From a virus: a DNA stretch of 58,712 nt. The DNA lies in the IMG/VR virus record IMGVR_UViG_3300042397_003130, positions 1 through 58,712 of that record, one strand, 5' to 3'. The translations under genes were made by a program, and so were the position numbers. Each line of letters begins with the position of its first letter. The first letter of the stretch is position 1. The notes under the pieces are model-generated. The model saw nothing but the letters and a program-made list of their open reading frames with translations, was not told where the DNA came from and made no database searches. Shown one piece after another: positions 1 through 58,712 of this stretch.

Positions 1-1
1 T

Positions 2-121
2 GTTATTGTAGATTTGTTTCACGACTATACTACTATCATTACACAAGAAGGATCTCAAATGAAGATCTATTGGGATGACAATGGAGAGTATTTAGAATAC
101 TTTATTACAGTTACAAATTAA
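2..121 (+). CDS. C-terminal part of an unknown protein (5' end outside window)
   Basis: An open frame enters from the left edge and ends at TAA 119-121, giving 39 visible residues, acidic and aromatic near the end (WDDNGEYLEYF). There is an internal ATG at 59, but the frame is open upstream of it, so the gene probably starts before the window. It lies directly ahead of the first early-type promoter. No family is recognised and function is unknown. Confidence 0.55.
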   Translation, partial: VIVDLFHDYTTIITQEGSQMKIYWDDNGEYLEYFITVTN

Positions 122-123
122 AA

Positions 124-157
124 GTTGCTAGTTACAAAGTTAGTTCGTATATTTAGG
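124..157 (+). promoter_or_regulatory. Class 1 (early-type) promoter, copy 1
   Basis: GTTGC (124-128), 19 bases, then TATATTTAGG (148-157), followed by TATCAATAATTAAAAC. The same arrangement with exactly 19 spacer bases occurs at 380, 871, 3010 and, with GTTGG, at 35436. TATATTTAG resembles the Bacteroidetes -7 box (TAnnTTTG) and GTTG the -33 box. The start codon lies 36 bases after the first base of the TATATTTAGG box. Confidence 0.75.
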
Positions 158-183
158 TATCAATAATTAAAACATATAAAATC

Positions 184-372
184 ATGGCAAAAGCATTTAA
201 AGAATTAAAGTTGATTAAAGTAAGATTCATTGAAGAGATTGATGAACTAATTGCAGAGTACAAAGAAGCAGGAACATCTCTTGATGATGTTGATTTTGAA
301 GAAGAATTATGTCAAACACTTTCGGACATTATTGATGATGTCAAAGAGAGAGATTGGGAAAGATCTTTTTAA
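184..372 (+). CDS. Small acidic hypothetical protein
   Basis: A 62-residue protein, rich in Asp and Glu, predicted largely helical (LIAEYKEAGTSLDDVDFEEEL). No signal peptide, membrane segment or metal motif is visible. It is the first complete gene behind class 1 promoter copy 1 and is followed by a second promoter copy, so it is probably a single-gene early unit. Small acidic early proteins of phages often bind host proteins, but nothing here shows that specifically. No family is recognised. Confidence 0.7.
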   Translation: MAKAFKELKLIKVRFIEEIDELIAEYKEAGTSLDDVDFEEELCQTLSDIIDDVKERDWERSF

Positions 373-379
373 AATAAAG

Positions 380-413
380 GTTGCTAGTTACAAAGTTAAT
401 TCATATATTTAGG
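380..413 (+). promoter_or_regulatory. Class 1 (early-type) promoter, copy 2
   Basis: GTTGC (380-384), 19 bases, TATATTTAGG (404-413). The stretch from GTTGC through TATCAATAATTAAAACA is almost identical to copy 1, including the spacer, so this looks like a duplicated promoter cassette. It serves the gene starting at 439. Confidence 0.75.
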
Positions 414-438
414 TATCAATAATTAAAACAAATAAGTT

Positions 439-648
439 ATGGAAGATTTAAAACAATTTTTAGAAACATCGTTTAAAGGATTAGAGAGAGGATTAGTAGC
501 AACTCCTAATAAGAGAGAGGACTTAGAAGCCTTTGCTAAAGCCAATGGAGGTTCAATGGATATATTATTAATGCAGATGGCTATGAACTTTGGTTATAAG
601 ATAGCATTAGAGAATGTTCAAGCTGTATTAGATAGCGAGGCAGCATAG
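439..648 (+). CDS. Small hypothetical protein
   Basis: A 69-residue protein starting MEDLKQFLETSFKGLERG, apparently soluble and helical. The opening EDLKQFLE faintly recalls the leaders of the internal-head candidates further right (ENFDLKKFLVE), but the similarity is short and this gene sits in the early region, so I do not include it in that set. It ends at TAG 646-648, immediately before the ATG of the next gene at 649, suggesting translational coupling. No family is recognised. Confidence 0.65.
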   Translation: MEDLKQFLETSFKGLERGLVATPNKREDLEAFAKANGGSMDILLMQMAMNFGYKIALENVQAVLDSEAA

Positions 649-879
649 ATGGGAGAGCAATGTATAAAGGGTAAGTGGAAGCTAAGAGCTCCTCAAAAGC
701 TTCCTAAGACTCTTACTCCAATGTTAGGGATGGTATATGAAGGACAAGATAAGTTCTTTGGTAGAAAGATAATAGGATTGTTAGTACAGATGCATAGAGA
801 GAATGATGAAGCAGTCTTAAGAACTAAAAGTAATAAGCTAGTCTCAGTAGATAAAAGATCATTAAAAATAGTTGCTTAA
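649..879 (+). CDS. Small basic hypothetical protein
   Basis: A 76-residue basic protein (KGKWKLRAPQKLPKTLTP) with a predicted beta-rich C-terminal half (KIIGLLVQMHRENDEAVLRT). Its start codon directly follows the stop of the gene at 439, so the two form a bicistronic early unit. The -33-like GTTGC of the next promoter lies inside its last codons (871-875). No family recognised; the small beta-barrel-like appearance is only an impression. Confidence 0.65.
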   Translation: MGEQCIKGKWKLRAPQKLPKTLTPMLGMVYEGQDKFFGRKIIGLLVQMHRENDEAVLRTKSNKLVSVDKRSLKIVA

Positions 880-904
880 TTAAATAATAGTTCTTATATT
901 TAGG
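871..904 (+). promoter_or_regulatory. Class 1 (early-type) promoter, copy 3
   Basis: GTTGC (871-875, inside the end of the preceding gene), 19 bases, TATATTTAGG (895-904), then TATCAATAATTAAAACA. The spacer differs from copies 1 and 2 while both boxes and their distance are kept, which is the pattern expected for a functional promoter rather than a recent copy. Confidence 0.75.
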
Positions 905-930
905 TATCAATAATTAAAACAAGATACAAT

Positions 931-1194
931 ATGACAAGAGAACAATTTTTAAATGGAGTAAGCTTTAAAGTAAAAGGACCATCTTATAAAGGAGCTGAGA
1001 CTTATTACTATGATGATTGTATAATGAAACAATCTAGATCTTCTATAGATGAAGAAGTATTATATAAAGGCCATCATGCCAATGTATTAAAGATAGGAAG
1101 GGTAGGCTTTACAGCTTTTAGCTTTGTAATGAATAAGAAAGTAGTAGTTAGGTATCGATTTGAAGACTTGGTAGAATTTATAAGAGAGGCTTAG
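931..1194 (+). CDS. Small hypothetical protein
   Basis: An 87-residue basic, aromatic-rich protein (ETYYYDDCIMKQSRSS; VVVRYRFEDLVEFIREA). It appears to be a compact soluble alpha/beta protein. It is the last gene of the early cluster: its stop codon (1192-1194) lies inside the loop of a strong terminator hairpin, so transcription from promoter copy 3 should end here. No family is recognised. Confidence 0.65.
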   Translation: MTREQFLNGVSFKVKGPSYKGAETYYYDDCIMKQSRSSIDEEVLYKGHHANVLKIGRVGFTAFSFVMNKKVVVRYRFEDLVEFIREA

Positions 1195-1207
1195 GCCTCT
1201 TTTTTTT
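1185..1207 (+). terminator. Intrinsic terminator at the end of the early cluster
   Basis: AGAGGC (1185-1190), loop TTAG (1191-1194), GCCTCT (1195-1200), then a T run to 1207. The stem overlaps the last codons and stop of the gene at 931. Confidence 0.85.
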
Positions 1208-1214
1208 CTTGTAG

Positions 1215-1247
1215 GTCAAGGTGACGTCAAGGTGAGGTCAAGTTGAG
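1215..1247 (+). repeat. Three tandem 11-bp repeats (iteron-like)
   Basis: GTCAAGGTGAC (1215-1225), GTCAAGGTGAG (1226-1236) and GTCAAGTTGAG (1237-1247) stand head to tail with one or two changes between units. They begin just after the terminator. The arrangement resembles iterons or a protein-binding array, but no function is demonstrated. Confidence 0.8.
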
Positions 1248-1342
1248 AGAAGTTTGATAGTTAAGTTCCCTCAACGGGTTGGTACTCGGGTATCCGGAGC
1301 CACATAGAGTAATCTATTTCTGATAAAAATTGAGGTATGGGG

Positions 1343-1360
1343 GTATATATTTATATATAC
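1343..1360. repeat. Perfect 18-bp AT palindrome
   Basis: GTATATAT, TT, ATATATAC: an 8-bp inverted repeat around two bases, inside the gene-free region. It could be an operator or an unwinding element; the AT-rich sequence makes a chance occurrence possible. Confidence 0.6.
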
Positions 1361-1641
1361 TACATAGCTTTAAGAGAGATGTTGTTATGGACCCAACCAA
1401 TCCAATCCTAGTCCTTCCAAAGGAAGAATTACTGCCCAAGTTGTCCTCTCTCTAAAGTTTGGTCTATATAGCTGCTAAACCCTAGCACGGTTACCACCTA
1501 TACCCCTAACCTACCTCTTATATTGTATTATGAACTTTTATTTCTTATATTTAATATAGAACATTTTGATCAATTTTCCAACTACCCCCAGTTTTTTTCC
1601 GGAAAATTTTTCATTATAAGAAAGATATATATTTATATAAG

Positions 1642-2070
1642 ATGAAAAGACTAAATAGCAACAGCATATTTGATATATTTTCTGCTACAGATGAGGAAGT
1701 ATATAAAGAACATAACGTAGAGGATTTACTAAAAGATCCAGTTATTCGATTCGGTACAATGGTAACAGGTGTGGAGAATTATTATGTAATGGATCTTTTA
1801 TATACAAAGAAGTTAGGCGAAAAGTATCTCTCCAATAAAGAAAATATTAAACTAAGGTATTTTACAGACCTTATGCAATATATCGGGAGCATTGAGGATC
1901 TACAGTCAGATACGCTATCTATTATAGAGGAAGAATTCGGAAGGGAGGCTATTGTATATGCTTTAGAAGAAATGATAGAGACTTTTATTTTGGTAGAGCA
2001 TTATGAAAAATGTGCTATTTTACAGAAATATTTCGACCTTTTTTCCTTAAAAAAGTTGGAAGATTGTTAA
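1642..2070 (+). CDS. Hypothetical acidic protein
   Basis: A 142-residue acidic, probably all-helical soluble protein (LQYIGSIEDLQSD, IIEEEFGREAIVYALEEMIETF). There is no signal peptide or membrane segment. A TATTTAT element (1630-1636) lies only six bases ahead of the ATG, inside a run of TA steps, so its promoter is uncertain. It starts directly after the gene-free region and is followed by a small membrane protein. No family is recognised. Confidence 0.7.
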   Translation: MKRLNSNSIFDIFSATDEEVYKEHNVEDLLKDPVIRFGTMVTGVENYYVMDLLYTKKLGEKYLSNKENIKLRYFTDLMQYIGSIEDLQSDTLSIIEEEFGREAIVYALEEMIETFILVEHYEKCAILQKYFDLFSLKKLEDC

Positions 2071-2111
2071 TAAATTCTTATCTTTATGTATAATTTAAAA
2101 ACAAAAAGGTT

Positions 2112-2309
2112 ATGGGAACGTTAATTTTAAACGTATTAATTCAATACGGAGCTATTGGATTTATTTGTGCAGCATTTGTAGATCTATCCATTCGTCTAAC
2201 AAGATCAAGTGAACCATTCACTCTTATGGAGATCTTAGGTACTATTATTGCTTGGCCTATAGTAGCAGGTGCTTTCTTAACTTCGGTATTTGAAGATTTT
2301 TTCAACTAA
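2112..2309 (+). CDS. Small integral membrane protein
   Basis: A 65-residue protein with two predicted membrane helices, roughly residues 5-25 (ILNVLIQYGAIGFICAAFV) and 38-58 (LMEILGTIIAWPIVAGAFLTS), joined by a short basic loop (IRLTRSSEP). The form would fit a phage inner-membrane protein involved in lysis timing or superinfection exclusion, but no family signature is present. It sits between an unknown acidic protein and the T5orf172 protein with short spacers, probably in one transcript. Confidence 0.65.
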   Translation: MGTLILNVLIQYGAIGFICAAFVDLSIRLTRSSEPFTLMEILGTIIAWPIVAGAFLTSVFEDFFN

Positions 2310-2324
2310 AAAAATAAAACGGTT

Positions 2325-2957
2325 ATGTATAGAGATAAAATTAGTATGGCAGAGGCCATGTCCTTGGAATTAATAGGGGAAATTACTATTGTTGATTCTT
2401 CACCAGAGTCTGTTTTGCCTTACCCTAAGGTAGGAAAGAAGTGGAAAGAGAACTTCATTACACTACAATCCAAACACAGACATATATCTCCAGGTAAACT
2501 CCTTGACTTTCTTTCGGCAAGATATCTTATAGAGGTATCTGAAGGACAAGTAGACCAGGATACAAATACTTTCTCCTGGAGATACTTCCATGGTATAGAG
2601 AATAAGAAGATACAGGAGAGGTCTACTGATGATATCGAGTATGTTTACGTTCTGGTTAATCCCGGGTATACTTCCCTCGTTAAGATAGGAATGACCATTC
2701 ATGACGTTCCTAGGAGAGTCACGGCAATAAACGCTACAGCCACAGTTGAGGAATGGGTTCCAAAATTTGCTCTTCCTGTAAAGAAAGGCTCTGCTTTAAA
2801 AGTGGAGAAGGCCGTTCACAAGCATTTTTCTTCCGTTAGGGTTTCTTCTGATAGAGGAGGTTCTAGAGAGTTTTTCAAGGTAACCCCTTTTGAGGCTTTT
2901 GATAAGATTCGCGAGGTAGGAGCATTGTTTACGGTAGGGGAATGCATAATTTATTAG
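2325..2957 (+). CDS. T5orf172/GIY-YIG-type domain protein
   Basis: A 210-residue protein. The C-terminal half (about residues 105-200) matches the T5orf172/MUG113 branch of the GIY-YIG nuclease superfamily: YVYVLVNPGYTSLVKIGMT contains the paired YVYVL and VKIGMT strands, followed by the conserved RR (DVPRRVTAIN) and a later ExxxH segment (KVEKAVHKHFS). The N-terminal 100 residues look like a separate helical domain. Members of this family are common in phages and may act as nucleases or DNA-binding accessories; activity is not shown. It is the last gene before promoter copy 4. Confidence 0.75.
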   Translation: MYRDKISMAEAMSLELIGEITIVDSSPESVLPYPKVGKKWKENFITLQSKHRHISPGKLLDFLSARYLIEVSEGQVDQDTNTFSWRYFHGIENKKIQERSTDDIEYVYVLVNPGYTSLVKIGMTIHDVPRRVTAINATATVEEWVPKFALPVKKGSALKVEKAVHKHFSSVRVSSDRGGSREFFKVTPFEAFDKIREVGALFTVGECIIY

Positions 2958-3009
2958 GGATATATAAAAAATCTTGCGCGGCGATTCTTCGAAAATAACT
3001 TGTAAAATA

Positions 3010-3043
3010 GTTGCTCCCCTCCTTTTTTCTCCGTATATTTAGG
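3010..3043 (+). promoter_or_regulatory. Class 1 (early-type) promoter, copy 4
   Basis: GTTGC (3010-3014), 19 bases that are entirely different from the other copies (C/T-rich), TATATTTAGG (3034-3043). Conservation of boxes and spacing with a divergent spacer supports real promoter function. The lipoprotein gene starts 30 bases after the first base of the second box. Confidence 0.75.
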
Positions 3044-3063
3044 TACAATCAAAAAGATATGTT

Positions 3064-3717
3064 ATGAAACAGTTAAAAAATTTATTCTTATTACTTCTTT
3101 CTTTATTCGTATTTAGTTGTTCTACTCCTGAAATCGAACCTAATGTATGTTTAAACGGTAATTGTGGGGCTGAATTCCGAATTGATACCCAAGGACATCC
3201 TGGAACTTATCAAGATGCTCAAGGTGTTTGGCATATTAAACATGCTGGATTGAATTATTTTACAGTAAAAGGTGATGTAAATGAATTGGATCCTCACTAT
3301 GTTATTAATGGAATTCCTTTAGTAAGCGTGGGTTTTGACTCTAATTTCTTCTATACACCAGGGAATGTTATATGGACCTACCCTGTTTATTCTTACTTAG
3401 GCCTATGGTCAAGCAATCAAATGAACACTCCTATTCCTGTTGGAACACAAACTTATACCTTCCCACAGCTTATAGGACAAACAAACATAATGAACCTAAC
3501 AGGATATACTATTCAACGCAATCCTAATGTGAATGTAAATCACCCAGCATATAAGACTTATTTCGCTACATACAGCAAATACACTTACAGGCCTCAGCAA
3601 TCCATGACGTTTTTTCCGGATTTCATAGGTAGATCTGCTACAATTTACATAGAAGTTACTTTAGGAGAGAACAAAAAAACCATTTTAAAAGAGTTAAAAG
3701 TAGTGTTTGAACCATAG
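3064..3717 (+). CDS. Phage-encoded lipoprotein
   Basis: A 217-residue protein with a typical lipoprotein signal: basic start (MKQLK), a hydrophobic core (NLFLLLLSLFVF) and a lipobox ending VFSC, with Cys19 as the likely lipidated residue followed by STPEIEP. The rest is a beta-rich extracytoplasmic domain with two early cysteines (VCLNGNCGAEF) and many aromatic residues. It stands alone behind an early-type promoter, so it is probably expressed early and placed in the host envelope. Known phage lipoproteins of this style block superinfection or modify the host surface; that role is inferred from context only. Confidence 0.75.
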   Translation: MKQLKNLFLLLLSLFVFSCSTPEIEPNVCLNGNCGAEFRIDTQGHPGTYQDAQGVWHIKHAGLNYFTVKGDVNELDPHYVINGIPLVSVGFDSNFFYTPGNVIWTYPVYSYLGLWSSNQMNTPIPVGTQTYTFPQLIGQTNIMNLTGYTIQRNPNVNVNHPAYKTYFATYSKYTYRPQQSMTFFPDFIGRSATIYIEVTLGENKKTILKELKVVFEP

Positions 3718-3805
3718 GAGTTGTTTCCCAAAAAAAAAGTTCATAACTTACCCCTATATGGATTTATAAAGTATAAAGAAGTATTAATAAACTAAAAATA
3801 AAAAA

Positions 3806-3979
3806 ATGAGAAACAAGACCTTATTTGAACAGAAATTAGAAAGATTTGAATCCGAAGTAAAGAAAATCGGGTATCATATACACCGTAATGAACAAGCGGA
3901 AGGTTATGCAAAAGTTGAAGAGTTATTAGAAAAGATAGGGGATATGAGAACTCTACTAAATACCGAACACCAAGACTAA
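3806..3979 (+). CDS. Small hypothetical protein (57 residues)
   Basis: ATG at 3806, TAA at 3977-3979. The protein begins MRNKTLFEQKLERFESEVKK and ends LLNTEHQD; it is charged and probably a single coiled helix pair. Its stop overlaps the next start (TAATG at 3977-3981), which supports it as a real, coupled gene despite its length. No family is recognised. Confidence 0.65.
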   Translation: MRNKTLFEQKLERFESEVKKIGYHIHRNEQAEGYAKVEELLEKIGDMRTLLNTEHQD

Positions 3980-4716
3980 TGAACCTTTCGGCAGAACAGA
4001 TTGAAAAGAATTGGGATAAGCATCTTAAAATTGTAGATACTTTTATTACCGGAGAACGTAAAGAAAAGTTAACACATCTTTACTGTTCTTTAGGTGAGGA
4101 GATGATTATGGCTCCTGCTTCCGGTAAACCTACTTATCATAATGCCTTCCCGGGAGGGTATATTGACCATGTCAACCGAGTTGTTCACTGTGCTTTAAAG
4201 ACAAAACAACTATGGCAGGAAATGGGAGCTACTATTGATTTTAATGATGAAGAGTTAGTTTTTGCTGCTCTTAACCATGATTTAGGAAAAATAGGCTTTA
4301 AAGGGCAACCAAATTACCTTCCTCAAACAGATGCCTGGAGAAGAGATAAATTAGGAGAAGTTTATACGCATAATAAAGACCTTTCTTTTATGCTTATTCA
4401 AGACCGTTCCCTTTTTATTCTTCAGCAAAATGGTATAGCTATGAATGAGAAAGAATATTTAGCTATTAAATTACATGACGGATTGTATGACGATGTTAAT
4501 AAACCTTATTACATGACTTTTAATCCAGATTCTAAATTAAGAACTAATATAGTTTATATTTTACATCAAGCAGATTTCCTAGCTTCTAAAATAGAATACG
4601 ATGCTTGGAAAGCTTCAGGAGGAACTTCTACACCAAAAGTAGAGAAGACAACTTCTTCTACAGGTAAGAAAGTAAATGCCTCAGAAGGATTAATGAATTT
4701 AGTAAAAGGAATTTAA
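3979..4716 (+). CDS. HD-domain phosphohydrolase
   Basis: A 245-residue protein with an HD-superfamily metal site. His54 and His64 lie in PTYHNAFPGGYIDHV and the doublet His100-Asp101 in AALNHDLGKIG; an aspartate in HQADFLASK (about residue 195) would be the distal ligand. HD proteins hydrolyse nucleotides, cyclic nucleotides or nucleic-acid phosphoesters; the substrate cannot be told from sequence. The C-terminus is a Ser/Thr/Lys-rich tail. It is coupled to the 57-residue gene upstream and lies just ahead of the sigma factor gene, so a nucleotide-metabolism or regulatory role is plausible. Confidence 0.8.
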   Translation: MNLSAEQIEKNWDKHLKIVDTFITGERKEKLTHLYCSLGEEMIMAPASGKPTYHNAFPGGYIDHVNRVVHCALKTKQLWQEMGATIDFNDEELVFAALNHDLGKIGFKGQPNYLPQTDAWRRDKLGEVYTHNKDLSFMLIQDRSLFILQQNGIAMNEKEYLAIKLHDGLYDDVNKPYYMTFNPDSKLRTNIVYILHQADFLASKIEYDAWKASGGTSTPKVEKTTSSTGKKVNASEGLMNLVKGI

Positions 4717-4717
4717 T

Positions 4718-5011
4718 ATGGAAATAATAGCAGGAATTTTAGGGGTAATTATTGTAGTACTAGTCTATGTAGTTTATAATCTAAATCGTAAGGTAATCAA
4801 ACAAGAAGACGTGTTAGAGTACCAAGTTGATTATTTAAGGAAAGTTTCGTATCTTATTAGTGAATCAAAAATTTACGTTGAACAATTAGATGAGTCAGGA
4901 GCATTTAGATCAGATGATGAAGTAGGAGTTTTCTTCAATTTCATGAAAGAAATACAAGATACAATAAATGATTTCCGTCTCCCAGAAGACTATGGCAAAA
5001 CCACCAAATAA
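4718..5011 (+). CDS. Small membrane-anchored protein
   Basis: A 97-residue protein with one N-terminal membrane helix (about residues 4-22, IIAGILGVIIVVLVYVVYNL) followed by a charged helical, coiled-coil-like domain. The topology suggests N-out with a cytoplasmic tail or the reverse. It lies one base after the HD gene, and its last 20 bases overlap the chosen start of the sigma gene. No family is recognised; a spanin-like or signal-anchor role is possible but unsupported. Confidence 0.65.
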   Translation: MEIIAGILGVIIVVLVYVVYNLNRKVIKQEDVLEYQVDYLRKVSYLISESKIYVEQLDESGAFRSDDEVGVFFNFMKEIQDTINDFRLPEDYGKTTK

Positions 5012-5690
5012 AGATAACTACTATTTCACACAAGAAACAGAGGATGCAATCGTAAGATATAACGCATCCTCTGATCCTGTTTTTAGGGATAATGTATTTA
5101 AAAAAGAGATATATCACCCCCTTTATAAACTAGCAGAGAATATTATACATACTTTTAAATTTTACTACTTAGATGTAGATAGTATAGAGGATTTAAAGTT
5201 AGATGTAGTTAGCATGCTTGTAGAAGAGAAACTTCATAGATTTGACTCTACCAACGGAGCTAAAGCATTTTCCTATTTCCAAACAATAGTAAAGAGGTGG
5301 CTTATCAATTACAATAACCGTAATTATAAGAAACTAAAGCAAATAGGGTCTTTCGAAGAAATGGAAGATTCTTATGAAGTAGAAGGTTTACCGGATTCTG
5401 AAAGAAGAATAACTCTAGCAGTGATAGTAAATTACTTTGTTGAAAGTAGTTATGATAATATGGAGGAGATCTTCCCTAAAGAACAAGACCAGAGAGTAGC
5501 AGATGCTATTCTAACCTTATTTAAAACACGTCATGATTTAGAGATTTTTAGAAAGAAAGCTCTGTATATCTACATAAGAGAAATGACTGATTGTGAAACT
5601 CCTACACTTACACGGGTAATATCTAAACTAAAAGAAGAGTTCTATAAAATATACAAAACCTACCAAGATGCAGGTTTTTCTATTCAATAA
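4992..5690 (+). CDS. gp55-like late-transcription sigma factor
   Basis: I use the ATG at 4992 (MAKPPNKDNYY) rather than the upstream ATG at 4968, which would overlap the preceding gene further; this gives 232 residues. Residues about 45-105 resemble sigma region 2 of T4 gp55-type factors: a helix with DLKLDVVSMLVEEKLHRFD followed by AKAFSYFQTIVKRWLINY, the aromatic-rich core that would contact RNA polymerase and the -10 element. Gp55 directs host RNA polymerase to phage late promoters. It sits immediately upstream of the baseplate genes. A TATTTAT element before most structural units is the likely target. The assignment rests on motif style and context, not on an alignment. Confidence 0.7.
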   Translation: MAKPPNKDNYYFTQETEDAIVRYNASSDPVFRDNVFKKEIYHPLYKLAENIIHTFKFYYLDVDSIEDLKLDVVSMLVEEKLHRFDSTNGAKAFSYFQTIVKRWLINYNNRNYKKLKQIGSFEEMEDSYEVEGLPDSERRITLAVIVNYFVESSYDNMEEIFPKEQDQRVADAILTLFKTRHDLEIFRKKALYIYIREMTDCETPTLTRVISKLKEEFYKIYKTYQDAGFSIQ

Positions 5691-5702
5691 CATATCTTTC
5701 GA

Positions 5703-5709
5703 TATTTAT
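5703..5709 (+). promoter_or_regulatory. Candidate late promoter (TATTTAT)
   Basis: TATTTAT in GATATTTATATAATAAATAG, 21 bases from its first base to the ATG at 5724. It heads the baseplate operon. The reverse complement of TATTTATA is TATAAATA, the T4 late box, but the orientation here differs. Confidence 0.5.
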
Positions 5710-5723
5710 ATAATAAATAGACT

Positions 5724-6074
5724 ATGGGATTAGAGACAACAATATTTGGAAAAAAGACCGTTTCTGATGTTTTAAAAGAAATTTACGACAATTCTAAGAA
5801 TAAAGAGAAACAGATTAACGCTCTTATTGGAGAGTTAAAACCTCTTGTTGAGAACATAGGAGATGCAACTTTAGTTGTTCCTATGATTAAAGAGTATTTA
5901 GAAGTTGGAGTAAAGAATGACGAACATCTTATTAAAATGGTAGCACTTGTTCAAAGACTTGAAGGAACAGGAAAAGGGTCTGAAACAGACTTTTTTAACC
6001 CAGAAGAGCTTGCAAAACTAATGGAACAGAGTGAAGAACTAGGGAAGCAATTAGATAAAAAAGACGAAGAGTAA
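5724..6074 (+). CDS. Hypothetical protein upstream of the gp5-like spike
   Basis: A 116-residue, mostly helical soluble protein (VSDVLKEIYDNSKNKEKQIN; LAKLMEQSEELGKQLDKKDEE). It ends with a TAATG overlap to the spike gene, so the two are translationally coupled. Its position as first gene of the baseplate operon suggests a structural or assembly (chaperone-like) role in the baseplate hub. No named family is recognised. Confidence 0.7.
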   Translation: MGLETTIFGKKTVSDVLKEIYDNSKNKEKQINALIGELKPLVENIGDATLVVPMIKEYLEVGVKNDEHLIKMVALVQRLEGTGKGSETDFFNPEELAKLMEQSEELGKQLDKKDEE

Positions 6075-7213
6075 TGGCGAGTAAATCACATTTTACACCC
6101 AGTAAAGGCTCTTCAGGAAGTTCTACAGGAGGATCGTCATCAGGAGGACAGTTTGGAAGAGTAGTAAGCACTATTCTATCTATAAACGACCCTAACTGTA
6201 AAGACCCCTCTATGTTAAATGGAGTATTCTATAAATTCCCTAAAGTACCAGGGGATGAAAGTCAAATAGATTCTTTACAGTTTGCTTACCAAGGAAGTGC
6301 TACAATGAGGGTGATCCCTATGGAAGGTGAAATGGTTCAGATAGAATCAGCACCAGGAGCAAATAGTCAAGGAACACCAGGTGCGACAGTGAAATACTGG
6401 ACTAAAATAGTTAATATCTGGAACTCACCTCATCATAATGCCTCTCCAGATACAAAGCAAGTAGGGTGGCAAGATAGGTTAATAGGGGGGGCAGCAGAAG
6501 CAGCTAACATAAATCCACTACAGGCAGCACCTGGAGATACTTTAATAGAAGGTAGATTAGGTCAATCTATAAGATTTGGAGGAAATAGAGGAGTAGAATC
6601 TACTTTAATTGGAGATTCAAATAATGGAAGCCCTTTAATCATTATAAGTAATGGTCAAATAGCTACAGATAACGGGATAGATCCTATAGAAGAAAATATA
6701 AACGATGATTTTAATTCCTTATATTTTACATCAAAACACGTAATACCGCTTAAGTCTATTAATACAAAAAGAGATTCTTACGATGTACCGCCTATCACTT
6801 CTGATAGGTATTTAGGTAACCAAGTACTTTTGAATGGAGGAAGGTTATACTTTAATGCAAAAGAGGATAGTGCTTTTATTTCCGCTAAAGAATCTATAGG
6901 ATTAAATGCAAGAACTTTAAATTTCGATGCAACAGACTATATGTGTGTAGATGCCAAGCAGATATACTTAGGGGTAAAAGCTAGAACAGCAAGAACAAAA
7001 GAACCTGTAATATTAGGAAGACAGTTAGAAAACTGGATGAATTCTCTATTAGATGCACTAAGTAGTGTAGCATCTGCATTATCATCAGCTGCAGCAGTAA
7101 GCGGAGGTCCAGTAACACAACTAAACGCAGCAGGACCAGAACTACAAGCAGTAGTAAAATCTTTAAGAACTCAGATAAAACAATTTCAATCAAATAAAGT
7201 CTTCACAGAGTAA
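6074..7213 (+). CDS. gp5-like baseplate hub/central spike protein
   Basis: A 379-residue protein with a Ser/Gly-rich leader (residues 1-25), an OB-fold-like domain (about 26-120: GRVVSTILSIND, ATMRVIPMEGEMVQIES, KIVNIWNSPHHN) and a C-terminal beta-rich part with short repeating strands (LNGGRLYFNAKEDSAFISAKESIGLNARTLNFDA, written here in parts) typical of a trimeric spike. T4 gp5 carries a lysozyme domain between these parts; here the interval is short and I see no lysozyme motif. It should form the cell-puncturing tip of the tail tube. Coupled to its neighbours by TAATG overlaps on both sides. Confidence 0.75.
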   Translation: MASKSHFTPSKGSSGSSTGGSSSGGQFGRVVSTILSINDPNCKDPSMLNGVFYKFPKVPGDESQIDSLQFAYQGSATMRVIPMEGEMVQIESAPGANSQGTPGATVKYWTKIVNIWNSPHHNASPDTKQVGWQDRLIGGAAEAANINPLQAAPGDTLIEGRLGQSIRFGGNRGVESTLIGDSNNGSPLIIISNGQIATDNGIDPIEENINDDFNSLYFTSKHVIPLKSINTKRDSYDVPPITSDRYLGNQVLLNGGRLYFNAKEDSAFISAKESIGLNARTLNFDATDYMCVDAKQIYLGVKARTARTKEPVILGRQLENWMNSLLDALSSVASALSSAAAVSGGPVTQLNAAGPELQAVVKSLRTQIKQFQSNKVFTE

Positions 7214-8328
7214 TGGCAGATATACAACCAACACCAGAACAGTTAGAAGTTGCTGCTACTACCAGAAAAGAACTAGCACTTCAAGAGCTTGCAAGAGCAG
7301 AGGAATCCATTGAAAGAGCAAAGAATTTAGCAAAATCAGATGCAAGACTCACAAAAATAAGTGCATCTCTAGAGAAAGCACAAGCTGCTAAGGCACAGTT
7401 TGATGAAGCAAAAGCAAAATTTGAAGCTTATAAAGCAAAAGCAGAAGCTGCGGCAAAAAGAGCAAAAGACTTACAGAGGAGGATACAAGAAACTAGAGCA
7501 CTACTAAAAGCAGCAGGACCTTCCGCAAAAGGAATTGCAGGAGTAATTGCAATACAGATAGGAGGAATGCGAGGAAAACTTGTTGCTCAAGTACAGCAAA
7601 GAGTTTTAGAAGCTCTAAGTAAATTTGTTAATGAATGTCCAAATGCAAAAGAACTTCAAAGAATTGTAAAGACTAAAAATAATCTTTCAAAAAATATAGG
7701 AGCTTTTCAAAAAAGAGCACAGCAATATAAAGGTACAGCAGGGCAGTTGGTAAGTATAGCAAGTACTGTTAGATTAGCTATTACAATTATCAAAAACATA
7801 CCAATACCGACAGCAATAATACCTCCACAAGTAGGAGGTTTAGGTATACCAGCTAATATTTTAACTAGATATTCAGATAAATTAATACAATTAGATAAGC
7901 TTGTAGAAAAATATACAAACGAAGGTAATGCAATTCTATCAACAGTAGATGCCATAATACCGCCTATTGACAATATAAAAAACAGATTAGATTCAATAGA
8001 TATTGCAATTCAACAATGTAGTACTGATAGTGCAACAACTGCAGATTTAGCCGCTATATTAGCAACAGCACAACCTAAAGGTAACACAGGTACAGAAGGT
8101 ACTCCTATAGATCCACTAACAGGGCAACCTGATCCAAAATACACATATAGAGGGTATACTTTAGCTGTTATACAGGATCCTAACTCTCCTAAAATAGCAC
8201 CAAGAAGGTATGCTGTAGCAAGAGATGGAAGAGGGGTAATTGTACTAAGAGGGCAGCCATCTTTTAGTTCTTCTACAGATATACTTCTAGAAGAATTGAA
8301 ATTTAGAATAGATAATCAATTACCATAA
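7213..8328 (+). CDS. Coiled-coil baseplate/tail protein
   Basis: A 371-residue protein. Residues 10-170 are Ala/Lys/Glu-rich with long coiled-coil potential (LARAEESIERAKNLAKSD; KAEAAAKRAKDLQRRIQ). The middle has a hydrophobic Ile/Pro segment (IIKNIPIPTAIIPPQVGG) that is not a clear membrane helix. The C-terminal region (YRGYTLAVIQDP ... IAPRRYAVARDGRGVIVLRG) looks like a compact beta domain. Coupled by TAATG to the spike gene. It may be a hub or spike-associated protein; no family is recognised. Confidence 0.7.
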   Translation: MADIQPTPEQLEVAATTRKELALQELARAEESIERAKNLAKSDARLTKISASLEKAQAAKAQFDEAKAKFEAYKAKAEAAAKRAKDLQRRIQETRALLKAAGPSAKGIAGVIAIQIGGMRGKLVAQVQQRVLEALSKFVNECPNAKELQRIVKTKNNLSKNIGAFQKRAQQYKGTAGQLVSIASTVRLAITIIKNIPIPTAIIPPQVGGLGIPANILTRYSDKLIQLDKLVEKYTNEGNAILSTVDAIIPPIDNIKNRLDSIDIAIQQCSTDSATTADLAAILATAQPKGNTGTEGTPIDPLTGQPDPKYTYRGYTLAVIQDPNSPKIAPRRYAVARDGRGVIVLRGQPSFSSSTDILLEELKFRIDNQLP

Positions 8329-8345
8329 TATAACTATTTATTAAT

Positions 8346-8765
8346 ATGAAGTTAGACTTATTAAAAAACCTAATTAAAGAAGCAGTTCGAGAAGCAGTTC
8401 GAGAAGAGTTAGCAGTAATTCTTTCTGAAGATGTAAAACCTGTTTCAAACAAACCCGTAGTACAACATGTAACGAAGTATGCAGACCATAAACCCATAGT
8501 TGCAAAACCAGTACCTACAGGTAATCCTATTATGGATTTAATGAATGAGACAAAACATTCAATGACTCAGGGAGAATACCAAAACTTAGTAAGTGCAACA
8601 TCTGATATGGTATCTGCACCAGGATTAGGTATGAACCCAATGATGGAAAACTTTAGACAAGGTCCTGAACCGGGGTTAGATATATCTCAGTTTGACTTCA
8701 TGATGAGAGCAGGAGATGTTTTTAAAGCATCGGTTGAGAAAGATAAACAAAGATTCGGAGGATAA
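8346..8765 (+). CDS. Hypothetical baseplate-cluster protein
   Basis: A 139-residue protein. Its N-terminus MKLDLLKNLIKEAVREAVREE is an amphipathic helix containing a duplicated REAV unit (12-base direct repeat in DNA) and an I-K-E sequence, resembling the leaders of the internal-head candidates. The rest is Met/Pro-rich and probably flexible. TATTTAT at 8335-8341 is only five bases from the ATG, too close for a normal leader, so I do not call it a promoter. The TAATG overlap with the gp25-like gene suggests a baseplate role; function unknown. Confidence 0.65.
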   Translation: MKLDLLKNLIKEAVREAVREELAVILSEDVKPVSNKPVVQHVTKYADHKPIVAKPVPTGNPIMDLMNETKHSMTQGEYQNLVSATSDMVSAPGLGMNPMMENFRQGPEPGLDISQFDFMMRAGDVFKASVEKDKQRFGG

Positions 8766-9175
8766 TGGCATTTAGTGTACAAAAAATACATCCAATAGAT
8801 TTACAACCTAGGAAAGCAGTTGGCGTTAGTCTCCCGTTTTCCTCTAAGGCTGTATTCAACTCTACATACACAACAAAAGATGCACTTAAATCTAATTTAA
8901 TTAATTTCTTTTTAACAGGAAGGCAGGAAAGGTTTTTAAATCCAAATTTTGGAACAAACCTAAGAACATTATTATTTAACCAAATGACACCGGATACTCA
9001 AGAAGAGATCAGGATAGAGGTTAGAAGAGGAATAGTAGATTGGTTTCCTAATGTAATAATAGAACAGCTCCTAGTAGAAGAAATACCAGACACACATACT
9101 GTAACAATCTACATAAGATATAGTGTAGATCAAACAAATATACAAGACGAATTATTAATTAATTTCGAACAATAA
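8765..9175 (+). CDS. 25: gp25-like baseplate wedge protein
   Basis: A 136-residue protein matching the GPW/gp25 family in length and pattern: SLPFSSKAVFNSTYTTKDAL, then LINFFLTGRQERFLNPNFGT with the family's (G)xRxxxPxFG signature, LRTLLFNQMTPDTQEEI and a beta-rich end. In T4, gp25 is a conserved wedge component that nucleates the sheath. It directly precedes the gp6-like gene with a TAATG overlap, the same adjacency as in many contractile-tailed phages. Confidence 0.9.
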   Translation: MAFSVQKIHPIDLQPRKAVGVSLPFSSKAVFNSTYTTKDALKSNLINFFLTGRQERFLNPNFGTNLRTLLFNQMTPDTQEEIRIEVRRGIVDWFPNVIIEQLLVEEIPDTHTVTIYIRYSVDQTNIQDELLINFEQ

Positions 9176-10998
9176 TGGCTCAAGATAGAGATATAAAATA
9201 TGTAAATAGGGATTTTACCGATTTTAAAACCCAGTTAACTGAGTACGCAAAGAATTACTTCCCAGACGCTTATAACGACTTCTCCCCAACATCACCAGGT
9301 ATGATGTTTATAGAGATGGCTGCATATGTAGGTGATATTTTATCTTTCTACCAAGACACACAACTTCAAGAAACATACCTACAATATGCTAAAAACCCTG
9401 CAAATTTATATAACTTAGCTTATATGATGGGGTATCGTCCAAAAGTTACTACAGTTTCAGAAGTAGATATAGAAGTATCTTGTACAATATTACCAGGTAC
9501 TGATGGTGAACCAAACTGGACTACAGCACCGCAACTATCATCAGGAACACAACTTGCATCTACAACCTCAGGTCAAGCTAGGTTTATTATTGATCAACCA
9601 GTTGATTTTAGTTTTTCTAGTTCATACAATCCAACAACAGTTGCAATCTCTCAACTAGATCCTATTACTTTTATTCCTACTGAATTTATACTTAGAAAAA
9701 CAACTAAAGCATATTCAGGAGAGATAAGAACTGTAACAGAAGCAATTGGAACTGTTGAAAAATTTAAGACAATAACAGTAGACGATACTAATATAGTAGG
9801 AATTCATTCTATAGTAGATAGTGACGGAAATACATGGTATGAAGTTCCTTTCTTAGGGCAAGATACTATTTTTAAAGATACCCCTAACGTAGGAGCATCA
9901 GACAGTAACGTAGCTCCGTACTTATTAACTTTAGAAAGAGTACCTAGGAGATTTGTTACTAGATTTAACTCTACAGGACAATTACAGATACAGTTTGGCT
10001 CAGGAGTAACAGGTACTACTGATACAGTATTAACACCAGATCCTACTAATATCGGATTAGGGCTTGCACCATTTAATATTAATATTGACTATGCATACGA
10101 TCCATCTAACTTCCTAATTACACAGACTTACGGGTTAGCTCCTTCTAATACCACACTTACTATTAGGTATATAGTAGGAGGAGGAGTAGCAGCTAATGTA
10201 CCTGCAAATACAATTACAACTATAATAAATGCAAGCTATTTAGGGAATACTTCAAGACAGTCAACAGTAGCGTTTAATAACCCCCAAGCAGCTACTGGAG
10301 GTAGAGATGGAGATACGGTAGAGGAATTAAGACAGAATGCTCTTAAATCTTTTAACGAACAAGGTAGGACAGTTTCTTTACAGGATTATATCGTTAGATC
10401 TCTGTCACTACCGTCGAAATATGGCTCAATTGCAAAGGTATATGTAGCTCAAGATCAGTTATCAAACCCTAATTCTAGAGTAGATAGTATAATAGATAGT
10501 AATCCTTTATCACTTTCTATATATACATTAGCTTATGATAATAACGGAAATCTTATACAAGCAACACCTAACCTACATAATAACCTAAAAACCTACTTAT
10601 CTCAGTACATATTACTAACAGATGCTATTAACATAAAAAATGCATTTGTAGTTAATATTGAAGTTGACTTTGACATAATAGTTAGGCCAAACTACTCCGG
10701 TAGAGATGTCCTACTTGCTTGTACAAATAGATTAAGAGATTATTTTAATATTACTAAATGGAATATTAACCAGCCAATTAACCTGTCAAGTATATATACA
10801 TTACTAGATCAAGAAAAAGGAGTACAAACAGTACAGAGAGTTAGAGTACTTAACAAAGCAGGAGGGGATTACTCAGAATATGCATACGATGTAGAAGGAG
10901 CAACAAAAAGTAATATAGTATACCCTTCTTATGATCCTATGATTTTTGAAGTAAAATACTTAGATAGAGATATTAAAGGAAGAATAACAACACTATAA
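9175..10998 (+). CDS. 6: gp6-like baseplate wedge protein (baseplate J family)
   Basis: A 607-residue protein. The N-terminal 80 residues (DFKTQLTEYAKNYFPDAY, PTSPGMMFIEMAAYVGDILS, NLAYMMGYRPK) are the classic gp6/baseplate J start. The central region includes IQFGSGVTG and a GGRDGDTVEELRQNALKSF segment followed by LQDYIVRSLS, typical of J proteins. Gp6 forms the iris ring of the baseplate that dilates on contraction. It is coupled to the gp25-like gene. Confidence 0.9.
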   Translation: MAQDRDIKYVNRDFTDFKTQLTEYAKNYFPDAYNDFSPTSPGMMFIEMAAYVGDILSFYQDTQLQETYLQYAKNPANLYNLAYMMGYRPKVTTVSEVDIEVSCTILPGTDGEPNWTTAPQLSSGTQLASTTSGQARFIIDQPVDFSFSSSYNPTTVAISQLDPITFIPTEFILRKTTKAYSGEIRTVTEAIGTVEKFKTITVDDTNIVGIHSIVDSDGNTWYEVPFLGQDTIFKDTPNVGASDSNVAPYLLTLERVPRRFVTRFNSTGQLQIQFGSGVTGTTDTVLTPDPTNIGLGLAPFNINIDYAYDPSNFLITQTYGLAPSNTTLTIRYIVGGGVAANVPANTITTIINASYLGNTSRQSTVAFNNPQAATGGRDGDTVEELRQNALKSFNEQGRTVSLQDYIVRSLSLPSKYGSIAKVYVAQDQLSNPNSRVDSIIDSNPLSLSIYTLAYDNNGNLIQATPNLHNNLKTYLSQYILLTDAINIKNAFVVNIEVDFDIIVRPNYSGRDVLLACTNRLRDYFNITKWNINQPINLSSIYTLLDQEKGVQTVQRVRVLNKAGGDYSEYAYDVEGATKSNIVYPSYDPMIFEVKYLDRDIKGRITTL

Positions 10999-10999
10999 C

Positions 11000-12109
11000 A
11001 TGGCAGTATACAGAATATTCCCAGAAAAAGATGCATTCATATCAAGTGAGAATGTCTTAGGAAATGCAGGTAAAGACGAAATAGTTGAATTAGGAGGATA
11101 CCCAGATATAACAGGAGTAGGTCAAACAAACCGAATACTTACCAAATTCAGTACAGCAGATATTAAGGATGTAATTGCAAATAAAATCGGAGCATTAGGA
11201 TATAGTGCAAGCCTTGGTATGTACCTGGCAGAAGCATATGAACTCCCTATAGATTACACCGTATATGCATACCCAGTCTATGGAGCATGGGATAGTGGGA
11301 TAGGGAAGTTTGGAGATATTCCAACTAATAAAACTGGAGTGTCTTGGCAATATAGACAATCAACAGAGGCTAGCCCTTGGTTGCAAGGATCTTACCCATC
11401 CTTTGTAACAGGTTCTTATGATTCACCACTAAATGGAGGAGGAAACTGGTACACAGCTTCAGCAGGATTTAACATGGAATTTACACAATCACATAGTATA
11501 AATTCTACTCACGATGTTTCTATAAATGTAACAAGAGCAATTAGTCAAATCAACTCCAATACATTGGTAAATGACGGGTTTATCTTTAAACTCTCAGATG
11601 ATATAGAGTATAACATGTCTTCCTCTATTAGGCTAAAGTATTACAGCTTAGACACAAATACAATTTATCCACCATTCTTAGAATTCAAGTGGGATGATAG
11701 TACATACACTACAGGATCTTTATCAGTTCTTTCAAATAGCATATCAACTATCGGTATAAAGAATAATAGAGGAAAGTATGCAGACGTAGGAAAGCAGAGA
11801 TTTAGATTAACTGCAAAACCTAAATACCCGGTTAGAACTTTTACAACCTCTTCAATATACTTAACAAACTACGCTCTTCCTTCAAGTTCATATTGGGGAT
11901 TACGAGATGAGAATACAGAGGAGATGGTTATTGATTTCGATACACAGTTTACAAAAATTAGCTGCGATCCAACAGGACCATTCTTTGATGTGTATATGGA
12001 TGGCTTGCAACCTGAGAGATATTATCGTATATTAGTTAAGACGACATTAGACGGAAGCACTACAGTAGTGGATAATCAAAATATATTCAAAGTAGTAAGA
12101 AATGGCTAA
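11000..12109 (+). CDS. Baseplate-cluster protein with DNRLRE-like N-terminus
   Basis: A 369-residue beta-rich protein. The opening YRIFPEKDAFIS ... NAGKDEIVELGG ... NRILTKF resembles the DNRLRE/carbohydrate-binding type of beta-sandwich (KDxxI, N(x)G, R-hL-x-F). Two SSS/TGS-rich stretches suggest surface loops. The C-terminus DPTGPFFDVYMDGLQPERYY looks like a fibronectin-like strand set. It begins one base after the gp6-like gene and overlaps the next gene by eight bases, so it is likely a wedge or receptor-contacting component. The domain name is an inference. Confidence 0.65.
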   Translation: MAVYRIFPEKDAFISSENVLGNAGKDEIVELGGYPDITGVGQTNRILTKFSTADIKDVIANKIGALGYSASLGMYLAEAYELPIDYTVYAYPVYGAWDSGIGKFGDIPTNKTGVSWQYRQSTEASPWLQGSYPSFVTGSYDSPLNGGGNWYTASAGFNMEFTQSHSINSTHDVSINVTRAISQINSNTLVNDGFIFKLSDDIEYNMSSSIRLKYYSLDTNTIYPPFLEFKWDDSTYTTGSLSVLSNSISTIGIKNNRGKYADVGKQRFRLTAKPKYPVRTFTTSSIYLTNYALPSSSYWGLRDENTEEMVIDFDTQFTKISCDPTGPFFDVYMDGLQPERYYRILVKTTLDGSTTVVDNQNIFKVVRNG

Positions 12110-12440
12110 TGATATTCAAATAATAAAAACAGTCTATAATAAGACAGAATTTTCTAAGGTAATTGATAAAGGGTTTAGAACATATACTCAACCAATACCA
12201 GAGGAAGATACAGATACAGCAGAAGAACTATTCAGGTTGTATGAAAAACTGTATTTTACAATTGATATAGAGGGAGAAGAGAACTCACATGAGTATTTAA
12301 TAAGAAAAAGTTCAGAATTAATATCTTACGAAAGAGATACAGAAGATATACAACCTCTTTTAGATGAAATAGCGCAGTTAAGAATTCAGCTATTACAAGC
12401 AAATCAACAAATCCTTGACTTAGAAACAAAAATAGAGTAG
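12102..12440 (+). CDS. Small coiled-coil baseplate-cluster protein
   Basis: A 112-residue acidic protein with a C-terminal coiled coil (LLDEIAQLRIQLLQANQQIL). Its start overlaps the previous gene by eight bases and its TAG is followed at once by the ATG of the 1246-residue gene. Possibly a small partner or chaperone of the large neighbour; no family recognised. Confidence 0.65.
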   Translation: MANDIQIIKTVYNKTEFSKVIDKGFRTYTQPIPEEDTDTAEELFRLYEKLYFTIDIEGEENSHEYLIRKSSELISYERDTEDIQPLLDEIAQLRIQLLQANQQILDLETKIE

Positions 12441-15400
12441 ATGGCAGAAATAAATTATATAGCTAGTAGAGACATACCGGAAAATATAGCAGGTGTTGAA
12501 AGATATTCTACAGAGGATACACAGTTAATTTCTTCTTTTGAAGTAAATAGTTCTTTTGATACCAGTAAGCATGTAGTTGAACTTCACCTATTAACACTTA
12601 GTGATGAGATACTATTTAGTGAATATGATTATAGAGGTTATAAACAGTTAGGAAACGCTCAATCTGCAGGACAAGAAGGGACATCAGTACTTACAATAGA
12701 TCCTATACAGGATAGTATAGCTTTTGATTACGGTAATGGAGGAGTTAAGTTACTATACCACTTCTTAAACGACCTATTTACAGATAATACCTCAACTGCA
12801 GAGCTTTACATACAAGACATCTCACCAGATAGAACAGAATTAAAACTTGCTTCATTAACATTATCCCCTACAGATCTAGAAAGATTTACCACTGTAATAA
12901 AGGATAAATTAAATAACGAAGCTTTCTTTAATGAGTTTAGATTAAATTTTGGTGATAACGATTTACTTATCGGTATCAACATAGATACCTTAGATAACTT
13001 AACAGAGAAAGAAGTAACAGTAAAACTATACGAACCACTACCTTTTACTTATGGAATAAAGAGTAAGTTAAGAGTAGTTGAATTAGTAGCTGATTCTCTT
13101 GCATACGAAGTACAATCTGAAATAACACCAGAACCGGTAGTATTACCAACTCTAAAACCTGCTAACTTCAATATAGAAATACAAGATGAGAACATCATAC
13201 CTACCCAATACTTTAACTACGATGAATTATTTAGCTACCCAGTAAATAATGCAAATAGTCAACTATTCTCTCTAGTTAACGAAAAAGGAGTTGAAATAAG
13301 TATTGACCATACATCATATAGTGACTTTATACATTTTTCATCAGCTCAAGAGAGATTAATTAATTTTAAGTATAAATTAGACTTAGTTACATCATACTCT
13401 GCAAGTCTATCAGCTATAGATAATCAAACACCAAGTACTCAAGGAGTACAAGGTCTTCAAGGAATATCAGGAAGTAGAACATATTTTGAAGGATTAATGG
13501 AAGGAGTTTTAAATAACTTCGATCATTACGAAAGATTCTTATATTATGAATCAGGAAGTTCTAGTTGGCCAAAATCAAATAATAGTAAACCATACCAGAA
13601 CCAAGTAAGTACTACACCACAATCAATTCTATGGTATTCCAACCAAGTTGCAGAAGCAATTTCATATGATAATACAAATTATAATTCATTAATATTTTCC
13701 ATACCATCATACCTTAGAGAAGATGTAAATAATGAGAATTACCTGACATTTATTCATATGATAGGTCAGCATTTTGATAACTTATGGTTATATGCAGATG
13801 CAGTAACAGATAAGTATGATGCTGATAATAGAATGAACAAAGGTATTTCTAAAGACTTAGTTGGAGAAGCTTTAAAGAATTTTGGAGTTAAATTATATAC
13901 TTCTAATAAGTCTATTGAAGACTTGTTTTCAAGCTTTATAGGACAGGGTTATATATCTGGAAGTGAGAAGATTAATTTTTATATAACAGGATCATTAATA
14001 GGATCTAATACACCTATTGAGCCTTCTTCTTTTGATACTTATGAAAAAGAGATCCAAAAAAGAATTTACCATAACCTTTCTTATTTACTAAAAACAAAAG
14101 GTACAGAGAGAGGACTAAGAGCACTTATAAACTGTTTTGGTATTCCTTCAGATATATTAAATATAAAACTATATGGAGGTAGAAATACAAATGAAAGACC
14201 ATTCTACGGAGACTACCAGTACTATACAAGTTCTTTAGATAAGATAAGAATTGACAATACAGGAAGTATCATACCAGGAGATACTCTATCAAGCTATACA
14301 TCTATAATAAAAAGAGATAATAAGTATACAGATGACTTACATGTTATTGAAGTAGGATTTTCTCCAACAGATAACGTAGATAAGTATATTATATCTAAAT
14401 CATTAGCAGATCCAAATCTGGCTACATTCAATATAGATCAGTATATAGGAGATCCAAGCAATCTAATACTCCCAGATTACGAGGGTCTTTATAAAGTAGC
14501 AGAAGACATATTAGGAAATTTATCACAATACGATGTAAGAGCATATGTTAGGTTAATTAAATTTTTTGATAACGTAATCTTTAAGATGGTTAAAGACTTT
14601 GTACCTGCTAGAACAGTAGCAGATACGGGTATAATAATTAAACCAAATTTACTTAATAGATCAAAAGCAAAATCAGTAAAAGCATCCGTAGATACAATTC
14701 TATCTGCTTCAATGGATAATGCTTTCAACTATACATCATCTATTAATACAGCTTTCACGGAAGGATATCACGGAGATACTTTTGGAGCAGTAGTAGAATA
14801 TACAGCTTCTTACAAACAGGTGGTAGAAACACCAATAGGAAGAACCGTATCACTTGCTAAAAACAAAGAAGAAGCAAAGTTTGATGGAGAATTAGCAAAT
14901 AGTTTTATTAGAGTAACAACAGGAGAGCTTAATAATAATAATGTATTAAAGAAAGGAATCCCACCAAGAGTTCAGTTTAATATAAAGTTTTATGAAGACC
15001 TGCCACCAGGAACATGTACACTAAAGCCATTAGCCAACGATACATTTACTGTAAAGCCAAATATTCCATACGCACTAGGTCCACTATTCGGAGAAAATGG
15101 AGTATCAGCACCTGTTAATACAGTATACCGTCTTAATTCTGCAACAGGACAAGTAATTCCATCTACGTACACTTTTACAGCTCCTCAATACAACTCAACA
15201 GTTATATACGGACGATCAAACGAGACATGTTACGAAACGGTAAACTTCCGTACCGTAGCTTGTACATTAGGACCTATTACAGCACCAAACTATATAATAG
15301 CAGGAGCAAGTTATAACTTCGCAAACTGGTTCCCACTAGGCGTAAACACTCAAGTAGTGTATACAGTACAGAAGAATAACGAAACACCGGTACCACTTCC

Positions 15401-16181
15401 TCCAGGAACCTCTACTTATACATTTGTCGGCGGTATTACAGGGGACAGGTATACCGTTACTGTAGCAGATACATATGACCCTACCTGTAAAACATCAGTA
15501 AGTAGAGCATTTTATAACTGTTTCTTGTCACCACAGGAAGATACACAAATTGACCTCTTTGCAGGAGATTATGGAAATGACGTACTTAATATAGACTTAA
15601 CAACTTTCTTTGAAGGAGAATTGCCAAATGCAACCTACTACGTATATCCCGGACTTGCTAAACCTAGTAACTGGGGAGCAATTACTGTACCTGCTATACA
15701 GCAACTAACAACTGCACAAGCACAGAACTTTACATTTGGTTCTAGGGCAGTGTGGGTTAAATTAGTAAACGTACCGGACAATTGTGAAAGAGTTATTAGA
15801 CTTCTTAAATCAGGAGTAGCAACAGAGATTGTAAATATAGGAATAAACTATGGTGCAGGAGGTCCAAACGAAGCATGTACAAACGGTGCTTTAAATGTCT
15901 CATCAGGGGAAGTAGGACTACTCGGACAAGTATACTATACAAAGCTAATTAACCAACCTCCTTATGACTTCCCAGGATTATGGACTGCAGGAAAACTTTT
16001 AAGAACTGTTGGAACTGACGTACCTATAAGTGGATGGTATAGTGATGGAACATACGCATACTTTTACACTAACGGGTACCCTAATACACAAGTTCAAAAC
16101 ACAAACAGCGCTAATACAGGAGTAATACTATGTAACAGTCTCCATGGCCCAGGTACAGGTGCAAGTTGGTCTACACTTTAA
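12441..16181 (+). CDS. gp7-like large baseplate wedge/tail protein with adhesin-like C-terminus
   Basis: A 1246-residue protein. Residues about 410-590 contain the conserved phage tail core: FSIPSYLREDVNNENYLTFI, a HFDNLWLYADAVTDKYDADN segment and KRIYHNLSYLLKTKGTERGL then INCFGIP, typical of wedge proteins such as T4 gp7 or P2 gpI-like proteins. Residues from about 850 on are different: Cys-containing, Pro/Thr-rich repeats with Ig-like strands (CTLKPLANDTFTVKP; CTLGPITAPNYIIAG; CKTSVSRAFYNCF), ending in a Gly/Asn-rich beta domain. This tail looks like an exposed adhesin fused to a wedge protein. The gp7 analogy is inferred from size, order and core motif. Confidence 0.7.
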   Translation: MAEINYIASRDIPENIAGVERYSTEDTQLISSFEVNSSFDTSKHVVELHLLTLSDEILFSEYDYRGYKQLGNAQSAGQEGTSVLTIDPIQDSIAFDYGNGGVKLLYHFLNDLFTDNTSTAELYIQDISPDRTELKLASLTLSPTDLERFTTVIKDKLNNEAFFNEFRLNFGDNDLLIGINIDTLDNLTEKEVTVKLYEPLPFTYGIKSKLRVVELVADSLAYEVQSEITPEPVVLPTLKPANFNIEIQDENIIPTQYFNYDELFSYPVNNANSQLFSLVNEKGVEISIDHTSYSDFIHFSSAQERLINFKYKLDLVTSYSASLSAIDNQTPSTQGVQGLQGISGSRTYFEGLMEGVLNNFDHYERFLYYESGSSSWPKSNNSKPYQNQVSTTPQSILWYSNQVAEAISYDNTNYNSLIFSIPSYLREDVNNENYLTFIHMIGQHFDNLWLYADAVTDKYDADNRMNKGISKDLVGEALKNFGVKLYTSNKSIEDLFSSFIGQGYISGSEKINFYITGSLIGSNTPIEPSSFDTYEKEIQKRIYHNLSYLLKTKGTERGLRALINCFGIPSDILNIKLYGGRNTNERPFYGDYQYYTSSLDKIRIDNTGSIIPGDTLSSYTSIIKRDNKYTDDLHVIEVGFSPTDNVDKYIISKSLADPNLATFNIDQYIGDPSNLILPDYEGLYKVAEDILGNLSQYDVRAYVRLIKFFDNVIFKMVKDFVPARTVADTGIIIKPNLLNRSKAKSVKASVDTILSASMDNAFNYTSSINTAFTEGYHGDTFGAVVEYTASYKQVVETPIGRTVSLAKNKEEAKFDGELANSFIRVTTGELNNNNVLKKGIPPRVQFNIKFYEDLPPGTCTLKPLANDTFTVKPNIPYALGPLFGENGVSAPVNTVYRLNSATGQVIPSTYTFTAPQYNSTVIYGRSNETCYETVNFRTVACTLGPITAPNYIIAGASYNFANWFPLGVNTQVVYTVQKNNETPVPLPPGTSTYTFVGGITGDRYTVTVADTYDPTCKTSVSRAFYNCFLSPQEDTQIDLFAGDYGNDVLNIDLTTFFEGELPNATYYVYPGLAKPSNWGAITVPAIQQLTTAQAQNFTFGSRAVWVKLVNVPDNCERVIRLLKSGVATEIVNIGINYGAGGPNEACTNGALNVSSGEVGLLGQVYYTKLINQPPYDFPGLWTAGKLLRTVGTDVPISGWYSDGTYAYFYTNGYPNTQVQNTNSANTGVILCNSLHGPGTGASWSTL

Positions 16182-16196
16182 TAAATAAAAATAAAA

Positions 16197-17432
16197 ATGA
16201 ATATAGCAACATTCCTTTTCTTACATCAAACAGACAACCTTACCAATATAAATAAGGATGCCAGTATAAATGTATGCTGTGAACCACATCCTACAGACAA
16301 CGCTAACAAGGTTATGGTAACAGGGGTTACTGTAACAGTTGCTACAAGGAGAGATTGGAGTTTACAGACATCACCTCTAAATCAAATAGATCTAGAGAAT
16401 GTACTACTAACTGCAACCAGCATCCGATTTGTTGTAGATGGGCAGGTATATTTAATACCTATCGAAAGTAGGTCTAAGTATCCTAATAGTTTTAGTAATC
16501 CAATAAGTGATTACTACTACTTTGAAATATTGCCGATAGAATTTAATAGAACTCCTAATAATGAAGATCAAGGAGGAGTAGATCAAATAGAGGTTGCTTT
16601 TCTACCTTATGTTCAAGATGAGAAGTACGAATATAGTGATTTCAATCCATTAATCAGTAATGCACTGGTAAATAGAAACTCCACTTACATACAGCAATCA
16701 GACAGGGTAGGATCAGGAGTAAATCCTACAAACCTACCGAAAATATTATCAGGTTCAGCAGAAAAAGCACAAATACAAGACAGTAATTACTCATCTACAG
16801 GATGGAGTAACGCAAGGTATAGAGGATCAACAACAGATGCACAGAGTTATAAAGGAATTCCACCTGCAATAACAGCTAAAACATTTGTAGGAGAACAGAA
16901 TCCATCATCCTCTGCATATCAGTTAATATGTTCAAGATCATTAACAGATAGGGTAACGACAGAATTTCTATTTACAGGAGACCAGGAGACACCTTCTTTC
17001 GACGGACTTGTAAGTACAAAGTATGAATTATTGCAACAAAATCTTGCGCCTGTTATTTCTCTAGCATACGGAACAACCAGTTCACTTGATATAAGTCCTG
17101 TCGAAATAGGCAGTATATTACAGATCCAAAATAAAGACACAGGAGTAATACTATCAGAAAAATTAAGGGTAACTGGAATTAGACCAGGAATAGGAGGTTT
17201 ACCAAATACATTGATAGTAACAAGAGGATACCTAAATACAGCACCTACAACCTTGCCGCAATACGGTAAAATTCTTACAGTAAAGCCTTTAAAGATTTTT
17301 AAAGTAGATAATACAAGTGCAAAAATTGTAAATTCAACAAATTCTAGAATATGGGTAAAAGATTCAAAAGAGATACTAGAGACAGATGAATACGGGTTAG
17401 TTTATAGTAGCAGTAGTCTGTGTATAACTTAG
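16197..17432 (+). CDS. Tail structural protein, unknown family
   Basis: A 411-residue beta-rich soluble protein with no signal peptide. The middle (NPLISNALVNRNSTYIQQSDR ... SGWSNARYRGS, given in parts) resembles phage structural proteins that sit between the baseplate and fibres. It is the last gene of the baseplate operon, 15 bases after the 1246-residue gene, and precedes a new TATTTAT element. No named family is recognised. Confidence 0.65.
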   Translation: MNIATFLFLHQTDNLTNINKDASINVCCEPHPTDNANKVMVTGVTVTVATRRDWSLQTSPLNQIDLENVLLTATSIRFVVDGQVYLIPIESRSKYPNSFSNPISDYYYFEILPIEFNRTPNNEDQGGVDQIEVAFLPYVQDEKYEYSDFNPLISNALVNRNSTYIQQSDRVGSGVNPTNLPKILSGSAEKAQIQDSNYSSTGWSNARYRGSTTDAQSYKGIPPAITAKTFVGEQNPSSSAYQLICSRSLTDRVTTEFLFTGDQETPSFDGLVSTKYELLQQNLAPVISLAYGTTSSLDISPVEIGSILQIQNKDTGVILSEKLRVTGIRPGIGGLPNTLIVTRGYLNTAPTTLPQYGKILTVKPLKIFKVDNTSAKIVNSTNSRIWVKDSKEILETDEYGLVYSSSSLCIT

Positions 17433-17459
17433 GGTTGTATAAAATAATAAAAAAACGTA

Positions 17460-17466
17460 TATTTAT
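17460..17466 (+). promoter_or_regulatory. Candidate late promoter (TATTTAT)
   Basis: TATTTAT within CGTATATTTATAATAAG, 27 bases ahead of the ATG at 17487; it would start the fibre operon. Confidence 0.5.
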
Positions 17467-17486
17467 AATAAGATAAAAAACACAAA

Positions 17487-18146
17487 ATGGGATACTTAGA
17501 TAATTCAATTGTAACAGTTGATGCAATTTTAACTAAAAAAGGAAGAGAATTACTTGCAAGAGGTGATGGTTCTTTCAAAATCACTCAATTTGCTTTAGCA
17601 GATGATGAGATTGATTACACATTATATAATCCAACACATCCAAATGGATCAGCATATTATGGAGAGGCTATTGAAAAAATGCCACTACTAGAAGCATTTC
17701 CGGATGAAACTCAAATCATGAAGTATAAACTTACAACTCTTCCAAGAGGAACTGCTAAGTTACCAATTCTAGATTTAGGATTCTCGGCTATTAGATTAAA
17801 ACAAGGAGCATCACTTGCAATTACTCCTCAAACATTAAATTATTTAGGATCTTCTCAAACTTTTGAAGCTGGAGGATATGTAGCAACTATTGCAGACGCT
17901 AGAGTAACAAATACATTTAATGGAGTAGGTATTAATACCTCAGAAGCTGAAAGATTAAACTCAACTACTACCCTAGGAACAAACGTTTCTAAAGCAGTAA
18001 TTGGAACTTCTATCAACATAACTGCAACAACAATTAATACACTATTTGGAGATAATACATCACTTCAAACAACACTTACAGTGATTGGTAGAGATTCAGG
18101 TGCTAGATTAACTATTCCAGTAACTATAGTAAAAGTAAATCAATAA
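17487..18146 (+). CDS. Virion structural protein, fibre-operon first gene
   Basis: A 219-residue protein beginning MGYLDNSIVTVDAILTKKGR, with the pattern DAxLTKKGRELLARGDGSFxIxxFALADDEIDY that I know from conserved structural proteins of marine T4-like phages. The second half is Thr-rich and beta-structured. It is the only gene of this block without the fibre modules seen further right. Precise location in the tail is unknown; attachment of fibres to the baseplate is plausible. Confidence 0.7.
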   Translation: MGYLDNSIVTVDAILTKKGRELLARGDGSFKITQFALADDEIDYTLYNPTHPNGSAYYGEAIEKMPLLEAFPDETQIMKYKLTTLPRGTAKLPILDLGFSAIRLKQGASLAITPQTLNYLGSSQTFEAGGYVATIADARVTNTFNGVGINTSEAERLNSTTTLGTNVSKAVIGTSINITATTINTLFGDNTSLQTTLTVIGRDSGARLTIPVTIVKVNQ

Positions 18147-18149
18147 GAT

Positions 18150-19184
18150 ATGGCATTTAAAAGATTAGATCCAGAAGATATATCCATCAGTGCAGAGTCA
18201 GTAGTAACTCCTCTATGGTCTACAAATAGTAAATTGTTAACTACATTTTTTACATCATCTGCTCAGTACTCCACTTCTGGAGAATACTACACTAGGATAT
18301 TTAATGCAAATATCAACAATGATGCTACAGCAGTAGCTCAAATGGGAATTACCTATGGAGATAGATTAGGGAGAGGATCAGTAAACTATAACGTAGGAGC
18401 AGCAGGAAAATCACCATCAGCGACAATATACGGACAGTATAGGAATTTAGTATTTGGAGATGAAGATACAGTTTTTCAATTTCAAAATCAATCTTCTGAC
18501 TACATTTATGTAATCTCTATAGACAGAAGTAGGTATAAAGAAAAACTACTACCAGGTAGTTTTAACTTAAAACTAAAAGGTCCAAACGGAGATGTTATAT
18601 CCTTAACAGATAATAGTAAAGCATTAACAACTATCTCTTATGTAGACTCAGGAAGAGTTTACGACGTTATTAGTGGATCAAACGGGCAACCATGGGACCT
18701 TAACGTTACATCTGCAACCAGTGGATATAACCAAACAGGAGGAAGTTACGGTAAATTTTTACCAGATGTAGGAATCATAGTACTTAACGGAGAAGCATTA
18801 GACGATACAGCCGGAGCAGGAGGTATAGACTTAGCTACAGTTCAAGCTGTTGGCCCTATTACTGATAGTGAAAATACAAGAAAATTCTACAATGCTATCT
18901 CAGGAGGATTGTACTTTGAAGCACAAGCAGAAGAAACAGTATCTTCAAACTATATATTTGTTAGAGTAAGAAATAGTGAATTTAATTATTCAACAAACCC
19001 TTCTAACATTACAGGTTCAGGAGAATTGAGACATGATATTATGATCAATACACCTCAAGCATATATTACAACAGTAGGGTTATATAACGATAATAATGAC
19101 CTTTTAGCAGTAGCAAAACTATCTAAACCACTCTTAAAGGATTTCACAAAAGAAGCATTAGTAAGAATCAAGTTGGATTATTAA
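18150..19184 (+). CDS. Tail protein, paralogue A
   Basis: A 344-residue beta-rich protein. Its C-terminal region (FVRVRNSEFNYSTNPS ... AYITTVGLYNDNNDLLAVAKLSKP) is clearly related to that of the next gene (CRVRESEFNHTYNPS ... PYITTVGLYNDANELIAVGKLGQP), so the two are tandem paralogues that diverged in their N-terminal parts. The conserved TTVGLYND-LLAV-KL end probably forms a common attachment or oligomerisation domain. No enzymatic motif is visible. Confidence 0.7.
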   Translation: MAFKRLDPEDISISAESVVTPLWSTNSKLLTTFFTSSAQYSTSGEYYTRIFNANINNDATAVAQMGITYGDRLGRGSVNYNVGAAGKSPSATIYGQYRNLVFGDEDTVFQFQNQSSDYIYVISIDRSRYKEKLLPGSFNLKLKGPNGDVISLTDNSKALTTISYVDSGRVYDVISGSNGQPWDLNVTSATSGYNQTGGSYGKFLPDVGIIVLNGEALDDTAGAGGIDLATVQAVGPITDSENTRKFYNAISGGLYFEAQAEETVSSNYIFVRVRNSEFNYSTNPSNITGSGELRHDIMINTPQAYITTVGLYNDNNDLLAVAKLSKPLLKDFTKEALVRIKLDY

Positions 19185-19187
19185 TGA

Positions 19188-20261
19188 ATGAGTGCTTACA
19201 AAAAACTAAACAAGCAAGATGCTTACATCACAACCTACACTGCCCGAAAATCTTGGGCAGTATCTGGTAGTGAATATAGCGCAAATAATATAGAGACACT
19301 TTCAGGTATCTCCGGTTCTTCAAATTACTACTTACCTGTAAACGAAATACAAAGTATTTCATATAAGAGATTAATTTTCCAAAGCATAAACCACTTATAT
19401 TACAGTTTATTCCAAAGCGGAAGTATTACAACTACAGGATCTTACGAAAACTTCTTACAATCTTCATACACTAGTGGATCTAGAAATATAAAGTCTTACA
19501 TAGGGGTTTACTCTATGCCAAGAGATATTGTAGGTACTCACATAGAGCCTTTCTCTTTAGAGATAGTACCTGAATCAGGAGTTTCTTCAAGTTATGTACT
19601 ATCCTCTTACGCTAGAGAAAATTCTGAAGATGATTACGTAGAAGACTTCTTTAACATATACGGATCTACACCTAACGCCTGTGCTACAATAGGTAACGAT
19701 TACTTAAGTAATGAAGGAGATTACGTAGAGGAAACACCAGCAGCTGGAGGAGAATACTTAGACATACCAGAAGGGTACTCTTCTACAATAGTAGACGATG
19801 GAGAAGGTAATCTTTATTTAAAATGTTCTAACCCTAAAAAGTATGTAGGAAATGTAATATATACTCATGGTCAAATTATTCTTACAGACGAGCTTGTAGC
19901 AAATTACCTAATGAATTATGTGGATGGAACAATAAGATGGAAATCTAATCACCCTATTTATACACATAACTATCACTGTAGAGTTAGAGAGTCAGAATTC
20001 AACCATACATATAATCCTTCAGCAATAAGTAGTTCAATAAAAACAACCTACTATAACGATGGAACAGAGTATTCAAATACACTTCCTTCATCAGCAGGAG
20101 ATTTAAACAGTAATATAACAGGAAGTTATTTCCAACCCTATATAACAACAGTTGGACTATACAACGATGCAAACGAATTAATAGCAGTAGGGAAATTAGG
20201 TCAACCAGTACCAAAATCTGCAAACACAGATATGACTTTCATTGTAAAAATAGATATATAA
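19188..20261 (+). CDS. Tail protein, paralogue B
   Basis: A 357-residue protein sharing the C-terminal SEFN-x-NPS and YITTVGLYND modules with the preceding gene. The central part differs and is acidic (DDYVEDFF; EGDYVEETPAAGGEYLDIPE). It begins three bases after paralogue A (TAATGAATGAG region; I use the ATG at 19188 as given by the longest frame). It is probably a partner in a hetero-oligomeric tail structure. Confidence 0.7.
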   Translation: MSAYKKLNKQDAYITTYTARKSWAVSGSEYSANNIETLSGISGSSNYYLPVNEIQSISYKRLIFQSINHLYYSLFQSGSITTTGSYENFLQSSYTSGSRNIKSYIGVYSMPRDIVGTHIEPFSLEIVPESGVSSSYVLSSYARENSEDDYVEDFFNIYGSTPNACATIGNDYLSNEGDYVEETPAAGGEYLDIPEGYSSTIVDDGEGNLYLKCSNPKKYVGNVIYTHGQIILTDELVANYLMNYVDGTIRWKSNHPIYTHNYHCRVRESEFNHTYNPSAISSSIKTTYYNDGTEYSNTLPSSAGDLNSNITGSYFQPYITTVGLYNDANELIAVGKLGQPVPKSANTDMTFIVKIDI

Positions 20262-20271
20262 AATAAGTAAT

Positions 20272-21909
20272 ATGGCAATACAATTAAGAACAAATAAAGC
20301 ATCAGCACTTACCTATAATGAGATGGATAGAAATTTCTCATCTTTCTTCTATTCAGCGTCCGTAGATACAGATACTAACCGACTTTACCTATGGTACACA
20401 GGGAGTGCAAACCTAAATATGTCACAGGATGACAATTTCGGACCTGCTAGGTCTGTAGAGATTGAATTACAACCAACTACAGGAAACAATCCAACACTTG
20501 TGGTAGCAGGAAATCCAAGGAACATTCAATTTAGACATGCTACAGATCCTAGATTAGATGCAGATACAGGGTTCATATACACTACTTCACAGCAATTAGG
20601 AATAGGAGCAACTATTCCTGCAATCAATACAAAAATACATGCAGTAGGTTCAACTATTACTCCAGCCACATTAAGGTTAGAGAGCACCACTTCCGGTAAC
20701 AGTCAGGCTAAGAAAGCTACTGTAGACTTCTACCAAGGATCTACTTTTATGGGTACTATAGGAAAAGATAACAACAATAACAATAATCTATACATAAAAA
20801 CATACATACCTACTGATCCGGTCTTCGGTACAAAACCACAACAACCAGGTCACCTTATAATTAATATAGGAAGCAATACAACCACAGGGGTAGGGGCATG
20901 GACTCCTGTAGGATTAGGTATAGGTACATTGTTACCTACAAGAGCAATACATGTAGAAGGTAGAGGGTATTTTAGAGATGAAGTAAGTATTGGAACAAGT
21001 ACTACACAAGAAAAACTACTTGTAAATGGTAATATCTCAACAGAAATTGTAAACGGGAAAATAGGTTTTAGAGTTTGGGATAACTATGCTACAGGCTCAT
21101 CAGGAGATACTTATGCACATTATGGGTTAAGTAAAGTAAGCGGAACAAACCCTGTTAACTTATCTGGATTCTTTGGATTAACTTTTGCAACAGTAGGGAC
21201 AGAAAATATGAGAATTACCCAAGCTGGGGATGTGGGAATCAATACTCCTACACCTAATGCTAAATTGGATGTAAACGGAGACACTATTGTAACAGGTTCT
21301 TTTACGACTACAGGGAATGCAACTATAAAATTACTATCAGCAGGTTCTGCAGCAACAACAAGTGCTTTAGTAGCAACATCAGCAGGACTAGTACAGAAGA
21401 TAGATGCAGCACCAATTCCAAAAGGAGGTATTATACTTTGGTCAGGAACTTACTCAGCAATCCCAACAGGATGGTACTTATGTAATGGACAAACTATAAA
21501 CGGAATAGTAACACCAAATCTACAGGACAAGTTTATAATAGGAGCTACTACAAACTACGGAGTAACACCAACAACTAATGTGACAGGTACAGCAACAACA
21601 ACCGGTGGTACCAAAGATGCAGTAGTTGTACAGCATTCACACAATATAAGGATAGTAGACCCGGGGCACACACATAATATTAACACAAACGTCAGTGATA
21701 ACGGTAATGGGAATAGACAGGTACAGGGAGGAGATGCAGAAGCTACAGCAGCAACAAGTGGTCAAATATACAATAATACGACAGGGTTGAAAGGAACAGG
21801 TGTAGGGCAGAATGTATTCGTAGAAGACTCACCGACAGGGGAATCAGGTACTAATAAAAACCTACCGCCTTACTATGCTTTAGCATATATTATGTACGGA
21901 GGTATCTAA
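20272..21909 (+). CDS. Tail fibre with collar domain
   Basis: A 545-residue protein. It opens with IQLRTNKASALTYNEMDRNF, a short N-terminal module also present at the start of the next fibre (ITFRTSKGAALTHVEMDENF), probably the virion-attachment motif. Residues about 385-545 are a phage tail collar domain: GGIILWSGTYSAIPTGWYLC, NGQTINGIVTPNLQDKFIIG, then QHSHNI ... HTHNIN with clustered histidines, and the end LPPYYALAYIM. Such domains form the receptor-binding tip of short fibres, as in T4 gp12, and often bind metal through the HxH sequences. Confidence 0.85.
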   Translation: MAIQLRTNKASALTYNEMDRNFSSFFYSASVDTDTNRLYLWYTGSANLNMSQDDNFGPARSVEIELQPTTGNNPTLVVAGNPRNIQFRHATDPRLDADTGFIYTTSQQLGIGATIPAINTKIHAVGSTITPATLRLESTTSGNSQAKKATVDFYQGSTFMGTIGKDNNNNNNLYIKTYIPTDPVFGTKPQQPGHLIINIGSNTTTGVGAWTPVGLGIGTLLPTRAIHVEGRGYFRDEVSIGTSTTQEKLLVNGNISTEIVNGKIGFRVWDNYATGSSGDTYAHYGLSKVSGTNPVNLSGFFGLTFATVGTENMRITQAGDVGINTPTPNAKLDVNGDTIVTGSFTTTGNATIKLLSAGSAATTSALVATSAGLVQKIDAAPIPKGGIILWSGTYSAIPTGWYLCNGQTINGIVTPNLQDKFIIGATTNYGVTPTTNVTGTATTTGGTKDAVVVQHSHNIRIVDPGHTHNINTNVSDNGNGNRQVQGGDAEATAATSGQIYNNTTGLKGTGVGQNVFVEDSPTGESGTNKNLPPYYALAYIMYGGI

Positions 21910-21930
21910 CAATAGAAGATTAAAAGAAGA

Positions 21931-21937
21931 TATTTAT
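21931..21937 (+). promoter_or_regulatory. Candidate late promoter (TATTTAT)
   Basis: TATTTAT within GATATTTATAATAAAG, 18 bases ahead of the ATG at 21949. Confidence 0.5.
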
Positions 21938-21948
21938 AATAAAGTACT

Positions 21949-23781
21949 ATGGCAATAACATTTAGAACAAGTAAAGGAGCAGCTCTTACCCATGTAGAAA
22001 TGGATGAGAACTTCTCTTCTGTTTACTTCTCAAGTTCCATTCACAATATACCTAACTCTACTTCAAAAGAGTTAAAATTATGGTTCGATAACGATACAGA
22101 CGACCCAACATACCACAGTGTTGAATTACCAGCACCAGGAGGAGGTACAGTAACAATAGATGGTAATCAAAACAATAGGTTATTAACAGCAACTGGAGGA
22201 GCATCACTTCAAGGAGAGCAGTATCTTACTTTTGATGGAAGTATACTAACTCTAGCTGGAAGATTTGAACCAATAGATGCAGCAGGAAATCTAAGTATAG
22301 GATCTGGTGCAGGAACAAATGCTCTAGACGCTAATAACATACTTATTGGACAAAATGCAGGGTATGAGTTGCATAACCAACTTAATATTGCAGTAGGTAA
22401 CTCTTCCTTACGAAATGCAACAGGTGAAGCAAATACAGTAGTAGGAAGTGATTCACTAATAAACCTAAATGGAGGAGATAGTAATACAGCTTTAGGATAC
22501 GGTACAGCAGAAAACGTAGGTAGTGGTGGTGGAAATCTGTACTTAGGGTACCGAGCAGGACCGATTACAAATACTCCCTTACAGGACAATAAACTGTACA
22601 TAAATAATATACCAGACGATACACCTCTTATTTACGGTGATTTTGCAACTGGTCAAGTAACTATACATAGCCAGGTGTCTGCATCGCTTTTCTCTGGTTC
22701 TTTCGTAGGAAATGGAGCAGGATTGACAGGAGTATCAACAACGTGGAATGGTATTAGAAACGGTAATGCACAAATAACAGGATCATTAATTGTATCAGGA
22801 GGAGTAGGAACAACAGTAAATTTTACAGGAGTTTCTTCAATATCAGGATCTATATTCTCAGGATCATTTATAGGAGATGGATCAGGGTTAACAGGTATTA
22901 CTTCTACAGCAATATGGAATGGTAGAAGAAATGGAAATGCAGAGATAACAGGATCATTTATTGTATCAGGGTCTTCACCGACCATTAACCTAAAAGGTGT
23001 TACAACTATTCATCAGAATATTAAAATACACAACCCAACAACAGATTCAATTGGTGTAGGGGAAAATACATTAAATAATTCACCAGGTAGTAGTGTAGCA
23101 GTAGGATTTTATGCAGGATCACAAGCAGAGGATCAAACTGTTTCAATAGGATATGCAGCAGGTCAATCAGCAACCAGTCAGACTGTTGCAGTAGGGTATG
23201 GAGCAGGTCAAGGAGCAGGAAACGAATCGTCATACTTAGGATATCTAGCAGGAGGAGGTAACAATGGAAAGTATTCAACAGGAATAGGAAGTCAAGTACT
23301 ATCTAAAGCTAATGAATCGAGTTTTGAGACTGCTTTGGGGTACTTATCTTTATTTAAAGTAAGGCAAGGATATGCAGATGTGTCAATAGGCGCAGAAACT
23401 CTATCATCTCTAGAAACCGGTGCATACAATACAGCTGTAGGTAAAGGAGCATTTAGGAACCTTATTGACGGTAAGGCAAATGTAGGTATAGGTTTTGAAG
23501 CAGGAGGTCCAAAACTAGAAAAAGGAGCAAGAAATGTATACATCGGAGCAAACTCAGGAGATTACATATCAGAAGAGTATGATCAGCTTTATATAGATAA
23601 TTCAACAAGACCAGACGCTTTAATAAAAGGAGATTTTGCACAAAGAATATTAACACTGAATGCTGTAAAGGTATTTATGCCTGAGTTACTAGATATACAA
23701 CAAGACTATGCAGGGGTAATGTCATTACCGATTGGAGCTCTATATAAAGACGGACCCTTTGTAATGGTAAGAGTACCGTAG
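21949..23781 (+). CDS. Tail fibre with YadA-head-like repeats
   Basis: A 610-residue protein. It shares the N-terminal attachment motif of the collar fibre. Residues about 110-200 and 370-540 contain YadA-type head repeats (NILIGQNAGY, NIAVGNSSL, NTVVGSDSL; NTAVGKGAF, NVGIGFEAG, NVYIGANSG), which build left-handed trimeric beta-rolls. Two copies of a module with GDGSGLTGI-type loop and ITGSLIVSG strand lie between them and recur in the next three fibre genes. No chaperone domain is present at the C-terminus. Probably a trimeric receptor-binding fibre. Confidence 0.8.
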   Translation: MAITFRTSKGAALTHVEMDENFSSVYFSSSIHNIPNSTSKELKLWFDNDTDDPTYHSVELPAPGGGTVTIDGNQNNRLLTATGGASLQGEQYLTFDGSILTLAGRFEPIDAAGNLSIGSGAGTNALDANNILIGQNAGYELHNQLNIAVGNSSLRNATGEANTVVGSDSLINLNGGDSNTALGYGTAENVGSGGGNLYLGYRAGPITNTPLQDNKLYINNIPDDTPLIYGDFATGQVTIHSQVSASLFSGSFVGNGAGLTGVSTTWNGIRNGNAQITGSLIVSGGVGTTVNFTGVSSISGSIFSGSFIGDGSGLTGITSTAIWNGRRNGNAEITGSFIVSGSSPTINLKGVTTIHQNIKIHNPTTDSIGVGENTLNNSPGSSVAVGFYAGSQAEDQTVSIGYAAGQSATSQTVAVGYGAGQGAGNESSYLGYLAGGGNNGKYSTGIGSQVLSKANESSFETALGYLSLFKVRQGYADVSIGAETLSSLETGAYNTAVGKGAFRNLIDGKANVGIGFEAGGPKLEKGARNVYIGANSGDYISEEYDQLYIDNSTRPDALIKGDFAQRILTLNAVKVFMPELLDIQQDYAGVMSLPIGALYKDGPFVMVRVP

Positions 23782-23802
23782 TAAAAATAAACATAACAAA
23801 AT

Positions 23803-24438
23803 ATGCCAACAATAAGTAATTTAACAGTAATAGGGCCTTTAGTAGTATCAGGATCTATAATAATGCAACCAGGAACTACTTTTCAAGGAAGTGGTTCTTT
23901 TAGCGGTTCTTTTTCTGGATCTTATGTAGGAAATGGATCAGGACTAACAGGTATAACAACAGCCAACTGGAATGGAATTAGAAGCGGTAGTGCAGCTATT
24001 ACAGGATCTTTAACAGTTATATCAGGAAGTACATCACTTCAAGGAGTAACAGTAGGAAGTACTTTAACTATTACAACAGGAAGTACAACAGCTGCTAAAG
24101 TAGATATATTTCAATACTCAACAAGTAGCCTCTCAGGAGTGACAACTCTGATGACTTTCCCAATATCTGCCTCAGCAGGTTACGCTGGATTTAAAGCAGA
24201 CTATGTCCTAACAACTGCTACTGAAAACGAAAAGAAAGTAGGTACATTATTAGGTACTTGGGACAGATCAGGACATGCAGATATATCAGATAATTATGTA
24301 GTAGCAACAGGAGATGCAATAAATAGTACATTTAGCTTAAATGCTTCTTCTTTAACATCTGCTTCTTTATCAGTAAATGCAGTAGGAGGAAACTTCGAGA
24401 TAAATATGCTAGTAACAGCATTTAAGAGAAAAGTATAA
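23803..24438 (+). CDS. Short tail-fibre protein
   Basis: A 211-residue protein with one shared fibre module (SGSYVGNGSGLTGIT then AAITGSLTVISG) at residues about 35-75, followed by a unique C-terminal beta domain (SGVTTLMTFPIS; FKADYVLTTATENEKKVG) that may be a small receptor-binding tip. It lacks the N-terminal attachment motif of the two preceding fibres. Confidence 0.7.
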   Translation: MPTISNLTVIGPLVVSGSIIMQPGTTFQGSGSFSGSFSGSYVGNGSGLTGITTANWNGIRSGSAAITGSLTVISGSTSLQGVTVGSTLTITTGSTTAAKVDIFQYSTSSLSGVTTLMTFPISASAGYAGFKADYVLTTATENEKKVGTLLGTWDRSGHADISDNYVVATGDAINSTFSLNASSLTSASLSVNAVGGNFEINMLVTAFKRKV

Positions 24439-24451
24439 AACAATATAAGAC

Positions 24452-26707
24452 ATGGCTAACGAGCATATATTTAATAACGATGTACAGGTATCAGGCTCAC
24501 TTAATGTGAGTCAATCCATATCTGCCTCTGCATTCTATGGAGATGGATCTAACCTTCTATACGTAACAGCTTCCTCACAATGGGATGGAATAATTACAGG
24601 AAGTGTAGATATATCAGGATCCCTTAGAGTAGATAGAGGAAATGTAGACCTAAGATTTGCATCAGGAGTATCTGGATCATTCTCAGGATCATTCTCAGGA
24701 AATGGATCAAACTTAACAAGCCTAAACCTAAACGGATACCAGGCATCAGGAAGTAACTTTACAGGTTCTTTTACAGGTTCTTTCTCAGGAAATGGATCAG
24801 GATTGACAGGAGTAACTGCTTCTTTCTTTACAGGATCTGTAACAAATGCAACATCAGCTTCTTTTGCAAGTACAGCTTCATATTGGAGTGGTTCGATAGC
24901 AAGTTCTTCTTACGCAATATCTTCTTCTTATGCTGCAACAGCATCATACTGGAGTGGATCATTTACAAGTGCACAAACAGCATCATATGTTAATCCATTA
25001 ATACAGGATGTAGTATTAACAGGATCTCTAGATATAACAGGTAGTCAAACAGTATCATCAACACTACAAGTAACAGGAAAGATACAATCAGTAGCAGGAG
25101 TTGATATAGTACCAACAAACGGAATACACTGGAAAGCAGGAGGTTTTAATACTACAGCACTAGGATCAGTAATATATGACGATGGTATAGGATTTTTCTC
25201 AAATGGACTTGTAACACCTAGAATGTATATTAGTTCAAGCGGTAATACAGGTATTGGAACTGCAACCCCAACTCTAGGAAAATTACAAGTAGAAGGAAAT
25301 ATACACGCTACATCTATAACAAGTTCTTTACTAGGAACAGCATCTTACGCCTCTCAAGCATTATCTGCTTCATGGGCACCAGTTCAAGTATCTGCCTCTT
25401 ACGCAACAATTTCTAATCAAGCAACATCTGCTTCTTTTGCAACAACTGCTTCCTATTTCAATACAAGTGGATTAACAACATTAACAGCATTTAATACATT
25501 TACAGGTTCATTTAATACTGGATCTTATACCGGATCATTTACAGGAAACGGATCTGGGTTAACAGGTATAGCAGCAGAGTGGGATGGATCTTTATCTGGA
25601 AGTGCAAGTATTACAGGATCTTTAATAGTAACAGATACTATAACAGCAAATCTATTTGTAGGAGACGGATCAGGGATAACAGGAATTGTTTCACCAACAG
25701 CCATTACAGCAACTTTTGCAATATCTGCTTCATATACAGAAGCAGTAGGGTTTGCATCATCATCTATATCAGCTTCATTTGCAGAGAATAGCAATACAGC
25801 ATCTATAGCAACTTCTGCTTTTTTTGCTGAATCTAGTAATACAGCTTCCATAGCAACTTCTGCTTCTTATGCAGCAACCGCTTCATTTATACAAACAGCC
25901 TCTTATGCACTACAAGCAGGATCAAGTTCTTTTGCAACAAATGCAGCAACAGCAAGTCACCTACTAGGATCAGTAACAGCTTCTTACTCAAATTTTGCAT
26001 TAAGTGCTTCATATGCACAATCAGCATCATACATAGATGTAATAGATGTACCAACAGGAACAGGACCTTACTATCCGTTATTTACAGATGGTACGATAAA
26101 CAATGCAATATATATTGATAGTACTTTATATTCATATAATGCTACAACAAATACATTAACAGTAACAGCTTCAAGAGCAGTATCTGCTTCTCATGCTTTA
26201 ACAGCATCTTATTACAATGGAAGTGTAGCTTCTGCATCATATGCTCAAACAGCTTCTTATTACAATGGAAGTGTAGCTTCTGCATCATATGCTCAAACAG
26301 CTTCTTATTACAATGGAAGTGTGGTATCTGCTTCTTATGCTCAAACAGCATCTATAGCACCAGGATACTTACCACTTACAGGAGGAACAGTAGCAGGAGA
26401 CTTAACAGTAACAGGAAATCTTACAGCACAGCAATATATAATATCTTCATCTGTAACATACTTTACTGAATCATTCTCTTCAGGATCTACTAGATTTGGA
26501 GATACATTAGACGATACACATCAGTTTACTGGTTCTTTATCAATAACAGGTTCTCTACAAGTAGGAAATAATTCAGCAGCAGCAAGTATATCGAATGTAG
26601 GTTCATTGAGATATAGAACATCAGGAAACAATTCTTATGTAGATATGTCAATGCAAACAGGAGCTTCAACTTATGAATGGGTAAATATAGTACAAAATAA
26701 CTGGTAA
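24452..26707 (+). CDS. Repeat-rich tail fibre (SASYA repeats)
   Basis: A 751-residue, low-complexity fibre dominated by short ATASYWSGS, SASYAQTASYYNGS and similar units, with interspersed GNGSGLTGV modules. The composition (Ala, Ser, Thr, Tyr) suggests an extended trimeric shaft. A 48-base tandem repeat (26207-26350) encodes part of it. It begins NEHIFNNDVQVSGSLNVSQS, a start shared in style with the 23803 gene, and lacks a C-terminal chaperone domain. Confidence 0.75.
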   Translation: MANEHIFNNDVQVSGSLNVSQSISASAFYGDGSNLLYVTASSQWDGIITGSVDISGSLRVDRGNVDLRFASGVSGSFSGSFSGNGSNLTSLNLNGYQASGSNFTGSFTGSFSGNGSGLTGVTASFFTGSVTNATSASFASTASYWSGSIASSSYAISSSYAATASYWSGSFTSAQTASYVNPLIQDVVLTGSLDITGSQTVSSTLQVTGKIQSVAGVDIVPTNGIHWKAGGFNTTALGSVIYDDGIGFFSNGLVTPRMYISSSGNTGIGTATPTLGKLQVEGNIHATSITSSLLGTASYASQALSASWAPVQVSASYATISNQATSASFATTASYFNTSGLTTLTAFNTFTGSFNTGSYTGSFTGNGSGLTGIAAEWDGSLSGSASITGSLIVTDTITANLFVGDGSGITGIVSPTAITATFAISASYTEAVGFASSSISASFAENSNTASIATSAFFAESSNTASIATSASYAATASFIQTASYALQAGSSSFATNAATASHLLGSVTASYSNFALSASYAQSASYIDVIDVPTGTGPYYPLFTDGTINNAIYIDSTLYSYNATTNTLTVTASRAVSASHALTASYYNGSVASASYAQTASYYNGSVASASYAQTASYYNGSVVSASYAQTASIAPGYLPLTGGTVAGDLTVTGNLTAQQYIISSSVTYFTESFSSGSTRFGDTLDDTHQFTGSLSITGSLQVGNNSAAASISNVGSLRYRTSGNNSYVDMSMQTGASTYEWVNIVQNNW
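26207..26350 (+). repeat. 48-bp tandem repeat inside fibre gene
   Basis: Units starting TCTTATTACAATGGAAGTGT at 26207, 26255 and 26303, exactly 48 bases apart; the first two are nearly identical and the third diverges at its end. Each unit encodes 16 residues (SYYNGSVASASYAQTA). In-frame expansion or loss of units would lengthen or shorten the fibre. Confidence 0.85.
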
Positions 26708-26721
26708 TAAAGTAAAATAAA

Positions 26722-29700
26722 ATGGCAAAAAAATATACAGCTGATTCAGTAGAAGCTACATCGTTTACAGGTTCATTATTCGGAACAGCTTCACATGCTT
26801 TAACAGCATCCTACTACGGTGGAGCTATAGCAGCATTCCCTTATACAGGATCTGCACAAATTACAGGTTCATTAGAAGTAACAGGGTCAGTTAACGGATT
26901 AGTGCTGAAGGGTAATAATTCATACCTTGGAAGTATAGGGATAGGGGTAAATGCTTTAGCTAATAATATATTTGACGATAGCATGTCCTCAACCGGTACC
27001 GGTAACGTAGCTTTAGGTAATGCAGCCCTAATATCGAATACTACAGGGAATAGTAATATAGCTATAGGAAATGGTGCCCTACAGGATAATACTACAGGAG
27101 GTTCTAACATAGCTCTAGGTATCTTAGCGTTAGGGAATAGTATTGCAGGAGGTGGTAATATCGGCATAGGGACTAGTGCTTTAATTCAAAATAAAGAAGG
27201 AAATAATAACGTAGCTATAGGGAATGCAGCAGGACTATACACAGTAACAGGATCTAATAACGTATACATAGGTAATTCAGCAGGACCAGGTAACGTAGTG
27301 GTAGAGTACGATAAACTTTATATCGGTTCAGGTTCAGGTACACCGTTAATTGGTGGAGACTTTGCTAACAAAACAGTAACAGTATCAGGATCATTACAGG
27401 TATTAGGTCAAATAACAGGTTCATTATTTGGCACTGCTTCTTATGCAACAACTGCTTCATCAGCTCCACTATACCTGCCACTAGCAGGAGGTACAATGAC
27501 AGGTGACATATATGCTGCAGGAAGAACATTCCAATTACAAGATTTAATTCTGGGTGTTGGTACTACTTTTGGAACTATTAAAACAGATGGTACCAAATAT
27601 ATCGGAATATACCCAACCAATGGAGTAGAATCAACTCGATTCCTTGCAAACGGAAACGTAATACATGGTACTGATTTTACAGATGCAGGATATAGGCTAC
27701 AGGTATCAGCTTCTGGAGCAACAGCAGGAGCATTTCAAGTAATTGGAACTTCTGTTATAACAGGATCTTTAAATGTGACCCAAGGTATAACAGGATCTTT
27801 ACAAGGGACTGCTTCTTACGCAGTAACAGCTTCTTACGCTCTAAACGGCGGAGGTGGAGCAGCTTTTCCATTTACAGGATCTGCTCAGATTACAGGATCG
27901 TTAAGAGTAACAGGATCTTTAGCACAAGGAGAAGGAAATATAGCAACTGGAAACTTTTCACATGCAGAAGGTACAGGATCAGTAGCAATAGGGGACTATT
28001 CACATGCTGAAGGAGAAAGAACAATAACACAAGGACAGTCATCACATGCAGAAGGATTTGGTACCAGAACAGTAGGGTATGGATCACATGTTGAAGGAAA
28101 TCAAACACGTACTGACGGTTCTTTTTCACATGCCGAAGGATACTTTACATCAGCATCAGGATACAGTTCACATGCTGAAGGACAGTTCGCAAAAGCATCA
28201 GGATCCTACTCACATGCTGAAGGGCAAAATACACTCTCACTAGGGCAGGCATCACATACTGAAGGGTATGCTACAACAGCTTCAGGAGTCTATTCACATG
28301 CTGAAGGTGATAATACATTATCCACTGGAAACTATTCACACGCTGAAGGTAGATTTACAACATCATCAGGAACTGTCTCACATGCTGAAGGGGAAGGTAC
28401 TAAAGCAACAGGAACAGGAGCACATGCTGAAGGAAACGGAACTATAGCACAAGGATCTACTTCACATGCTGAAGGTTACTTTACAGTAGCAGTAGGAGAC
28501 TTTTCACATACAGAAGGAAGACAAACATCTGCTTCAGGAGCATTTGGACATGCAGAAGGATTTGGTAATAACGCAGAAGGTGAATCATCACATGCAGAAG
28601 GTAGAGGAACAGTATCATACGGACCAGCTGCTCACTCTGAAGGATATTTTACACGTGCAGAAGGATTTGCATCTCACACTCAAGGAGCATACACGACTGC
28701 ATCAGCAGCTTATCAAACAGTAGTAGGAAACAGTAATATAACATCCTCAGCTGAAAATGCTTTTATAATCGGTAACGGAAGTGACAGCACTACTAGATCA
28801 AATCTAGTATTTGCATCAGGTTCACAATTTCAAGTAACAGGTTCAGTAATTGCTACTCAAGGATTCACAGGGTCTTTCTCAGGAAACGGTTCTGCTTTAA
28901 CAGGGGTAACAAGTACTCCTATTGCATGGTTAGAGTCAAACGCTACAGATTTAACTGTTTGGAACAATGGGAAAGGCAATATGTCATCTAATACATCATT
29001 TGGAGATGGAGCTTTAAGATCTAATACAGGCGGAAGTGAAAATACCGCAATTGGACGAGATACGCTATATACAAACACAAACGGTAGCGGTAACACAGCA
29101 ACAGGTAAAGAAGCACTGTATACAAACAGTACAGGTGACTACAACACTGCAATTGGATTACAAGCACTGTACTCAAACACAAGCGGAAGTAATAATACTG
29201 CAATTGGTGGTGGAACATTAGCATCTAATACAATTGGAATTTCTAATATTGCAATTGGATCTAGTGCATTATTTAATAATACGACTGGAAGTGAAAATAC
29301 AGCAACAGGAATAGGAGCATTATATAGTAACACAATTGGAATTAACAATACAGCAACAGGACTCCAGGCATCGTATTTTAATACTACCGGAAATAGTAAT
29401 ACAGCAATTGGACACAAAGCACTGCAATCGAATTCAACTGGAAGTAATAACACAGCAGTTGGTGTTGAAGCAGGTAGGTTAGTTTCAAATGGATCTATTG
29501 CGAGTATGGCTAGTAGTTCAGTATTCCTAGGAGCTAATACCAGAGCTTTAAACAGTAATGAGACTAATCAAATTGTAATAGGAGCTAATGCTATAGGAGG
29601 TGGTTCAGATACTATTACACTAGGTAACAGCTCAATTACAACGCTTCGTTGTCAAGTAACATCAATTACCTCTCTTTCAGATATTAGAGATAAAAAAGAA

Positions 29701-30003
29701 GTAACACCTATAACAGAAGGTATAGAGTTTGTAAATCAATTAAAACCTATTATCTTTAAATGGGATACTAGAGATGGAGCTAAAAAAGATATAAAAGCAG
29801 CAGGATTTATAGCACAAGATTTGCTTGAAATTCAAGAGAATAGTCAAATAGGAGAACACTTAGATTTAGTGTCAAATAGTAATCCTGATAAATTAGAAGC
29901 TCGATATTCAAACCTACTACCAGTAATGGTAAAGGCAATTCAAGACCTATCCCAACAAGTACAGGAACTACAAAATGAAATTTTACTACTAAAAAGTAAA
30001 TAA
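26722..30003 (+). CDS. Large tail fibre with SHAEG repeats and S74 intramolecular chaperone
   Basis: A 1093-residue protein, the longest fibre. In order: a short N-terminal module; YadA-type NxAxGNxAL repeats (about 75-200); a block of 18 repeats of 14 residues around SHAEG (about 411-655); a GNGSALTGV module; a second YadA-type block (about 770-920); and a C-terminal Peptidase_S74 domain from about residue 986. There Ser986 (S-D-I-R-D-K) fits the SD-x-R-x-K catalytic signature of S74 autochaperones, which fold the trimer and then cut themselves off. The last 25 residues form a coiled coil. Probably the main receptor-binding long fibre. Confidence 0.85.
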   Translation: MAKKYTADSVEATSFTGSLFGTASHALTASYYGGAIAAFPYTGSAQITGSLEVTGSVNGLVLKGNNSYLGSIGIGVNALANNIFDDSMSSTGTGNVALGNAALISNTTGNSNIAIGNGALQDNTTGGSNIALGILALGNSIAGGGNIGIGTSALIQNKEGNNNVAIGNAAGLYTVTGSNNVYIGNSAGPGNVVVEYDKLYIGSGSGTPLIGGDFANKTVTVSGSLQVLGQITGSLFGTASYATTASSAPLYLPLAGGTMTGDIYAAGRTFQLQDLILGVGTTFGTIKTDGTKYIGIYPTNGVESTRFLANGNVIHGTDFTDAGYRLQVSASGATAGAFQVIGTSVITGSLNVTQGITGSLQGTASYAVTASYALNGGGGAAFPFTGSAQITGSLRVTGSLAQGEGNIATGNFSHAEGTGSVAIGDYSHAEGERTITQGQSSHAEGFGTRTVGYGSHVEGNQTRTDGSFSHAEGYFTSASGYSSHAEGQFAKASGSYSHAEGQNTLSLGQASHTEGYATTASGVYSHAEGDNTLSTGNYSHAEGRFTTSSGTVSHAEGEGTKATGTGAHAEGNGTIAQGSTSHAEGYFTVAVGDFSHTEGRQTSASGAFGHAEGFGNNAEGESSHAEGRGTVSYGPAAHSEGYFTRAEGFASHTQGAYTTASAAYQTVVGNSNITSSAENAFIIGNGSDSTTRSNLVFASGSQFQVTGSVIATQGFTGSFSGNGSALTGVTSTPIAWLESNATDLTVWNNGKGNMSSNTSFGDGALRSNTGGSENTAIGRDTLYTNTNGSGNTATGKEALYTNSTGDYNTAIGLQALYSNTSGSNNTAIGGGTLASNTIGISNIAIGSSALFNNTTGSENTATGIGALYSNTIGINNTATGLQASYFNTTGNSNTAIGHKALQSNSTGSNNTAVGVEAGRLVSNGSIASMASSSVFLGANTRALNSNETNQIVIGANAIGGGSDTITLGNSSITTLRCQVTSITSLSDIRDKKEVTPITEGIEFVNQLKPIIFKWDTRDGAKKDIKAAGFIAQDLLEIQENSQIGEHLDLVSNSNPDKLEARYSNLLPVMVKAIQDLSQQVQELQNEILLLKSK
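27952..28686 (+). repeat. Eighteen SHAEG-type 14-residue repeats (42 bp)
   Basis: Repeats of the pattern (Y/F)SHAEG-x3-T-x2-G-x coded by about 42 bases each; eighteen occurrences of S/A/G-H-x-E/Q-G count from 27952 to 28686. They are divergent at the DNA level, so they are old rather than recent duplications. Such repeats form trimeric beta-roll heads in YadA-like adhesins. Confidence 0.8.
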
Positions 30004-30016
30004 AAACAAAATAAAA

Positions 30017-30454
30017 ATGTGGTTATATCAAAACAAAGAAATTAAAGAACTAGAAGATATGCCCGGAGACAACTTCGGGTTTATCTATGAAGTAACACAT
30101 CTACCAACCGGTAGAAAATACTTAGGAAAGAAACAACTTATTTCTGTTACAAAAAAAGCTTTAGGTAAAAAAGAATTAGCTTTAATAACAGATAAAAGAG
30201 CTAGTAAATCTAAAATAGTTAGAAAAGAATCTGATTGGAAAACCTATTATGGTTCTCACTCAGAAATAAAAGGCTTAGTAAAAGAAGGTAAACAGTCGGA
30301 ATTCTCAAGAGAAATTCTTATATTTACTCCAAATAAAAAGCTTCATACATACTATGAAAATAAATTACTATTTATAAAAGGAGTAATAGAACCAGATTCC
30401 AACTATATAAATGATAATATAGAAGGAAGATATTTTAGAAAAGATTTCTTATGA
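30017..30454 (+). CDS. GIY-YIG-like endonuclease family protein
   Basis: A 145-residue protein. GFIYEVTHLPTGRKYLGKKQ contains the GIY-YIG pair in degenerate form (FIY and YLG), followed by ESDWKTYYGS and EFSREIL and a late YYENKLL and Asn pair; this is the pattern of a phage GIY-YIG subgroup usually annotated as putative homing or repair endonucleases. It stands alone between the last fibre and the island of possible internal proteins; its stop overlaps the next start (ATGATAAG). Possibly a free-standing homing endonuclease. Confidence 0.75.
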   Translation: MWLYQNKEIKELEDMPGDNFGFIYEVTHLPTGRKYLGKKQLISVTKKALGKKELALITDKRASKSKIVRKESDWKTYYGSHSEIKGLVKEGKQSEFSREILIFTPNKKLHTYYENKLLFIKGVIEPDSNYINDNIEGRYFRKDFL

Positions 30455-31008
30455 TAAGATTACAGGAAATAGTTGGATTACCAAACCTTCAGTACCATTT
30501 AGACAACAAGCTAACACTATCTGAATGTGTCTACAGGTACTCCTCTGACTCGTTTATACAATTGTTTGCTGAAGCAAGACAAGCCTTTAGAGACGGTAAA
30601 ATTGTATTAAGTGAACAAGATATTCTACTGCTAGAATTAACAGATATTGGAGAGTATGGAATGTATGAAGGACAGAAAGTTCCTTTAGATCTTCCAATGG
30701 TCGATGAAGAACTTGAAGAAGCAGAATACAGAGGTAAAGATGTTCCTTTAAACAAACCAAAAAGAGGCGGATCCAAAAAATTCTACGTTTATACTAAAAA
30801 TAAAAAAGGAAATGTAGTAAAAGTATCTTTTGGAGGTACAACAGGATTGAATGTTAAGATCGACGAGCCAGGAGCAAGATCTTCTTTTGCAGCTAGACAT
30901 AAATGTGCTACTAAAAAAGATAAAACAAAACCAGGATACTGGGCTTGTAATATCGGAAGATATTGGAAATCATTGGGAGGTAGTAGAAACTTTAGTGGAT
31001 ACTGGTAA
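30451..31008 (+). CDS. Conserved phage protein with Cys pair and FSGYW end
   Basis: A 185-residue protein. The second half (KKFYVYTKNKKGNVVKVSFG, then GARSSFAARHKCATKKDKTK, PGYWACNIGRYWKSLGG and a terminal FSGYW) is a strongly conserved block I recognise from T4-like marine phages, of unknown function. The two cysteines could bind metal or pair. The first 90 residues are acidic and variable-looking. It begins MIRLQEIVGLP and overlaps the GIY-YIG gene by four bases. Confidence 0.7.
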   Translation: MIRLQEIVGLPNLQYHLDNKLTLSECVYRYSSDSFIQLFAEARQAFRDGKIVLSEQDILLLELTDIGEYGMYEGQKVPLDLPMVDEELEEAEYRGKDVPLNKPKRGGSKKFYVYTKNKKGNVVKVSFGGTTGLNVKIDEPGARSSFAARHKCATKKDKTKPGYWACNIGRYWKSLGGSRNFSGYW

Positions 31009-31009
31009 C

Positions 31010-31267
31010 ATGAGACCTTATTTTCAGTTAGAGACATCAGAGTATCTTTATAGAAAATTTACAGAAGATACCCCAGAAGAAGAGTTTGTATGGCATAGAG
31101 ATGAAAACGATAGAGAGGTAGAGATATTAGAATCTACCGATTGGATGTTTCAATTCGATAATGAATTACCGCAGGTATTAGAAGGTAAAATTTTTATACC
31201 AAAAGAGGTCTATCATAGACTTATAAAAGGAACAGGAACGTTAAATGTAAGAATAAAAGAATACTAA
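31010..31267 (+). CDS. Small acidic hypothetical protein
   Basis: I use the ATG at 31010 (MRPYFQLETSEYLYRKFTED), one base after the preceding stop, instead of an upstream ATG that would run across the end of the conserved neighbour; this gives 85 residues. Acidic with WHRDENDREVEILES and a C-terminal basic strand; its ending overlaps the next start (TAATG). No family is recognised. Confidence 0.65.
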   Translation: MRPYFQLETSEYLYRKFTEDTPEEEFVWHRDENDREVEILESTDWMFQFDNELPQVLEGKIFIPKEVYHRLIKGTGTLNVRIKEY

Positions 31268-31362
31268 TGATACAGGATATAATAGCAGGCATAATAGTAT
31301 TAGGTGCTTTTGCAATTCTATTAAATACTTTACTATTTATAATTAAACCTAAAAAGAAGTAA
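31267..31362 (+). CDS. 31-residue single-pass membrane microprotein
   Basis: ATG at 31267 overlaps the previous stop (TAATG); stop TAA 31360-31362. The product is IIAGIIVLGAFAILLNTLLFII flanked by MIQD and a basic KPKKK tail, i.e. one membrane helix with a positively charged cytoplasmic end. The coupling and clean topology support a real gene. It could be a holin-like or spanin-like factor; no family evidence. Confidence 0.55.
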   Translation: MIQDIIAGIIVLGAFAILLNTLLFIIKPKKK

Positions 31363-31381
31363 CAATAACTATAAAATTCTA

Positions 31382-31474
31382 ATGGACGGAGGAAACATAG
31401 CGTATTATTGGATAGCAGCAGTTGTTACCTTAGCATTGTATTTAATCATAGAAGAATATAAAAGAGATAAGTAA
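31382..31474 (+). CDS. 30-residue single-pass membrane microprotein
   Basis: ATG at 31382, stop TAA 31472-31474, overlapping the start of the next gene (TAATG). The product has one membrane helix (YYWIAAVVTLALYLII) and a charged end (EEYKRDK). With the neighbouring 31-residue protein it forms a pair of tiny membrane proteins. Function unknown. Confidence 0.55.
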   Translation: MDGGNIAYYWIAAVVTLALYLIIEEYKRDK

Positions 31475-32049
31475 TGAAGAGATCGGAACTAGTACAGTTA
31501 ATAAAAGAAGAACTTAATATACAGGATAACGGACCAGAAGAAGCACAGTTTGATACAGACTTAATGGCAACTGCTAACGGTATTGCAACAGCAATAGGGT
31601 CTGAATTGAAGAATAAAAAGCAACAGAACGAAGGTCAGTTAGATGAAGCAATTGTAGCAACTGTAATTGCAGGAGTTTTAACAGGAAATGCACTTATAGG
31701 GTTTATTTCTAAAATGGCTGCTAAGTTAATGAAAAGACTTAACTGGAAAAAAGGAGAAGACTTTGCAGAAAAAATACACCACTGGGCACATGATAATGAA
31801 AAAGCTTTTCAATCTCCAATTAAGAGAGTGTTAGGGTTTTTTATAAAAGATCCAAATACATTAGAAACAACAACTAAAGCTATCTATGCAATTGTTATTA
31901 CAAGTATGGCAGCAGGGTATGGAGCAGAAGCAGTAAACGGATTATCAAAAGCAGAATGGTTCCAAGGAGCATTAGCCTCTTTAAAGACAGTAGCTAAAGC
32001 AGATGAAGCAATATTAAATGCATACCCAGCAATTAAATCAATACTATAA
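31474..32049 (+). CDS. Leader-bearing membrane-active protein (candidate internal head protein)
   Basis: A 191-residue protein starting MKRSELVQLIKEELNIQD, a class B leader with I10-K-E12 in the gp21 cleavage style. After a soluble segment come two hydrophobic helices, about residues 57-79 (LDEAIVATVIAGVLTGNALI) and 134-152 (KAIYAIVITSMAAGYGAE), with a basic amphipathic stretch between (KMAAKLMKRLNWKK). If packaged in the head and trimmed, such a protein could insert into the host membrane at injection. This role is inference; the leader and helices are visible. Confidence 0.65.
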   Translation: MKRSELVQLIKEELNIQDNGPEEAQFDTDLMATANGIATAIGSELKNKKQQNEGQLDEAIVATVIAGVLTGNALIGFISKMAAKLMKRLNWKKGEDFAEKIHHWAHDNEKAFQSPIKRVLGFFIKDPNTLETTTKAIYAIVITSMAAGYGAEAVNGLSKAEWFQGALASLKTVAKADEAILNAYPAIKSIL

Positions 32050-32059
32050 CACATATATA

Positions 32060-32464
32060 ATGAAAAAATCTGAATTAAAAAGAATCATCCAAGAAGAATT
32101 AAAAGGATATTCAAAATATGCTCCAGGTGGAGAGACTAAAGGAGGTACTACAGATGATTTTAGAAACATCTTAACAACAATTGCAAAGCAAGGTACCGAA
32201 GAAAAGGAATCTGTTTCTGAAGAAGCTTCTAATATACAAAGACTTGATATTAGCTATACTTTCCCAAACCAGAGATTCTACTCAATAAATGTAGATAATA
32301 AGAAAATATCTAACTACCAAGAAGCAAACCAAATCATAAATAATCTTACAGGATTAGATCTTCCAGAAAGAGCTGATTACACTGACCCTGAAGTATCTAA
32401 AATTGTAGATGCTTTAAAAGCAAAAGGTATTCAAGCTGGTTCTTACGAAATGGATATAACCTAA
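32060..32464 (+). CDS. Leader-bearing hypothetical protein (candidate internal head protein)
   Basis: I use the ATG at 32060, where MKKSELKRIIQEELKG matches the class B leaders; an upstream ATG at 32018 would add 14 residues read across the previous stop. The product has 134 residues: leader (I10-Q-E12), a Gly-rich linker with KGGTTDDF, and a C-terminal alpha/beta segment (DISYTFPNQRFYSINVDNKK). No catalytic motif is visible. Grouped with the internal head candidates because of its leader. Confidence 0.65.
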   Translation: MKKSELKRIIQEELKGYSKYAPGGETKGGTTDDFRNILTTIAKQGTEEKESVSEEASNIQRLDISYTFPNQRFYSINVDNKKISNYQEANQIINNLTGLDLPERADYTDPEVSKIVDALKAKGIQAGSYEMDIT

Positions 32465-32470
32465 GAATAA

Positions 32471-32914
32471 ATGATTAGCATCTACAGAATACTAAAAGAG
32501 GTAATCACACCAACTCAAGAATACCAAGAACTTGTTAACGATATTGTTGATCAAGGAGGAGAGTATTTAGGAGAAGGAGATTATGGAGCAGTATTCTTAG
32601 TAGGAAATAAAGTAAAAAAAGTAACTACTGATTCAGAAGAATTAGAAGATGCACAGCAAATAAAAGGACAAAAGACTAAATACTTTGTATACATATACGA
32701 TGTAGAGGTTAGAAATCCAAAACTAGGAATCATCACAATGGATAATCTAGAACCTTTTACAGGATCTGAACAAGATGTTCCAATTGATGATATAATGGAA
32801 GAAGCAGAAATGTTAGGAATATATCCAGACTTAGAAGGACCAGGAGGTTCAATTAAGATGGATAACATAATGCAAGATAGGTATTATGGTAATATAAAAG
32901 TAATAGACGTATAA
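32471..32914 (+). CDS. Miniature protein-kinase-like protein
   Basis: A 147-residue protein. The opening MISIYRILKEVITP is leader-like (I7-L-K-E10). Residues 32-52 (YLGEGDYGAVFLVGNKVKKVT) carry the glycine-rich loop of kinases (G34, G36, G39, V41) and a candidate ATP-binding lysine (K49/K50). IITMDNLEPF (87-96) is placed like a hinge. Near the end KMDNIMQD and GNIKVIDV resemble the catalytic Asn and the DFG aspartate (N132, D146), but the HRD motif is missing and the protein stops where a normal kinase has its activation segment. So it looks like a reduced, perhaps inactive kinase fold. It is coupled to the next gene by a TAATG overlap. Confidence 0.55.
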   Translation: MISIYRILKEVITPTQEYQELVNDIVDQGGEYLGEGDYGAVFLVGNKVKKVTTDSEELEDAQQIKGQKTKYFVYIYDVEVRNPKLGIITMDNLEPFTGSEQDVPIDDIMEEAEMLGIYPDLEGPGGSIKMDNIMQDRYYGNIKVIDV

Positions 32915-33624
32915 TGGAAAACACATTTGACTTAAGAAAATTCTTAGTAGAGAATAAATTAACAAACAATTCTAAATTATTAAGCGAAAATAAGGTAGAA
33001 GGTATCGACTTAGCTTTAGTAAGAGGTTTAATAAATAAACCGGAAGTACAAAAGCTGCAGGATACATTAGCAAACAATCCTCAATTAGCTAAACAAGCAG
33101 CAAAGGTAGCAGCTAACATAGTAGACGGTGACTTTAAAGCACCAGAGAATATTAGTGAAGCATTTTCTCCTGAAGAAATTAAAACCGCCGAAGAACTTGG
33201 AGTAGTTAGGTCAAAATACGACTCAGACAAAGCATATGAAGATATGGTACGTTTTGCAAATGAAAAACAAAGGCAGTATTCAGGCGGTAAATCATCCGGT
33301 CCTAATGCCGAGTATTCTGCATACCATGATAATCCTTCAGGACGTAAAGAAAAAGATAAAACAATCGTACAGATACTAAGAAGTGCAGGAGCAGGAGCAG
33401 CATTAACAACTCTTATAGCACCATTAATAATGGCAGGTACAATTGGAGCTGGAGCAGCAGCATTGCCAATAGTTGCAGCGGCAGTAATAGTAGGTGCTTT
33501 AGCTGGAATAGGGGCAGGAGCAGCAGCAACAGATGGCTTTACTAGAAACTCAGTAATAGCGGAAGAGGATGTAGATCTAGCAGGGCAAGTGCAAGCTATA
33601 ATAGATGCAGGAAGAAAGATGTAA
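32914..33624 (+). CDS. Leader-bearing hydrophobic protein (candidate internal head protein)
   Basis: A 236-residue protein with a class A leader: MENTFDLRKFLVENKLTNNS and L23-S-E25 at the cleavage-like position. Residues about 157-206 are a Gly/Ala-rich hydrophobic hairpin (AGAGAALTTLIAPLIMAGTI and IVAAAVIVGALAGIGAGAAA) of the kind seen in membrane-inserting or pore-forming proteins. Just after it lies I215-A-E217|E, matching the gp21 rule exactly. The middle is charged and soluble. It is followed by a terminator. Membrane insertion at injection is plausible but not shown. Confidence 0.65.
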   Translation: MENTFDLRKFLVENKLTNNSKLLSENKVEGIDLALVRGLINKPEVQKLQDTLANNPQLAKQAAKVAANIVDGDFKAPENISEAFSPEEIKTAEELGVVRSKYDSDKAYEDMVRFANEKQRQYSGGKSSGPNAEYSAYHDNPSGRKEKDKTIVQILRSAGAGAALTTLIAPLIMAGTIGAGAAALPIVAAAVIVGALAGIGAGAAATDGFTRNSVIAEEDVDLAGQVQAIIDAGRKM

Positions 33625-33648
33625 TCTGTAGAGTAAAAATAACTAAAG

Positions 33649-33675
33649 AAAGGCTTGCTTATGTGAGCCTTTTTT
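33649..33675 (+). terminator. Intrinsic terminator before the primase gene
   Basis: AAGGCT (33650-33655) pairs with AGCCTT (33666-33671) around a 10-base loop, followed by a T run to 33675. It separates the leader-protein genes from the primase gene. Confidence 0.75.
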
Positions 33676-33709
33676 CGTATCTTAAGATGTCAATCGGTTA
33701 TGTACATAT

Positions 33710-34630
33710 ATGAGTAGTAATATTTTATTAGGTTTTATAGAGAACGTTTTAGGAAAATCCCACAAAAGAGCTAGGGAAAACTATGCTTTTACTTGTCCAA
33801 AATGCAATCATCATAAACCAAAGCTAGAGGTAAACATGCATACCAATGAAAAAGGAGAGAATCCTTTCGAATGCTGGGTATGTGGGCTTAAAGGACGTAC
33901 AATTAAGTCTTTACTTAAGCAGTTACAGGTACCTGCCGAACAAGCATATGAAATACTTAAATATGTAAGAAAAGGTGACGAAATAGGGTATGCTCCAACA
34001 ACTTCTGTAGAACTTCCTAAAGAGTTTCAAGCACTTTATACAGCATCTCATACATCTATTATAGCAAATAAAGTAAGAAGATACCTATATAAAAGAGGTT
34101 TTACCGATAGAGACTTCTTAAAATACAATATAGGGTACTGTACGTCAGGAGAATATGCCGGAAGAGTAATTATTCCGTCATATAATGAGAATAACCAACT
34201 AAATACATTTGTAGGTAGGACCTACGAAGATGCATACCATAAATACAGAGGTCCAGAGATTTCTAAAGATATTATAATGTTCGAAAACCTCATTAACTGG
34301 TCCCAGCCCATAGTACTTGTAGAGGGTGCATTTGATGCAATAGCAGTAAAAAGAAACGCAGTACCAATACTTGGTAAGTCTTTATCAAAATCTTTGATAA
34401 AAAAGATAGTATCAAGTCAGGTAGAAGATATATACGTAGCCCTAGACAGGGATGCATTTAAAAAAGCACTCTCATATACAGAACAGTTTCTGAATATGGG
34501 AAAGAAAGTATATCTAGTAGATATGCAAGATAAGGATCCAAGCGAGATGGGCTTTGCAGGCTTCACTCGTTATGTACAACAGGCAGAGGAAATGGACTTC
34601 GGAAAGTTACTCCGCTACAAACTATCATAA
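33710..34630 (+). CDS. 61: DNA primase (gp61-like)
   Basis: A 306-residue primase. Cys29/Cys32 (CPKC) and Cys54/Cys57 (CWVCG) form the zinc-binding domain. The TOPRIM domain has Glu205 in VLVEGAFDAI and the acidic pair Asp246-x-Asp248 in YVALDRD. The arrangement and length match T4 gp61-type primases, which make RNA primers for lagging-strand synthesis with the gp41 helicase. It is the only DNA-replication gene in this part of the window and lacks a leader of the internal-protein type. Confidence 0.88.
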   Translation: MSSNILLGFIENVLGKSHKRARENYAFTCPKCNHHKPKLEVNMHTNEKGENPFECWVCGLKGRTIKSLLKQLQVPAEQAYEILKYVRKGDEIGYAPTTSVELPKEFQALYTASHTSIIANKVRRYLYKRGFTDRDFLKYNIGYCTSGEYAGRVIIPSYNENNQLNTFVGRTYEDAYHKYRGPEISKDIIMFENLINWSQPIVLVEGAFDAIAVKRNAVPILGKSLSKSLIKKIVSSQVEDIYVALDRDAFKKALSYTEQFLNMGKKVYLVDMQDKDPSEMGFAGFTRYVQQAEEMDFGKLLRYKLS

Positions 34631-34631
34631 T

Positions 34632-35414
34632 ATGATACAAAAAGGACAAAATGTTCTATCAGAACATGCCAAAAAAAGGTTAGACTTTAAACCTGAATTA
34701 AAGCAGATTAATTTTTTAGATAGAAGGGTTTATCAACGATCGGAAGGAGTCTTTTATCCTTCAGTTACTACAGTACTTCAATACATGCCAAAGAATAAGT
34801 TCTTTGAATCATGGTTAAAAGATGTAGGACATAACTCAGACATTATAATGAGAAGAGCCGGAGATGAAGGTACTCAAACTCACAATGCAATCGAAGAACT
34901 ATTAGAAGGTAAAGAAATCCAGTGGATGGATGATTACGGTAATGCCCGTTATAATGAATTGGTATGGGGAATGATTATGAAATTCAAAGAGTTCTGGGAT
35001 GTAGCAAAACCTGAACTAATCTTTACAGAAGAATTTACTTACTCAGATGAACACAAGTATGCAGGAACAGCCGATATCGTTGTAAAGATGAATGATGAGA
35101 ATTGGTTAATCGACTTTAAGACATCGAACCATTTACATAAATCCTACGACTTACAACTAGCAGCCTATGCTAAATCAATTGAAGAAACAAAAGGAATTAA
35201 GATTGACAGAACAGCTATTCTTTGGTTAAAAGCATCAACTCGAGGAGCTGATAAGAGCGGTAAAAAAATACAAGGTAAAGGATGGGAGTTAAAAGTAGTA
35301 GATGAGATAGAAAAAAACTTTGAATTATTCAAATTAATCTATAAATTATACGAAATAGAGAATCCAACAACAGAGCCTAAATTCTCTTCATACCCGACCA
35401 CTATCAAACTTTAG
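34632..35414 (+). CDS. PD-(D/E)XK (RecB/Cas4-like) nuclease
   Basis: I use the ATG at 34632 (MIQKGQNVLSEH), one base after the primase stop, giving 260 residues; the longer frame starts inside the primase gene. The core shows HNAIEELLEGKE, then D148 in GTADIVVKM, D161-F-K163 in WLIDFKTS and the downstream QLAAYA motif, the order typical of RecB/Cas4-type nucleases. Next to the primase, it may process replication or recombination intermediates, or attack host DNA. An iron-sulphur cysteine cluster is not evident. Confidence 0.82.
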   Translation: MIQKGQNVLSEHAKKRLDFKPELKQINFLDRRVYQRSEGVFYPSVTTVLQYMPKNKFFESWLKDVGHNSDIIMRRAGDEGTQTHNAIEELLEGKEIQWMDDYGNARYNELVWGMIMKFKEFWDVAKPELIFTEEFTYSDEHKYAGTADIVVKMNDENWLIDFKTSNHLHKSYDLQLAAYAKSIEETKGIKIDRTAILWLKASTRGADKSGKKIQGKGWELKVVDEIEKNFELFKLIYKLYEIENPTTEPKFSSYPTTIKL

Positions 35415-35417
35415 TAC

Positions 35418-35424
35418 TATTTAT
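35418..35424 (+). promoter_or_regulatory. Candidate late promoter (TATTTAT)
   Basis: TATTTAT in TACTATTTATTTAATATAATC, about 40 bases upstream of the class 1 TATATTTAGG box at 35460, so the gene at 35483 appears to have both promoter types in tandem. Confidence 0.4.
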
Positions 35425-35435
35425 TTAATATAATC

Positions 35436-35469
35436 GTTGGATATTCAAAAGAATATTCGTATATTTAGG
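35436..35469 (+). promoter_or_regulatory. Class 1 (early-type) promoter, copy 5 (GTTGG variant)
   Basis: GTTGG (35436-35440), 19 bases, TATATTTAGG (35460-35469). The spacer contains an inverted repeat ATATTC-AAAA-GAATAT (35441-35456), a possible operator or hairpin. It is the only class 1 promoter found outside the first 3.1 kb and lies before a leader-bearing gene. Confidence 0.7.
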
Positions 35470-35482
35470 TAAAATAAATAAG

Positions 35483-35977
35483 ATGGAAAACTTTGATTTG
35501 AAAAAGTTCTTAGTAGAGAATAAATTAACTGCTAATTCAAAACTACTAAAAGAGGAATATGAAGGAGAGACAGTAGAACAGGCTTTCAGAAAAGCAGATA
35601 TAGACTTAGCTAAACCAATTACAGCAGTACCTTCTGAAAGAGCAATAATGATCTCAGGACTAACAATACAAGGGGATCACCCTATAATTATGTTAGGTGG
35701 TAAATTTGCAAAGATACTAGAACAAGAAAGATTACAAAGACTAGAAGAAGATCCAGACCAAGATGAGTACGAGGAAGTACTATATAACTTTAGTGACGAT
35801 ATTAATCCAGGAACAGGAGAATTGATGGGAGAGGATGAAGATTTTGAGGAATATACAAAAGGTCTTACTTGTAAATTAGAAGTATATTTTGGTGACTTTA
35901 TGTTCGAAATCTGGCAAAAAGATTCAAACCTAAAAGCAGACCCTAGTTTTTTTTCAGTAAACGAAAGTAAAGCATAA
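35483..35977 (+). CDS. Leader-bearing acidic protein (candidate internal head protein)
   Basis: A 164-residue protein with a class A leader: MENFDLKKFLVENKLTANSK then L22-K-E24|E. The first 20 residues differ by one residue from those of the gene at 53077. The body is acidic with no enzyme motif (EQERLQRLEEDPDQDEYEEV; GELMGEDEDFEEYTKGL). It starts a unit with the two nucleotidyltransferase-like genes that follow, each separated by only 1-4 bases. Confidence 0.65.
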   Translation: MENFDLKKFLVENKLTANSKLLKEEYEGETVEQAFRKADIDLAKPITAVPSERAIMISGLTIQGDHPIIMLGGKFAKILEQERLQRLEEDPDQDEYEEVLYNFSDDINPGTGELMGEDEDFEEYTKGLTCKLEVYFGDFMFEIWQKDSNLKADPSFFSVNESKA

Positions 35978-35981
35978 CAAT

Positions 35982-36890
35982 ATGGGAGGAAACGTATTTA
36001 GTAGTACAGCACCGATAAAAAAAGAACATATTAAACCTACTCTATTAGAGTTCTTTAAGCAGTTCAAAACTATATTTCCAAAAGCAGAACCATTCTTTAG
36101 AGAAATGAAAACTTTAGGATCTGTAGGAAAGAAAGACTATTCAGGGGATATTGACCTAGCACTTGCCGGGTCATCCTTTGATGATATAAACGACTGGGGC
36201 TTAGATGAGAAACATGTTCAAGACCTATTTGTTGGATTTAAAAAGAGAGCTAGAACCTCTACAGATGATCAGTTAACAAAAAGAGCTGTAATTGTAGCAA
36301 TAGCACAAAAAATAGCAGAAGCGGATACAGAAATCATAGCAGATGTAAAAGGATCAGGAGCAGGAGCTCTATTCCTATTATTTCCTCAGTATGATGAAAA
36401 CGTAGAAGTAGTAGGCCAAAACGTTCAAATAGACGTAAATGTAGGAGATGTTGATTGGTTACAGTTTGCATACCATTCAGCTACATATTCAGGGAACGTA
36501 AAAGGATTGCATAGAACACAATTACTTGTATCTTTATTCTCTCAGAAAGGATATACATTCTCTCATAACTATGGGGTAAAAGATAAAGAATCTCAAGAGA
36601 TTGTAGCAAATCAACCGCAACAAGCAATAGACCTTTTGAATAAGGTATATGGTCTGAATCTAGATCGAGATACGATAGGAGACTATTTTAAATTAACAGA
36701 AGCACTGGAAGCGGGGTTATCTCCGGAAGATTTACACGCTGTATATGATACTTATTTAAAAATATTAGATAGTACAAGAGCAGATATACCAGGAGAATTG
36801 CAATCTTATTGGATAGAAAATCAAGAAAGATTAGGATTAAAAGGTAAGTTCTTACCAGATAATTCAAACTTAACACAATATAAAGTATAA
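35982..36890 (+). CDS. Nucleotidyltransferase-like protein
   Basis: A 302-residue protein with the polymerase-beta/NTase pattern: Gly46-Ser47 in KTLGSVGKKD, D56-I-D58 in SGDIDLALAG, and a third acidic residue D151 in NVQIDVNVG. This catalytic triad is shared by enzymes that add nucleotides to RNA, proteins or small molecules (CCA-adding, MNT/Fic-like and antibiotic NTases); the substrate is unknown. It has no leader of the internal-protein type. Its next neighbour begins with a second NTase domain, suggesting a pair working together. Confidence 0.75.
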   Translation: MGGNVFSSTAPIKKEHIKPTLLEFFKQFKTIFPKAEPFFREMKTLGSVGKKDYSGDIDLALAGSSFDDINDWGLDEKHVQDLFVGFKKRARTSTDDQLTKRAVIVAIAQKIAEADTEIIADVKGSGAGALFLLFPQYDENVEVVGQNVQIDVNVGDVDWLQFAYHSATYSGNVKGLHRTQLLVSLFSQKGYTFSHNYGVKDKESQEIVANQPQQAIDLLNKVYGLNLDRDTIGDYFKLTEALEAGLSPEDLHAVYDTYLKILDSTRADIPGELQSYWIENQERLGLKGKFLPDNSNLTQYKV

Positions 36891-36891
36891 T

Positions 36892-39615
36892 ATGTCAGGA
36901 GTAGCAGGAGGAAATAGAATCGAAAGAGGGGATGTACATAATACATTCAACAAATACGTAGAAGAAGTTCTAAGTAAAATACCAGGCTTTAAAAAAGCTT
37001 CTCTATCAGGATCTGTTAAAGCAGGTACAAAAGCTGACTTTGGAGACTTAGACATCATTGTATGGTTTGAAGGAGATGATAAGAGAGAAGTTAAACAAAG
37101 ACTTATCGATGCAGCTCTAGCTCTTCCGCAGAACATAATTGTACCTTTTAAATCAGAAAAATATACAGGAAGAAGGTACTATAACTCAGGTGAACTAATC
37201 TCAGTACTCTATCCAATTGTAGGAAAAGAAGATCAATACATTCAGGTTGATAATATTATATCTCTTACAGAAGAAGAGCATGCATTTAAAGGATCATTCT
37301 TAGACTTACCAGCTGAAAAGCAAGGACTATTAATAGGACTGGCAAAAGTAATCTTACTTGAACAAGACCCACAAGATGTATTTAGAAGAATGGGTATATC
37401 AAATGTACCTAATCTAGAAAAAGGTGAAGAGTTTGAATTTAACTTATCATCGGTAAAACTGTCTTTAAGAAAAGTAAAACTAGAAAACTTTAGAGAAATA
37501 GCAAGAGAAGAGGTATGGTCAACAACAGCTTGGGGTACTATTAAGATATTATTTAAAGGATTTAATATAGATGGTTCTTTCGAAGATCTATTAGATGATG
37601 TTGCTAAAAAACTTACAAATGCTAGATCTAAAAATAGAATAGCAGGTATTTTTAAATCAATGGTATCTGTTAAATCAGGAGAGGTTGGAACAGCCAAAGG
37701 AAAAGGTAAAGAAGATGCATTAGAAAAAGTAGCACAAACACTTGCAGAAGCTTTAGATGATGGATCTGAAGTAGTAGCACTTTATGCTGGAGGATTTAAA
37801 CCACCGCATTTAGCTCACTTTGAAAATGCTAAATTCCTATCTACTAAAGCAGATAAAATTGTAATATTTATCGGACCTAAGATTAGAGAAGGTGTAAAAA
37901 TTACAGCAGAACAATCAAAAGCTATTTGGGAAATCTATGCAAAATACATAAATGTACCAATGGAGATTGTAATCAGTAAAGTAACTCCAATATTAGATAC
38001 ATATGAATGGATTGATGCAAATCAAGACAAAGTAACAAACATTATTACAGGAGCTATGGCTGATGAAATGGGTAAATTCTCTGGAATAGAAAAGAAAAAG
38101 CAGAAAGGTGAATACAGTAACGTAGAAGTAAAAGAATTACCTGTCATCACAAACAAAGAGGACGATAAATTCTCAGCAACTGATATTAGAAAGTCGGAAA
38201 AGTTCTTATTAGAAGGTAAATGGATTCCAAAAGTAGTATCAAAAGAAGATAAGCAAGTAATCATAGATATCATAGCACCACAGCAAGAAGATTCAGTAGA
38301 AGATAAAATGTTAACTGCGGTAGATAATGTATTTGAAAGTTTCTTTCCAAAGAAAGTTAAGAAAGAAGTAATAAAAGAAGGATCAGCAGGAACACCAATA
38401 CAGCCATCAGGAGCTATTCCATCAAAAGATAGAGAAGATTTAATAGAACTTTTCGATCAATTAAGAACAACTATTGATTCAGACAAATATACAGTAGTAT
38501 TTGAGCAAGATAGAATAGGAGTGTACATAAAAACGTATGCAGATGTAAGCTTTGATCAAACACCTCAACAAAAGAGACTACCAGAAGGAGCAGAGCAGGA
38601 AAAATTTAACTATACACCATACATAGCATCTCTTTTAGAGTATATGATAGATCAGAAGATGAATATTACACCATTACCGGAAGTAAAAATAAGGTATGAC
38701 GAAAAACAAGCAAACGACTTCTTTGGTAAAACAGCTTACTATGATCCAACCAAGCAAGAAGTAGTACTCTATGTAATGAATAGACATCCTAAAGATGTTT
38801 GTAGATCATTCTCTCATGAAATGATTCACCATATGCAAAACATGGAAGGAAGACTTGAAGGATTAGCTGGAACTACTAATACAAACGAGGACGATTACTT
38901 ACAAGAGATAGAAAAAGAAGCTTACCTAAAAGGTAATATCACATTCAGAAATTGGGAAGACGGATTAAAAAATAATAATAAAGAGGTTATGGCAGAAGGA
39001 AGGTATGATACAATAACAAACCGAGTTAGTAGTGTTATTTTCAATCACTGGAAAAGAGAAGTAGAAGAAGGTAGTAAACTCACCAGTTTTAGTGAATTTA
39101 TTGAATCAGATGACTTAGCTTTCGATGTACAGGCTACACTAGTACTAAAACCAGGTACTAAGAAACTTAAAGTAGACGGAGGAGCAGACTACTCACCAGA
39201 AGGAGAATATGATGATGCTATTATGGTAACTTTCCAAATTGATCCTGCAATGCTACCTGAATTTTGGGAAGAAATTTCCATGAATCTAAAAGATGTTATT
39301 AGACATGAAATAGAGCATTTAACTCATAGTGATTCTGATAACCTAAAATCAGGTAAGTACATGGAAGATGATCAGTACATACGAGATTTAGTCAAACTAA
39401 AATTGTTAAAAAACAAAGAGTACTTTCTTTTACCAAAAGAAGTAGATGCAAACCTACAAGGAATGTACCTTAGAGCTAAAAAAGAAAAAAGACCATTTGC
39501 AGATGTTGTAAACACATACTTAGATGCTCAAAAAATTACATCTAAGGAAAAAGAAGAGATACTAACATTATGGCGTAAGAGATTACCTGCATTAGGGTTA
39601 AAACAAACATTATAA
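36892..39615 (+). CDS. Fusion: NTase, NadD/cytidylyltransferase-like domain and two HExxH metallopeptidase-like domains
   Basis: A 907-residue protein. (a) Residues 1-130: NTase core with G40-S41, D52-L-D54 and D120 (IQVDNI). (b) About 295-450: NMNAT/cytidylyltransferase-like domain with HxxH at H306-L-A-H309 (GGFKPPHLAHFENAKFL) and S428-A-T-D-I-R433 matching the (S/T)xxxR-type second motif. (c) About 520-690: metallopeptidase-like domain with H642-E-M-I-H646 and a downstream E(x)EA-type ligand. (d) About 710-907: second HExxH, H805-E-I-E-H809, followed by KEVDANL. Gp21-type sites I494-K-E496|G and M700-A-E702|G lie between b/c and c/d. The combination is unusual; a polyprotein cut into separate enzymes is possible. 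Confidence 0.75.
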   Translation: MSGVAGGNRIERGDVHNTFNKYVEEVLSKIPGFKKASLSGSVKAGTKADFGDLDIIVWFEGDDKREVKQRLIDAALALPQNIIVPFKSEKYTGRRYYNSGELISVLYPIVGKEDQYIQVDNIISLTEEEHAFKGSFLDLPAEKQGLLIGLAKVILLEQDPQDVFRRMGISNVPNLEKGEEFEFNLSSVKLSLRKVKLENFREIAREEVWSTTAWGTIKILFKGFNIDGSFEDLLDDVAKKLTNARSKNRIAGIFKSMVSVKSGEVGTAKGKGKEDALEKVAQTLAEALDDGSEVVALYAGGFKPPHLAHFENAKFLSTKADKIVIFIGPKIREGVKITAEQSKAIWEIYAKYINVPMEIVISKVTPILDTYEWIDANQDKVTNIITGAMADEMGKFSGIEKKKQKGEYSNVEVKELPVITNKEDDKFSATDIRKSEKFLLEGKWIPKVVSKEDKQVIIDIIAPQQEDSVEDKMLTAVDNVFESFFPKKVKKEVIKEGSAGTPIQPSGAIPSKDREDLIELFDQLRTTIDSDKYTVVFEQDRIGVYIKTYADVSFDQTPQQKRLPEGAEQEKFNYTPYIASLLEYMIDQKMNITPLPEVKIRYDEKQANDFFGKTAYYDPTKQEVVLYVMNRHPKDVCRSFSHEMIHHMQNMEGRLEGLAGTTNTNEDDYLQEIEKEAYLKGNITFRNWEDGLKNNNKEVMAEGRYDTITNRVSSVIFNHWKREVEEGSKLTSFSEFIESDDLAFDVQATLVLKPGTKKLKVDGGADYSPEGEYDDAIMVTFQIDPAMLPEFWEEISMNLKDVIRHEIEHLTHSDSDNLKSGKYMEDDQYIRDLVKLKLLKNKEYFLLPKEVDANLQGMYLRAKKEKRPFADVVNTYLDAQKITSKEKEEILTLWRKRLPALGLKQTL

Positions 39616-39628
39616 AAATAAAAAGGTT

Positions 39629-40216
39629 ATGGGAAATTTAGTAGACTTATTGCTTACAGAAGAAGATTTTAACCCTCCTTATCAGATATACTGTGATATG
39701 GACGGAGTATTAACAGATTTTGAAAACAGATTTGTTGAGATGTTAAGACAAGAAGGACCAAAGTACTATTCAAAAGAGGTTATAAACCAAGTAACAAGAC
39801 CTAAACACTTTGAGAAACTTGAAGGAGAAACAGAGTTTTGGAACTTCATTGATAACCATATAGGATTAGAATTCTGGTCAGGAATGAATTGGATGCCAAA
39901 TGGAAGAGAAATATGGTCTTTTATACAGCCATACAGTCCAACTATACTTACATCTCCATCTAGACAGAACACTTCAAGACTGGGGAAAAGACTGTGGGTA
40001 AAAGAACATCTAATACCTGCCCCTCCTGTAGAATTCAGGTTCGGAGCAAGTAAGTCGGATTTTGCAAATGAAAAAGCTATATTAATAGATGATAGACCTT
40101 CTAACCTAGCTGCATTTGCTGCAAAAGGAGGGATAGCATTAGAGGTAAAAGACGGAGAAATACAATCGGTTATTAATAAATTAAAAGAACTTGGTTATGG
40201 GCGAGAGCTTACTTAA
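39629..40216 (+). CDS. HAD-superfamily 5'-nucleotidase-like protein with leader-like start
   Basis: A 195-residue protein. D23-M-D25-G-V in YCDMDGVLTDFE is the HAD motif I (catalytic Asp nucleophile and acid), LTSPSRQ serves as motif II, and ILIDDRPSNL (D154, D155) as motif IV. The arrangement fits phage 5'(3')-deoxyribonucleotidase-like phosphatases. It starts MGNLVDLLLTEEDFNPP, with L-T-E|E at 9-11, an extension that resembles the shared leaders and would not be needed for catalysis. If packaged, it would be a second enzyme delivered into the host. It ends just inside the following gene. Confidence 0.78.
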   Translation: MGNLVDLLLTEEDFNPPYQIYCDMDGVLTDFENRFVEMLRQEGPKYYSKEVINQVTRPKHFEKLEGETEFWNFIDNHIGLEFWSGMNWMPNGREIWSFIQPYSPTILTSPSRQNTSRLGKRLWVKEHLIPAPPVEFRFGASKSDFANEKAILIDDRPSNLAAFAAKGGIALEVKDGEIQSVINKLKELGYGRELT

Positions 40217-40775
40217 AAAAGAATTCAAATCAAAAGACGTAAATAGAGCTAGAAATTTAGTTAACAAAGACTTTAGTGCAAAGACTGTAGACGGTATTGG
40301 ATACTCTAAGGCACAGGTTGCCTACAAAGAAGGAGATATATGGGAAGAGAGTGGAAGAACTTGGACTATTAAAAACGGATTAAGACAGAATATTACAAAA
40401 CTAGACTCAGCAAAGAAAGCTCTCCAGATACCGTTAGCATGTCCGAAATGCGGAGGATCTATGAACTACTACCTCAGTCATAAGATGTATAAGATACATA
40501 AAATGTGTTTTGATTGTGTAATTGATTATGAAGCAGAACTAAGAAAAGCAGGTCTATATGAATCATATGAAAAGAATATGATGCAAGGAAGCCTTAAAGC
40601 TTTTGCAAGAGATGTTGAACAATGGGTACTAGCCTCATTAGAAGTAACTAACAGTTTTGTAACAGAGCAAGGAGATATAGAAGATTGGAATAATAATGAT
40701 TCAAAATTCAAAGAACAGTTAAGCAAAAACCTTCAAGAGTACTTAAAACACATAAAGAGCCATATAGAGGAGTAA
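40197..40775 (+). CDS. Zinc-finger-containing conserved phage protein
   Basis: I use the ATG at 40197 (MGESLLKKEF); an in-frame TTG at 40191 would add only two residues. It overlaps the HAD gene by 20 bases. The 192-residue protein contains CPKCGG and, 30 residues later, HKMCFDC, a four-cysteine zinc ribbon. The N-terminal part (KSKDVNRARNLVNKDFSAKT) is basic, so nucleic-acid binding is plausible. I recognise this block from other T4-like phages but know no function. Confidence 0.72.
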   Translation: MGESLLKKEFKSKDVNRARNLVNKDFSAKTVDGIGYSKAQVAYKEGDIWEESGRTWTIKNGLRQNITKLDSAKKALQIPLACPKCGGSMNYYLSHKMYKIHKMCFDCVIDYEAELRKAGLYESYEKNMMQGSLKAFARDVEQWVLASLEVTNSFVTEQGDIEDWNNNDSKFKEQLSKNLQEYLKHIKSHIEE

Positions 40776-40789
40776 TATATACTTTTGTA

Positions 40790-40796
40790 TATTTAT
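40790..40796 (+). promoter_or_regulatory. Candidate late promoter (TATTTAT)
   Basis: TATTTAT in TTTTGTATATTTATTAAAAAC, 25 bases from its first base to the ATG at 40815. Confidence 0.5.
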
Positions 40797-40814
40797 TAAA
40801 AACATTTAATATCT

Positions 40815-40952
40815 ATGGCAAAAGCAGCACAATCTTCCGTTAAAGTAGAAACTACTAAAGTATCTAGACCTGGAGTTCACGCTAAATCTAAAACTTCAAA
40901 ATTGAAGAGTTCTAAGAACTATAAAAAGCTTTATAGAGGGCAAGGAAAATAA
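40815..40952 (+). CDS. 45-residue basic conserved microprotein
   Basis: ATG at 40815, TAA at 40950-40952. The product is lysine- and serine-rich; its middle reads SRPGVHAKSKTSKLKSSKNY and its end KKLYRGQGK. This SRPGVHAK..SKNYKK..RGQG pattern is one I recognise from small conserved proteins of marine T4-like phages. Strong positive charge suggests DNA or RNA binding, perhaps condensing DNA in the head. It heads a run of leader-bearing genes and is followed one base later by the next ATG. Confidence 0.7.
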   Translation: MAKAAQSSVKVETTKVSRPGVHAKSKTSKLKSSKNYKKLYRGQGK

Positions 40953-40953
40953 T

Positions 40954-41175
40954 ATGAAGCTACTACAACTGTTAAAAGAAGCAGATAACCCTCAAGCAGG
41001 TAAAGCAGCACCTTATGGTTCAGGATATGCTAAAGTAAAACAAGCAATCCAAGAACTTGTAAAAGAGGTTCTTGCAGAAAAAGTAAAAGGTGTTGACGGT
41101 AAAGCTTGTTGGAAAGGGTACAGATATGCAGGCACTAAAGACGGAAAAGACATCTGTGTAAAAATCACAAAATAA
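40954..41175 (+). CDS. Leader-bearing small protein (candidate internal head protein)
   Basis: A 73-residue protein starting MKLLQLLKEADNPQ: leader with L7-K-E9|A in gp21 style. A second helix (QAIQELVKEVLAEKVKG) repeats the amphipathic pattern of class B leaders. The end (CWKGYRYAGTKDGKDICVKI) is a small Cys-pair beta unit also familiar from T4-like phages. The first 30 bases are almost identical in DNA to the start of the next gene. Probably an internal head protein. Confidence 0.68.
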   Translation: MKLLQLLKEADNPQAGKAAPYGSGYAKVKQAIQELVKEVLAEKVKGVDGKACWKGYRYAGTKDGKDICVKITK

Positions 41176-41176
41176 T

Positions 41177-41491
41177 ATGAAGCTACTACAACTACTAAAA
41201 GAAGCAAAAGAGGTATTAGAAGACTTCGCTAAAACCAGAGGAGAAGGTGCAGCTAAAATAGCATCAAATGCTCAAGAAAAAGGAGGACTTGCTTTACTAA
41301 CCTGGCATCATTTCAAAGTAAAAGCTCCGTATTATAAAAAAGCTTCTGAAGGAAAGCTTGATATGGAACAAGCAAAGAAAGAGTACGAAGAGACTTATAA
41401 AAAGATCTCTCTAGATATGACTCAAATTGAATTTCAAAGAGAGGTAGGAAGACTAGAAGTACTAGGAGAATTGCTAATAAAGAATAAATAA
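41177..41491 (+). CDS. Leader-bearing small protein (candidate internal head protein)
   Basis: A 104-residue protein starting MKLLQLLKEAKEVLED, the same leader as its neighbour and nearly the same DNA. The body (FAKTRGEGAAKIASNAQEKG, then TWHHFKVKAPYYKKASEGKL) is a conserved block known to me from other T4-like phages, without assigned function, mostly helical and basic. It ends with a TAATG overlap to the next gene. Confidence 0.68.
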   Translation: MKLLQLLKEAKEVLEDFAKTRGEGAAKIASNAQEKGGLALLTWHHFKVKAPYYKKASEGKLDMEQAKKEYEETYKKISLDMTQIEFQREVGRLEVLGELLIKNK

Positions 41492-42135
41492 TGTCAACAC
41501 TAAATACATCTATACCTCACTTCTATGCTAAGATGCGAATCGAACATCTCTATCAGCATGACGGAAGAGAAGGTATGCAAGATGTAATTGTATTTGGAGT
41601 ACAATCTGTAGGAGGAAGAGCTCTTACCTTCCATGTAATGACTGATGAAGGAGCTGTTAGATCAAGAGTTCCAATTCACATGCTTGCTTGGAAAGATGAT
41701 GCTCCTAGAATGGCTTTAGACCACTTACAATTATGGGATTGTTTTGGACATGAAGTATCATGTACAGCATACGATTACTTACTTCAATCAAGAGTAAAAG
41801 CAATATTTAAAGACGGAAGTAAAGAGTGGGGTAATTATATCATGACATTTGACTGGTACGATAATCCATATTCTAACGAACCAACACAATATAAAGCAGC
41901 ACATCTAATTAAATTAGATAATGGGAACTTTACTCTCCAGCCAAACAATAGGTTAATGTGGAGAGATATGTCTTTTGTAACTCAACCATTCCCTGATAAA
42001 CCGGATTGGATGATTGATAATAAAGACTGGTTCTGTGAATCGGTTTCCGATAAATGGACAATGGAAAAAGGTAATGAAAATACTTACTACTACACTTTAG
42101 AAAATGAAAAAAAGTCAACTAAAAAAGATAATTAA
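41491..42135 (+). CDS. Conserved phage protein, unknown function
   Basis: A 214-residue alpha/beta protein without leader. Aromatic-rich blocks (HFYAKMRIEHLYQHDGREGM, HVMTDEGAVRSRVPIHMLAW, MTFDWYDNPYSNEPTQYK, DKPDWMIDNKDWFC) look strongly conserved and I recognise them from T4-like marine phages, but no function is known to me. Its start overlaps the preceding stop, and the next gene begins 32 bases before its end in another frame. Confidence 0.68.
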   Translation: MSTLNTSIPHFYAKMRIEHLYQHDGREGMQDVIVFGVQSVGGRALTFHVMTDEGAVRSRVPIHMLAWKDDAPRMALDHLQLWDCFGHEVSCTAYDYLLQSRVKAIFKDGSKEWGNYIMTFDWYDNPYSNEPTQYKAAHLIKLDNGNFTLQPNNRLMWRDMSFVTQPFPDKPDWMIDNKDWFCESVSDKWTMEKGNENTYYYTLENEKKSTKKDN

Positions 42136-42532
42136 AGAGGTATTAGATGCTTCAACACCTGCTCCTAATGAAATACCAGGAGGACTAGCACAGTTTGCTA
42201 CTATTGGAGATTTAGCTACAATGCATAATCTTCCTTTAGATCAAATCATAAAGCAGATAGTAAAAGGAGTAAAGACAGAATCAGAACATACAACAGATTT
42301 AGATATTGCTATGGAAATAGCTTTTGACCATGTATACGAAGATCCTAAATATTACGATAAATTATCCAATATAGAGGAAGGTAAACACGACCCAGTAGAA
42401 CCAGGTATTTTAAAAAAAAGGTTAGGTAAACTTACATGTTCAAAAGTAAGAGCAGAAAGAAGTAAGTTAGAAGATAAAGGTACTCACTATGCAAAAGCAT
42501 TGCAGAGATACTTAAATTACCACTGTCAGTAA
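42104..42532 (+). CDS. Leader-bearing small protein (candidate internal head protein)
   Basis: A 142-residue protein. The leader MKKSQLKKIIKEVLDAS (class B, I10-K-E12) is encoded within the end of the previous gene in a different frame, a 32-base overlap. The body contains IPGGLAQFATIGDLATMHNL, then LDIAMEIAFDHVYEDPKYYD, and a basic C-terminus (KVRAERSKLEDKGTHYAKAL). It looks like a conserved helical phage protein; function unknown. Confidence 0.68.
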   Translation: MKKSQLKKIIKEVLDASTPAPNEIPGGLAQFATIGDLATMHNLPLDQIIKQIVKGVKTESEHTTDLDIAMEIAFDHVYEDPKYYDKLSNIEEGKHDPVEPGILKKRLGKLTCSKVRAERSKLEDKGTHYAKALQRYLNYHCQ

Positions 42533-42542
42533 AAAAATTAAC

Positions 42543-42549
42543 TATTTAT
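42543..42549 (+). promoter_or_regulatory. Candidate late promoter (TATTTAT)
   Basis: TATTTAT in TTAACTATTTATTTGTATA, 49 bases from its first base to the ATG at 42592, a longer distance than at the other sites. Confidence 0.4.
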
Positions 42550-42591
42550 TTGTATATATAGTTCAAAATAACTATCTTTAGATATTATAAT

Positions 42592-44463
42592 ATGAAGAAA
42601 TTAATAAGAATAGTAGAAGCAGGAGAAAAGACAGCATTTATCCAGACTTCAAAAGGTGAGAAGAAGACAATCGAGTATAAGAAAGACGATGAACTCACAG
42701 GTTTGAAAGATAATCAGGATATTGCAAAAATAGATACTGCAGATGGTAAAAGGATAAAAGAAGAAGTACGTAAATATACTACTCAAGAATCAGCAGCCGT
42801 AGGAAAAGCAGTAGCTAAATCTCTTGTAAAAGTTCTTAGAGCTCAAGGAGATGAAATCTCAAAACTAAAACTTACAGGAATAGGAGTTGATAAATTCAAT
42901 ATTCATGTTGAATACGGAAATGATAAGGGAGTAGACACTTTTAAATTTGACCTTAACCCAGAAGGAACAGCAATTTTATTAGATTTAGGAACTGAGCCAA
43001 TAGAGCTAGTAGACTTTGTGATAACACAAGGAAATACTGTCTCTATGCCGACTCCTGAACTAGAAGATAAACTAAGTGATGCAATGAAAAAGTATGTAGG
43101 AGAACCTACAGACACTGAGTACGATGATATGGCAGCAATGCAAACACCAACAGATCCTTCACAGATGAATAAAAACATAGCAGAAGGTAATTTCGACTCA
43201 AAAGACTTTAAGCCATATGCTACCAAAGATCCTAACAATCCTAACTTTTTAAAAGTATTCATTAAATACCCAGAAGGAGTAGGGCACTTAAAAGCTTACG
43301 GACAAAAAACATTGTCTGGACAAGAGAGAGAGTTTGGAATTAAAAAAGCAATGGAAATCGGACAAGCAGTAGCAGATAAGTTACAAGCAAAATATAACAT
43401 AGAAGATATCGATGTATCGGATAATGGAGCTGGAAAGGTAATAGTATTTGCAGTATCGGATGATTTTATTAAAATGAATGCACCTGCTTTACAAGAAGAT
43501 GACCACTTACAGCCAGATGACGAATCTTCAATGGCAAAAGCACAGTTAAGGTCTATTCAATCAAACGCAAGTAAGATGATGGATCTATTAGGAGATGATG
43601 ATCAATTAGATGCATGGGTTCAAGCTAAACTGACAAAAGCAGAAGATTATCTGGATTCAGCAGCAGGATATACAGAGTCAGAAAAGCATCAAGATCAAGA
43701 AACTAGAATAGTTGCATTAGCATTAAATGAAAAGAAAGCAACATACTGCGGAAGATGTGGACATACCCATGTTAAAGGTACACCTTGTCCAAGGCCTTTT
43801 AAAAATGAAGCTTTAGATGCCGTTGGAAAAGAAGATGACGATATCAATAATGATGGAAAAGTCGATAAGACAGATAAATATTTAAAAAATAGAAGAAATA
43901 CTATTTCTAAAAAAATAACTAAAGAGGAAATAAGGGAGTTAATGTTAGAGGCATACATTGAAGTTCTTAGAGAAGAAGAAGGAGCAGTATTAGAAACATC
44001 TACAGATGAAATACTGGGAAAATTTCCTACAGTAAAGAAAGCAATAACATCTCTATTCACAAAAGAATACCCAGAATTTGTAACAGACATAAGATGGGTA
44101 GCACCAAAACCTTCCACATTTGCAGTTGATCTTAAAAACGGTCAATCCTTTAATTTAAAATGGATGGGTAAAGGGTTTGAAGCACAAATAGAAGGTAAAA
44201 AATACTATTTAGATACTCTACAAGACTATCAACAAGCTTTAGACAAAATAAACGATATTCTTAAAAACGGACCAATCTCTCAAGGTGAAGAACCAGGTGG
44301 AGAAGAATTCGGAGCAGATCCAGCAGCACCAGCAGGTGGAGGTGGTGGAGACTTTCCAGGTGGAGAAGCCGGAGGAGAACCAGCAGCTGAATTTGGAGCA
44401 GAAGAAACACCAGCAGGTGAAGAAGAAGCAGGAACAGAACCAGAAACACCAGAAGCACTTTAA
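42592..44463 (+). CDS. Large leader-bearing protein with EF-hand-like and Cys-knuckle motifs
   Basis: A 623-residue acidic protein. It starts [16 protein letters not shown] (I7-V-E9|A). Cys386, Cys389 and Cys399 with histidines between ([15 protein letters not shown]) form a zinc-knuckle-like motif; D417-x-N419-x-D421-G-x-V-D425-x2-D428 is a textbook EF-hand/dockerin calcium loop. The C-terminal 60 residues are Gly/Glu/Pro-rich and disordered. Numerous L/I-x-E sites suggest cleavage into peptides if it enters the prohead. Probably a core or internal head protein; no enzyme motif is seen. Confidence 0.65.
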
Positions 44464-45467
44464 TGAGCGTAGTAGATAAAATAGTTGCAGAATGGGCTTT
44501 TCGATGTAAGAAAGGCTATCCAGATATGAATAATCCTGGCGATATGAAAGTATTGAAAGAGATTTATTCTGAATTTGGGATAGTTTTAGAGGAAAAGTCA
44601 AAAGAAGATGAAAAGGAAAATGAAAGTAATGCAACGGATGCAGATGTTAAGTACCTAAGAGAAGCATTTAATTCAATAAAAGAAGATTATGCTAAATACC
44701 TTAAAGTATTTATGCTATTCGATCCAAACTCATTAGGGACTATCTCAGAAGTATTACTTGCAAAGCTTCTAGCAAGCAAAGGAATAGAGACTCAACATAC
44801 AGGAGGAGCACAAGGATTAACCGACCTAGTAGTCAATGGACATAATATAAGTTTAAAAACTACATCAGGAGATACTAAAATTGGACTAGGTAGTGAGAAA
44901 GAAGTAATGGATAGTAGAGCAATTGAATTAGCAAACTACTTTAAAGCAAATCCAGAATTAACGAAATACACTGTAGGTCAATTAGAAACAGTTGAAGCTG
45001 CTAAGGAATATTACCCAGATATTATTGCAAGAATAGATGCTATTGCAAAAAAACTTACAGGACCTAGCAATAGTGAGTTTTTTGTATGGGTAGAAAAAAC
45101 TACAGATAAAAACACCAAGTTACTTACAAAAATTACAATACATACATTAAAGTACGACTATACAGAAGTAATGGATACTTTTAAGCAAAGTAGAGTAATT
45201 CCAACAAGCCCGACAAGAGCTAAAGCAAGTAAATCAGGATGGAACTTAGTAGATAGTAAGGGAGATGTAATAGTAGTTGCCGATATAAAATCTAAATACC
45301 TAAACGTATCCCCAACTTTTATTAGAAGAAGCTCTGGGGAAACTACAACCTCAGTTAACTTCCCTGCAGTAGAGAAAAGTAAAATAACAATGAGCCAGCT
45401 TGTATCTACAGGAATGTTTAGTGCACTAGACAGAATATATACACAGGTTTACGGAACTGATAACTAA
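44463..45467 (+). CDS. PD-(D/E)XK-like nuclease candidate / conserved phage protein
   Basis: A 334-residue protein. The segment ISEVLLAKLLASKGIETQH then GLTDLVVNGHNISLKTTSG resembles a restriction-type PD-(D/E)XK core, with D121 (TDLVV) and K132 (ISLKTT), though the usual Glu or Asp two residues before the Lys is Ser130. The N-terminus [20 protein letters not shown] is a module I recognise from other T4-like phages. It overlaps the previous stop (TAATG). If active it might cut host DNA; a structural role is the alternative. Confidence 0.55.
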   Translation: MSVVDKIVAEWAFRCKKGYPDMNNPGDMKVLKEIYSEFGIVLEEKSKEDEKENESNATDADVKYLREAFNSIKEDYAKYLKVFMLFDPNSLGTISEVLLAKLLASKGIETQHTGGAQGLTDLVVNGHNISLKTTSGDTKIGLGSEKEVMDSRAIELANYFKANPELTKYTVGQLETVEAAKEYYPDIIARIDAIAKKLTGPSNSEFFVWVEKTTDKNTKLLTKITIHTLKYDYTEVMDTFKQSRVIPTSPTRAKASKSGWNLVDSKGDVIVVADIKSKYLNVSPTFIRRSSGETTTSVNFPAVEKSKITMSQLVSTGMFSALDRIYTQVYGTDN

Positions 45468-45476
45468 ATGATAGAC

Positions 45477-45483
45477 TATTTAT
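45477..45483 (+). promoter_or_regulatory. Candidate late promoter (TATTTAT)
   Basis: TATTTAT in GACTATTTATAAACAAAAATA, 25 bases ahead of the ATG at 45502. Confidence 0.5.
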
Positions 45484-45501
45484 AAACAAAAATAAACTAC
45501 A

Positions 45502-46518
45502 ATGGCAGATAATTTTAATTTAAGATCATTCTTAACAGAGAATAACCTTACAAAAAATGCACAACTTCTTAAAGAAGCAAGAGTAGACGGATTTGATGAG
45601 AATCAAAAAGCTTTCCAAGTAAGTTTCGTAAACAAATACGGAGGAGGAGACTCTAGAATACTAAATGCAGAAACACCAGAACAAGCAGAAGAGGTTTTTG
45701 CAGATATCTTTATAGACAACCCAGACTTCGTACAGTCAATAAAATCAGTACAGCCTTACCAAGTACCAGCTGCTAAACCACAAGCAGAACCACAACCAGG
45801 ATTAGAAGGGGTAAATTACAGCTCTATTCAAATCGATGGAATCGACCCAGACGATTACCCTGACTTTGTAGATGCATATATTATATCTGCAGAATTTGAA
45901 GATGGAACTCCTTTAAGTGAGGAAGAGTTGGAGCAATTAACAGACGAATTATACCAATCAGGAGAGTTAGGAGATATGGCTGCTCAATCGCTTTATGAAA
46001 ATAATAAAAAACCAATGATGAAAGAAACAAAATTAACTGCTAAAGAGAGAAGACTTGTTGAAATGGTTCAAGATGCTTTAGGTATAGCACCACAGGCTGT
46101 AGCAGAAGAAGTACCAATGGCAGAAGAAGTACCAATGGCAGAAGAAGAAATGGTACAAGAAAAACCTCTTCCAAAATACAATTCAATTGAAGAATTGATG
46201 AAAGAGATTGAACACGGAACAAACGAAGCAGCTCACAAATATAAAATGGATGAGATGAAAAGAGTTTACGAAGCTTTAGAAGCTAAAGTAGGGTCTTTAG
46301 AAGAAGGAGAGCATGCTGAGCATATCGATCAAAAAGCTGTTAAACAAATGCGTAAAGATATTGCAGCATTAAGAAAAGCAGAAGAGAAATTAAGAAAAGA
46401 ATTCGATAAAAAATTCTCAGGTAAAGAAAAGAAAGAAACTCCAGTTAAAGAAAAAGCTACTGAAGCTTTACAGGAAGGATTTGACTTAAGAAAATTCTTA
46501 GCAGAAAATAGAAAATAA
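45502..46518 (+). CDS. Protein with leader motif at both ends (candidate internal head/core protein)
   Basis: A 338-residue acidic protein. The N-terminus MADNFNLRSFLTENNLTKNA then L23-K-E25|A is a class A leader; the C-terminus GFDLRKFLAENRK repeats the same motif. The middle is acidic and coiled-coil (AEHIDQKAVKQMRKDIAALR). It holds an 18-base tandem repeat coding EEVPMA. It is the last gene before the terminator and the terminase gene, where T4 has gene 16, but I see no small-terminase signature. Confidence 0.65.
   Translation: MADNFNLRSFLTENNLTKNAQLLKEARVDGFDENQKAFQVSFVNKYGGGDSRILNAETPEQAEEVFADIFIDNPDFVQSIKSVQPYQVPAAKPQAEPQPGLEGVNYSSIQIDGIDPDDYPDFVDAYIISAEFEDGTPLSEEELEQLTDELYQSGELGDMAAQSLYENNKKPMMKETKLTAKERRLVEMVQDALGIAPQAVAEEVPMAEEVPMAEEEMVQEKPLPKYNSIEELMKEIEHGTNEAAHKYKMDEMKRVYEALEAKVGSLEEGEHAEHIDQKAVKQMRKDIAALRKAEEKLRKEFDKKFSGKEKKETPVKEKATEALQEGFDLRKFLAENRK
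46102..46149 (+). repeat. 18-bp tandem repeat inside the 45502 gene
   Basis: GCAGAAGAAGTACCAATG at 46102-46119 and again at 46120-46137, with a partial third copy from 46138. It encodes repeated (A)EEVPM. Confidence 0.85.
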
Positions 46519-46540
46519 TATTACAGAGTAATTAAACAAG

Positions 46541-46566
46541 CCCACCCTATAAAGGTGGGTTTTTTT
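46541..46566 (+). terminator. Intrinsic terminator before the terminase gene
   Basis: CCCACC (46541-46546), loop CTATAAA, GGTGGG (46554-46559), T run to 46566. The loop sequence CTATAAA is the same as in the terminator at 53563. Confidence 0.88.
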
Positions 46567-46575
46567 ATATCCCTA

Positions 46576-46582
46576 TATTTAT
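46576..46582 (+). promoter_or_regulatory. Candidate late promoter (TATTTAT)
   Basis: TATTTAT in CCCTATATTTATATTATATAC, 25 bases ahead of the terminase ATG, directly after the terminator. Confidence 0.5.
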
Positions 46583-46600
46583 ATTATATACATATATAAT

Positions 46601-48175
46601 ATGTCACAACAAGATATAAAACAAATAGTTGCACAAGAGTACATAAAATGTGCAAAAGACCCGGCTTACTTCATGAAGAAGTATTGCTATATTCAACATC
46701 CGACCAGAGGTAGAATCTTATTTAACCTCTACCCGTTTCAAGAAGGAGTACTGCATTTATTTAGAGATGAAAAGTTTATAGTAACTCTTAAATCAAGACA
46801 GTTAGGAATCTCTACACTAGCCTCAGCATATGCTTTATGGTTAATGATCTTCCATAAAGATAAAAACGTACTAGCACTTGCGATTACTCAAGCAACAGCT
46901 AGAAACCTTGTAACCAAAACGATTTTCATGTATGAGAATCTACCAAAATGGTTACAGTTACCTTTTACAGAAAAGAATAAATTATCTCTTAGACTTAAAA
47001 ACGGTTCTAAAATTACAGCTAAATCATCTAACGCAGATGCAGCTCGTTCAGAAGCGGTATCGCTACTATTAATAGATGAGGCAGCCTTCATTGATAATAT
47101 TGAAGAAACATTTACTGCAGCTCAACAAACACTTGCTACCGGAGGACAATGTATGGCTCTTTCTACTCCAAATGGTGTAGGAAACTGGTTCCATAAGACA
47201 TGGGAAAAAGCTGAAGCAGGAGAGAATGGATTTGTACCTGTTAAATTAAAATGGGATGTGCATCCGGAAAGAAAACAAGACTGGAGAGATGAACAAACAA
47301 GACAATTAGGAGAGAAACAAGCAGCTCAAGAGTGTGATTGTGACTTCTTATCATCTGGAGACTCAGTAATTGAGGTTGAGAATATGGCTTTCTACGAAGA
47401 GACATATGTAAAAGAACCAACTGAAAAGAGAGGTGTAGACGGAAATCTTTGGATATGGGAATCACCTGACTATCAAAAGTCGTATATGGTTGTTGCCGAC
47501 GTCGCTAGAGGGGACTCTACCGACTACTCCGGCTTTCATGTCTTTGATATTGAGAACTGTGTGCAGGTTGCAGAGTATAAAGGTAAGATATCACCTAAAG
47601 AATACGGAAACGTATTGGTAGGAATAGCAACAGAATATTGTGATGCATTACTAGTAATAGAAAATGCTAATATCGGATGGTCAACTATTGAACAAGTAAT
47701 ATCCAGAGAGTATAAAAACCTGTATTATTCCTCAAGATCAGATAATGAAACAGTTGAATCGTATATGGCCAAGTACGAAAGAGATAAATTAGTACCAGGA
47801 TTTACAATGTCCTTAAAGACTAGACCTCTAGTAATAGCTAAGATGACTGAATACATACGGGAAAGATCGGTTATAGTGCAGTCTAAGAGGTTATTAGCTG
47901 AAATGAGGGTATTCATATGGAGAAATGGTAAAGCACAGGCACAGTCAGGGTATAATGATGATTTAATTATGGCTTTTGCTACAGCATTATATGTTAGAGA
48001 TACAGCCATTAGAATGAGACAACAAGGAATGGATCTTTCAAGAGCTACAATGAACTCTTTTGTTAATCTTAACCAAAGAACTCCTGGTGTATATAATGTT
48101 GCTCCTATGCATAATAATCCGTATCTTATGGAGACACCAAATGGCCAAGAGGACTTAACCTGGCTATTAGGATAA
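46601..48175 (+). CDS. 17: Large terminase subunit (gp17)
   Basis: A 524-residue DNA-packaging motor. The ATPase has a Walker A-type loop at about 64-72 (KSRQLGIST) and Walker B D159-E160 in LLLIDEAAF. The RNase H-like nuclease has D300 in VVADVARGD and a C-terminal acidic pair D453-D454 in GYNDDLIMA. Gp17 cuts concatemeric DNA and drives it into the prohead through the portal. It is separated by a TATTTAT element from the portal gene; the tail sheath and tube genes that follow gene 17 in T4 are absent here. Confidence 0.93.
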   Translation: MSQQDIKQIVAQEYIKCAKDPAYFMKKYCYIQHPTRGRILFNLYPFQEGVLHLFRDEKFIVTLKSRQLGISTLASAYALWLMIFHKDKNVLALAITQATARNLVTKTIFMYENLPKWLQLPFTEKNKLSLRLKNGSKITAKSSNADAARSEAVSLLLIDEAAFIDNIEETFTAAQQTLATGGQCMALSTPNGVGNWFHKTWEKAEAGENGFVPVKLKWDVHPERKQDWRDEQTRQLGEKQAAQECDCDFLSSGDSVIEVENMAFYEETYVKEPTEKRGVDGNLWIWESPDYQKSYMVVADVARGDSTDYSGFHVFDIENCVQVAEYKGKISPKEYGNVLVGIATEYCDALLVIENANIGWSTIEQVISREYKNLYYSSRSDNETVESYMAKYERDKLVPGFTMSLKTRPLVIAKMTEYIRERSVIVQSKRLLAEMRVFIWRNGKAQAQSGYNDDLIMAFATALYVRDTAIRMRQQGMDLSRATMNSFVNLNQRTPGVYNVAPMHNNPYLMETPNGQEDLTWLLG

Positions 48176-48180
48176 GTTAC

Positions 48181-48187
48181 TATTTAT
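48181..48187 (+). promoter_or_regulatory. Candidate late promoter (TATTTAT)
   Basis: TATTTAT in TTACTATTTATAAATAAAAC, 24 bases ahead of the portal ATG. It also contains TATAAATA, the T4 late box, on the plus strand. Confidence 0.55.
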
Positions 48188-48204
48188 AAATAAAACATTT
48201 TAAA

Positions 48205-50058
48205 ATGGCAGAAAGAAATTTATTCACCTCACTCCAGAGATTATTCTCAACTGATATATTAGTTAGAAATGTAGGAGGAGATGAGTTAAAGATTGCTGAT
48301 ATTAATCACATACAGTCGACAGGGAAATATCAAACCAATTCACTATTGGATAGATTCTCTCGTTTATATATCTACAATAATAAGAACATCTTTAACCCAA
48401 ACCTTAATTACCAGACATTAAGGATACAACTATACTCAGACTATGAAGCAATGGACACAGATCCACTTATTGCTTCTACTTTAGATATCTTAGCAGATGA
48501 ATCTACATTGAAGAGTGCAATGGGGGAGGTTCTTTCAATTAAATCTACAGACGAAAACATACAAAGAGTCCTTTATAATTTATACTACGATGTATTAAAC
48601 ATCGAATTTAACCTATGGTCATGGGTTAGAAATATGTGCAAGTACGGGGACTTCTTTTTAAAATTAGAAGTATCAGAAAAGTTTGGAGTATATAATGTTA
48701 TTCCATATACAGTTTACCATATGGTAAGACATGAGGGGATGGATAAAGATGATCCAACCAAAGTAACATTCTCAATCGATCCAGACGGATTAGCTTCTTC
48801 ATCAGATCCAAATTATATTCCAAATAACGATAAGAATGTAATTAAATTAGACAACTACGAAGTAGCACACTTTAGATTAATATCAGATACAAATTACCTA
48901 CCATACGGTAGATCTTATATTGAACCAGCTCGTAAAATATATAAACAATTAACTTTAATGGAGGATGCAATGTTGATTCATAGAATCATGAGAGCTCCTG
49001 AGAAGAGAATGTTCTACATTAACGTAGGATCTATTCCACCAAATGAAGTTGAGCAGTTCATGCAAAAAACAATTAACAATATTAAGAAAACTCCTTATGT
49101 AGATCCACAAACAGGTCAATATAATTTGAAATTCAACATGCAAAACATGATGGAGGATTTCTACTTACCAGTTAGAGGTGGAGATACATCTACAAGAATT
49201 GAGACTACTAAAGGACTTGATTACGATGGAACAAATGATATTGAGTACTTAAGAGATAAGATGTTTGCAGCATTAAAAGTGCCTAAAGCATACTTTGGAT
49301 TTGAGAAAGATCTTACAGGTAAAGCAACTCTTGCAGCAGAAGATATCCGTTTTGCTAGAACAGTAGAAAGACTTCAAAGAATTGTAGAGAGTGAATTAAC
49401 TAAAATAGGATTAGTACATTTATATTCACAAGGATTTGACAAAGAGTCGTTAGTAAACTTTGAAATTAAGTTGACTACTCCTTCTATTATTTACGAACAA
49501 GAAAAAGTAGCTCTTTGGAAAGAGAAAGTTGATTTAGCAACTCAAATGCAAGCAACTAAATTATTCTCTTCAGATTATATTTACGATATGTTATTTGATA
49601 TCTCAGAAGATAACTATAACGAAATGAGAGAACTTATCAGAGAGGATGCTAAAAGAGAGTTTAGATTATCTCAAATTGAAAACGAAGGTAATGACCCAGT
49701 AGCAACAGGAATGTCTTTTGGAACACCTCACGATTTAGCTTCAATTTACGGAAGAGAGCAAGGTGAATTACCGGCAGGGTATGATGAAAATCTACCTGGA
49801 AGACCTAGAGAAAAAATGTCTGTAATTGGAACAAATGCAGATCCTATGGGTGGGAGAGATAGATTAGGAGTTCAAGGAATGAAGGGCGGCTTTCCAAGCG
49901 ATAATGAAAACGTTAAAGAAGGCATAAATAATACAATGTCAGTTTTTCTTAGAAACAAGAATATATTCACTGGTAAAAAGCAAAACCTCTTTGAACAAGA
50001 GGCGGAGAAAGAGCTAGATCTTTTAAATGAAGAGAATATTAAGGATTTAGATAACTAG
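48205..50058 (+). CDS. 20: Portal vertex protein (gp20)
   Basis: A 617-residue protein matching T4 gp20-type portals: ALDILADEST-like segment (LDILADESTLKSAMGEVLSI), HFRLISDTNYLPYGRSYIEP, then MLIHRIMRAPEKRMFYINVG and YLRDKMFAALKVPKAYFGFE followed by LTGKATLAAEDIRFAR, all near-universal in this family. The dodecameric portal nucleates head assembly and is the DNA channel. It lies between terminase and prohead protease as in T4. Confidence 0.93.
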   Translation: MAERNLFTSLQRLFSTDILVRNVGGDELKIADINHIQSTGKYQTNSLLDRFSRLYIYNNKNIFNPNLNYQTLRIQLYSDYEAMDTDPLIASTLDILADESTLKSAMGEVLSIKSTDENIQRVLYNLYYDVLNIEFNLWSWVRNMCKYGDFFLKLEVSEKFGVYNVIPYTVYHMVRHEGMDKDDPTKVTFSIDPDGLASSSDPNYIPNNDKNVIKLDNYEVAHFRLISDTNYLPYGRSYIEPARKIYKQLTLMEDAMLIHRIMRAPEKRMFYINVGSIPPNEVEQFMQKTINNIKKTPYVDPQTGQYNLKFNMQNMMEDFYLPVRGGDTSTRIETTKGLDYDGTNDIEYLRDKMFAALKVPKAYFGFEKDLTGKATLAAEDIRFARTVERLQRIVESELTKIGLVHLYSQGFDKESLVNFEIKLTTPSIIYEQEKVALWKEKVDLATQMQATKLFSSDYIYDMLFDISEDNYNEMRELIREDAKREFRLSQIENEGNDPVATGMSFGTPHDLASIYGREQGELPAGYDENLPGRPREKMSVIGTNADPMGGRDRLGVQGMKGGFPSDNENVKEGINNTMSVFLRNKNIFTGKKQNLFEQEAEKELDLLNEENIKDLDN

Positions 50059-50062
50059 ACAC

Positions 50063-50069
50063 TATTTAT
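50063..50069 (+). promoter_or_regulatory. Candidate late promoter (TATTTAT)
   Basis: TATTTAT in GACACTATTTATAACAAAG, 25 bases ahead of the ATG at 50088. Confidence 0.5.
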
Positions 50070-50087
50070 AACAAAGACATACCTAAG

Positions 50088-50942
50088 ATGCGTATTAAAC
50101 ACAGTAAGTATAAAAACACAGGCTTAATCTACGAACTATTAGTAAAGCAAATCGCTGCAGATACTCTATCAAAAAGAGAATCTCCGGCATTATCGGTACT
50201 AAGAAAATTCTATACAGGAAATACAACACTAGTAAAGGAATTTAAACTTTATGATTTTATATTAAAGAATAAAGGGGTAGGTTCGAAAAAAGCAGAATCA
50301 GTACTAAGTACTATTGTAGAGATCTCTAGAAAACTTGATGCTAACTCACTTAAAAAACAAAAGTACGAGTTAATAAAAGAACTTAAAAGTCACTATGACT
50401 TAGAAGAATTCTTTTCTATTAAAGTAGAAACTTATAAACCTTTAGCAGCTTTATATTGCTTAATGGAAGCACAAGCAACATCAGGTCTTGTTGACTTAGA
50501 TATATTTGTAGATAATAAAACAACCCTACTGGAACACTTAACTCAAAGTAAATTAACAGACGGAAAAGTAAAAGATGCTTTAATTGAAGAGTATTCAAAA
50601 TACGATAAAGATCTAAGACTACTTACATACAAGATACTATTAGAGAAATTTAACGATCAGTATAAAGATCTTCTCCCAGAACAAAAAAACATATTAAAAG
50701 AGTTTATCGTTTCAGTTAATTCATCAGCAAGACTGAGAAACGTAGTAAACGAAGAAATGGAAAAACTACAAAAAGAAATTTCTAAGTTGAAAGAAAACGT
50801 TGCAGATAAAGTAGTTAAAATTAAATTAGAAGAGATCCAAAAAGCAATTACACCTGTTAAAAATACTCAAAAAGTAGAAGATAATCACTTAGTTTCATTA
50901 ATGCAGTACTATGAATTAGTAAATGAATTAAGAAATTTATGA
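50088..50942 (+). CDS. Conserved helical protein next to the portal
   Basis: A 284-residue, nearly all-helical protein opening MRIKHSKYKNTGLIYELLVKQ, a start I recognise from conserved head-cluster proteins of marine T4-like phages, with a C-terminal coiled coil (EMEKLQKEISKLKENVADKV). It occupies the position between portal and prohead protease; T4 has small core genes 67 and 68 there. It may be a prohead core or portal-associated protein. No motif for enzymatic activity. Confidence 0.7.
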   Translation: MRIKHSKYKNTGLIYELLVKQIAADTLSKRESPALSVLRKFYTGNTTLVKEFKLYDFILKNKGVGSKKAESVLSTIVEISRKLDANSLKKQKYELIKELKSHYDLEEFFSIKVETYKPLAALYCLMEAQATSGLVDLDIFVDNKTTLLEHLTQSKLTDGKVKDALIEEYSKYDKDLRLLTYKILLEKFNDQYKDLLPEQKNILKEFIVSVNSSARLRNVVNEEMEKLQKEISKLKENVADKVVKIKLEEIQKAITPVKNTQKVEDNHLVSLMQYYELVNELRNL

Positions 50943-51160
50943 AAAGATCACAGGTAGTAAAAGCAATACAGGAAGTCTTAGAGGAGATGAACACAACTGG
51001 AGCAGTAGGAGGATACTTAACTAAAAATGCTTTCTCTAAAAAAGGACAAGGTAAGAATGTAGCTACTAAAACGGCTGAAAAATTAGGTTATAAAACAGTT
51101 GAAAGACCTAAACGTCCTTCACATACTAAAATGTTTGATTACTTAGACGAAAATAAATAA
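50939..51160 (+). CDS. Leader-bearing small basic protein (candidate prohead core protein)
   Basis: A 73-residue protein starting MKRSQVVKAIQEVLEEMN, a class B leader (I10-Q-E12), followed by a basic glycine-containing body (GYLTKNAFSKKGQGKNVATK) and ending MFDYLDENK. Its start overlaps the previous stop by four bases. Location between portal and protease favours a prohead core role, analogous in position to T4 gp67/gp68. Confidence 0.68.
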   Translation: MKRSQVVKAIQEVLEEMNTTGAVGGYLTKNAFSKKGQGKNVATKTAEKLGYKTVERPKRPSHTKMFDYLDENK

Positions 51161-51161
51161 T

Positions 51162-52247
51162 ATGAGAACTTTACAAGAAAAATATAACGCAATTCAAGAG
51201 GGAAAATTCTCTAAAGAACATTTCTTAGCAGAAGCTAGAATGCAACAACCACAGCTAATTACTCGTTTTAACGGATACGATGATGCTGTTCAGATTTTAA
51301 AGAACAGAGGAATGATTCAAGAAGCTAGAGTAGAAGAAGCTAGACTTACTAAGAATAACCTAACTGACTACAGATATAAACCAACTAACGAAATGGATAA
51401 GTATCCATACGAACAAATTCTTAGAGGAATTAGAGTTGAGTTAGAAGTAGCAGGAGTTTTTGGGACACCAACAGCAGAAGAATATGCAAAAGCATTAGCA
51501 AAAGTATCTAAAAACTTAGCAAAAGATTCTATCTTCTATACAAATCAATTAGCAGGAGTTAATCCAAAAGTGGACCTTCACGATAAGATGGTAGATGCTA
51601 CAGCAAAAAATACTGTAGATACTTTTAACGGTATGAAAAAAGCAGAGTTAAAAGAAGGCTTTAAAAAACTTATCAAAAGAGTATTATCTGAAGAGGTAAT
51701 GGATGTTGAAAGCTACAAAGAAGAGGAAGAGGTATACGAAATGTATGGAGAAGATGATATCGATTACGATGATGAGAACTTCTCAGATCCAATGATTGAT
51801 GGAGAATTAGACGAAGCTACAGATGCAGAAGCAGATAAAAACATGGTTCGTAAATTAATGACTATGTACGAAACTGAACCTTCTAAGTTTGAAAAATTAC
51901 ACAAGCAAGCACAAACTCAAGCATCAACTACTAAGGATATTAAATTCAAACATTTACTATCTCTAATTGATAGAGCAAAAGCAGGAGCTTTGCAGAGCTT
52001 AGCAAATCAAGATAGATTCGAAGCTGACAGAGAAGGAATGGATGAAAATGCGGATAAATTTTATGCTCCAACTTACATAGTACAGAAATACGGTGCTGCA
52101 AAAGCTAAAGAAATTGAAGCTAATATTGAAGATGAAGGAGCTAATACATGGGATTTATTTACATCTTTAGAAACACCAAAAGAAGTAGATGATTTTATTG
52201 GCGGTTTTACTATGGATGAATCAATATCATTAAAAGATTTACTATAA
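51162..52247 (+). CDS. Probable prohead core protein
   Basis: A 361-residue acidic helical protein. It begins MRTLQEKYNAIQEGKFSKEH (I11-Q-E13|G) and contains an internal class-B-like helix (KEGFKKLIKRVLSEEV). Many L/I-x-E sites (e.g. ILE-, IQEA, FLAEA) mean a gp21-type protease would fragment it. It is coupled to the protease gene by TAATG. Its location just before the protease fits a core component; no family name known. Confidence 0.65.
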   Translation: MRTLQEKYNAIQEGKFSKEHFLAEARMQQPQLITRFNGYDDAVQILKNRGMIQEARVEEARLTKNNLTDYRYKPTNEMDKYPYEQILRGIRVELEVAGVFGTPTAEEYAKALAKVSKNLAKDSIFYTNQLAGVNPKVDLHDKMVDATAKNTVDTFNGMKKAELKEGFKKLIKRVLSEEVMDVESYKEEEEVYEMYGEDDIDYDDENFSDPMIDGELDEATDAEADKNMVRKLMTMYETEPSKFEKLHKQAQTQASTTKDIKFKHLLSLIDRAKAGALQSLANQDRFEADREGMDENADKFYAPTYIVQKYGAAKAKEIEANIEDEGANTWDLFTSLETPKEVDDFIGGFTMDESISLKDLL

Positions 52248-52828
52248 TGAACAATCCACTATTAATAAATGTAACTCCTTTCAAAGGACTTCTTACCGAA
52301 TCAAAAACTAAACCAGGAGTTTTTGAGGTAACAGGTATCATGCAAAGAGCAGGAGCTAAGAATCAAAACGGAAGAATCTATAAAAGAGAAATTCTTGAAC
52401 AAGAAGTTCAAAACTACATAGAGAATTTTGTTAAAGTTGGAAATGCTTACGGAGAATTAGATCATCCAGAATCAGCAATCGTATCTTTAAAGAATGCATC
52501 ACATGTTGTAAAAGACTTATGGTGGGATGGAGATGATTTGATGGGTAAAGTAGAATTACTAAACACACCTTCAGGAAATATCGTGAAAGAGATATTAAGA
52601 GGAGGGCATACAATTGGAATCTCTTCAAGAGGAACAGGATCAGTAACACAGACAAACGAAGGAACTTTAATGGTTCAACCAGACTTTGAATTAGTATGCT
52701 GGGATTTCGTTTCTAATCCTTCTACACAAGGAGCATTTATGAATCCAATTTCATTGAATGAAGGGAAACAAGCAGTAGGAAAATACGATAGATTAGATTC
52801 TATTATTAACAATATACTAAGAGCATAA
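52247..52828 (+). CDS. 21: Prohead maturation protease (gp21-like, S80 family)
   Basis: A 193-residue protein. Catalytic-type residues are His73 in GELDHPESA and Ser126/Ser127 in GHTIGISSRGTGS, in the order and spacing of T4 gp21-type serine proteases (herpesvirus-protease-like fold). It contains LVCWDFVSNPST typical of the family. T4 gp21 cuts prohead proteins after (I/L)-x-E; the leaders and repeats described in this window carry such sequences. It overlaps its neighbours at both ends (TAATG), so it is made together with the core proteins. Confidence 0.9.
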   Translation: MNNPLLINVTPFKGLLTESKTKPGVFEVTGIMQRAGAKNQNGRIYKREILEQEVQNYIENFVKVGNAYGELDHPESAIVSLKNASHVVKDLWWDGDDLMGKVELLNTPSGNIVKEILRGGHTIGISSRGTGSVTQTNEGTLMVQPDFELVCWDFVSNPSTQGAFMNPISLNEGKQAVGKYDRLDSIINNILRA

Positions 52829-53064
52829 TGGAAAACAATTTCGATATACATAACTGGCAAGCTAAACATTTAAAGAAAGTATCTTTGAATGAACAGATAA
52901 CTCAAGATACGGTAGCACTTGAAGTAAAGAGACATTTAAAGATTGCACTAGATATAATGGAAGAGTATAAGGAAGCAAATCAAATAGCTTCTAACGAAAA
53001 TCCATTTAACGATGTAGAAGTAGATATAGAAGAAGCTTTATATAACTTAGGTCATTTAGGATAA
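52828..53064 (+). CDS. Small acidic head-cluster protein
   Basis: A 78-residue protein starting MENNFDIHNWQAKHLKKVSL, a start loosely similar to class A leaders (MEN-F-D/N-h) but without the KFLVENKLT core. Its C-terminus is acidic and helical. It is coupled to the protease by TAATG and precedes a clear class A gene. Function unknown. Confidence 0.65.
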   Translation: MENNFDIHNWQAKHLKKVSLNEQITQDTVALEVKRHLKIALDIMEEYKEANQIASNENPFNDVEVDIEEALYNLGHLG

Positions 53065-53076
53065 AATAACTTTAAG

Positions 53077-53550
53077 ATGGAAAATTTTAATTTAAAAAAA
53101 TTCTTAGTAGAAAATAAATTAACTGCTAATTCAAAACTTATAAAAGAGAATGTAGAAGTAGAAGAAGTTACTTTAGGAGGTACACGCTTTGCAGTCGAAG
53201 AACAAGATCCTTTAGATGATGGAATAATTATTTCAATAACTAAACATAAGAACGGGTACTTTATAACAGGTGAAGTTCAAGATGATGACGGAGATGTAAA
53301 AGAAGGGTATGGATATGCAGTTGATTTTGAAGGAAACAAATTAGAAGATATATACGACCCAGAAGACCTAGATGAAAATAAATCAATCGACAATACAAAG
53401 AAGGTAAATGAAGAGATGGACTTCGAATCATTAAGCCAAATTCAAGCAGTTATAAACTACTTAATTGATAACGATCACCAAGACGTATTAGACATGCTAG
53501 GAAAAATTCCTGAATGGAATGAACTAGTCACTCAAGCAGCAGACTATTGA
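53077..53550 (+). CDS. Leader-bearing acidic protein (candidate internal head protein)
   Basis: A 157-residue protein with a class A leader (MENFNLKKFLVENKLTANSK, I22-K-E24|N), 19 of 20 residues identical to the leader at 35483 although the bodies differ. The body is acidic with a small beta domain (GIIISITKHKNGYFITGEVQ) and a helical tail. Last gene before the terminator at 53563. Confidence 0.65.
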   Translation: MENFNLKKFLVENKLTANSKLIKENVEVEEVTLGGTRFAVEEQDPLDDGIIISITKHKNGYFITGEVQDDDGDVKEGYGYAVDFEGNKLEDIYDPEDLDENKSIDNTKKVNEEMDFESLSQIQAVINYLIDNDHQDVLDMLGKIPEWNELVTQAADY

Positions 53551-53562
53551 TAACACAACATA

Positions 53563-53587
53563 CCCGTCCTATAAAGACGGGTTTTTT
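53563..53587 (+). terminator. Intrinsic terminator before the scaffold gene
   Basis: CCCGTC (53563-53568), loop CTATAAA, GACGGG (53576-53581), T run to 53587. Confidence 0.88.
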
Positions 53588-53607
53588 ATGTTTTGAAAAT
53601 ATATGTA

Positions 53608-53614
53608 TATTTAT
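53608..53614 (+). promoter_or_regulatory. Candidate late promoter (TATTTAT)
   Basis: TATTTAT in TATGTATATTTATTTAAGAA, just after the terminator; the scaffold ATG is 106 bases away, so the transcript would have a long leader. Confidence 0.45.
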
Positions 53615-53667
53615 TTAAGAATATATCATGACACTTATATGATATCTACTACAAAGTAAAACATTAT

Positions 53668-53694
53668 TACGTCTCACATACTACAATAGACGTA
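53668..53694 (+). promoter_or_regulatory. Hairpin in the leader of the scaffold gene
   Basis: TACGTCT (53668-53674) pairs with AGACGTA (53688-53694) around a 13-base loop. It sits in the untranslated stretch 53588-53713 that precedes the scaffold gene and has no T run, so it is not a terminator. Possible role in mRNA stability or translational control. Confidence 0.5.
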
Positions 53695-53713
53695 CGACAA
53701 ACAAACACAAATT

Positions 53714-54922
53714 ATGTCAAACAAAGATTTATTAAAGCAAGCTATTGCTGAAGCTAAAACTATTCGTGAAGCTGCAATCGCCAACGCTAAAGAAGCTTTA
53801 GAAGAAACATTAACTCCACACTTAAAAGACATGCTTGCTGCAAAATTGCAAGAAATGGAAGAAAAAGAAGATGAGGAAGTAATGGATGAAAACATCTACG
53901 AAGCTGAAGAAGAAGAGGTAGAAGCAGAAGAAGGAGAAGAGGCTGAAGAAGAGGGAGCTGAAGAGGAAAGCGAAGAAGGAGAAGAAGAAGTGGAAATCGA
54001 AGATATGTCTATCGAGGACTTAAAAGATCTTATCCGTGATATCGTTTCACAAGAAGTAGGTCACGACGAATCAGAAGAAGAATTAACAGGTATGGAAACT
54101 CCAGAAGGAGAAGAAGATATGGTAAGCATGGACGGTGATTCAGAAGAGATCGATATTAACGAATTGTTAGCAGAATTAGCTCAAGAGGATACATTATCGG
54201 AAGGCTTTGAAGAGTGGTTAGATAGAGTTTCTGCTCAAATGGAGAAATTTGGTAAAGAAAATCCAGCTATTCAAGCTATCGAAAAAGCAGTAGCAGCAGC
54301 TCAAGAAAAAGCTAAGAAAGCAGGATTAACAGGTACAGGTATGACAAAAGGTCATAAAGTATTTGAAGGAGAATCTGAAAACTTAGAAGAAGGCTTTGAA
54401 GAGTGGTTAGATAGAGTTTCTGCTCAAATGGACAAATTCGGTAAAGAAAATCCAGCTATTCAAGCAATTGAAAGAGCAATAGCAGCAGCACAGGAGAAAG
54501 CTAAAAAAGCAGGATTAACAGGACACGGTATGACAAAAGGTCATAAAATAAGTGAAGAATCTGAAGACTTAGCAGAAGCATTAGCAACTGTAGAAGCTCT
54601 AAGAGGACAACTTCAAGAAGTTAACCTTTTAAATGCAAAATTACTTTATGTAAATAAAGTATTCAAATCAAACAACTTATCTGAAGGTCAAAAAGTAAAC
54701 GTTATCGCAGCTTTTGACAAAGCAGAGACAGTTAAAGAAGTAAAATTAGTTTTCGAAACAGTTTCTAAAAACGTAGTTGCTAAACCAGCTACAATTAAAG
54801 AGCACAGATCTTTTGCTTCTAAAGCAACAGGTAATGCACAAACAACTGCACCAAAAGAAATCTTATCAGAAGTATCTGAGCAAGTATCAAGATGGCAGAA
54901 GTTAGCAGGAATTATTAAATAA
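53714..54922 (+). CDS. 22: Prohead scaffold protein (gp22-like) with internal duplication
   Basis: A 402-residue, highly acidic protein. The N-terminus is an Ala-rich helix (LLKQAIAEAKTIREAAIANA), followed by a Glu-rich stretch. Residues 164-226 and 227-288 are two copies of a 63-residue unit beginning GFEEWLDRVSAQM, each preceded by an L-x-E|G site (L161-S-E163 and L224-E-E226). The C-terminus (LLNAKLLYVNKVFKSNNLSE, then KVNVIAAFDKAETVKEVKLV and a final RWQKLAGI) is the conserved gp22 end. Gp22 forms the prohead core and is destroyed by gp21 into small peptides. Lies just before gp23 as in T4. Confidence 0.88.
   Translation: MSNKDLLKQAIAEAKTIREAAIANAKEALEETLTPHLKDMLAAKLQEMEEKEDEEVMDENIYEAEEEEVEAEEGEEAEEEGAEEESEEGEEEVEIEDMSIEDLKDLIRDIVSQEVGHDESEEELTGMETPEGEEDMVSMDGDSEEIDINELLAELAQEDTLSEGFEEWLDRVSAQMEKFGKENPAIQAIEKAVAAAQEKAKKAGLTGTGMTKGHKVFEGESENLEEGFEEWLDRVSAQMDKFGKENPAIQAIERAIAAAQEKAKKAGLTGHGMTKGHKISEESEDLAEALATVEALRGQLQEVNLLNAKLLYVNKVFKSNNLSEGQKVNVIAAFDKAETVKEVKLVFETVSKNVVAKPATIKEHRSFASKATGNAQTTAPKEILSEVSEQVSRWQKLAGIIK
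54202..54579 (+). repeat. 189-bp tandem duplication in the scaffold gene
   Basis: AGGCTTTGAAGAGTGGTTAG begins at 54202 and again at 54391, 189 bases apart. The two units encode nearly identical 63-residue segments; the DNA differs at scattered positions, so the duplication is not fresh. Confidence 0.85.
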
Positions 54923-54949
54923 AAAAAATAAAAAACACAAAAAACCGCA

Positions 54950-56608
54950 ATGGAATTAAATCAATTATTCGAAGGGGCTAACAACTACAAGACATTACAA
55001 GCAGATGCTGCTCGTTTGTCAGGTAAATGGGCTAAATCAGGTTTATTAGAAGGAATTTCTAATGAAATCGAGAAAAACAACATGGCTATGATTCTTGAGA
55101 ATCAAGCAAAACAAATCGTATCAGAAGGAAATACTACAGGTACAGGTGCAATGGGTACTTCTACAGGTGGTGCTGAGCAATGGGCTGGAGTAGCTTTACC
55201 ATTAGTACGTAAAGTATTCGCTCAAATCGCAGCTAAAGACTTCGTTTCTGTACAACCAATGAATTTACCTTCAGGACTTGTATTTTACTTAGACTTTAAA
55301 TACGGTACAAACACAGTAGGTAGAGCAGCAGACGAAAGTTTATACGGTAACGTATCTGACGCTAACAGCAAAATGTCAATTGACGAAGATGTAAACGGAG
55401 GTTTATACGGAGCAGGACAGTTTGGTTACTCAATCAACTCTGCATCTTCTACAGTAGTAACAGGACAGACTACAGGATCTGCTACATCAGCATCTTTAGG
55501 ATACCAAGACGGATTAGTTCTTTCTGACTACCGCACAGTAGCATTCCCTACTTCAAGTATGGTAGGATTTGACGCTAAAGGTGTTAGAGCATTTAGATTA
55601 TATTCTGCATCAGTAGATCTTACATCTAACCCAGAATTAACTTTCTTATCAGGTTCTACTGGTACAAACGGAACACACGTATTGTTCGTAGTTAAAACAA
55701 CTGCAGCAGGTGGTGCTTATACTGCAAACGCTGCAGGTACATTTAATGCAACTGTAAAATACCAAATGCAACCAACTGATACTTCAAGAGGTGATTTTGA
55801 AGATAACGGAACTAACCCACAAGGTAACAACAACGGAACTATTAAAATTCCTGAAATCAACGTATCATTAGCTTCTGAAGCTATCGTTGCTAAAACAAGA
55901 AAATTAAAAGCACAATGGACTCCAGAGTTCGCACAAGACTTAAACGCTTACCATTCAATTGATGCTGAAGCAGAATTAACTTCATTATTATCAGAGTACA
56001 TCTCTATGGAGATTGACTTAGAGTTAATGGATATGTTAATCCAAGATGCAGCTACAACTGAAAGATGGTCAGCAGTTAACAACAAAAACTGGAATCCAGC
56101 AACAAGTAACTGGGAAACAGGTACTTTTAGTGCAGGAACTAGCTTCTACAACACTCAAGGTCAATGGTTTGGAACTTTAGGTACTAAAGTACAAAAAGTA
56201 TCTAACAAAATTCACCAAAAAACTTTAAGAGGTGGAGCTAACTTCTTAGTAGTATCTCCAACTGTAGCTACAATCTTAGAATCAATTCCAGGATATGCAG
56301 CAGATACAAACGGTGATAAAATGGACTTTGCAATGGGAGTTCAGAAAGTAGGTAACTTAAATTCTCGTTTCAGAGTTTACAAAAACCCTTACATGACTGA
56401 AAACGTAATCTTATTAGGTTACAGAGGATCTCAATTCTTGGAAACAGGTGCAGTTTATGCTCCATATATTCCATTAATCATGACTCCATTAGTATACGAT
56501 CCAACTACCTTCACTCCAAGAAAAGGTATCATGACTCGTTACGCTAAGAAAATGATCAGACCAGAATTCTACGGTAAAATCTTCGTTAGCGATATCGCTA
56601 CTGTATAA
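54950..56608 (+). CDS. 23: Major capsid protein (gp23)
   Basis: A 552-residue protein. Residues 75-120 (AEQWAGVALPLVRKVFAQIA, then VSVQPMNLPSGLVFYLDFKY) are the hallmark of gp23 proteins, and the C-terminus (LVYDPTTFTPRKGIMTRYAK then PEFYGKIFV) also matches. Its first 60 residues form the helical segment cut off in T4; candidate gp21-type sites are L32-L-E34|G and I48-L-E50|N, and V57-S-E59|G is near the T4 position. It uses some CGT arginine codons, uncommon in the fibre genes, consistent with high expression. Confidence 0.95.
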   Translation: MELNQLFEGANNYKTLQADAARLSGKWAKSGLLEGISNEIEKNNMAMILENQAKQIVSEGNTTGTGAMGTSTGGAEQWAGVALPLVRKVFAQIAAKDFVSVQPMNLPSGLVFYLDFKYGTNTVGRAADESLYGNVSDANSKMSIDEDVNGGLYGAGQFGYSINSASSTVVTGQTTGSATSASLGYQDGLVLSDYRTVAFPTSSMVGFDAKGVRAFRLYSASVDLTSNPELTFLSGSTGTNGTHVLFVVKTTAAGGAYTANAAGTFNATVKYQMQPTDTSRGDFEDNGTNPQGNNNGTIKIPEINVSLASEAIVAKTRKLKAQWTPEFAQDLNAYHSIDAEAELTSLLSEYISMEIDLELMDMLIQDAATTERWSAVNNKNWNPATSNWETGTFSAGTSFYNTQGQWFGTLGTKVQKVSNKIHQKTLRGGANFLVVSPTVATILESIPGYAADTNGDKMDFAMGVQKVGNLNSRFRVYKNPYMTENVILLGYRGSQFLETGAVYAPYIPLIMTPLVYDPTTFTPRKGIMTRYAKKMIRPEFYGKIFVSDIATV

Positions 56609-56630
56609 TTTACTACAGAATAATAAATTA

Positions 56631-56656
56631 AAGAGAGCTTTTAGCTCTCTTTTTTT
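56631..56656 (+). terminator. Intrinsic terminator after the capsid gene
   Basis: AGAGAGC (56632-56638), loop TTTTA, GCTCTCT (56644-56650), T run to 56656. Confidence 0.88.
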
Positions 56657-56674
56657 GTAAAAAAAAAGTTCGTA

Positions 56675-56681
56675 TATTTAT
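56675..56681 (+). promoter_or_regulatory. Candidate late promoter (TATTTAT)
   Basis: TATTTAT in TTCGTATATTTATATAAAAC, 20 bases ahead of the vWA gene. A TTTG lies at about the -33 position (TTTTTTTG), so it may also be read as a class 1-like promoter. Confidence 0.5.
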
Positions 56682-56694
56682 ATAAAACGGTAAT

Positions 56695-57582
56695 ATGATT
56701 ATAGGAGAATTAACCTGGCAGCAGTTCAAGACTTTAGATTCAATAAGAAGCCTAAACGAAAACCAGCAAATGGAACATTATTACAAGTATTTAGTAGAGT
56801 TAAATGATTGGATAAGTCATCAGAATAAAGGACCCCTAACCGCAGATGATGGAGTAATAACTTGTGCAGATGGAATAGATGTAGTATTTCTAGTAGACTA
56901 TACAGGTAGTATGGGGGATGCAATTAATGCTATTAAAGCAGCAATAGCTTCTATTGTCCAGGCAATTGTAACAGAGTCGGGAAATAACTATAGACTAGGA
57001 CTAGTACTATTTGATGAATATAATCCAAATGACACACACCCTGCACTGATAAACAAATACCTACCTAAAGCAGCCTACACCAGTTTACCTGCCGCTCAAA
57101 GATACACAAACCTATATGACATTGCTGGCACAGCCTCTGATAGAATTCAATACATAACTGCGATGGAGATGTTATCGCAAAATAATGAAAGTAGTTTTAC
57201 TACACAGCTTAGTGTACTAAATACTGTAGATTTTCCTATAGGATATGGAGTAAGTGGTCCTGAACCTGCTGATATGGGTATCGATAGAATAGTAAACCAT
57301 GATATAGTAGGAACCTTCAGAGAAAATGTATCTAGATTAATAGTCCTTATTACAGATCAACCTTCATCAGGTGACGATGATATTAATAATGCAACAGATA
57401 CAGCATTTGTACAAACATTAGTAGAAGATTGTAATACAGAAGGAATTAAGGTATTACTTATGAAAGCATCAGCAACTTCGTATGCTCCTCTAGAAACATT
57501 AGCACTAGGAACATCAGGATTAGTAACAGATTCATATGACCCAGAAACAATCATAGAAAGTATACAGAATATTTGCTTATAA
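56695..57582 (+). CDS. von Willebrand factor A domain protein
   Basis: A 295-residue protein. The vWA domain starts at about residue 60: IDVVFLVDYTGSMGDAINAI contains the MIDAS metal motif (D68, T70, S72), with FDEYNP and LIVLITDQPSSGDDD as further strands. vWA domains bind protein partners through a metal ion. It stands alone between two terminators, directly after the capsid gene, so it is probably a late gene, perhaps decorating the virion or binding the host surface. No signal peptide or membrane segment. Confidence 0.8.
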   Translation: MIIGELTWQQFKTLDSIRSLNENQQMEHYYKYLVELNDWISHQNKGPLTADDGVITCADGIDVVFLVDYTGSMGDAINAIKAAIASIVQAIVTESGNNYRLGLVLFDEYNPNDTHPALINKYLPKAAYTSLPAAQRYTNLYDIAGTASDRIQYITAMEMLSQNNESSFTTQLSVLNTVDFPIGYGVSGPEPADMGIDRIVNHDIVGTFRENVSRLIVLITDQPSSGDDDINNATDTAFVQTLVEDCNTEGIKVLLMKASATSYAPLETLALGTSGLVTDSYDPETIIESIQNICL

Positions 57583-57613
57583 TTTTTAAAATAAATAAAA
57601 ATAAATAAGAAAG

Positions 57614-57638
57614 AGCCTAGTTTTTACTAGGCTTTTTT
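57614..57638 (+). terminator. Intrinsic terminator after the vWA gene
   Basis: AGCCTAG (57614-57620), loop TTTTTA, CTAGGCT (57627-57633), T run to 57638. Confidence 0.88.
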
Positions 57639-57642
57639 CGTA

Positions 57643-57649
57643 TATTTAT
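57643..57649 (+). promoter_or_regulatory. Candidate late promoter (TATTTAT)
   Basis: TATTTAT in TCGTATATTTATTAGAAACA, 30 bases ahead of the PhoH gene, directly after the terminator. Confidence 0.5.
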
Positions 57650-57672
57650 TAGAAACAAATAAACGTTTCAAT

Positions 57673-58359
57673 ATGGCTTCAAACCATCATACTGATGAAG
57701 TTTTCACTCCAAAGAGAAAACCGAAAAACCCAATTAAGTTCCAACTCCAACTTAATGAAGAACAAAAATTAGCAAAAGCACTTATTGTAGAAAATCCAGT
57801 AGTCGTTCTAAAAGGAATGGCAGGTTCAGGAAAGACTTTAGTAGCAGTACAAGCAGCCCTAGATATGCTATTTAGTAGAGAGGTAGATAAGATTATTATA
57901 ACTAGACCTACAGTGGCTAAGGAAGACTTAGGATTTTTACCAGGCGATTTAAAGGAAAAAATGGACCCTTGGTTAGCACCAATATATCATAACTTATACA
58001 TGCTATATGGCAAGGATAAAGTAGATAAAGAATTGGAATACGGGAATATTGAGATAGTTCCTTTTGCATTTATGAGAGGTAGGACATTTGTTAACTCTTT
58101 TGTAATTGTAGATGAGGCACAAAACGTAACCCAGGACCAAATGGAGACAGTACTGGGGAGACTTGGTAAAGGATCTAAAATGGTAATCTGTGGAGACTTA
58201 GCTCAAATTGATTTAAAAGTAAAAAAGGAAACAGGATTTTCTTTCCTTACAAGAGTCGAAGAACAGGTAAAAGGATTCAGAATATTTGCATTAAAACAAA
58301 ACCATAGACACGATATTGTATCTCCTATTTTAAAAGTATACCAAGACTTTAGGGATTAA
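57673..58359 (+). CDS. phoH: PhoH-like ATPase
   Basis: A 228-residue protein. Walker A GMAGSGKT (G48-T55) and Walker B VIVDEAQ (D147-E148) with TRPTVAKEDLGFLPGDLKEK and CGDLAQIDL are diagnostic of PhoH-type P-loop ATPases, related to helicases of RNA metabolism. PhoH is common in marine phages and is often linked to phosphate limitation, though its role in infection is unclear. It is a single gene behind its own TATTTAT element. Confidence 0.93.
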   Translation: MASNHHTDEVFTPKRKPKNPIKFQLQLNEEQKLAKALIVENPVVVLKGMAGSGKTLVAVQAALDMLFSREVDKIIITRPTVAKEDLGFLPGDLKEKMDPWLAPIYHNLYMLYGKDKVDKELEYGNIEIVPFAFMRGRTFVNSFVIVDEAQNVTQDQMETVLGRLGKGSKMVICGDLAQIDLKVKKETGFSFLTRVEEQVKGFRIFALKQNHRHDIVSPILKVYQDFRD

Positions 58360-58369
58360 AGTAAGTTGC

Positions 58370-58376
58370 TATTTAT
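58370..58376 (+). promoter_or_regulatory. Candidate late promoter (TATTTAT)
   Basis: TATTTAT in TTGCTATTTATAAATAAAC, 24 bases ahead of the ATG at 58394; almost the same sequence and spacing as the portal promoter at 48181. It also holds TATAAATA. Confidence 0.55.
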
Positions 58377-58393
58377 AAATAAACTATTTGGTA

Positions 58394-58712
58394 ATGGCAA
58401 AATTTACATACTTTATAAGAGAAAGACTTAAATTAAACGGAGTTGAAAGAGGTACAAACTTTGAAACATCTATAACAGGTGTGAACTATGCAGATAGTAG
58501 AGTAATGTCAATACCTACTGGATCAATGACTGAGATTATTAACTTAGCAGCACTTCCAGGAGCAGGTACCTTTGTATCAAGTAGTGTAAGGTATGCTAGA
58601 ATTTCAAATCTTTCAACAGGATCTGTTAATCTACAGCTGTCTGGTTCAACAGATCAATTTAACTTTTTACTTCGAGGAAGCGGTAGCTTTATATTTAATT
58701 CAGAATACGTAA
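58394..58712 (+). CDS. N-terminal part of a probable structural protein (3' end outside window)
   Basis: ATG at 58394; the frame is open to the window edge, giving 106 residues. It starts MAKFTYFIRERLKLNG and continues with Ser/Thr/Gly-rich beta strands (LSTGSVNLQLSGSTDQ). The late-type promoter and composition suggest a virion protein. No family can be named from this part. Confidence 0.65.
   Translation, partial: MAKFTYFIRERLKLNGVERGTNFETSITGVNYADSRVMSIPTGSMTEIINLAALPGAGTFVSSSVRYARISNLSTGSVNLQLSGSTDQFNFLLRGSGSFIFNSEYV

What the first reader, a model, noticed from the sequence alone, without database searches (positions are those of the whole stretch)
32471..32914. Kinase-like protein reduced to 147 residues with leader-like start
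Glycine-rich loop (G34, G36, G39), a Lys pair, a hinge-like IITMDNLEP and a terminal GNIKVIDV imitate a kinase, but HRD and everything after the DFG-equivalent are missing. The MISIYRILKE start resembles the packaging leaders. A delivered mini-kinase or a kinase decoy would be new.
Basis: partly seen in the sequence, partly recalled or inferred. Interest (0 to 1): 0.62.

Follow-up and report, generated by a model that had tools for sequence, protein, structure and literature searches.

The report
Phage mini-kinase with capsid-packaging leader
A 147-residue protein of a Flavobacterium phage is built like the ATP-binding half of a protein kinase, ends where T7's proven kinase domain also ends, and starts with a tag like the one that puts T4 proteins inside the phage head, so it may be a kinase carried in the virion and injected into the host; activity and packaging are both untested.

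Summary
The ORF is real and conserved: about 40 IMG/VR contigs and Flavobacterium phage immuto carry it, at 140-147 aa, intact copies always ending ...IDV-stop. It is no decayed fragment of a longer local gene. AlphaFold (pLDDT 88.7, pTM 0.82, five models agreeing) gives a kinase fold. All 50 listed PDB matches are protein kinases or pseudokinases, with V147 at the DFG Phe. Glycine loop, beta-3 Lys (K50), an acidic alpha-C, the catalytic-loop Asn (N132) and the DFG Asp (D146) are conserved. The HRD-type Asp is not at its usual place: N132-5 is variable, and the nearest invariant Asp (D120) lies 12 residues before N132. The missing lobe is not new in itself: T7 gp0.7-type kinases, proven enzymes, also lose kinase similarity at ...TDP, and the two families match by profile (prob 96%; 60 column shuffles at most 8%). 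The leader MISIYRILKE fits the T4 IPIII capsid-targeting sequence at every position known to matter (4, 7, 8, E10). Such leaders are enriched in immuto (14 seen, 3.0 expected) and stand on the neighbouring genes. Best reading: a probably packaged, gp0.7-like mini-kinase. A decoy is not supported but not excluded. No kinase assay or virion proteomics is known here.

The parts
32471..32914 (+). Kinase-fold ORF, 147 aa, ATG to TAA
   Evidence: conserved at 140-147 aa in about 40 viral contigs; immuto26A_178 in MW353175
32471..32500 (+). Leader MISIYRILKE (residues 1-10): putative capsid-targeting sequence with a (L/I)-x-E cleavage motif
   Evidence: E10 invariant; pLDDT of residues 1-10 averages 42; same motif and E10 as T4 IPIII; enriched at N-termini in immuto
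32570..32587 (+). Glycine-rich loop G34-E-G36-D-Y-G39 between beta-1 and beta-2
32618..32620 (+). K50, beta-3 lysine equivalent
   Evidence: invariant, in strand 47-52
32633..32662 (+). Helix 55-64, alpha-C equivalent, with invariant E57 and E59
32729..32755 (+). I87-P95, end of beta-5 and hinge-like segment
32825..32839 (+). P119-D-L-E-G123: candidate displaced catalytic Asp D120
   Evidence: P119, D120, E122, G123 invariant; role inferred
32855..32866 (+). K129-M-D-N132: catalytic-loop end with Mg-binding Asn
   Evidence: N132 invariant; the C-terminal profile hits only PKC/Akt at this place in PDB, E 0.03-0.23
32867..32911 (+). I133-V147: beta-7/beta-8 and DFG-position Asp D146; the protein ends one residue later
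   Evidence: V147 aligns to DFG Phe of CDK2, CHK1, MEK1, Aurora A, IRAK4
31474..32049 (+). Neighbour with leader MKRSELVQLIKEE
32060..32464 (+). Neighbour with leader MKKSELKRIIQEE; a gene with this kind of start lies directly upstream in most relatives
32914..33624 (+). Neighbour with leader MENTFDLRKFLVENK; differs or is absent in relatives

Best explanation
This is a miniature kinase-fold protein of the T7 gp0.7 style: N-lobe, hinge, a short helix, and the loop that carries the Mg-binding Asn and the DFG-position Asp, with no activation segment or helical C-lobe. SHOWN by computation: the predicted fold, the conserved ATP/Mg residues, the fixed end, and the profile match to gp0.7 kinases. 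INFERRED, moderately supported: the first 10 residues target the protein to the prohead core and are cut off after E10 by the phage's prohead protease, so that the mature protein (V11-V147) is packed in the head and enters the host with the DNA. INFERRED, about even odds: it binds Mg-ATP and phosphorylates host proteins at the start of infection, as gp0.7 and JSS1_004 do after early expression, with D120 acting as the displaced catalytic Asp.
For: Phage kinases in BFVD, E down to 2.3e-7. Profile match to gp0.7 kinase domains with shuffle controls. C-terminal profile hits only PKC/Akt at K..N.M.D..G.IK..D. Leader: T4 IPIII CTS is 10 residues, targeting at residues 4 and 7, processing at 8 and 10, cut after L/I-x-E (PMC9026906); same motif with E10 in the T4 record; 14 N-terminal motifs seen, 3.0 expected in immuto, p 3.7e-6; neighbours carry them too; immuto has a prohead protease, Gp20 and Gp23. 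Proven activity of the kind: T7PK (PMC4858673), JSS1_004 (PMC12345140).
Against: No Asp at the HRD position counted from N132; a 7-residue insertion must be assumed. Everything after the DFG Asp is missing, even the short tail that gp0.7-type proteins have (8 residues in P14, 19 in Munch). No Pfam, PHROG or NCBIfam hit. Profile homology is carried mostly by the N-lobe; the C-terminal part alone gives only 37%. The leader motif was fixed after seeing some of the leaders, so its p-value is optimistic. T4 ipI does not fit the motif as written. No virion proteomics.
Confidence: 0.45

Rival explanations
1. Packaged or cytoplasmic pseudokinase: it binds nucleotide, or only folds like a kinase, and acts by binding a host protein, for instance blocking a host or defence kinase.
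For: No Asp at N132-5, where the residue is S, L, R, K or M; the substrate-binding lobe is absent; the pseudokinase TYK2 JH2 is among the Foldseek matches, though so are active kinases.
Against: K50, N132, D146 and the glycine loop are kept in divergent relatives, more than a surface mimic needs. gp0.7 has the same truncated layout and is active.
Confidence: 0.33
2. gp0.7-like kinase made in the cell after infection and not packaged; the leader-like start is only an N-terminal helix or a regulatory segment.
For: T7 gp0.7 works by early expression (PMC4858673). Leader similarity is short, and the leader diverges faster than the domain in most pairs.
Against: E10 invariant and spacing as in T4 IPIII; leader not folded with the domain (pLDDT about 42); clustering with other leader-bearing genes.
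Confidence: 0.18
3. Remnant of a once full-length kinase, drifting to loss.
For: Two contigs, L028 and L032, hold frameshifted or stopped copies.
Against: Fixed length and C-terminus, and pN/pS 0.26-0.61, across divergent relatives; no C-lobe follows downstream, and the next gene differs between relatives.
Confidence: 0.04

Closest known systems
T7 gp0.7 serine/threonine kinase family (PHROGs 15752 and 2828; includes JSS1_004)
   Same: N-lobe with glycine loop and VxK, minimal catalytic loop with N-x-M, kinase similarity ending at the DFG-position Asp (TDP there, IDV here); profile match prob 96%
   Different: gp0.7 keeps D-x-H-x-x-N spacing, has more residues between hinge and catalytic loop, and usually a tail or C-terminal shut-off domain; ours has PDLEG 12 residues before N, a packaging-like leader, and lies among leader-bearing genes
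T4 internal proteins (IPIII, Alt) with capsid-targeting sequence
   Same: 10-residue leader, hydrophobic at 4, 7, 8, Glu at 10; T4-type portal, protease and major capsid genes in the relative
   Different: Cargo is kinase-like, not IP or ADP-ribosyltransferase; packaging not demonstrated
Eukaryotic-type protein kinases (CDK, MEK, CaMK, PKC/Akt)
   Same: Fold of the first half, register from glycine loop to DFG
   Different: No activation segment and no alpha-F to alpha-I; HRD Asp not at its usual spacing

Membership tests
Protein-kinase fold (N-lobe and catalytic/Mg loop) | Five-stranded N-lobe with alpha-C, hinge, beta-7/beta-8 | tested here: met
   predicted model only:
Protein-kinase fold (N-lobe and catalytic/Mg loop) | GxGxxG, beta-3 Lys, acidic alpha-C | tested here: met
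   G36, G39, K50, E57, E59 invariant, G34 nearly so; the Lys-Glu contact itself was not measured
Protein-kinase fold (N-lobe and catalytic/Mg loop) | Catalytic-loop Asn and DFG-position Asp with usual spacing | tested here: met
   N132 and D146 invariant; 13 residues apart in most relatives, 14 in the window; aligned to PKC/Akt and to the DFG of many kinases
Active protein kinase | HRD/HxD catalytic Asp five residues before the Asn | tested here: not met
   N132-5 is variable; D120, 12 before, is invariant and may replace it, but geometry could not be measured
Canonical (full-length) protein kinase | Activation segment and helical C-lobe after DFG | tested here: not met
   Protein ends at V147 in all intact relatives
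T7 gp0.7-type phage kinase | Profile similarity to gp0.7 kinase domains | tested here: met
   prob 96%, shuffles at most 8.1%
T7 gp0.7-type phage kinase | D-x-H-x-x-N-x-M ... TDP signature | tested here: not met
   N-x-M and terminal Asp kept; D-x-H absent, TDP replaced by IDV
T7 gp0.7-type phage kinase | Phosphotransferase activity | not testable with these tools
   needs purified protein
T4-type CTS-bearing internal protein | About 10-residue leader with L/I-x-E and hydrophobic 4 and 7 | tested here: met
   in some relatives the leader is 9 residues
T4-type CTS-bearing internal protein | Present and cut in the virion | not testable with these tools
   no proteomics held

The most novel reading that the evidence does not exclude
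Immuto-like T4-type phages of Flavobacterium pack a 137-residue kinase in the head and inject it with the DNA: a virion-delivered kinase, the counterpart of T4 Alt, with a displaced catalytic Asp and almost nothing after the DFG Asp, which would be about the smallest working kinase fold.
Probability: 0.3. Interest if true: 0.75.

Novelty: new variant of a known kind. Interest (0 to 1): 0.52.

Why it matters
A kinase delivered inside the head could modify host defence or transcription before any phage gene is expressed. It would extend the T4 internal-protein idea (Alt, IPI) to phosphorylation, and test how small a kinase can be and still work. It also proposes a function for a gene annotated 'hypothetical' in an isolated, culturable phage, so the tests can be done.

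Tried and rejected
Library searches of the single protein (Pfam, PHROGs, NCBIfam, PDB by sequence) gave nothing significant. Bacterial and archaeal genomes: no relative (one scan with two short peptide patterns, so distant relatives could be missed). tblastn of distant members in phages found only immuto plus chance hits. Full-length relatives in other phages: none found in this family; all intact copies end at IDV. A C-lobe in a downstream gene was rejected because the next gene differs between relatives. Aminoglycoside-kinase-type folds are not in the listed matches, which does not exclude kinship. The Ralstonia phage RSB1 record was not in the collection.

Full report
1. The observation. 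ORF 32471-32914 (+) encodes 147 aa in a 58.7-kb IMG/VR virus record. Relatives: 31 loci by direct search, more with profiles; in isolates only the four Flavobacterium phage immuto records, 92.5% identical, annotated 'hypothetical protein'. Every intact copy is 146-147 aa, or 140 aa as measured from an uncertain start, and ends IDV-stop. Two contigs (L028, L032) carry broken copies. Selection is purifying, pN/pS 0.26-0.61.

2. Fold. With 19 sequences AlphaFold gave pLDDT 81; with 24, pLDDT 88.7, pTM 0.82, all five models 87.0-88.7. The order is helix 16-27, beta 31-36, 39-44, 47-52, helix 55-64, beta 75-82, 85-91, helix 105-115, beta 133-135, 142-144: the kinase N-lobe, hinge, one helix, beta-7/beta-8. 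Foldseek against PDB: all 50 listed rows are protein kinases or pseudokinases, best E 3.5e-5, prob 1.00. VIA-align: Z up to 9.6 (rmsd 3.9, 115 residues), modest on that scale (a best Z of 7-8 is typical for models without a clear match), but the register is telling: V147 falls on the DFG Phe of CDK2 (146), CHK1 (149), MEK1 (209), Aurora A (275), IRAK4 (330) (which residues are the DFG is general knowledge). A profile of the last 48 residues hits 35 PDB sequences at E up to 10, all PKC or Akt, all at the segment aligned as LKLDNVMLDSEGHIKIAD; each E is weak (0.03-0.23) and they are related to each other.

3. Active-site residues (24 sequences). Invariant: G36, G39, K50, E57, E59, D120, N132, D136, G140, D146. 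G34 is nearly invariant. The Asp expected five residues before N132 is not there (S, L, R, K or M at 127). P119, D120, E122 and G123 are invariant. In both models residues 122 and 128 are isolated strand or bridge residues, compatible with a small hairpin inserted between D120-L121 and K129, which would put D120 near the catalytic position.

4. Kinship with T7 gp0.7. BFVD matches include several phage protein kinases. Reading T7 gp0.7 and ten relatives shows that their kinase similarity also stops at the DFG-position Asp (...TDP), followed by a tail of 8 residues (P14), 19 (Munch) or a longer C-terminal part. Profile-profile alignment of our family with these domains: prob 96.0 local, 96.8 global, the ends coinciding; 60 column shuffles reach at most 8.1, the reversed profile 0. 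The C-terminal part alone gives 37%. T7PK is a proven kinase (PMC4858673); so is the kinase domain of JSS1_004, which inactivates defence proteins (PMC12345140). So the missing C-lobe does not argue against activity by itself.

5. Leader. T4 IPIII needs only its first 10 residues for packaging; residues 4 and 7 serve targeting, 8 and 10 processing; the protease cuts after L/I-x-E (PMC9026906). MISIYRILKE fits, with E10 invariant in the family; the T4 record shows the same motif with E10 in IPIII, not in IPI. In immuto, 14 of 230 proteins carry the motif with Glu at 8-15 against 3.0 expected (p 3.7e-6); the motif was refined after seeing some leaders, so the p-value is optimistic. In the window the ORFs at 31474, 32060, 32471 and 32914 form a run of four, and several more follow. 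In relatives the gene directly upstream usually starts with an MK[KR]S-type leader, while the downstream gene changes. Immuto has Gp20, Gp23 and a prohead serine protease.

6. Verdict. Kinase-like fold: about 0.93. gp0.7-type kinship: about 0.75. Packaging: about 0.6. Phosphotransferase activity: about 0.45-0.5. Membership in gp0.7 proper is not claimed, because the D-x-H-x-x-N signature is not met; it works like one if D120 takes the catalytic role. No paper on a kinase packaged in a phage head was found in the searches made, which cover open-licence PMC papers only.

Noticed in passing
window 8346, 31474, 32060, 32914, 35483, 39629, 41177, 42104, 45502, 53077 (+ strand starts): Many other ORFs start with packaging-like leaders of three kinds (MKKSELxxIIKEE, MENFDLKKFLVENKLT, MKLLQLLKEA); the cargo includes a 5'-nucleotidase-like protein.
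   Followed up: partly
L028 and L032, kinase ORF: Broken copies of the kinase gene (stop after S55; frameshift) in otherwise syntenic contigs; could be sequencing error or real loss.
   Followed up: no
L068 and L069, kinase start: No ATG in the usual place: the reading frame runs on upstream and the start codon is unclear; the LLKE motif is kept.
   Followed up: partly
L022-L025 against L015, residues 1-12: Leaders differ strongly (pN 0.41) while the domain is close (pN 0.07), as if leaders were exchanged as modules.
   Followed up: partly
L092 (MW353175 1-50000): Immuto encodes a 7-deazaguanine DNA-modification set (QueC/D/E/F, FolE, DpdA) and its own GroEL/GroES.
   Followed up: no
window 36892-39615: 907-aa protein annotated NMN adenylyltransferase in immuto, with HEMIHH and HEIEH motifs that look like further metallopeptidase-like parts.
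   Followed up: no

Follow-up and report, generated by a model that had tools for sequence, protein, structure and literature searches.

The locus and its four-domain protein

The window, by which we mean the whole stretch of DNA analysed here, corresponds to a 58,712-base IMG/VR record of a T4-like virus of Flavobacterium. A cultured relative is known, Flavobacterium phage vB_FspM_immuto (Immutovirus), of which isolates on Flavobacterium sp. LMO8 have been deposited. On the plus strand, a gene for a 907-residue protein (36892..39615) has a primase/exonuclease pair on one side and the head genes on the other. An earlier note, made from the sequence alone, had described this reading frame, and we confirmed that it is open throughout from its ATG. 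The immuto protein QQO91862.1 is 93.6% identical over the full length and has the same four-domain architecture, although it is annotated only as NadR and its other domains and sites are undescribed. The note's further statement that no described protein has this combination of domains holds for function, but the architecture itself had already been deposited. Searches of named phages with the full protein and with an LNE-type relative returned immuto as the sole relative; in Synechococcus phages there were weak matches to the third domain.

The window also contains a T4-type head module, with the portal gene gp20 at 48205, a T4 gp21-like prohead protease of family S77 (52247..52828, plus strand; Peptidase_S77, E 2e-35) and the major capsid protein gp23 (54950..56608, plus strand; Gp23, E 6e-82). 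All 16 gp23-bearing records that were examined for an S77 protease had one. T4 gp21 cleaves after L/I-X-E (PMC9026906). In gp23 of the window and 17 relatives, [IL]VxE is kept at the expected end of the propeptide, the window having VSE59↓G (the arrow marks the putative cut), and the protease carries LxE sites of its own near both ends (LTE18↓S and LNE172↓G). Across the window, [LIV]xE occurs within the first 32 residues in 25 of 30 head-side genes versus 9 of 29 tail-side genes (p 6e-5). Two other products of this region were noted in passing. An acidic scaffold-like protein (53714-54922) contains the tandem repeat LSE↓GFEEWLDRV / LEE↓GFEEWLDRV, bounded by LxE↓G sites, and the protein encoded immediately 3' of gp23 (56695-57582) has LNE near its N-terminus and, as an impression only, a vWA-like look.

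Viral contigs were scanned four times, once for each domain of the 907-residue protein (D1 to D4), which yielded about 200 loci; about 100 relatives entered the family comparison. AlphaFold models were built on alignments of relatives from these loci and cover residues 447-907 (A1) and 1-499 (A2). D1 (residues 1-286; 36892..37749, plus strand) is a Pol-beta superfamily nucleotidyltransferase. It matched Pol lambda/beta in Foldseek (E 1.4e-7, prob 1.00), all hallmarks of such enzymes are present (GS motif, DxD, third Asp and the Pol-beta fold), and G40, D52, D54 and D120 are kept in 36/36 relatives. D2, together with a helical linker (residues 287-496; 37750..38379, plus strand), is a HIGH-superfamily, NMNAT/PPAT-like nucleotidyltransferase, as judged by profile matches to PPAT/NMNAT structures (E 2e-8 to 1e-4) and by the Pfam family CTP_transf_like, which was matched in 55 of 72 relatives. 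It has the (H/T)xGH-type and (I/F)S(S/A)TxxR motifs of this superfamily; H309 and R433 are kept in 70/70 relatives, and the position of H306 is occupied by H or T. D2 resembles the PPAT, NMNAT and cytidylyltransferase families alike, which does not single out NMNAT specificity.

The two C-terminal domains resemble zincins. D3 (residues 497-702; 38380..38997, plus strand) has its HExxH at residues 642-646 (38815-38829), and H642/E643/H646 and E674/E676 are kept in 50/50 relatives. D4 (residues 703-907; 38998..39612, plus strand) has HExxH at 805-809 (39304-39318), with H805/E806/H809 kept in 58/58 and E850 in 57/57 relatives. Matches of D3 to Peptidase_M91 and other zincin families were weak. 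A fold search of the PDB with D3 and D4 placed IrrE/PprI and selecase among the top matches, all of them weak and none below E 0.001, and solved structures searched with the whole protein and with alignments gave no match for either domain; comparison with IrrE-like viral models gave prob 1.0. No relatives of D4 were found in cellular genomes. In Pfam, matches to the domains stay below the cut-offs, and this is probably why annotation has recognised nothing but an NMNAT.

The residues that the earlier note had named (G40-S41, D52-x-D54, D120, H306-x2-H309, S428/R433, the HExxH centres at 642 and 805, and the downstream EKEAYL and KEVDANL segments) all lie where it had put them. The folds that it had proposed were also recovered: Pol-beta for D1, PPAT/NMNAT for D2 and, weakly in the PDB, a zincin-like fold for D3 and D4. 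On sequence grounds, D3 and D4 are classed as zincin-like, with HExxH plus a downstream Glu, and the occurrence of the named catalytic residues is not due to chance; the active-site geometry, including that of a gluzincin site, was not measured.

Prohead-protease motifs at the domain borders

All three domain borders carry the T4 gp21 motif, with L, I and M at P3. The earlier note had listed two of these sites, IKE496↓G497 between D2 and D3 (38371..38382, plus strand) and MAE702↓G703 between D3 and D4 (38989..39000, plus strand), both at the positions given there; it had overlooked the third, LAE286↓A287, between D1 and D2 (37741..37752, plus strand). In the AlphaFold models, IKE496↓G497 and MAE702↓G703 lie in or beside stretches with pLDDT<50 (495-502 and 697-701), and LAE286↓A287 closes the helix (268-286) that connects D1 and D2. 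Most D1-type relatives have [VIL]xE at the D2/D3 position. A count of motifs within this single protein was discarded as evidence, being uninformative: [LIVM]xE[GASN] occurs eight times (286, 333, 441, 482, 496, 565, 702 and 726), and only three matches are at borders. Since the count alone is unconvincing, the weight rests on position and on conservation at the three borders.

Among 64 distinct junctions at the D4 border, P1 is Glu in 62, P1' is Gly in 63 and P3 is hydrophobic in 62 (L 35, M 22, V 3, I 2), whereas P2 is free, with 12 different residues. Methionine at P3 is found in the clade of the 907-residue protein; the classical gp21 P3 is L/I. When similar upstream sequences were collapsed, and the leaders of the stand-alone D4 proteins L061/L065 (ending in INE and LNE) were counted, 16 of the 18 independent upstream contexts matched the motif exactly, even though both P2 and the upstream module vary. 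The exceptions at this border are L077/L078 (TLE) and L108, in which LNE ends two residues earlier. At the D2 border, [LIVMF]xE was present within the 16 residues before the first D2 strand in 46/47 leader-bearing and 26/26 distinct D1-D2 contexts, that is in 72/73 contexts with upstream sequence versus 25% of random windows. Of the distinct D2-first proteins without a leader, whose chain begins at the fold itself, 0/2 had the motif.

The motif also marks the places where differently built proteins cease to be homologous. Breakpoints defined without reference to the motif fell near [LIVM]xE in 44 of 85 distinct module pairs, versus 21+-3.6 at random. In the same 85-pair test, the control motifs [LIVM]xD, xK, xQ and xN showed no enrichment; E.[LIVM] was mildly in excess, the linkers being rich in Glu. 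An origin of the sites by chance, composition or generic linkers was rejected on these matched controls. An early version of the breakpoint test (z about 11-23) was judged to be inflated by shared descent, and the counts of distinct pairs and independent contexts were used instead. Even so, the junction and breakpoint counts are not completely independent, as junctions are related by descent. The clustering of domain limits with L/I/M-x-E sites, from which the earlier note had inferred a polyprotein, was thus observed both in the 907-residue protein and family-wide.

Module shuffling and leaders

Among distinct ORFs, we observed the architectures D2-D3-D4 (44), D1-D2-D3-D4 (23), D1-D2-D3 (11) and a permuted D2-D4-D3 (3), and D2, D3 or D4 also occur as single-domain ORFs. 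Modules inserted between the domains in relatives include zinc ribbons, HAD, NT5C, HD, DUF6267 and DUF6934. In L195/L197, a chain without zincins joins DUF6267 to D2, and the border between them reads LIAE↓D. The 1322-residue protein of L068 contains ten [LI]NE tripeptides versus 1.45 on shuffling. In L059/L060, a frameshift detaches D4, so that the site is lost and the catalytic residues are retained, and the detached ORF begins at an ATG at the border; this case carries little weight, as the two contigs may be one phage. Two further loci stood out. A truncated 1428-residue chain (L062:3-4286) carries D4 together with modules of the zinc ribbon, HAD, HD, NTase and DUF6267 types, most of them behind an LxE-like site, and in L057:3456-6615 unrelated sequence splits the gene between D2 and D3, the downstream ORF keeping LIE↓G before D3.

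Some modules occur on their own behind a short leader that ends in the same motif. The stand-alone D4 of L061/L065 is a 214-residue protein with the 14-residue leader MKYIKQFENFLINE↓GRYD, which resembles the leader MKTYQEFIAE↓A of T4 IPII/IPIII (read from the T4 record). Leaders of D2-first relatives comprise MNSLVKSLIQPLLE. Both the D2-first group and the stand-alone D4 have leaders of this capsid-targeting type, except that some D2-first proteins begin directly at the fold. The 907-residue protein itself begins MSGVAGGNRI and lacks such a leader, which would be about 10-20 residues long, at its N-terminus.

Upstream of the four-domain gene, an NTase-like gene (35982..36890, plus strand) starts M↓GGNVF, and this second NTase module reaches one and the same N-terminus by three routes: directly after the start codon in the window, behind the leader MITFKQYILQE↓GGNV in L203, and internally behind ESIIEE↓GGNIF in L062. 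Downstream, an NT5C-like nucleotidase gene (39629..40216, plus strand; Pfam NT5C, E 1.7e-8) has the leader MGNLVDLLLTE↓EDF, and the NT5C module is fused C-terminally in L109 and L074, in L109 behind VMKE↓E.

A putative head-cargo polyprotein and its alternatives

We propose, with a probability of roughly 0.7, that the 907-residue protein is a head-cargo polyprotein that is cut by a gp21-type protease at the domain borders and whose pieces are injected; cleavage, packaging, injection and targets are all inferred. The polyprotein would be synthesised late, along with the capsid genes, and would then enter the prohead, where the T4 gp21-type protease (52247-52828) would cut after E286, E496 and E702. 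The predicted products are a Pol-beta NTase of about 286 residues, a HIGH nucleotidyltransferase of about 210 residues and two active zincins of about 206 and 205 residues, fragments of about 24-32 kDa. These pieces would be retained in the head, like the T4 internal proteins and Alt, enter the host with the DNA and act early, with nucleotides or nucleic acids, as well as host proteins, as their targets. As an inference from the comparison of relatives, the polyprotein reading is well supported. Its two chief weaknesses are that the chain has no N-terminal leader and that no proteomic data were found for the phage or its relatives; the occurrence of the motif at five more places within the chain, the non-classical P3=M of this clade and the leaderless D2-first relatives also count against the proposal.

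In T4, IPI-III and Alt are gp21-processed cargo with short leaders ending in L/I-x-E, and S77 protease, portal and capsid families are likewise present in the window. T4 substrates lose terminal propeptides or, in the case of scaffold, are cut to waste peptides. The 907-residue chain differs from T4 cargo in having its sites between folded, apparently active enzyme domains, from which we infer several cargo proteins per chain, and it differs from T4 internal proteins in lacking an N-terminal leader. A second point of comparison is the polyvalent proteins (Iyer et al. 2017, PMC5512222), which combine disparate domains in one chain, frequently include zincins and have shuffled architectures, as does the present family; their injection with DNA and release by embedded zincins have been proposed there. 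The 907-residue protein agrees with the polyvalent proteins in having at least two disparate domains, modular architectures and a zincin with HExxH plus Glu (the fold match being weak in the PDB and stronger to IrrE-like viral models); as to processing by its own zincin, the indirect evidence points to gp21 instead. In the parts of the article consulted, no prohead-protease sites at domain borders are described for polyvalent proteins, and the word "cytidylyltransferase" is absent from the article. In the open literature, we found no report of a polyprotein cut by a prohead protease in tailed phages; subscription literature was not covered. The new element would be prohead-protease sites between folded enzyme domains, by which maturation would split one chain into several cargo proteins.

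The best surviving rival, although itself unlikely, is that no cleavage takes place and the protein acts as an intact multidomain enzyme, the LxE linkers being flexible hinges or places where recombination is favoured. Measurements of cleavage are lacking, adjacent genes are frequently fused and split in these phages, and the mild excess of the E.[LIVM] control is what Glu-rich linkers give. Against this reading, P3 and P1 are fixed where P2 and the upstream sequence vary, the matched D, K, Q and N motifs are not enriched, and the motif also ends the leaders of stand-alone modules, where no hinge is needed.

It is also improbable that the chain is cut by its own zincins, before packaging or after injection, without involvement of gp21. 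The two zincins with invariant catalytic residues would allow this, and autoprocessing of multidomain injected proteins is proposed by Iyer et al. (PMC5512222). The border motif, however, is that of T4 gp21, and in the same phages it also occurs in proteins without zincins (gp23, the NT5C and NTase leaders and the DUF6267-D2 fusion). Sites in such a zincin-less chain, L195/L197, argue against zincin self-processing as a general rule.

We give still less credence to an ordinary early cytosolic enzyme of NAD or nucleotide metabolism ("NadR") that is not head cargo. The NMNAT/NadR annotation and the position of the gene between the primase/exonuclease pair and the head genes are compatible with this, but the NadR-specific kinase and repressor domains were not seen, and it is not obvious what a metabolic enzyme would gain from being fused to two zincins. 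Least credible of all is an internal start at Met700 (MAE↓G) that makes D4 additionally to or instead of cleavage: P3 is Met in 22/64 junctions and the frameshifted D4 ORF of L059/L060 begins at the border ATG, but in 35/64 junctions P3 is Leu and hence no ATG is available, the D1/D2 and D2/D3 sites have no Met, and such a start gives no reason for the conservation of E702.

Related enzymes are known from other phages. The "cytitidyltransferase" of cyanophages and pelagiphages (T4-GC190, phrog_395/phrog_3041) belongs to the same superfamily as D2 (hhalign prob 95.8), and DUF6267 (phrog_455), which is fused to D2 in L195/L197, adjoins the cytidyltransferase gene in S-PRM1. In those phages, the two are mostly separate genes, without D1, D3 or D4. 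Virions of T4-like cyanophages, S-SM1, S-CREM2 and S-SCSM1 among them, have yielded NMNAT-like/cytidylyltransferase proteins (PMC3037559, PMC10665884, PMC9602691); the cyanophage authors caution that contamination of virion preparations is a possible source of such enzymes (PMC10665884).

If the head-cargo polyprotein reading is true, capsid maturation is polyprotein processing as well, and one gene delivers several effectors in stoichiometric amounts. Cleavage in the prohead would then be an alternative to embedded zincins for freeing injected domains, the zincins themselves becoming candidate effectors, and the LxE grammar would expose head-packaged effectors, mostly of unknown function, directly in the genomes of T4-like phages. 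By a narrow balance, we also favour a wider reading, in which a broad group of T4-like aquatic phages makes true polyproteins of up to about nine modules that gp21 cuts within the prohead into separate early effectors. The modules, set apart from each other by [LI]-x-E, would include NTase, HIGH transferase, zincins, HAD, HD, zinc ribbon, DUF6267 and others. As these modules are also found as single genes whose capsid-targeting leaders end in LxE, LxE would be both the terminator of a packaging tag and a joint for recombination and processing.

Several neighbouring proteins are of interest in their own right. Short leaders recur as MKxSxLxxxIxEE/V (31474, 32063, 42104, 50939), for which MKKSxLxxIIxE was noted among the head-side genes, and MKLLQLLKEA (40954, 41177), all ending in I/L-x-E; these are likely to be capsid-targeting tags. 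Four head-region proteins (32914, 35483, 45502, 53077) have the leader FDLRKFLVENKLTxNSKLLxE in common, and in one of them (45502-46518) it appears again at the C-terminus, behind LQE↓G. A 623-residue protein (42592-44463) with the leader IVE↓A, an internal IAE↓G and LNE before a zinc ribbon is a second polyprotein candidate, and has a D-x-D-x-DG segment in common with cyanophage proteins. Finally, in Pelagibacter phage HTVC008M (L237), neighbour proteins begin MYNDLLVE↓D and MIPFILKE↓G, the latter being kinase-like, which suggests that the leader grammar extends to pelagiphages.
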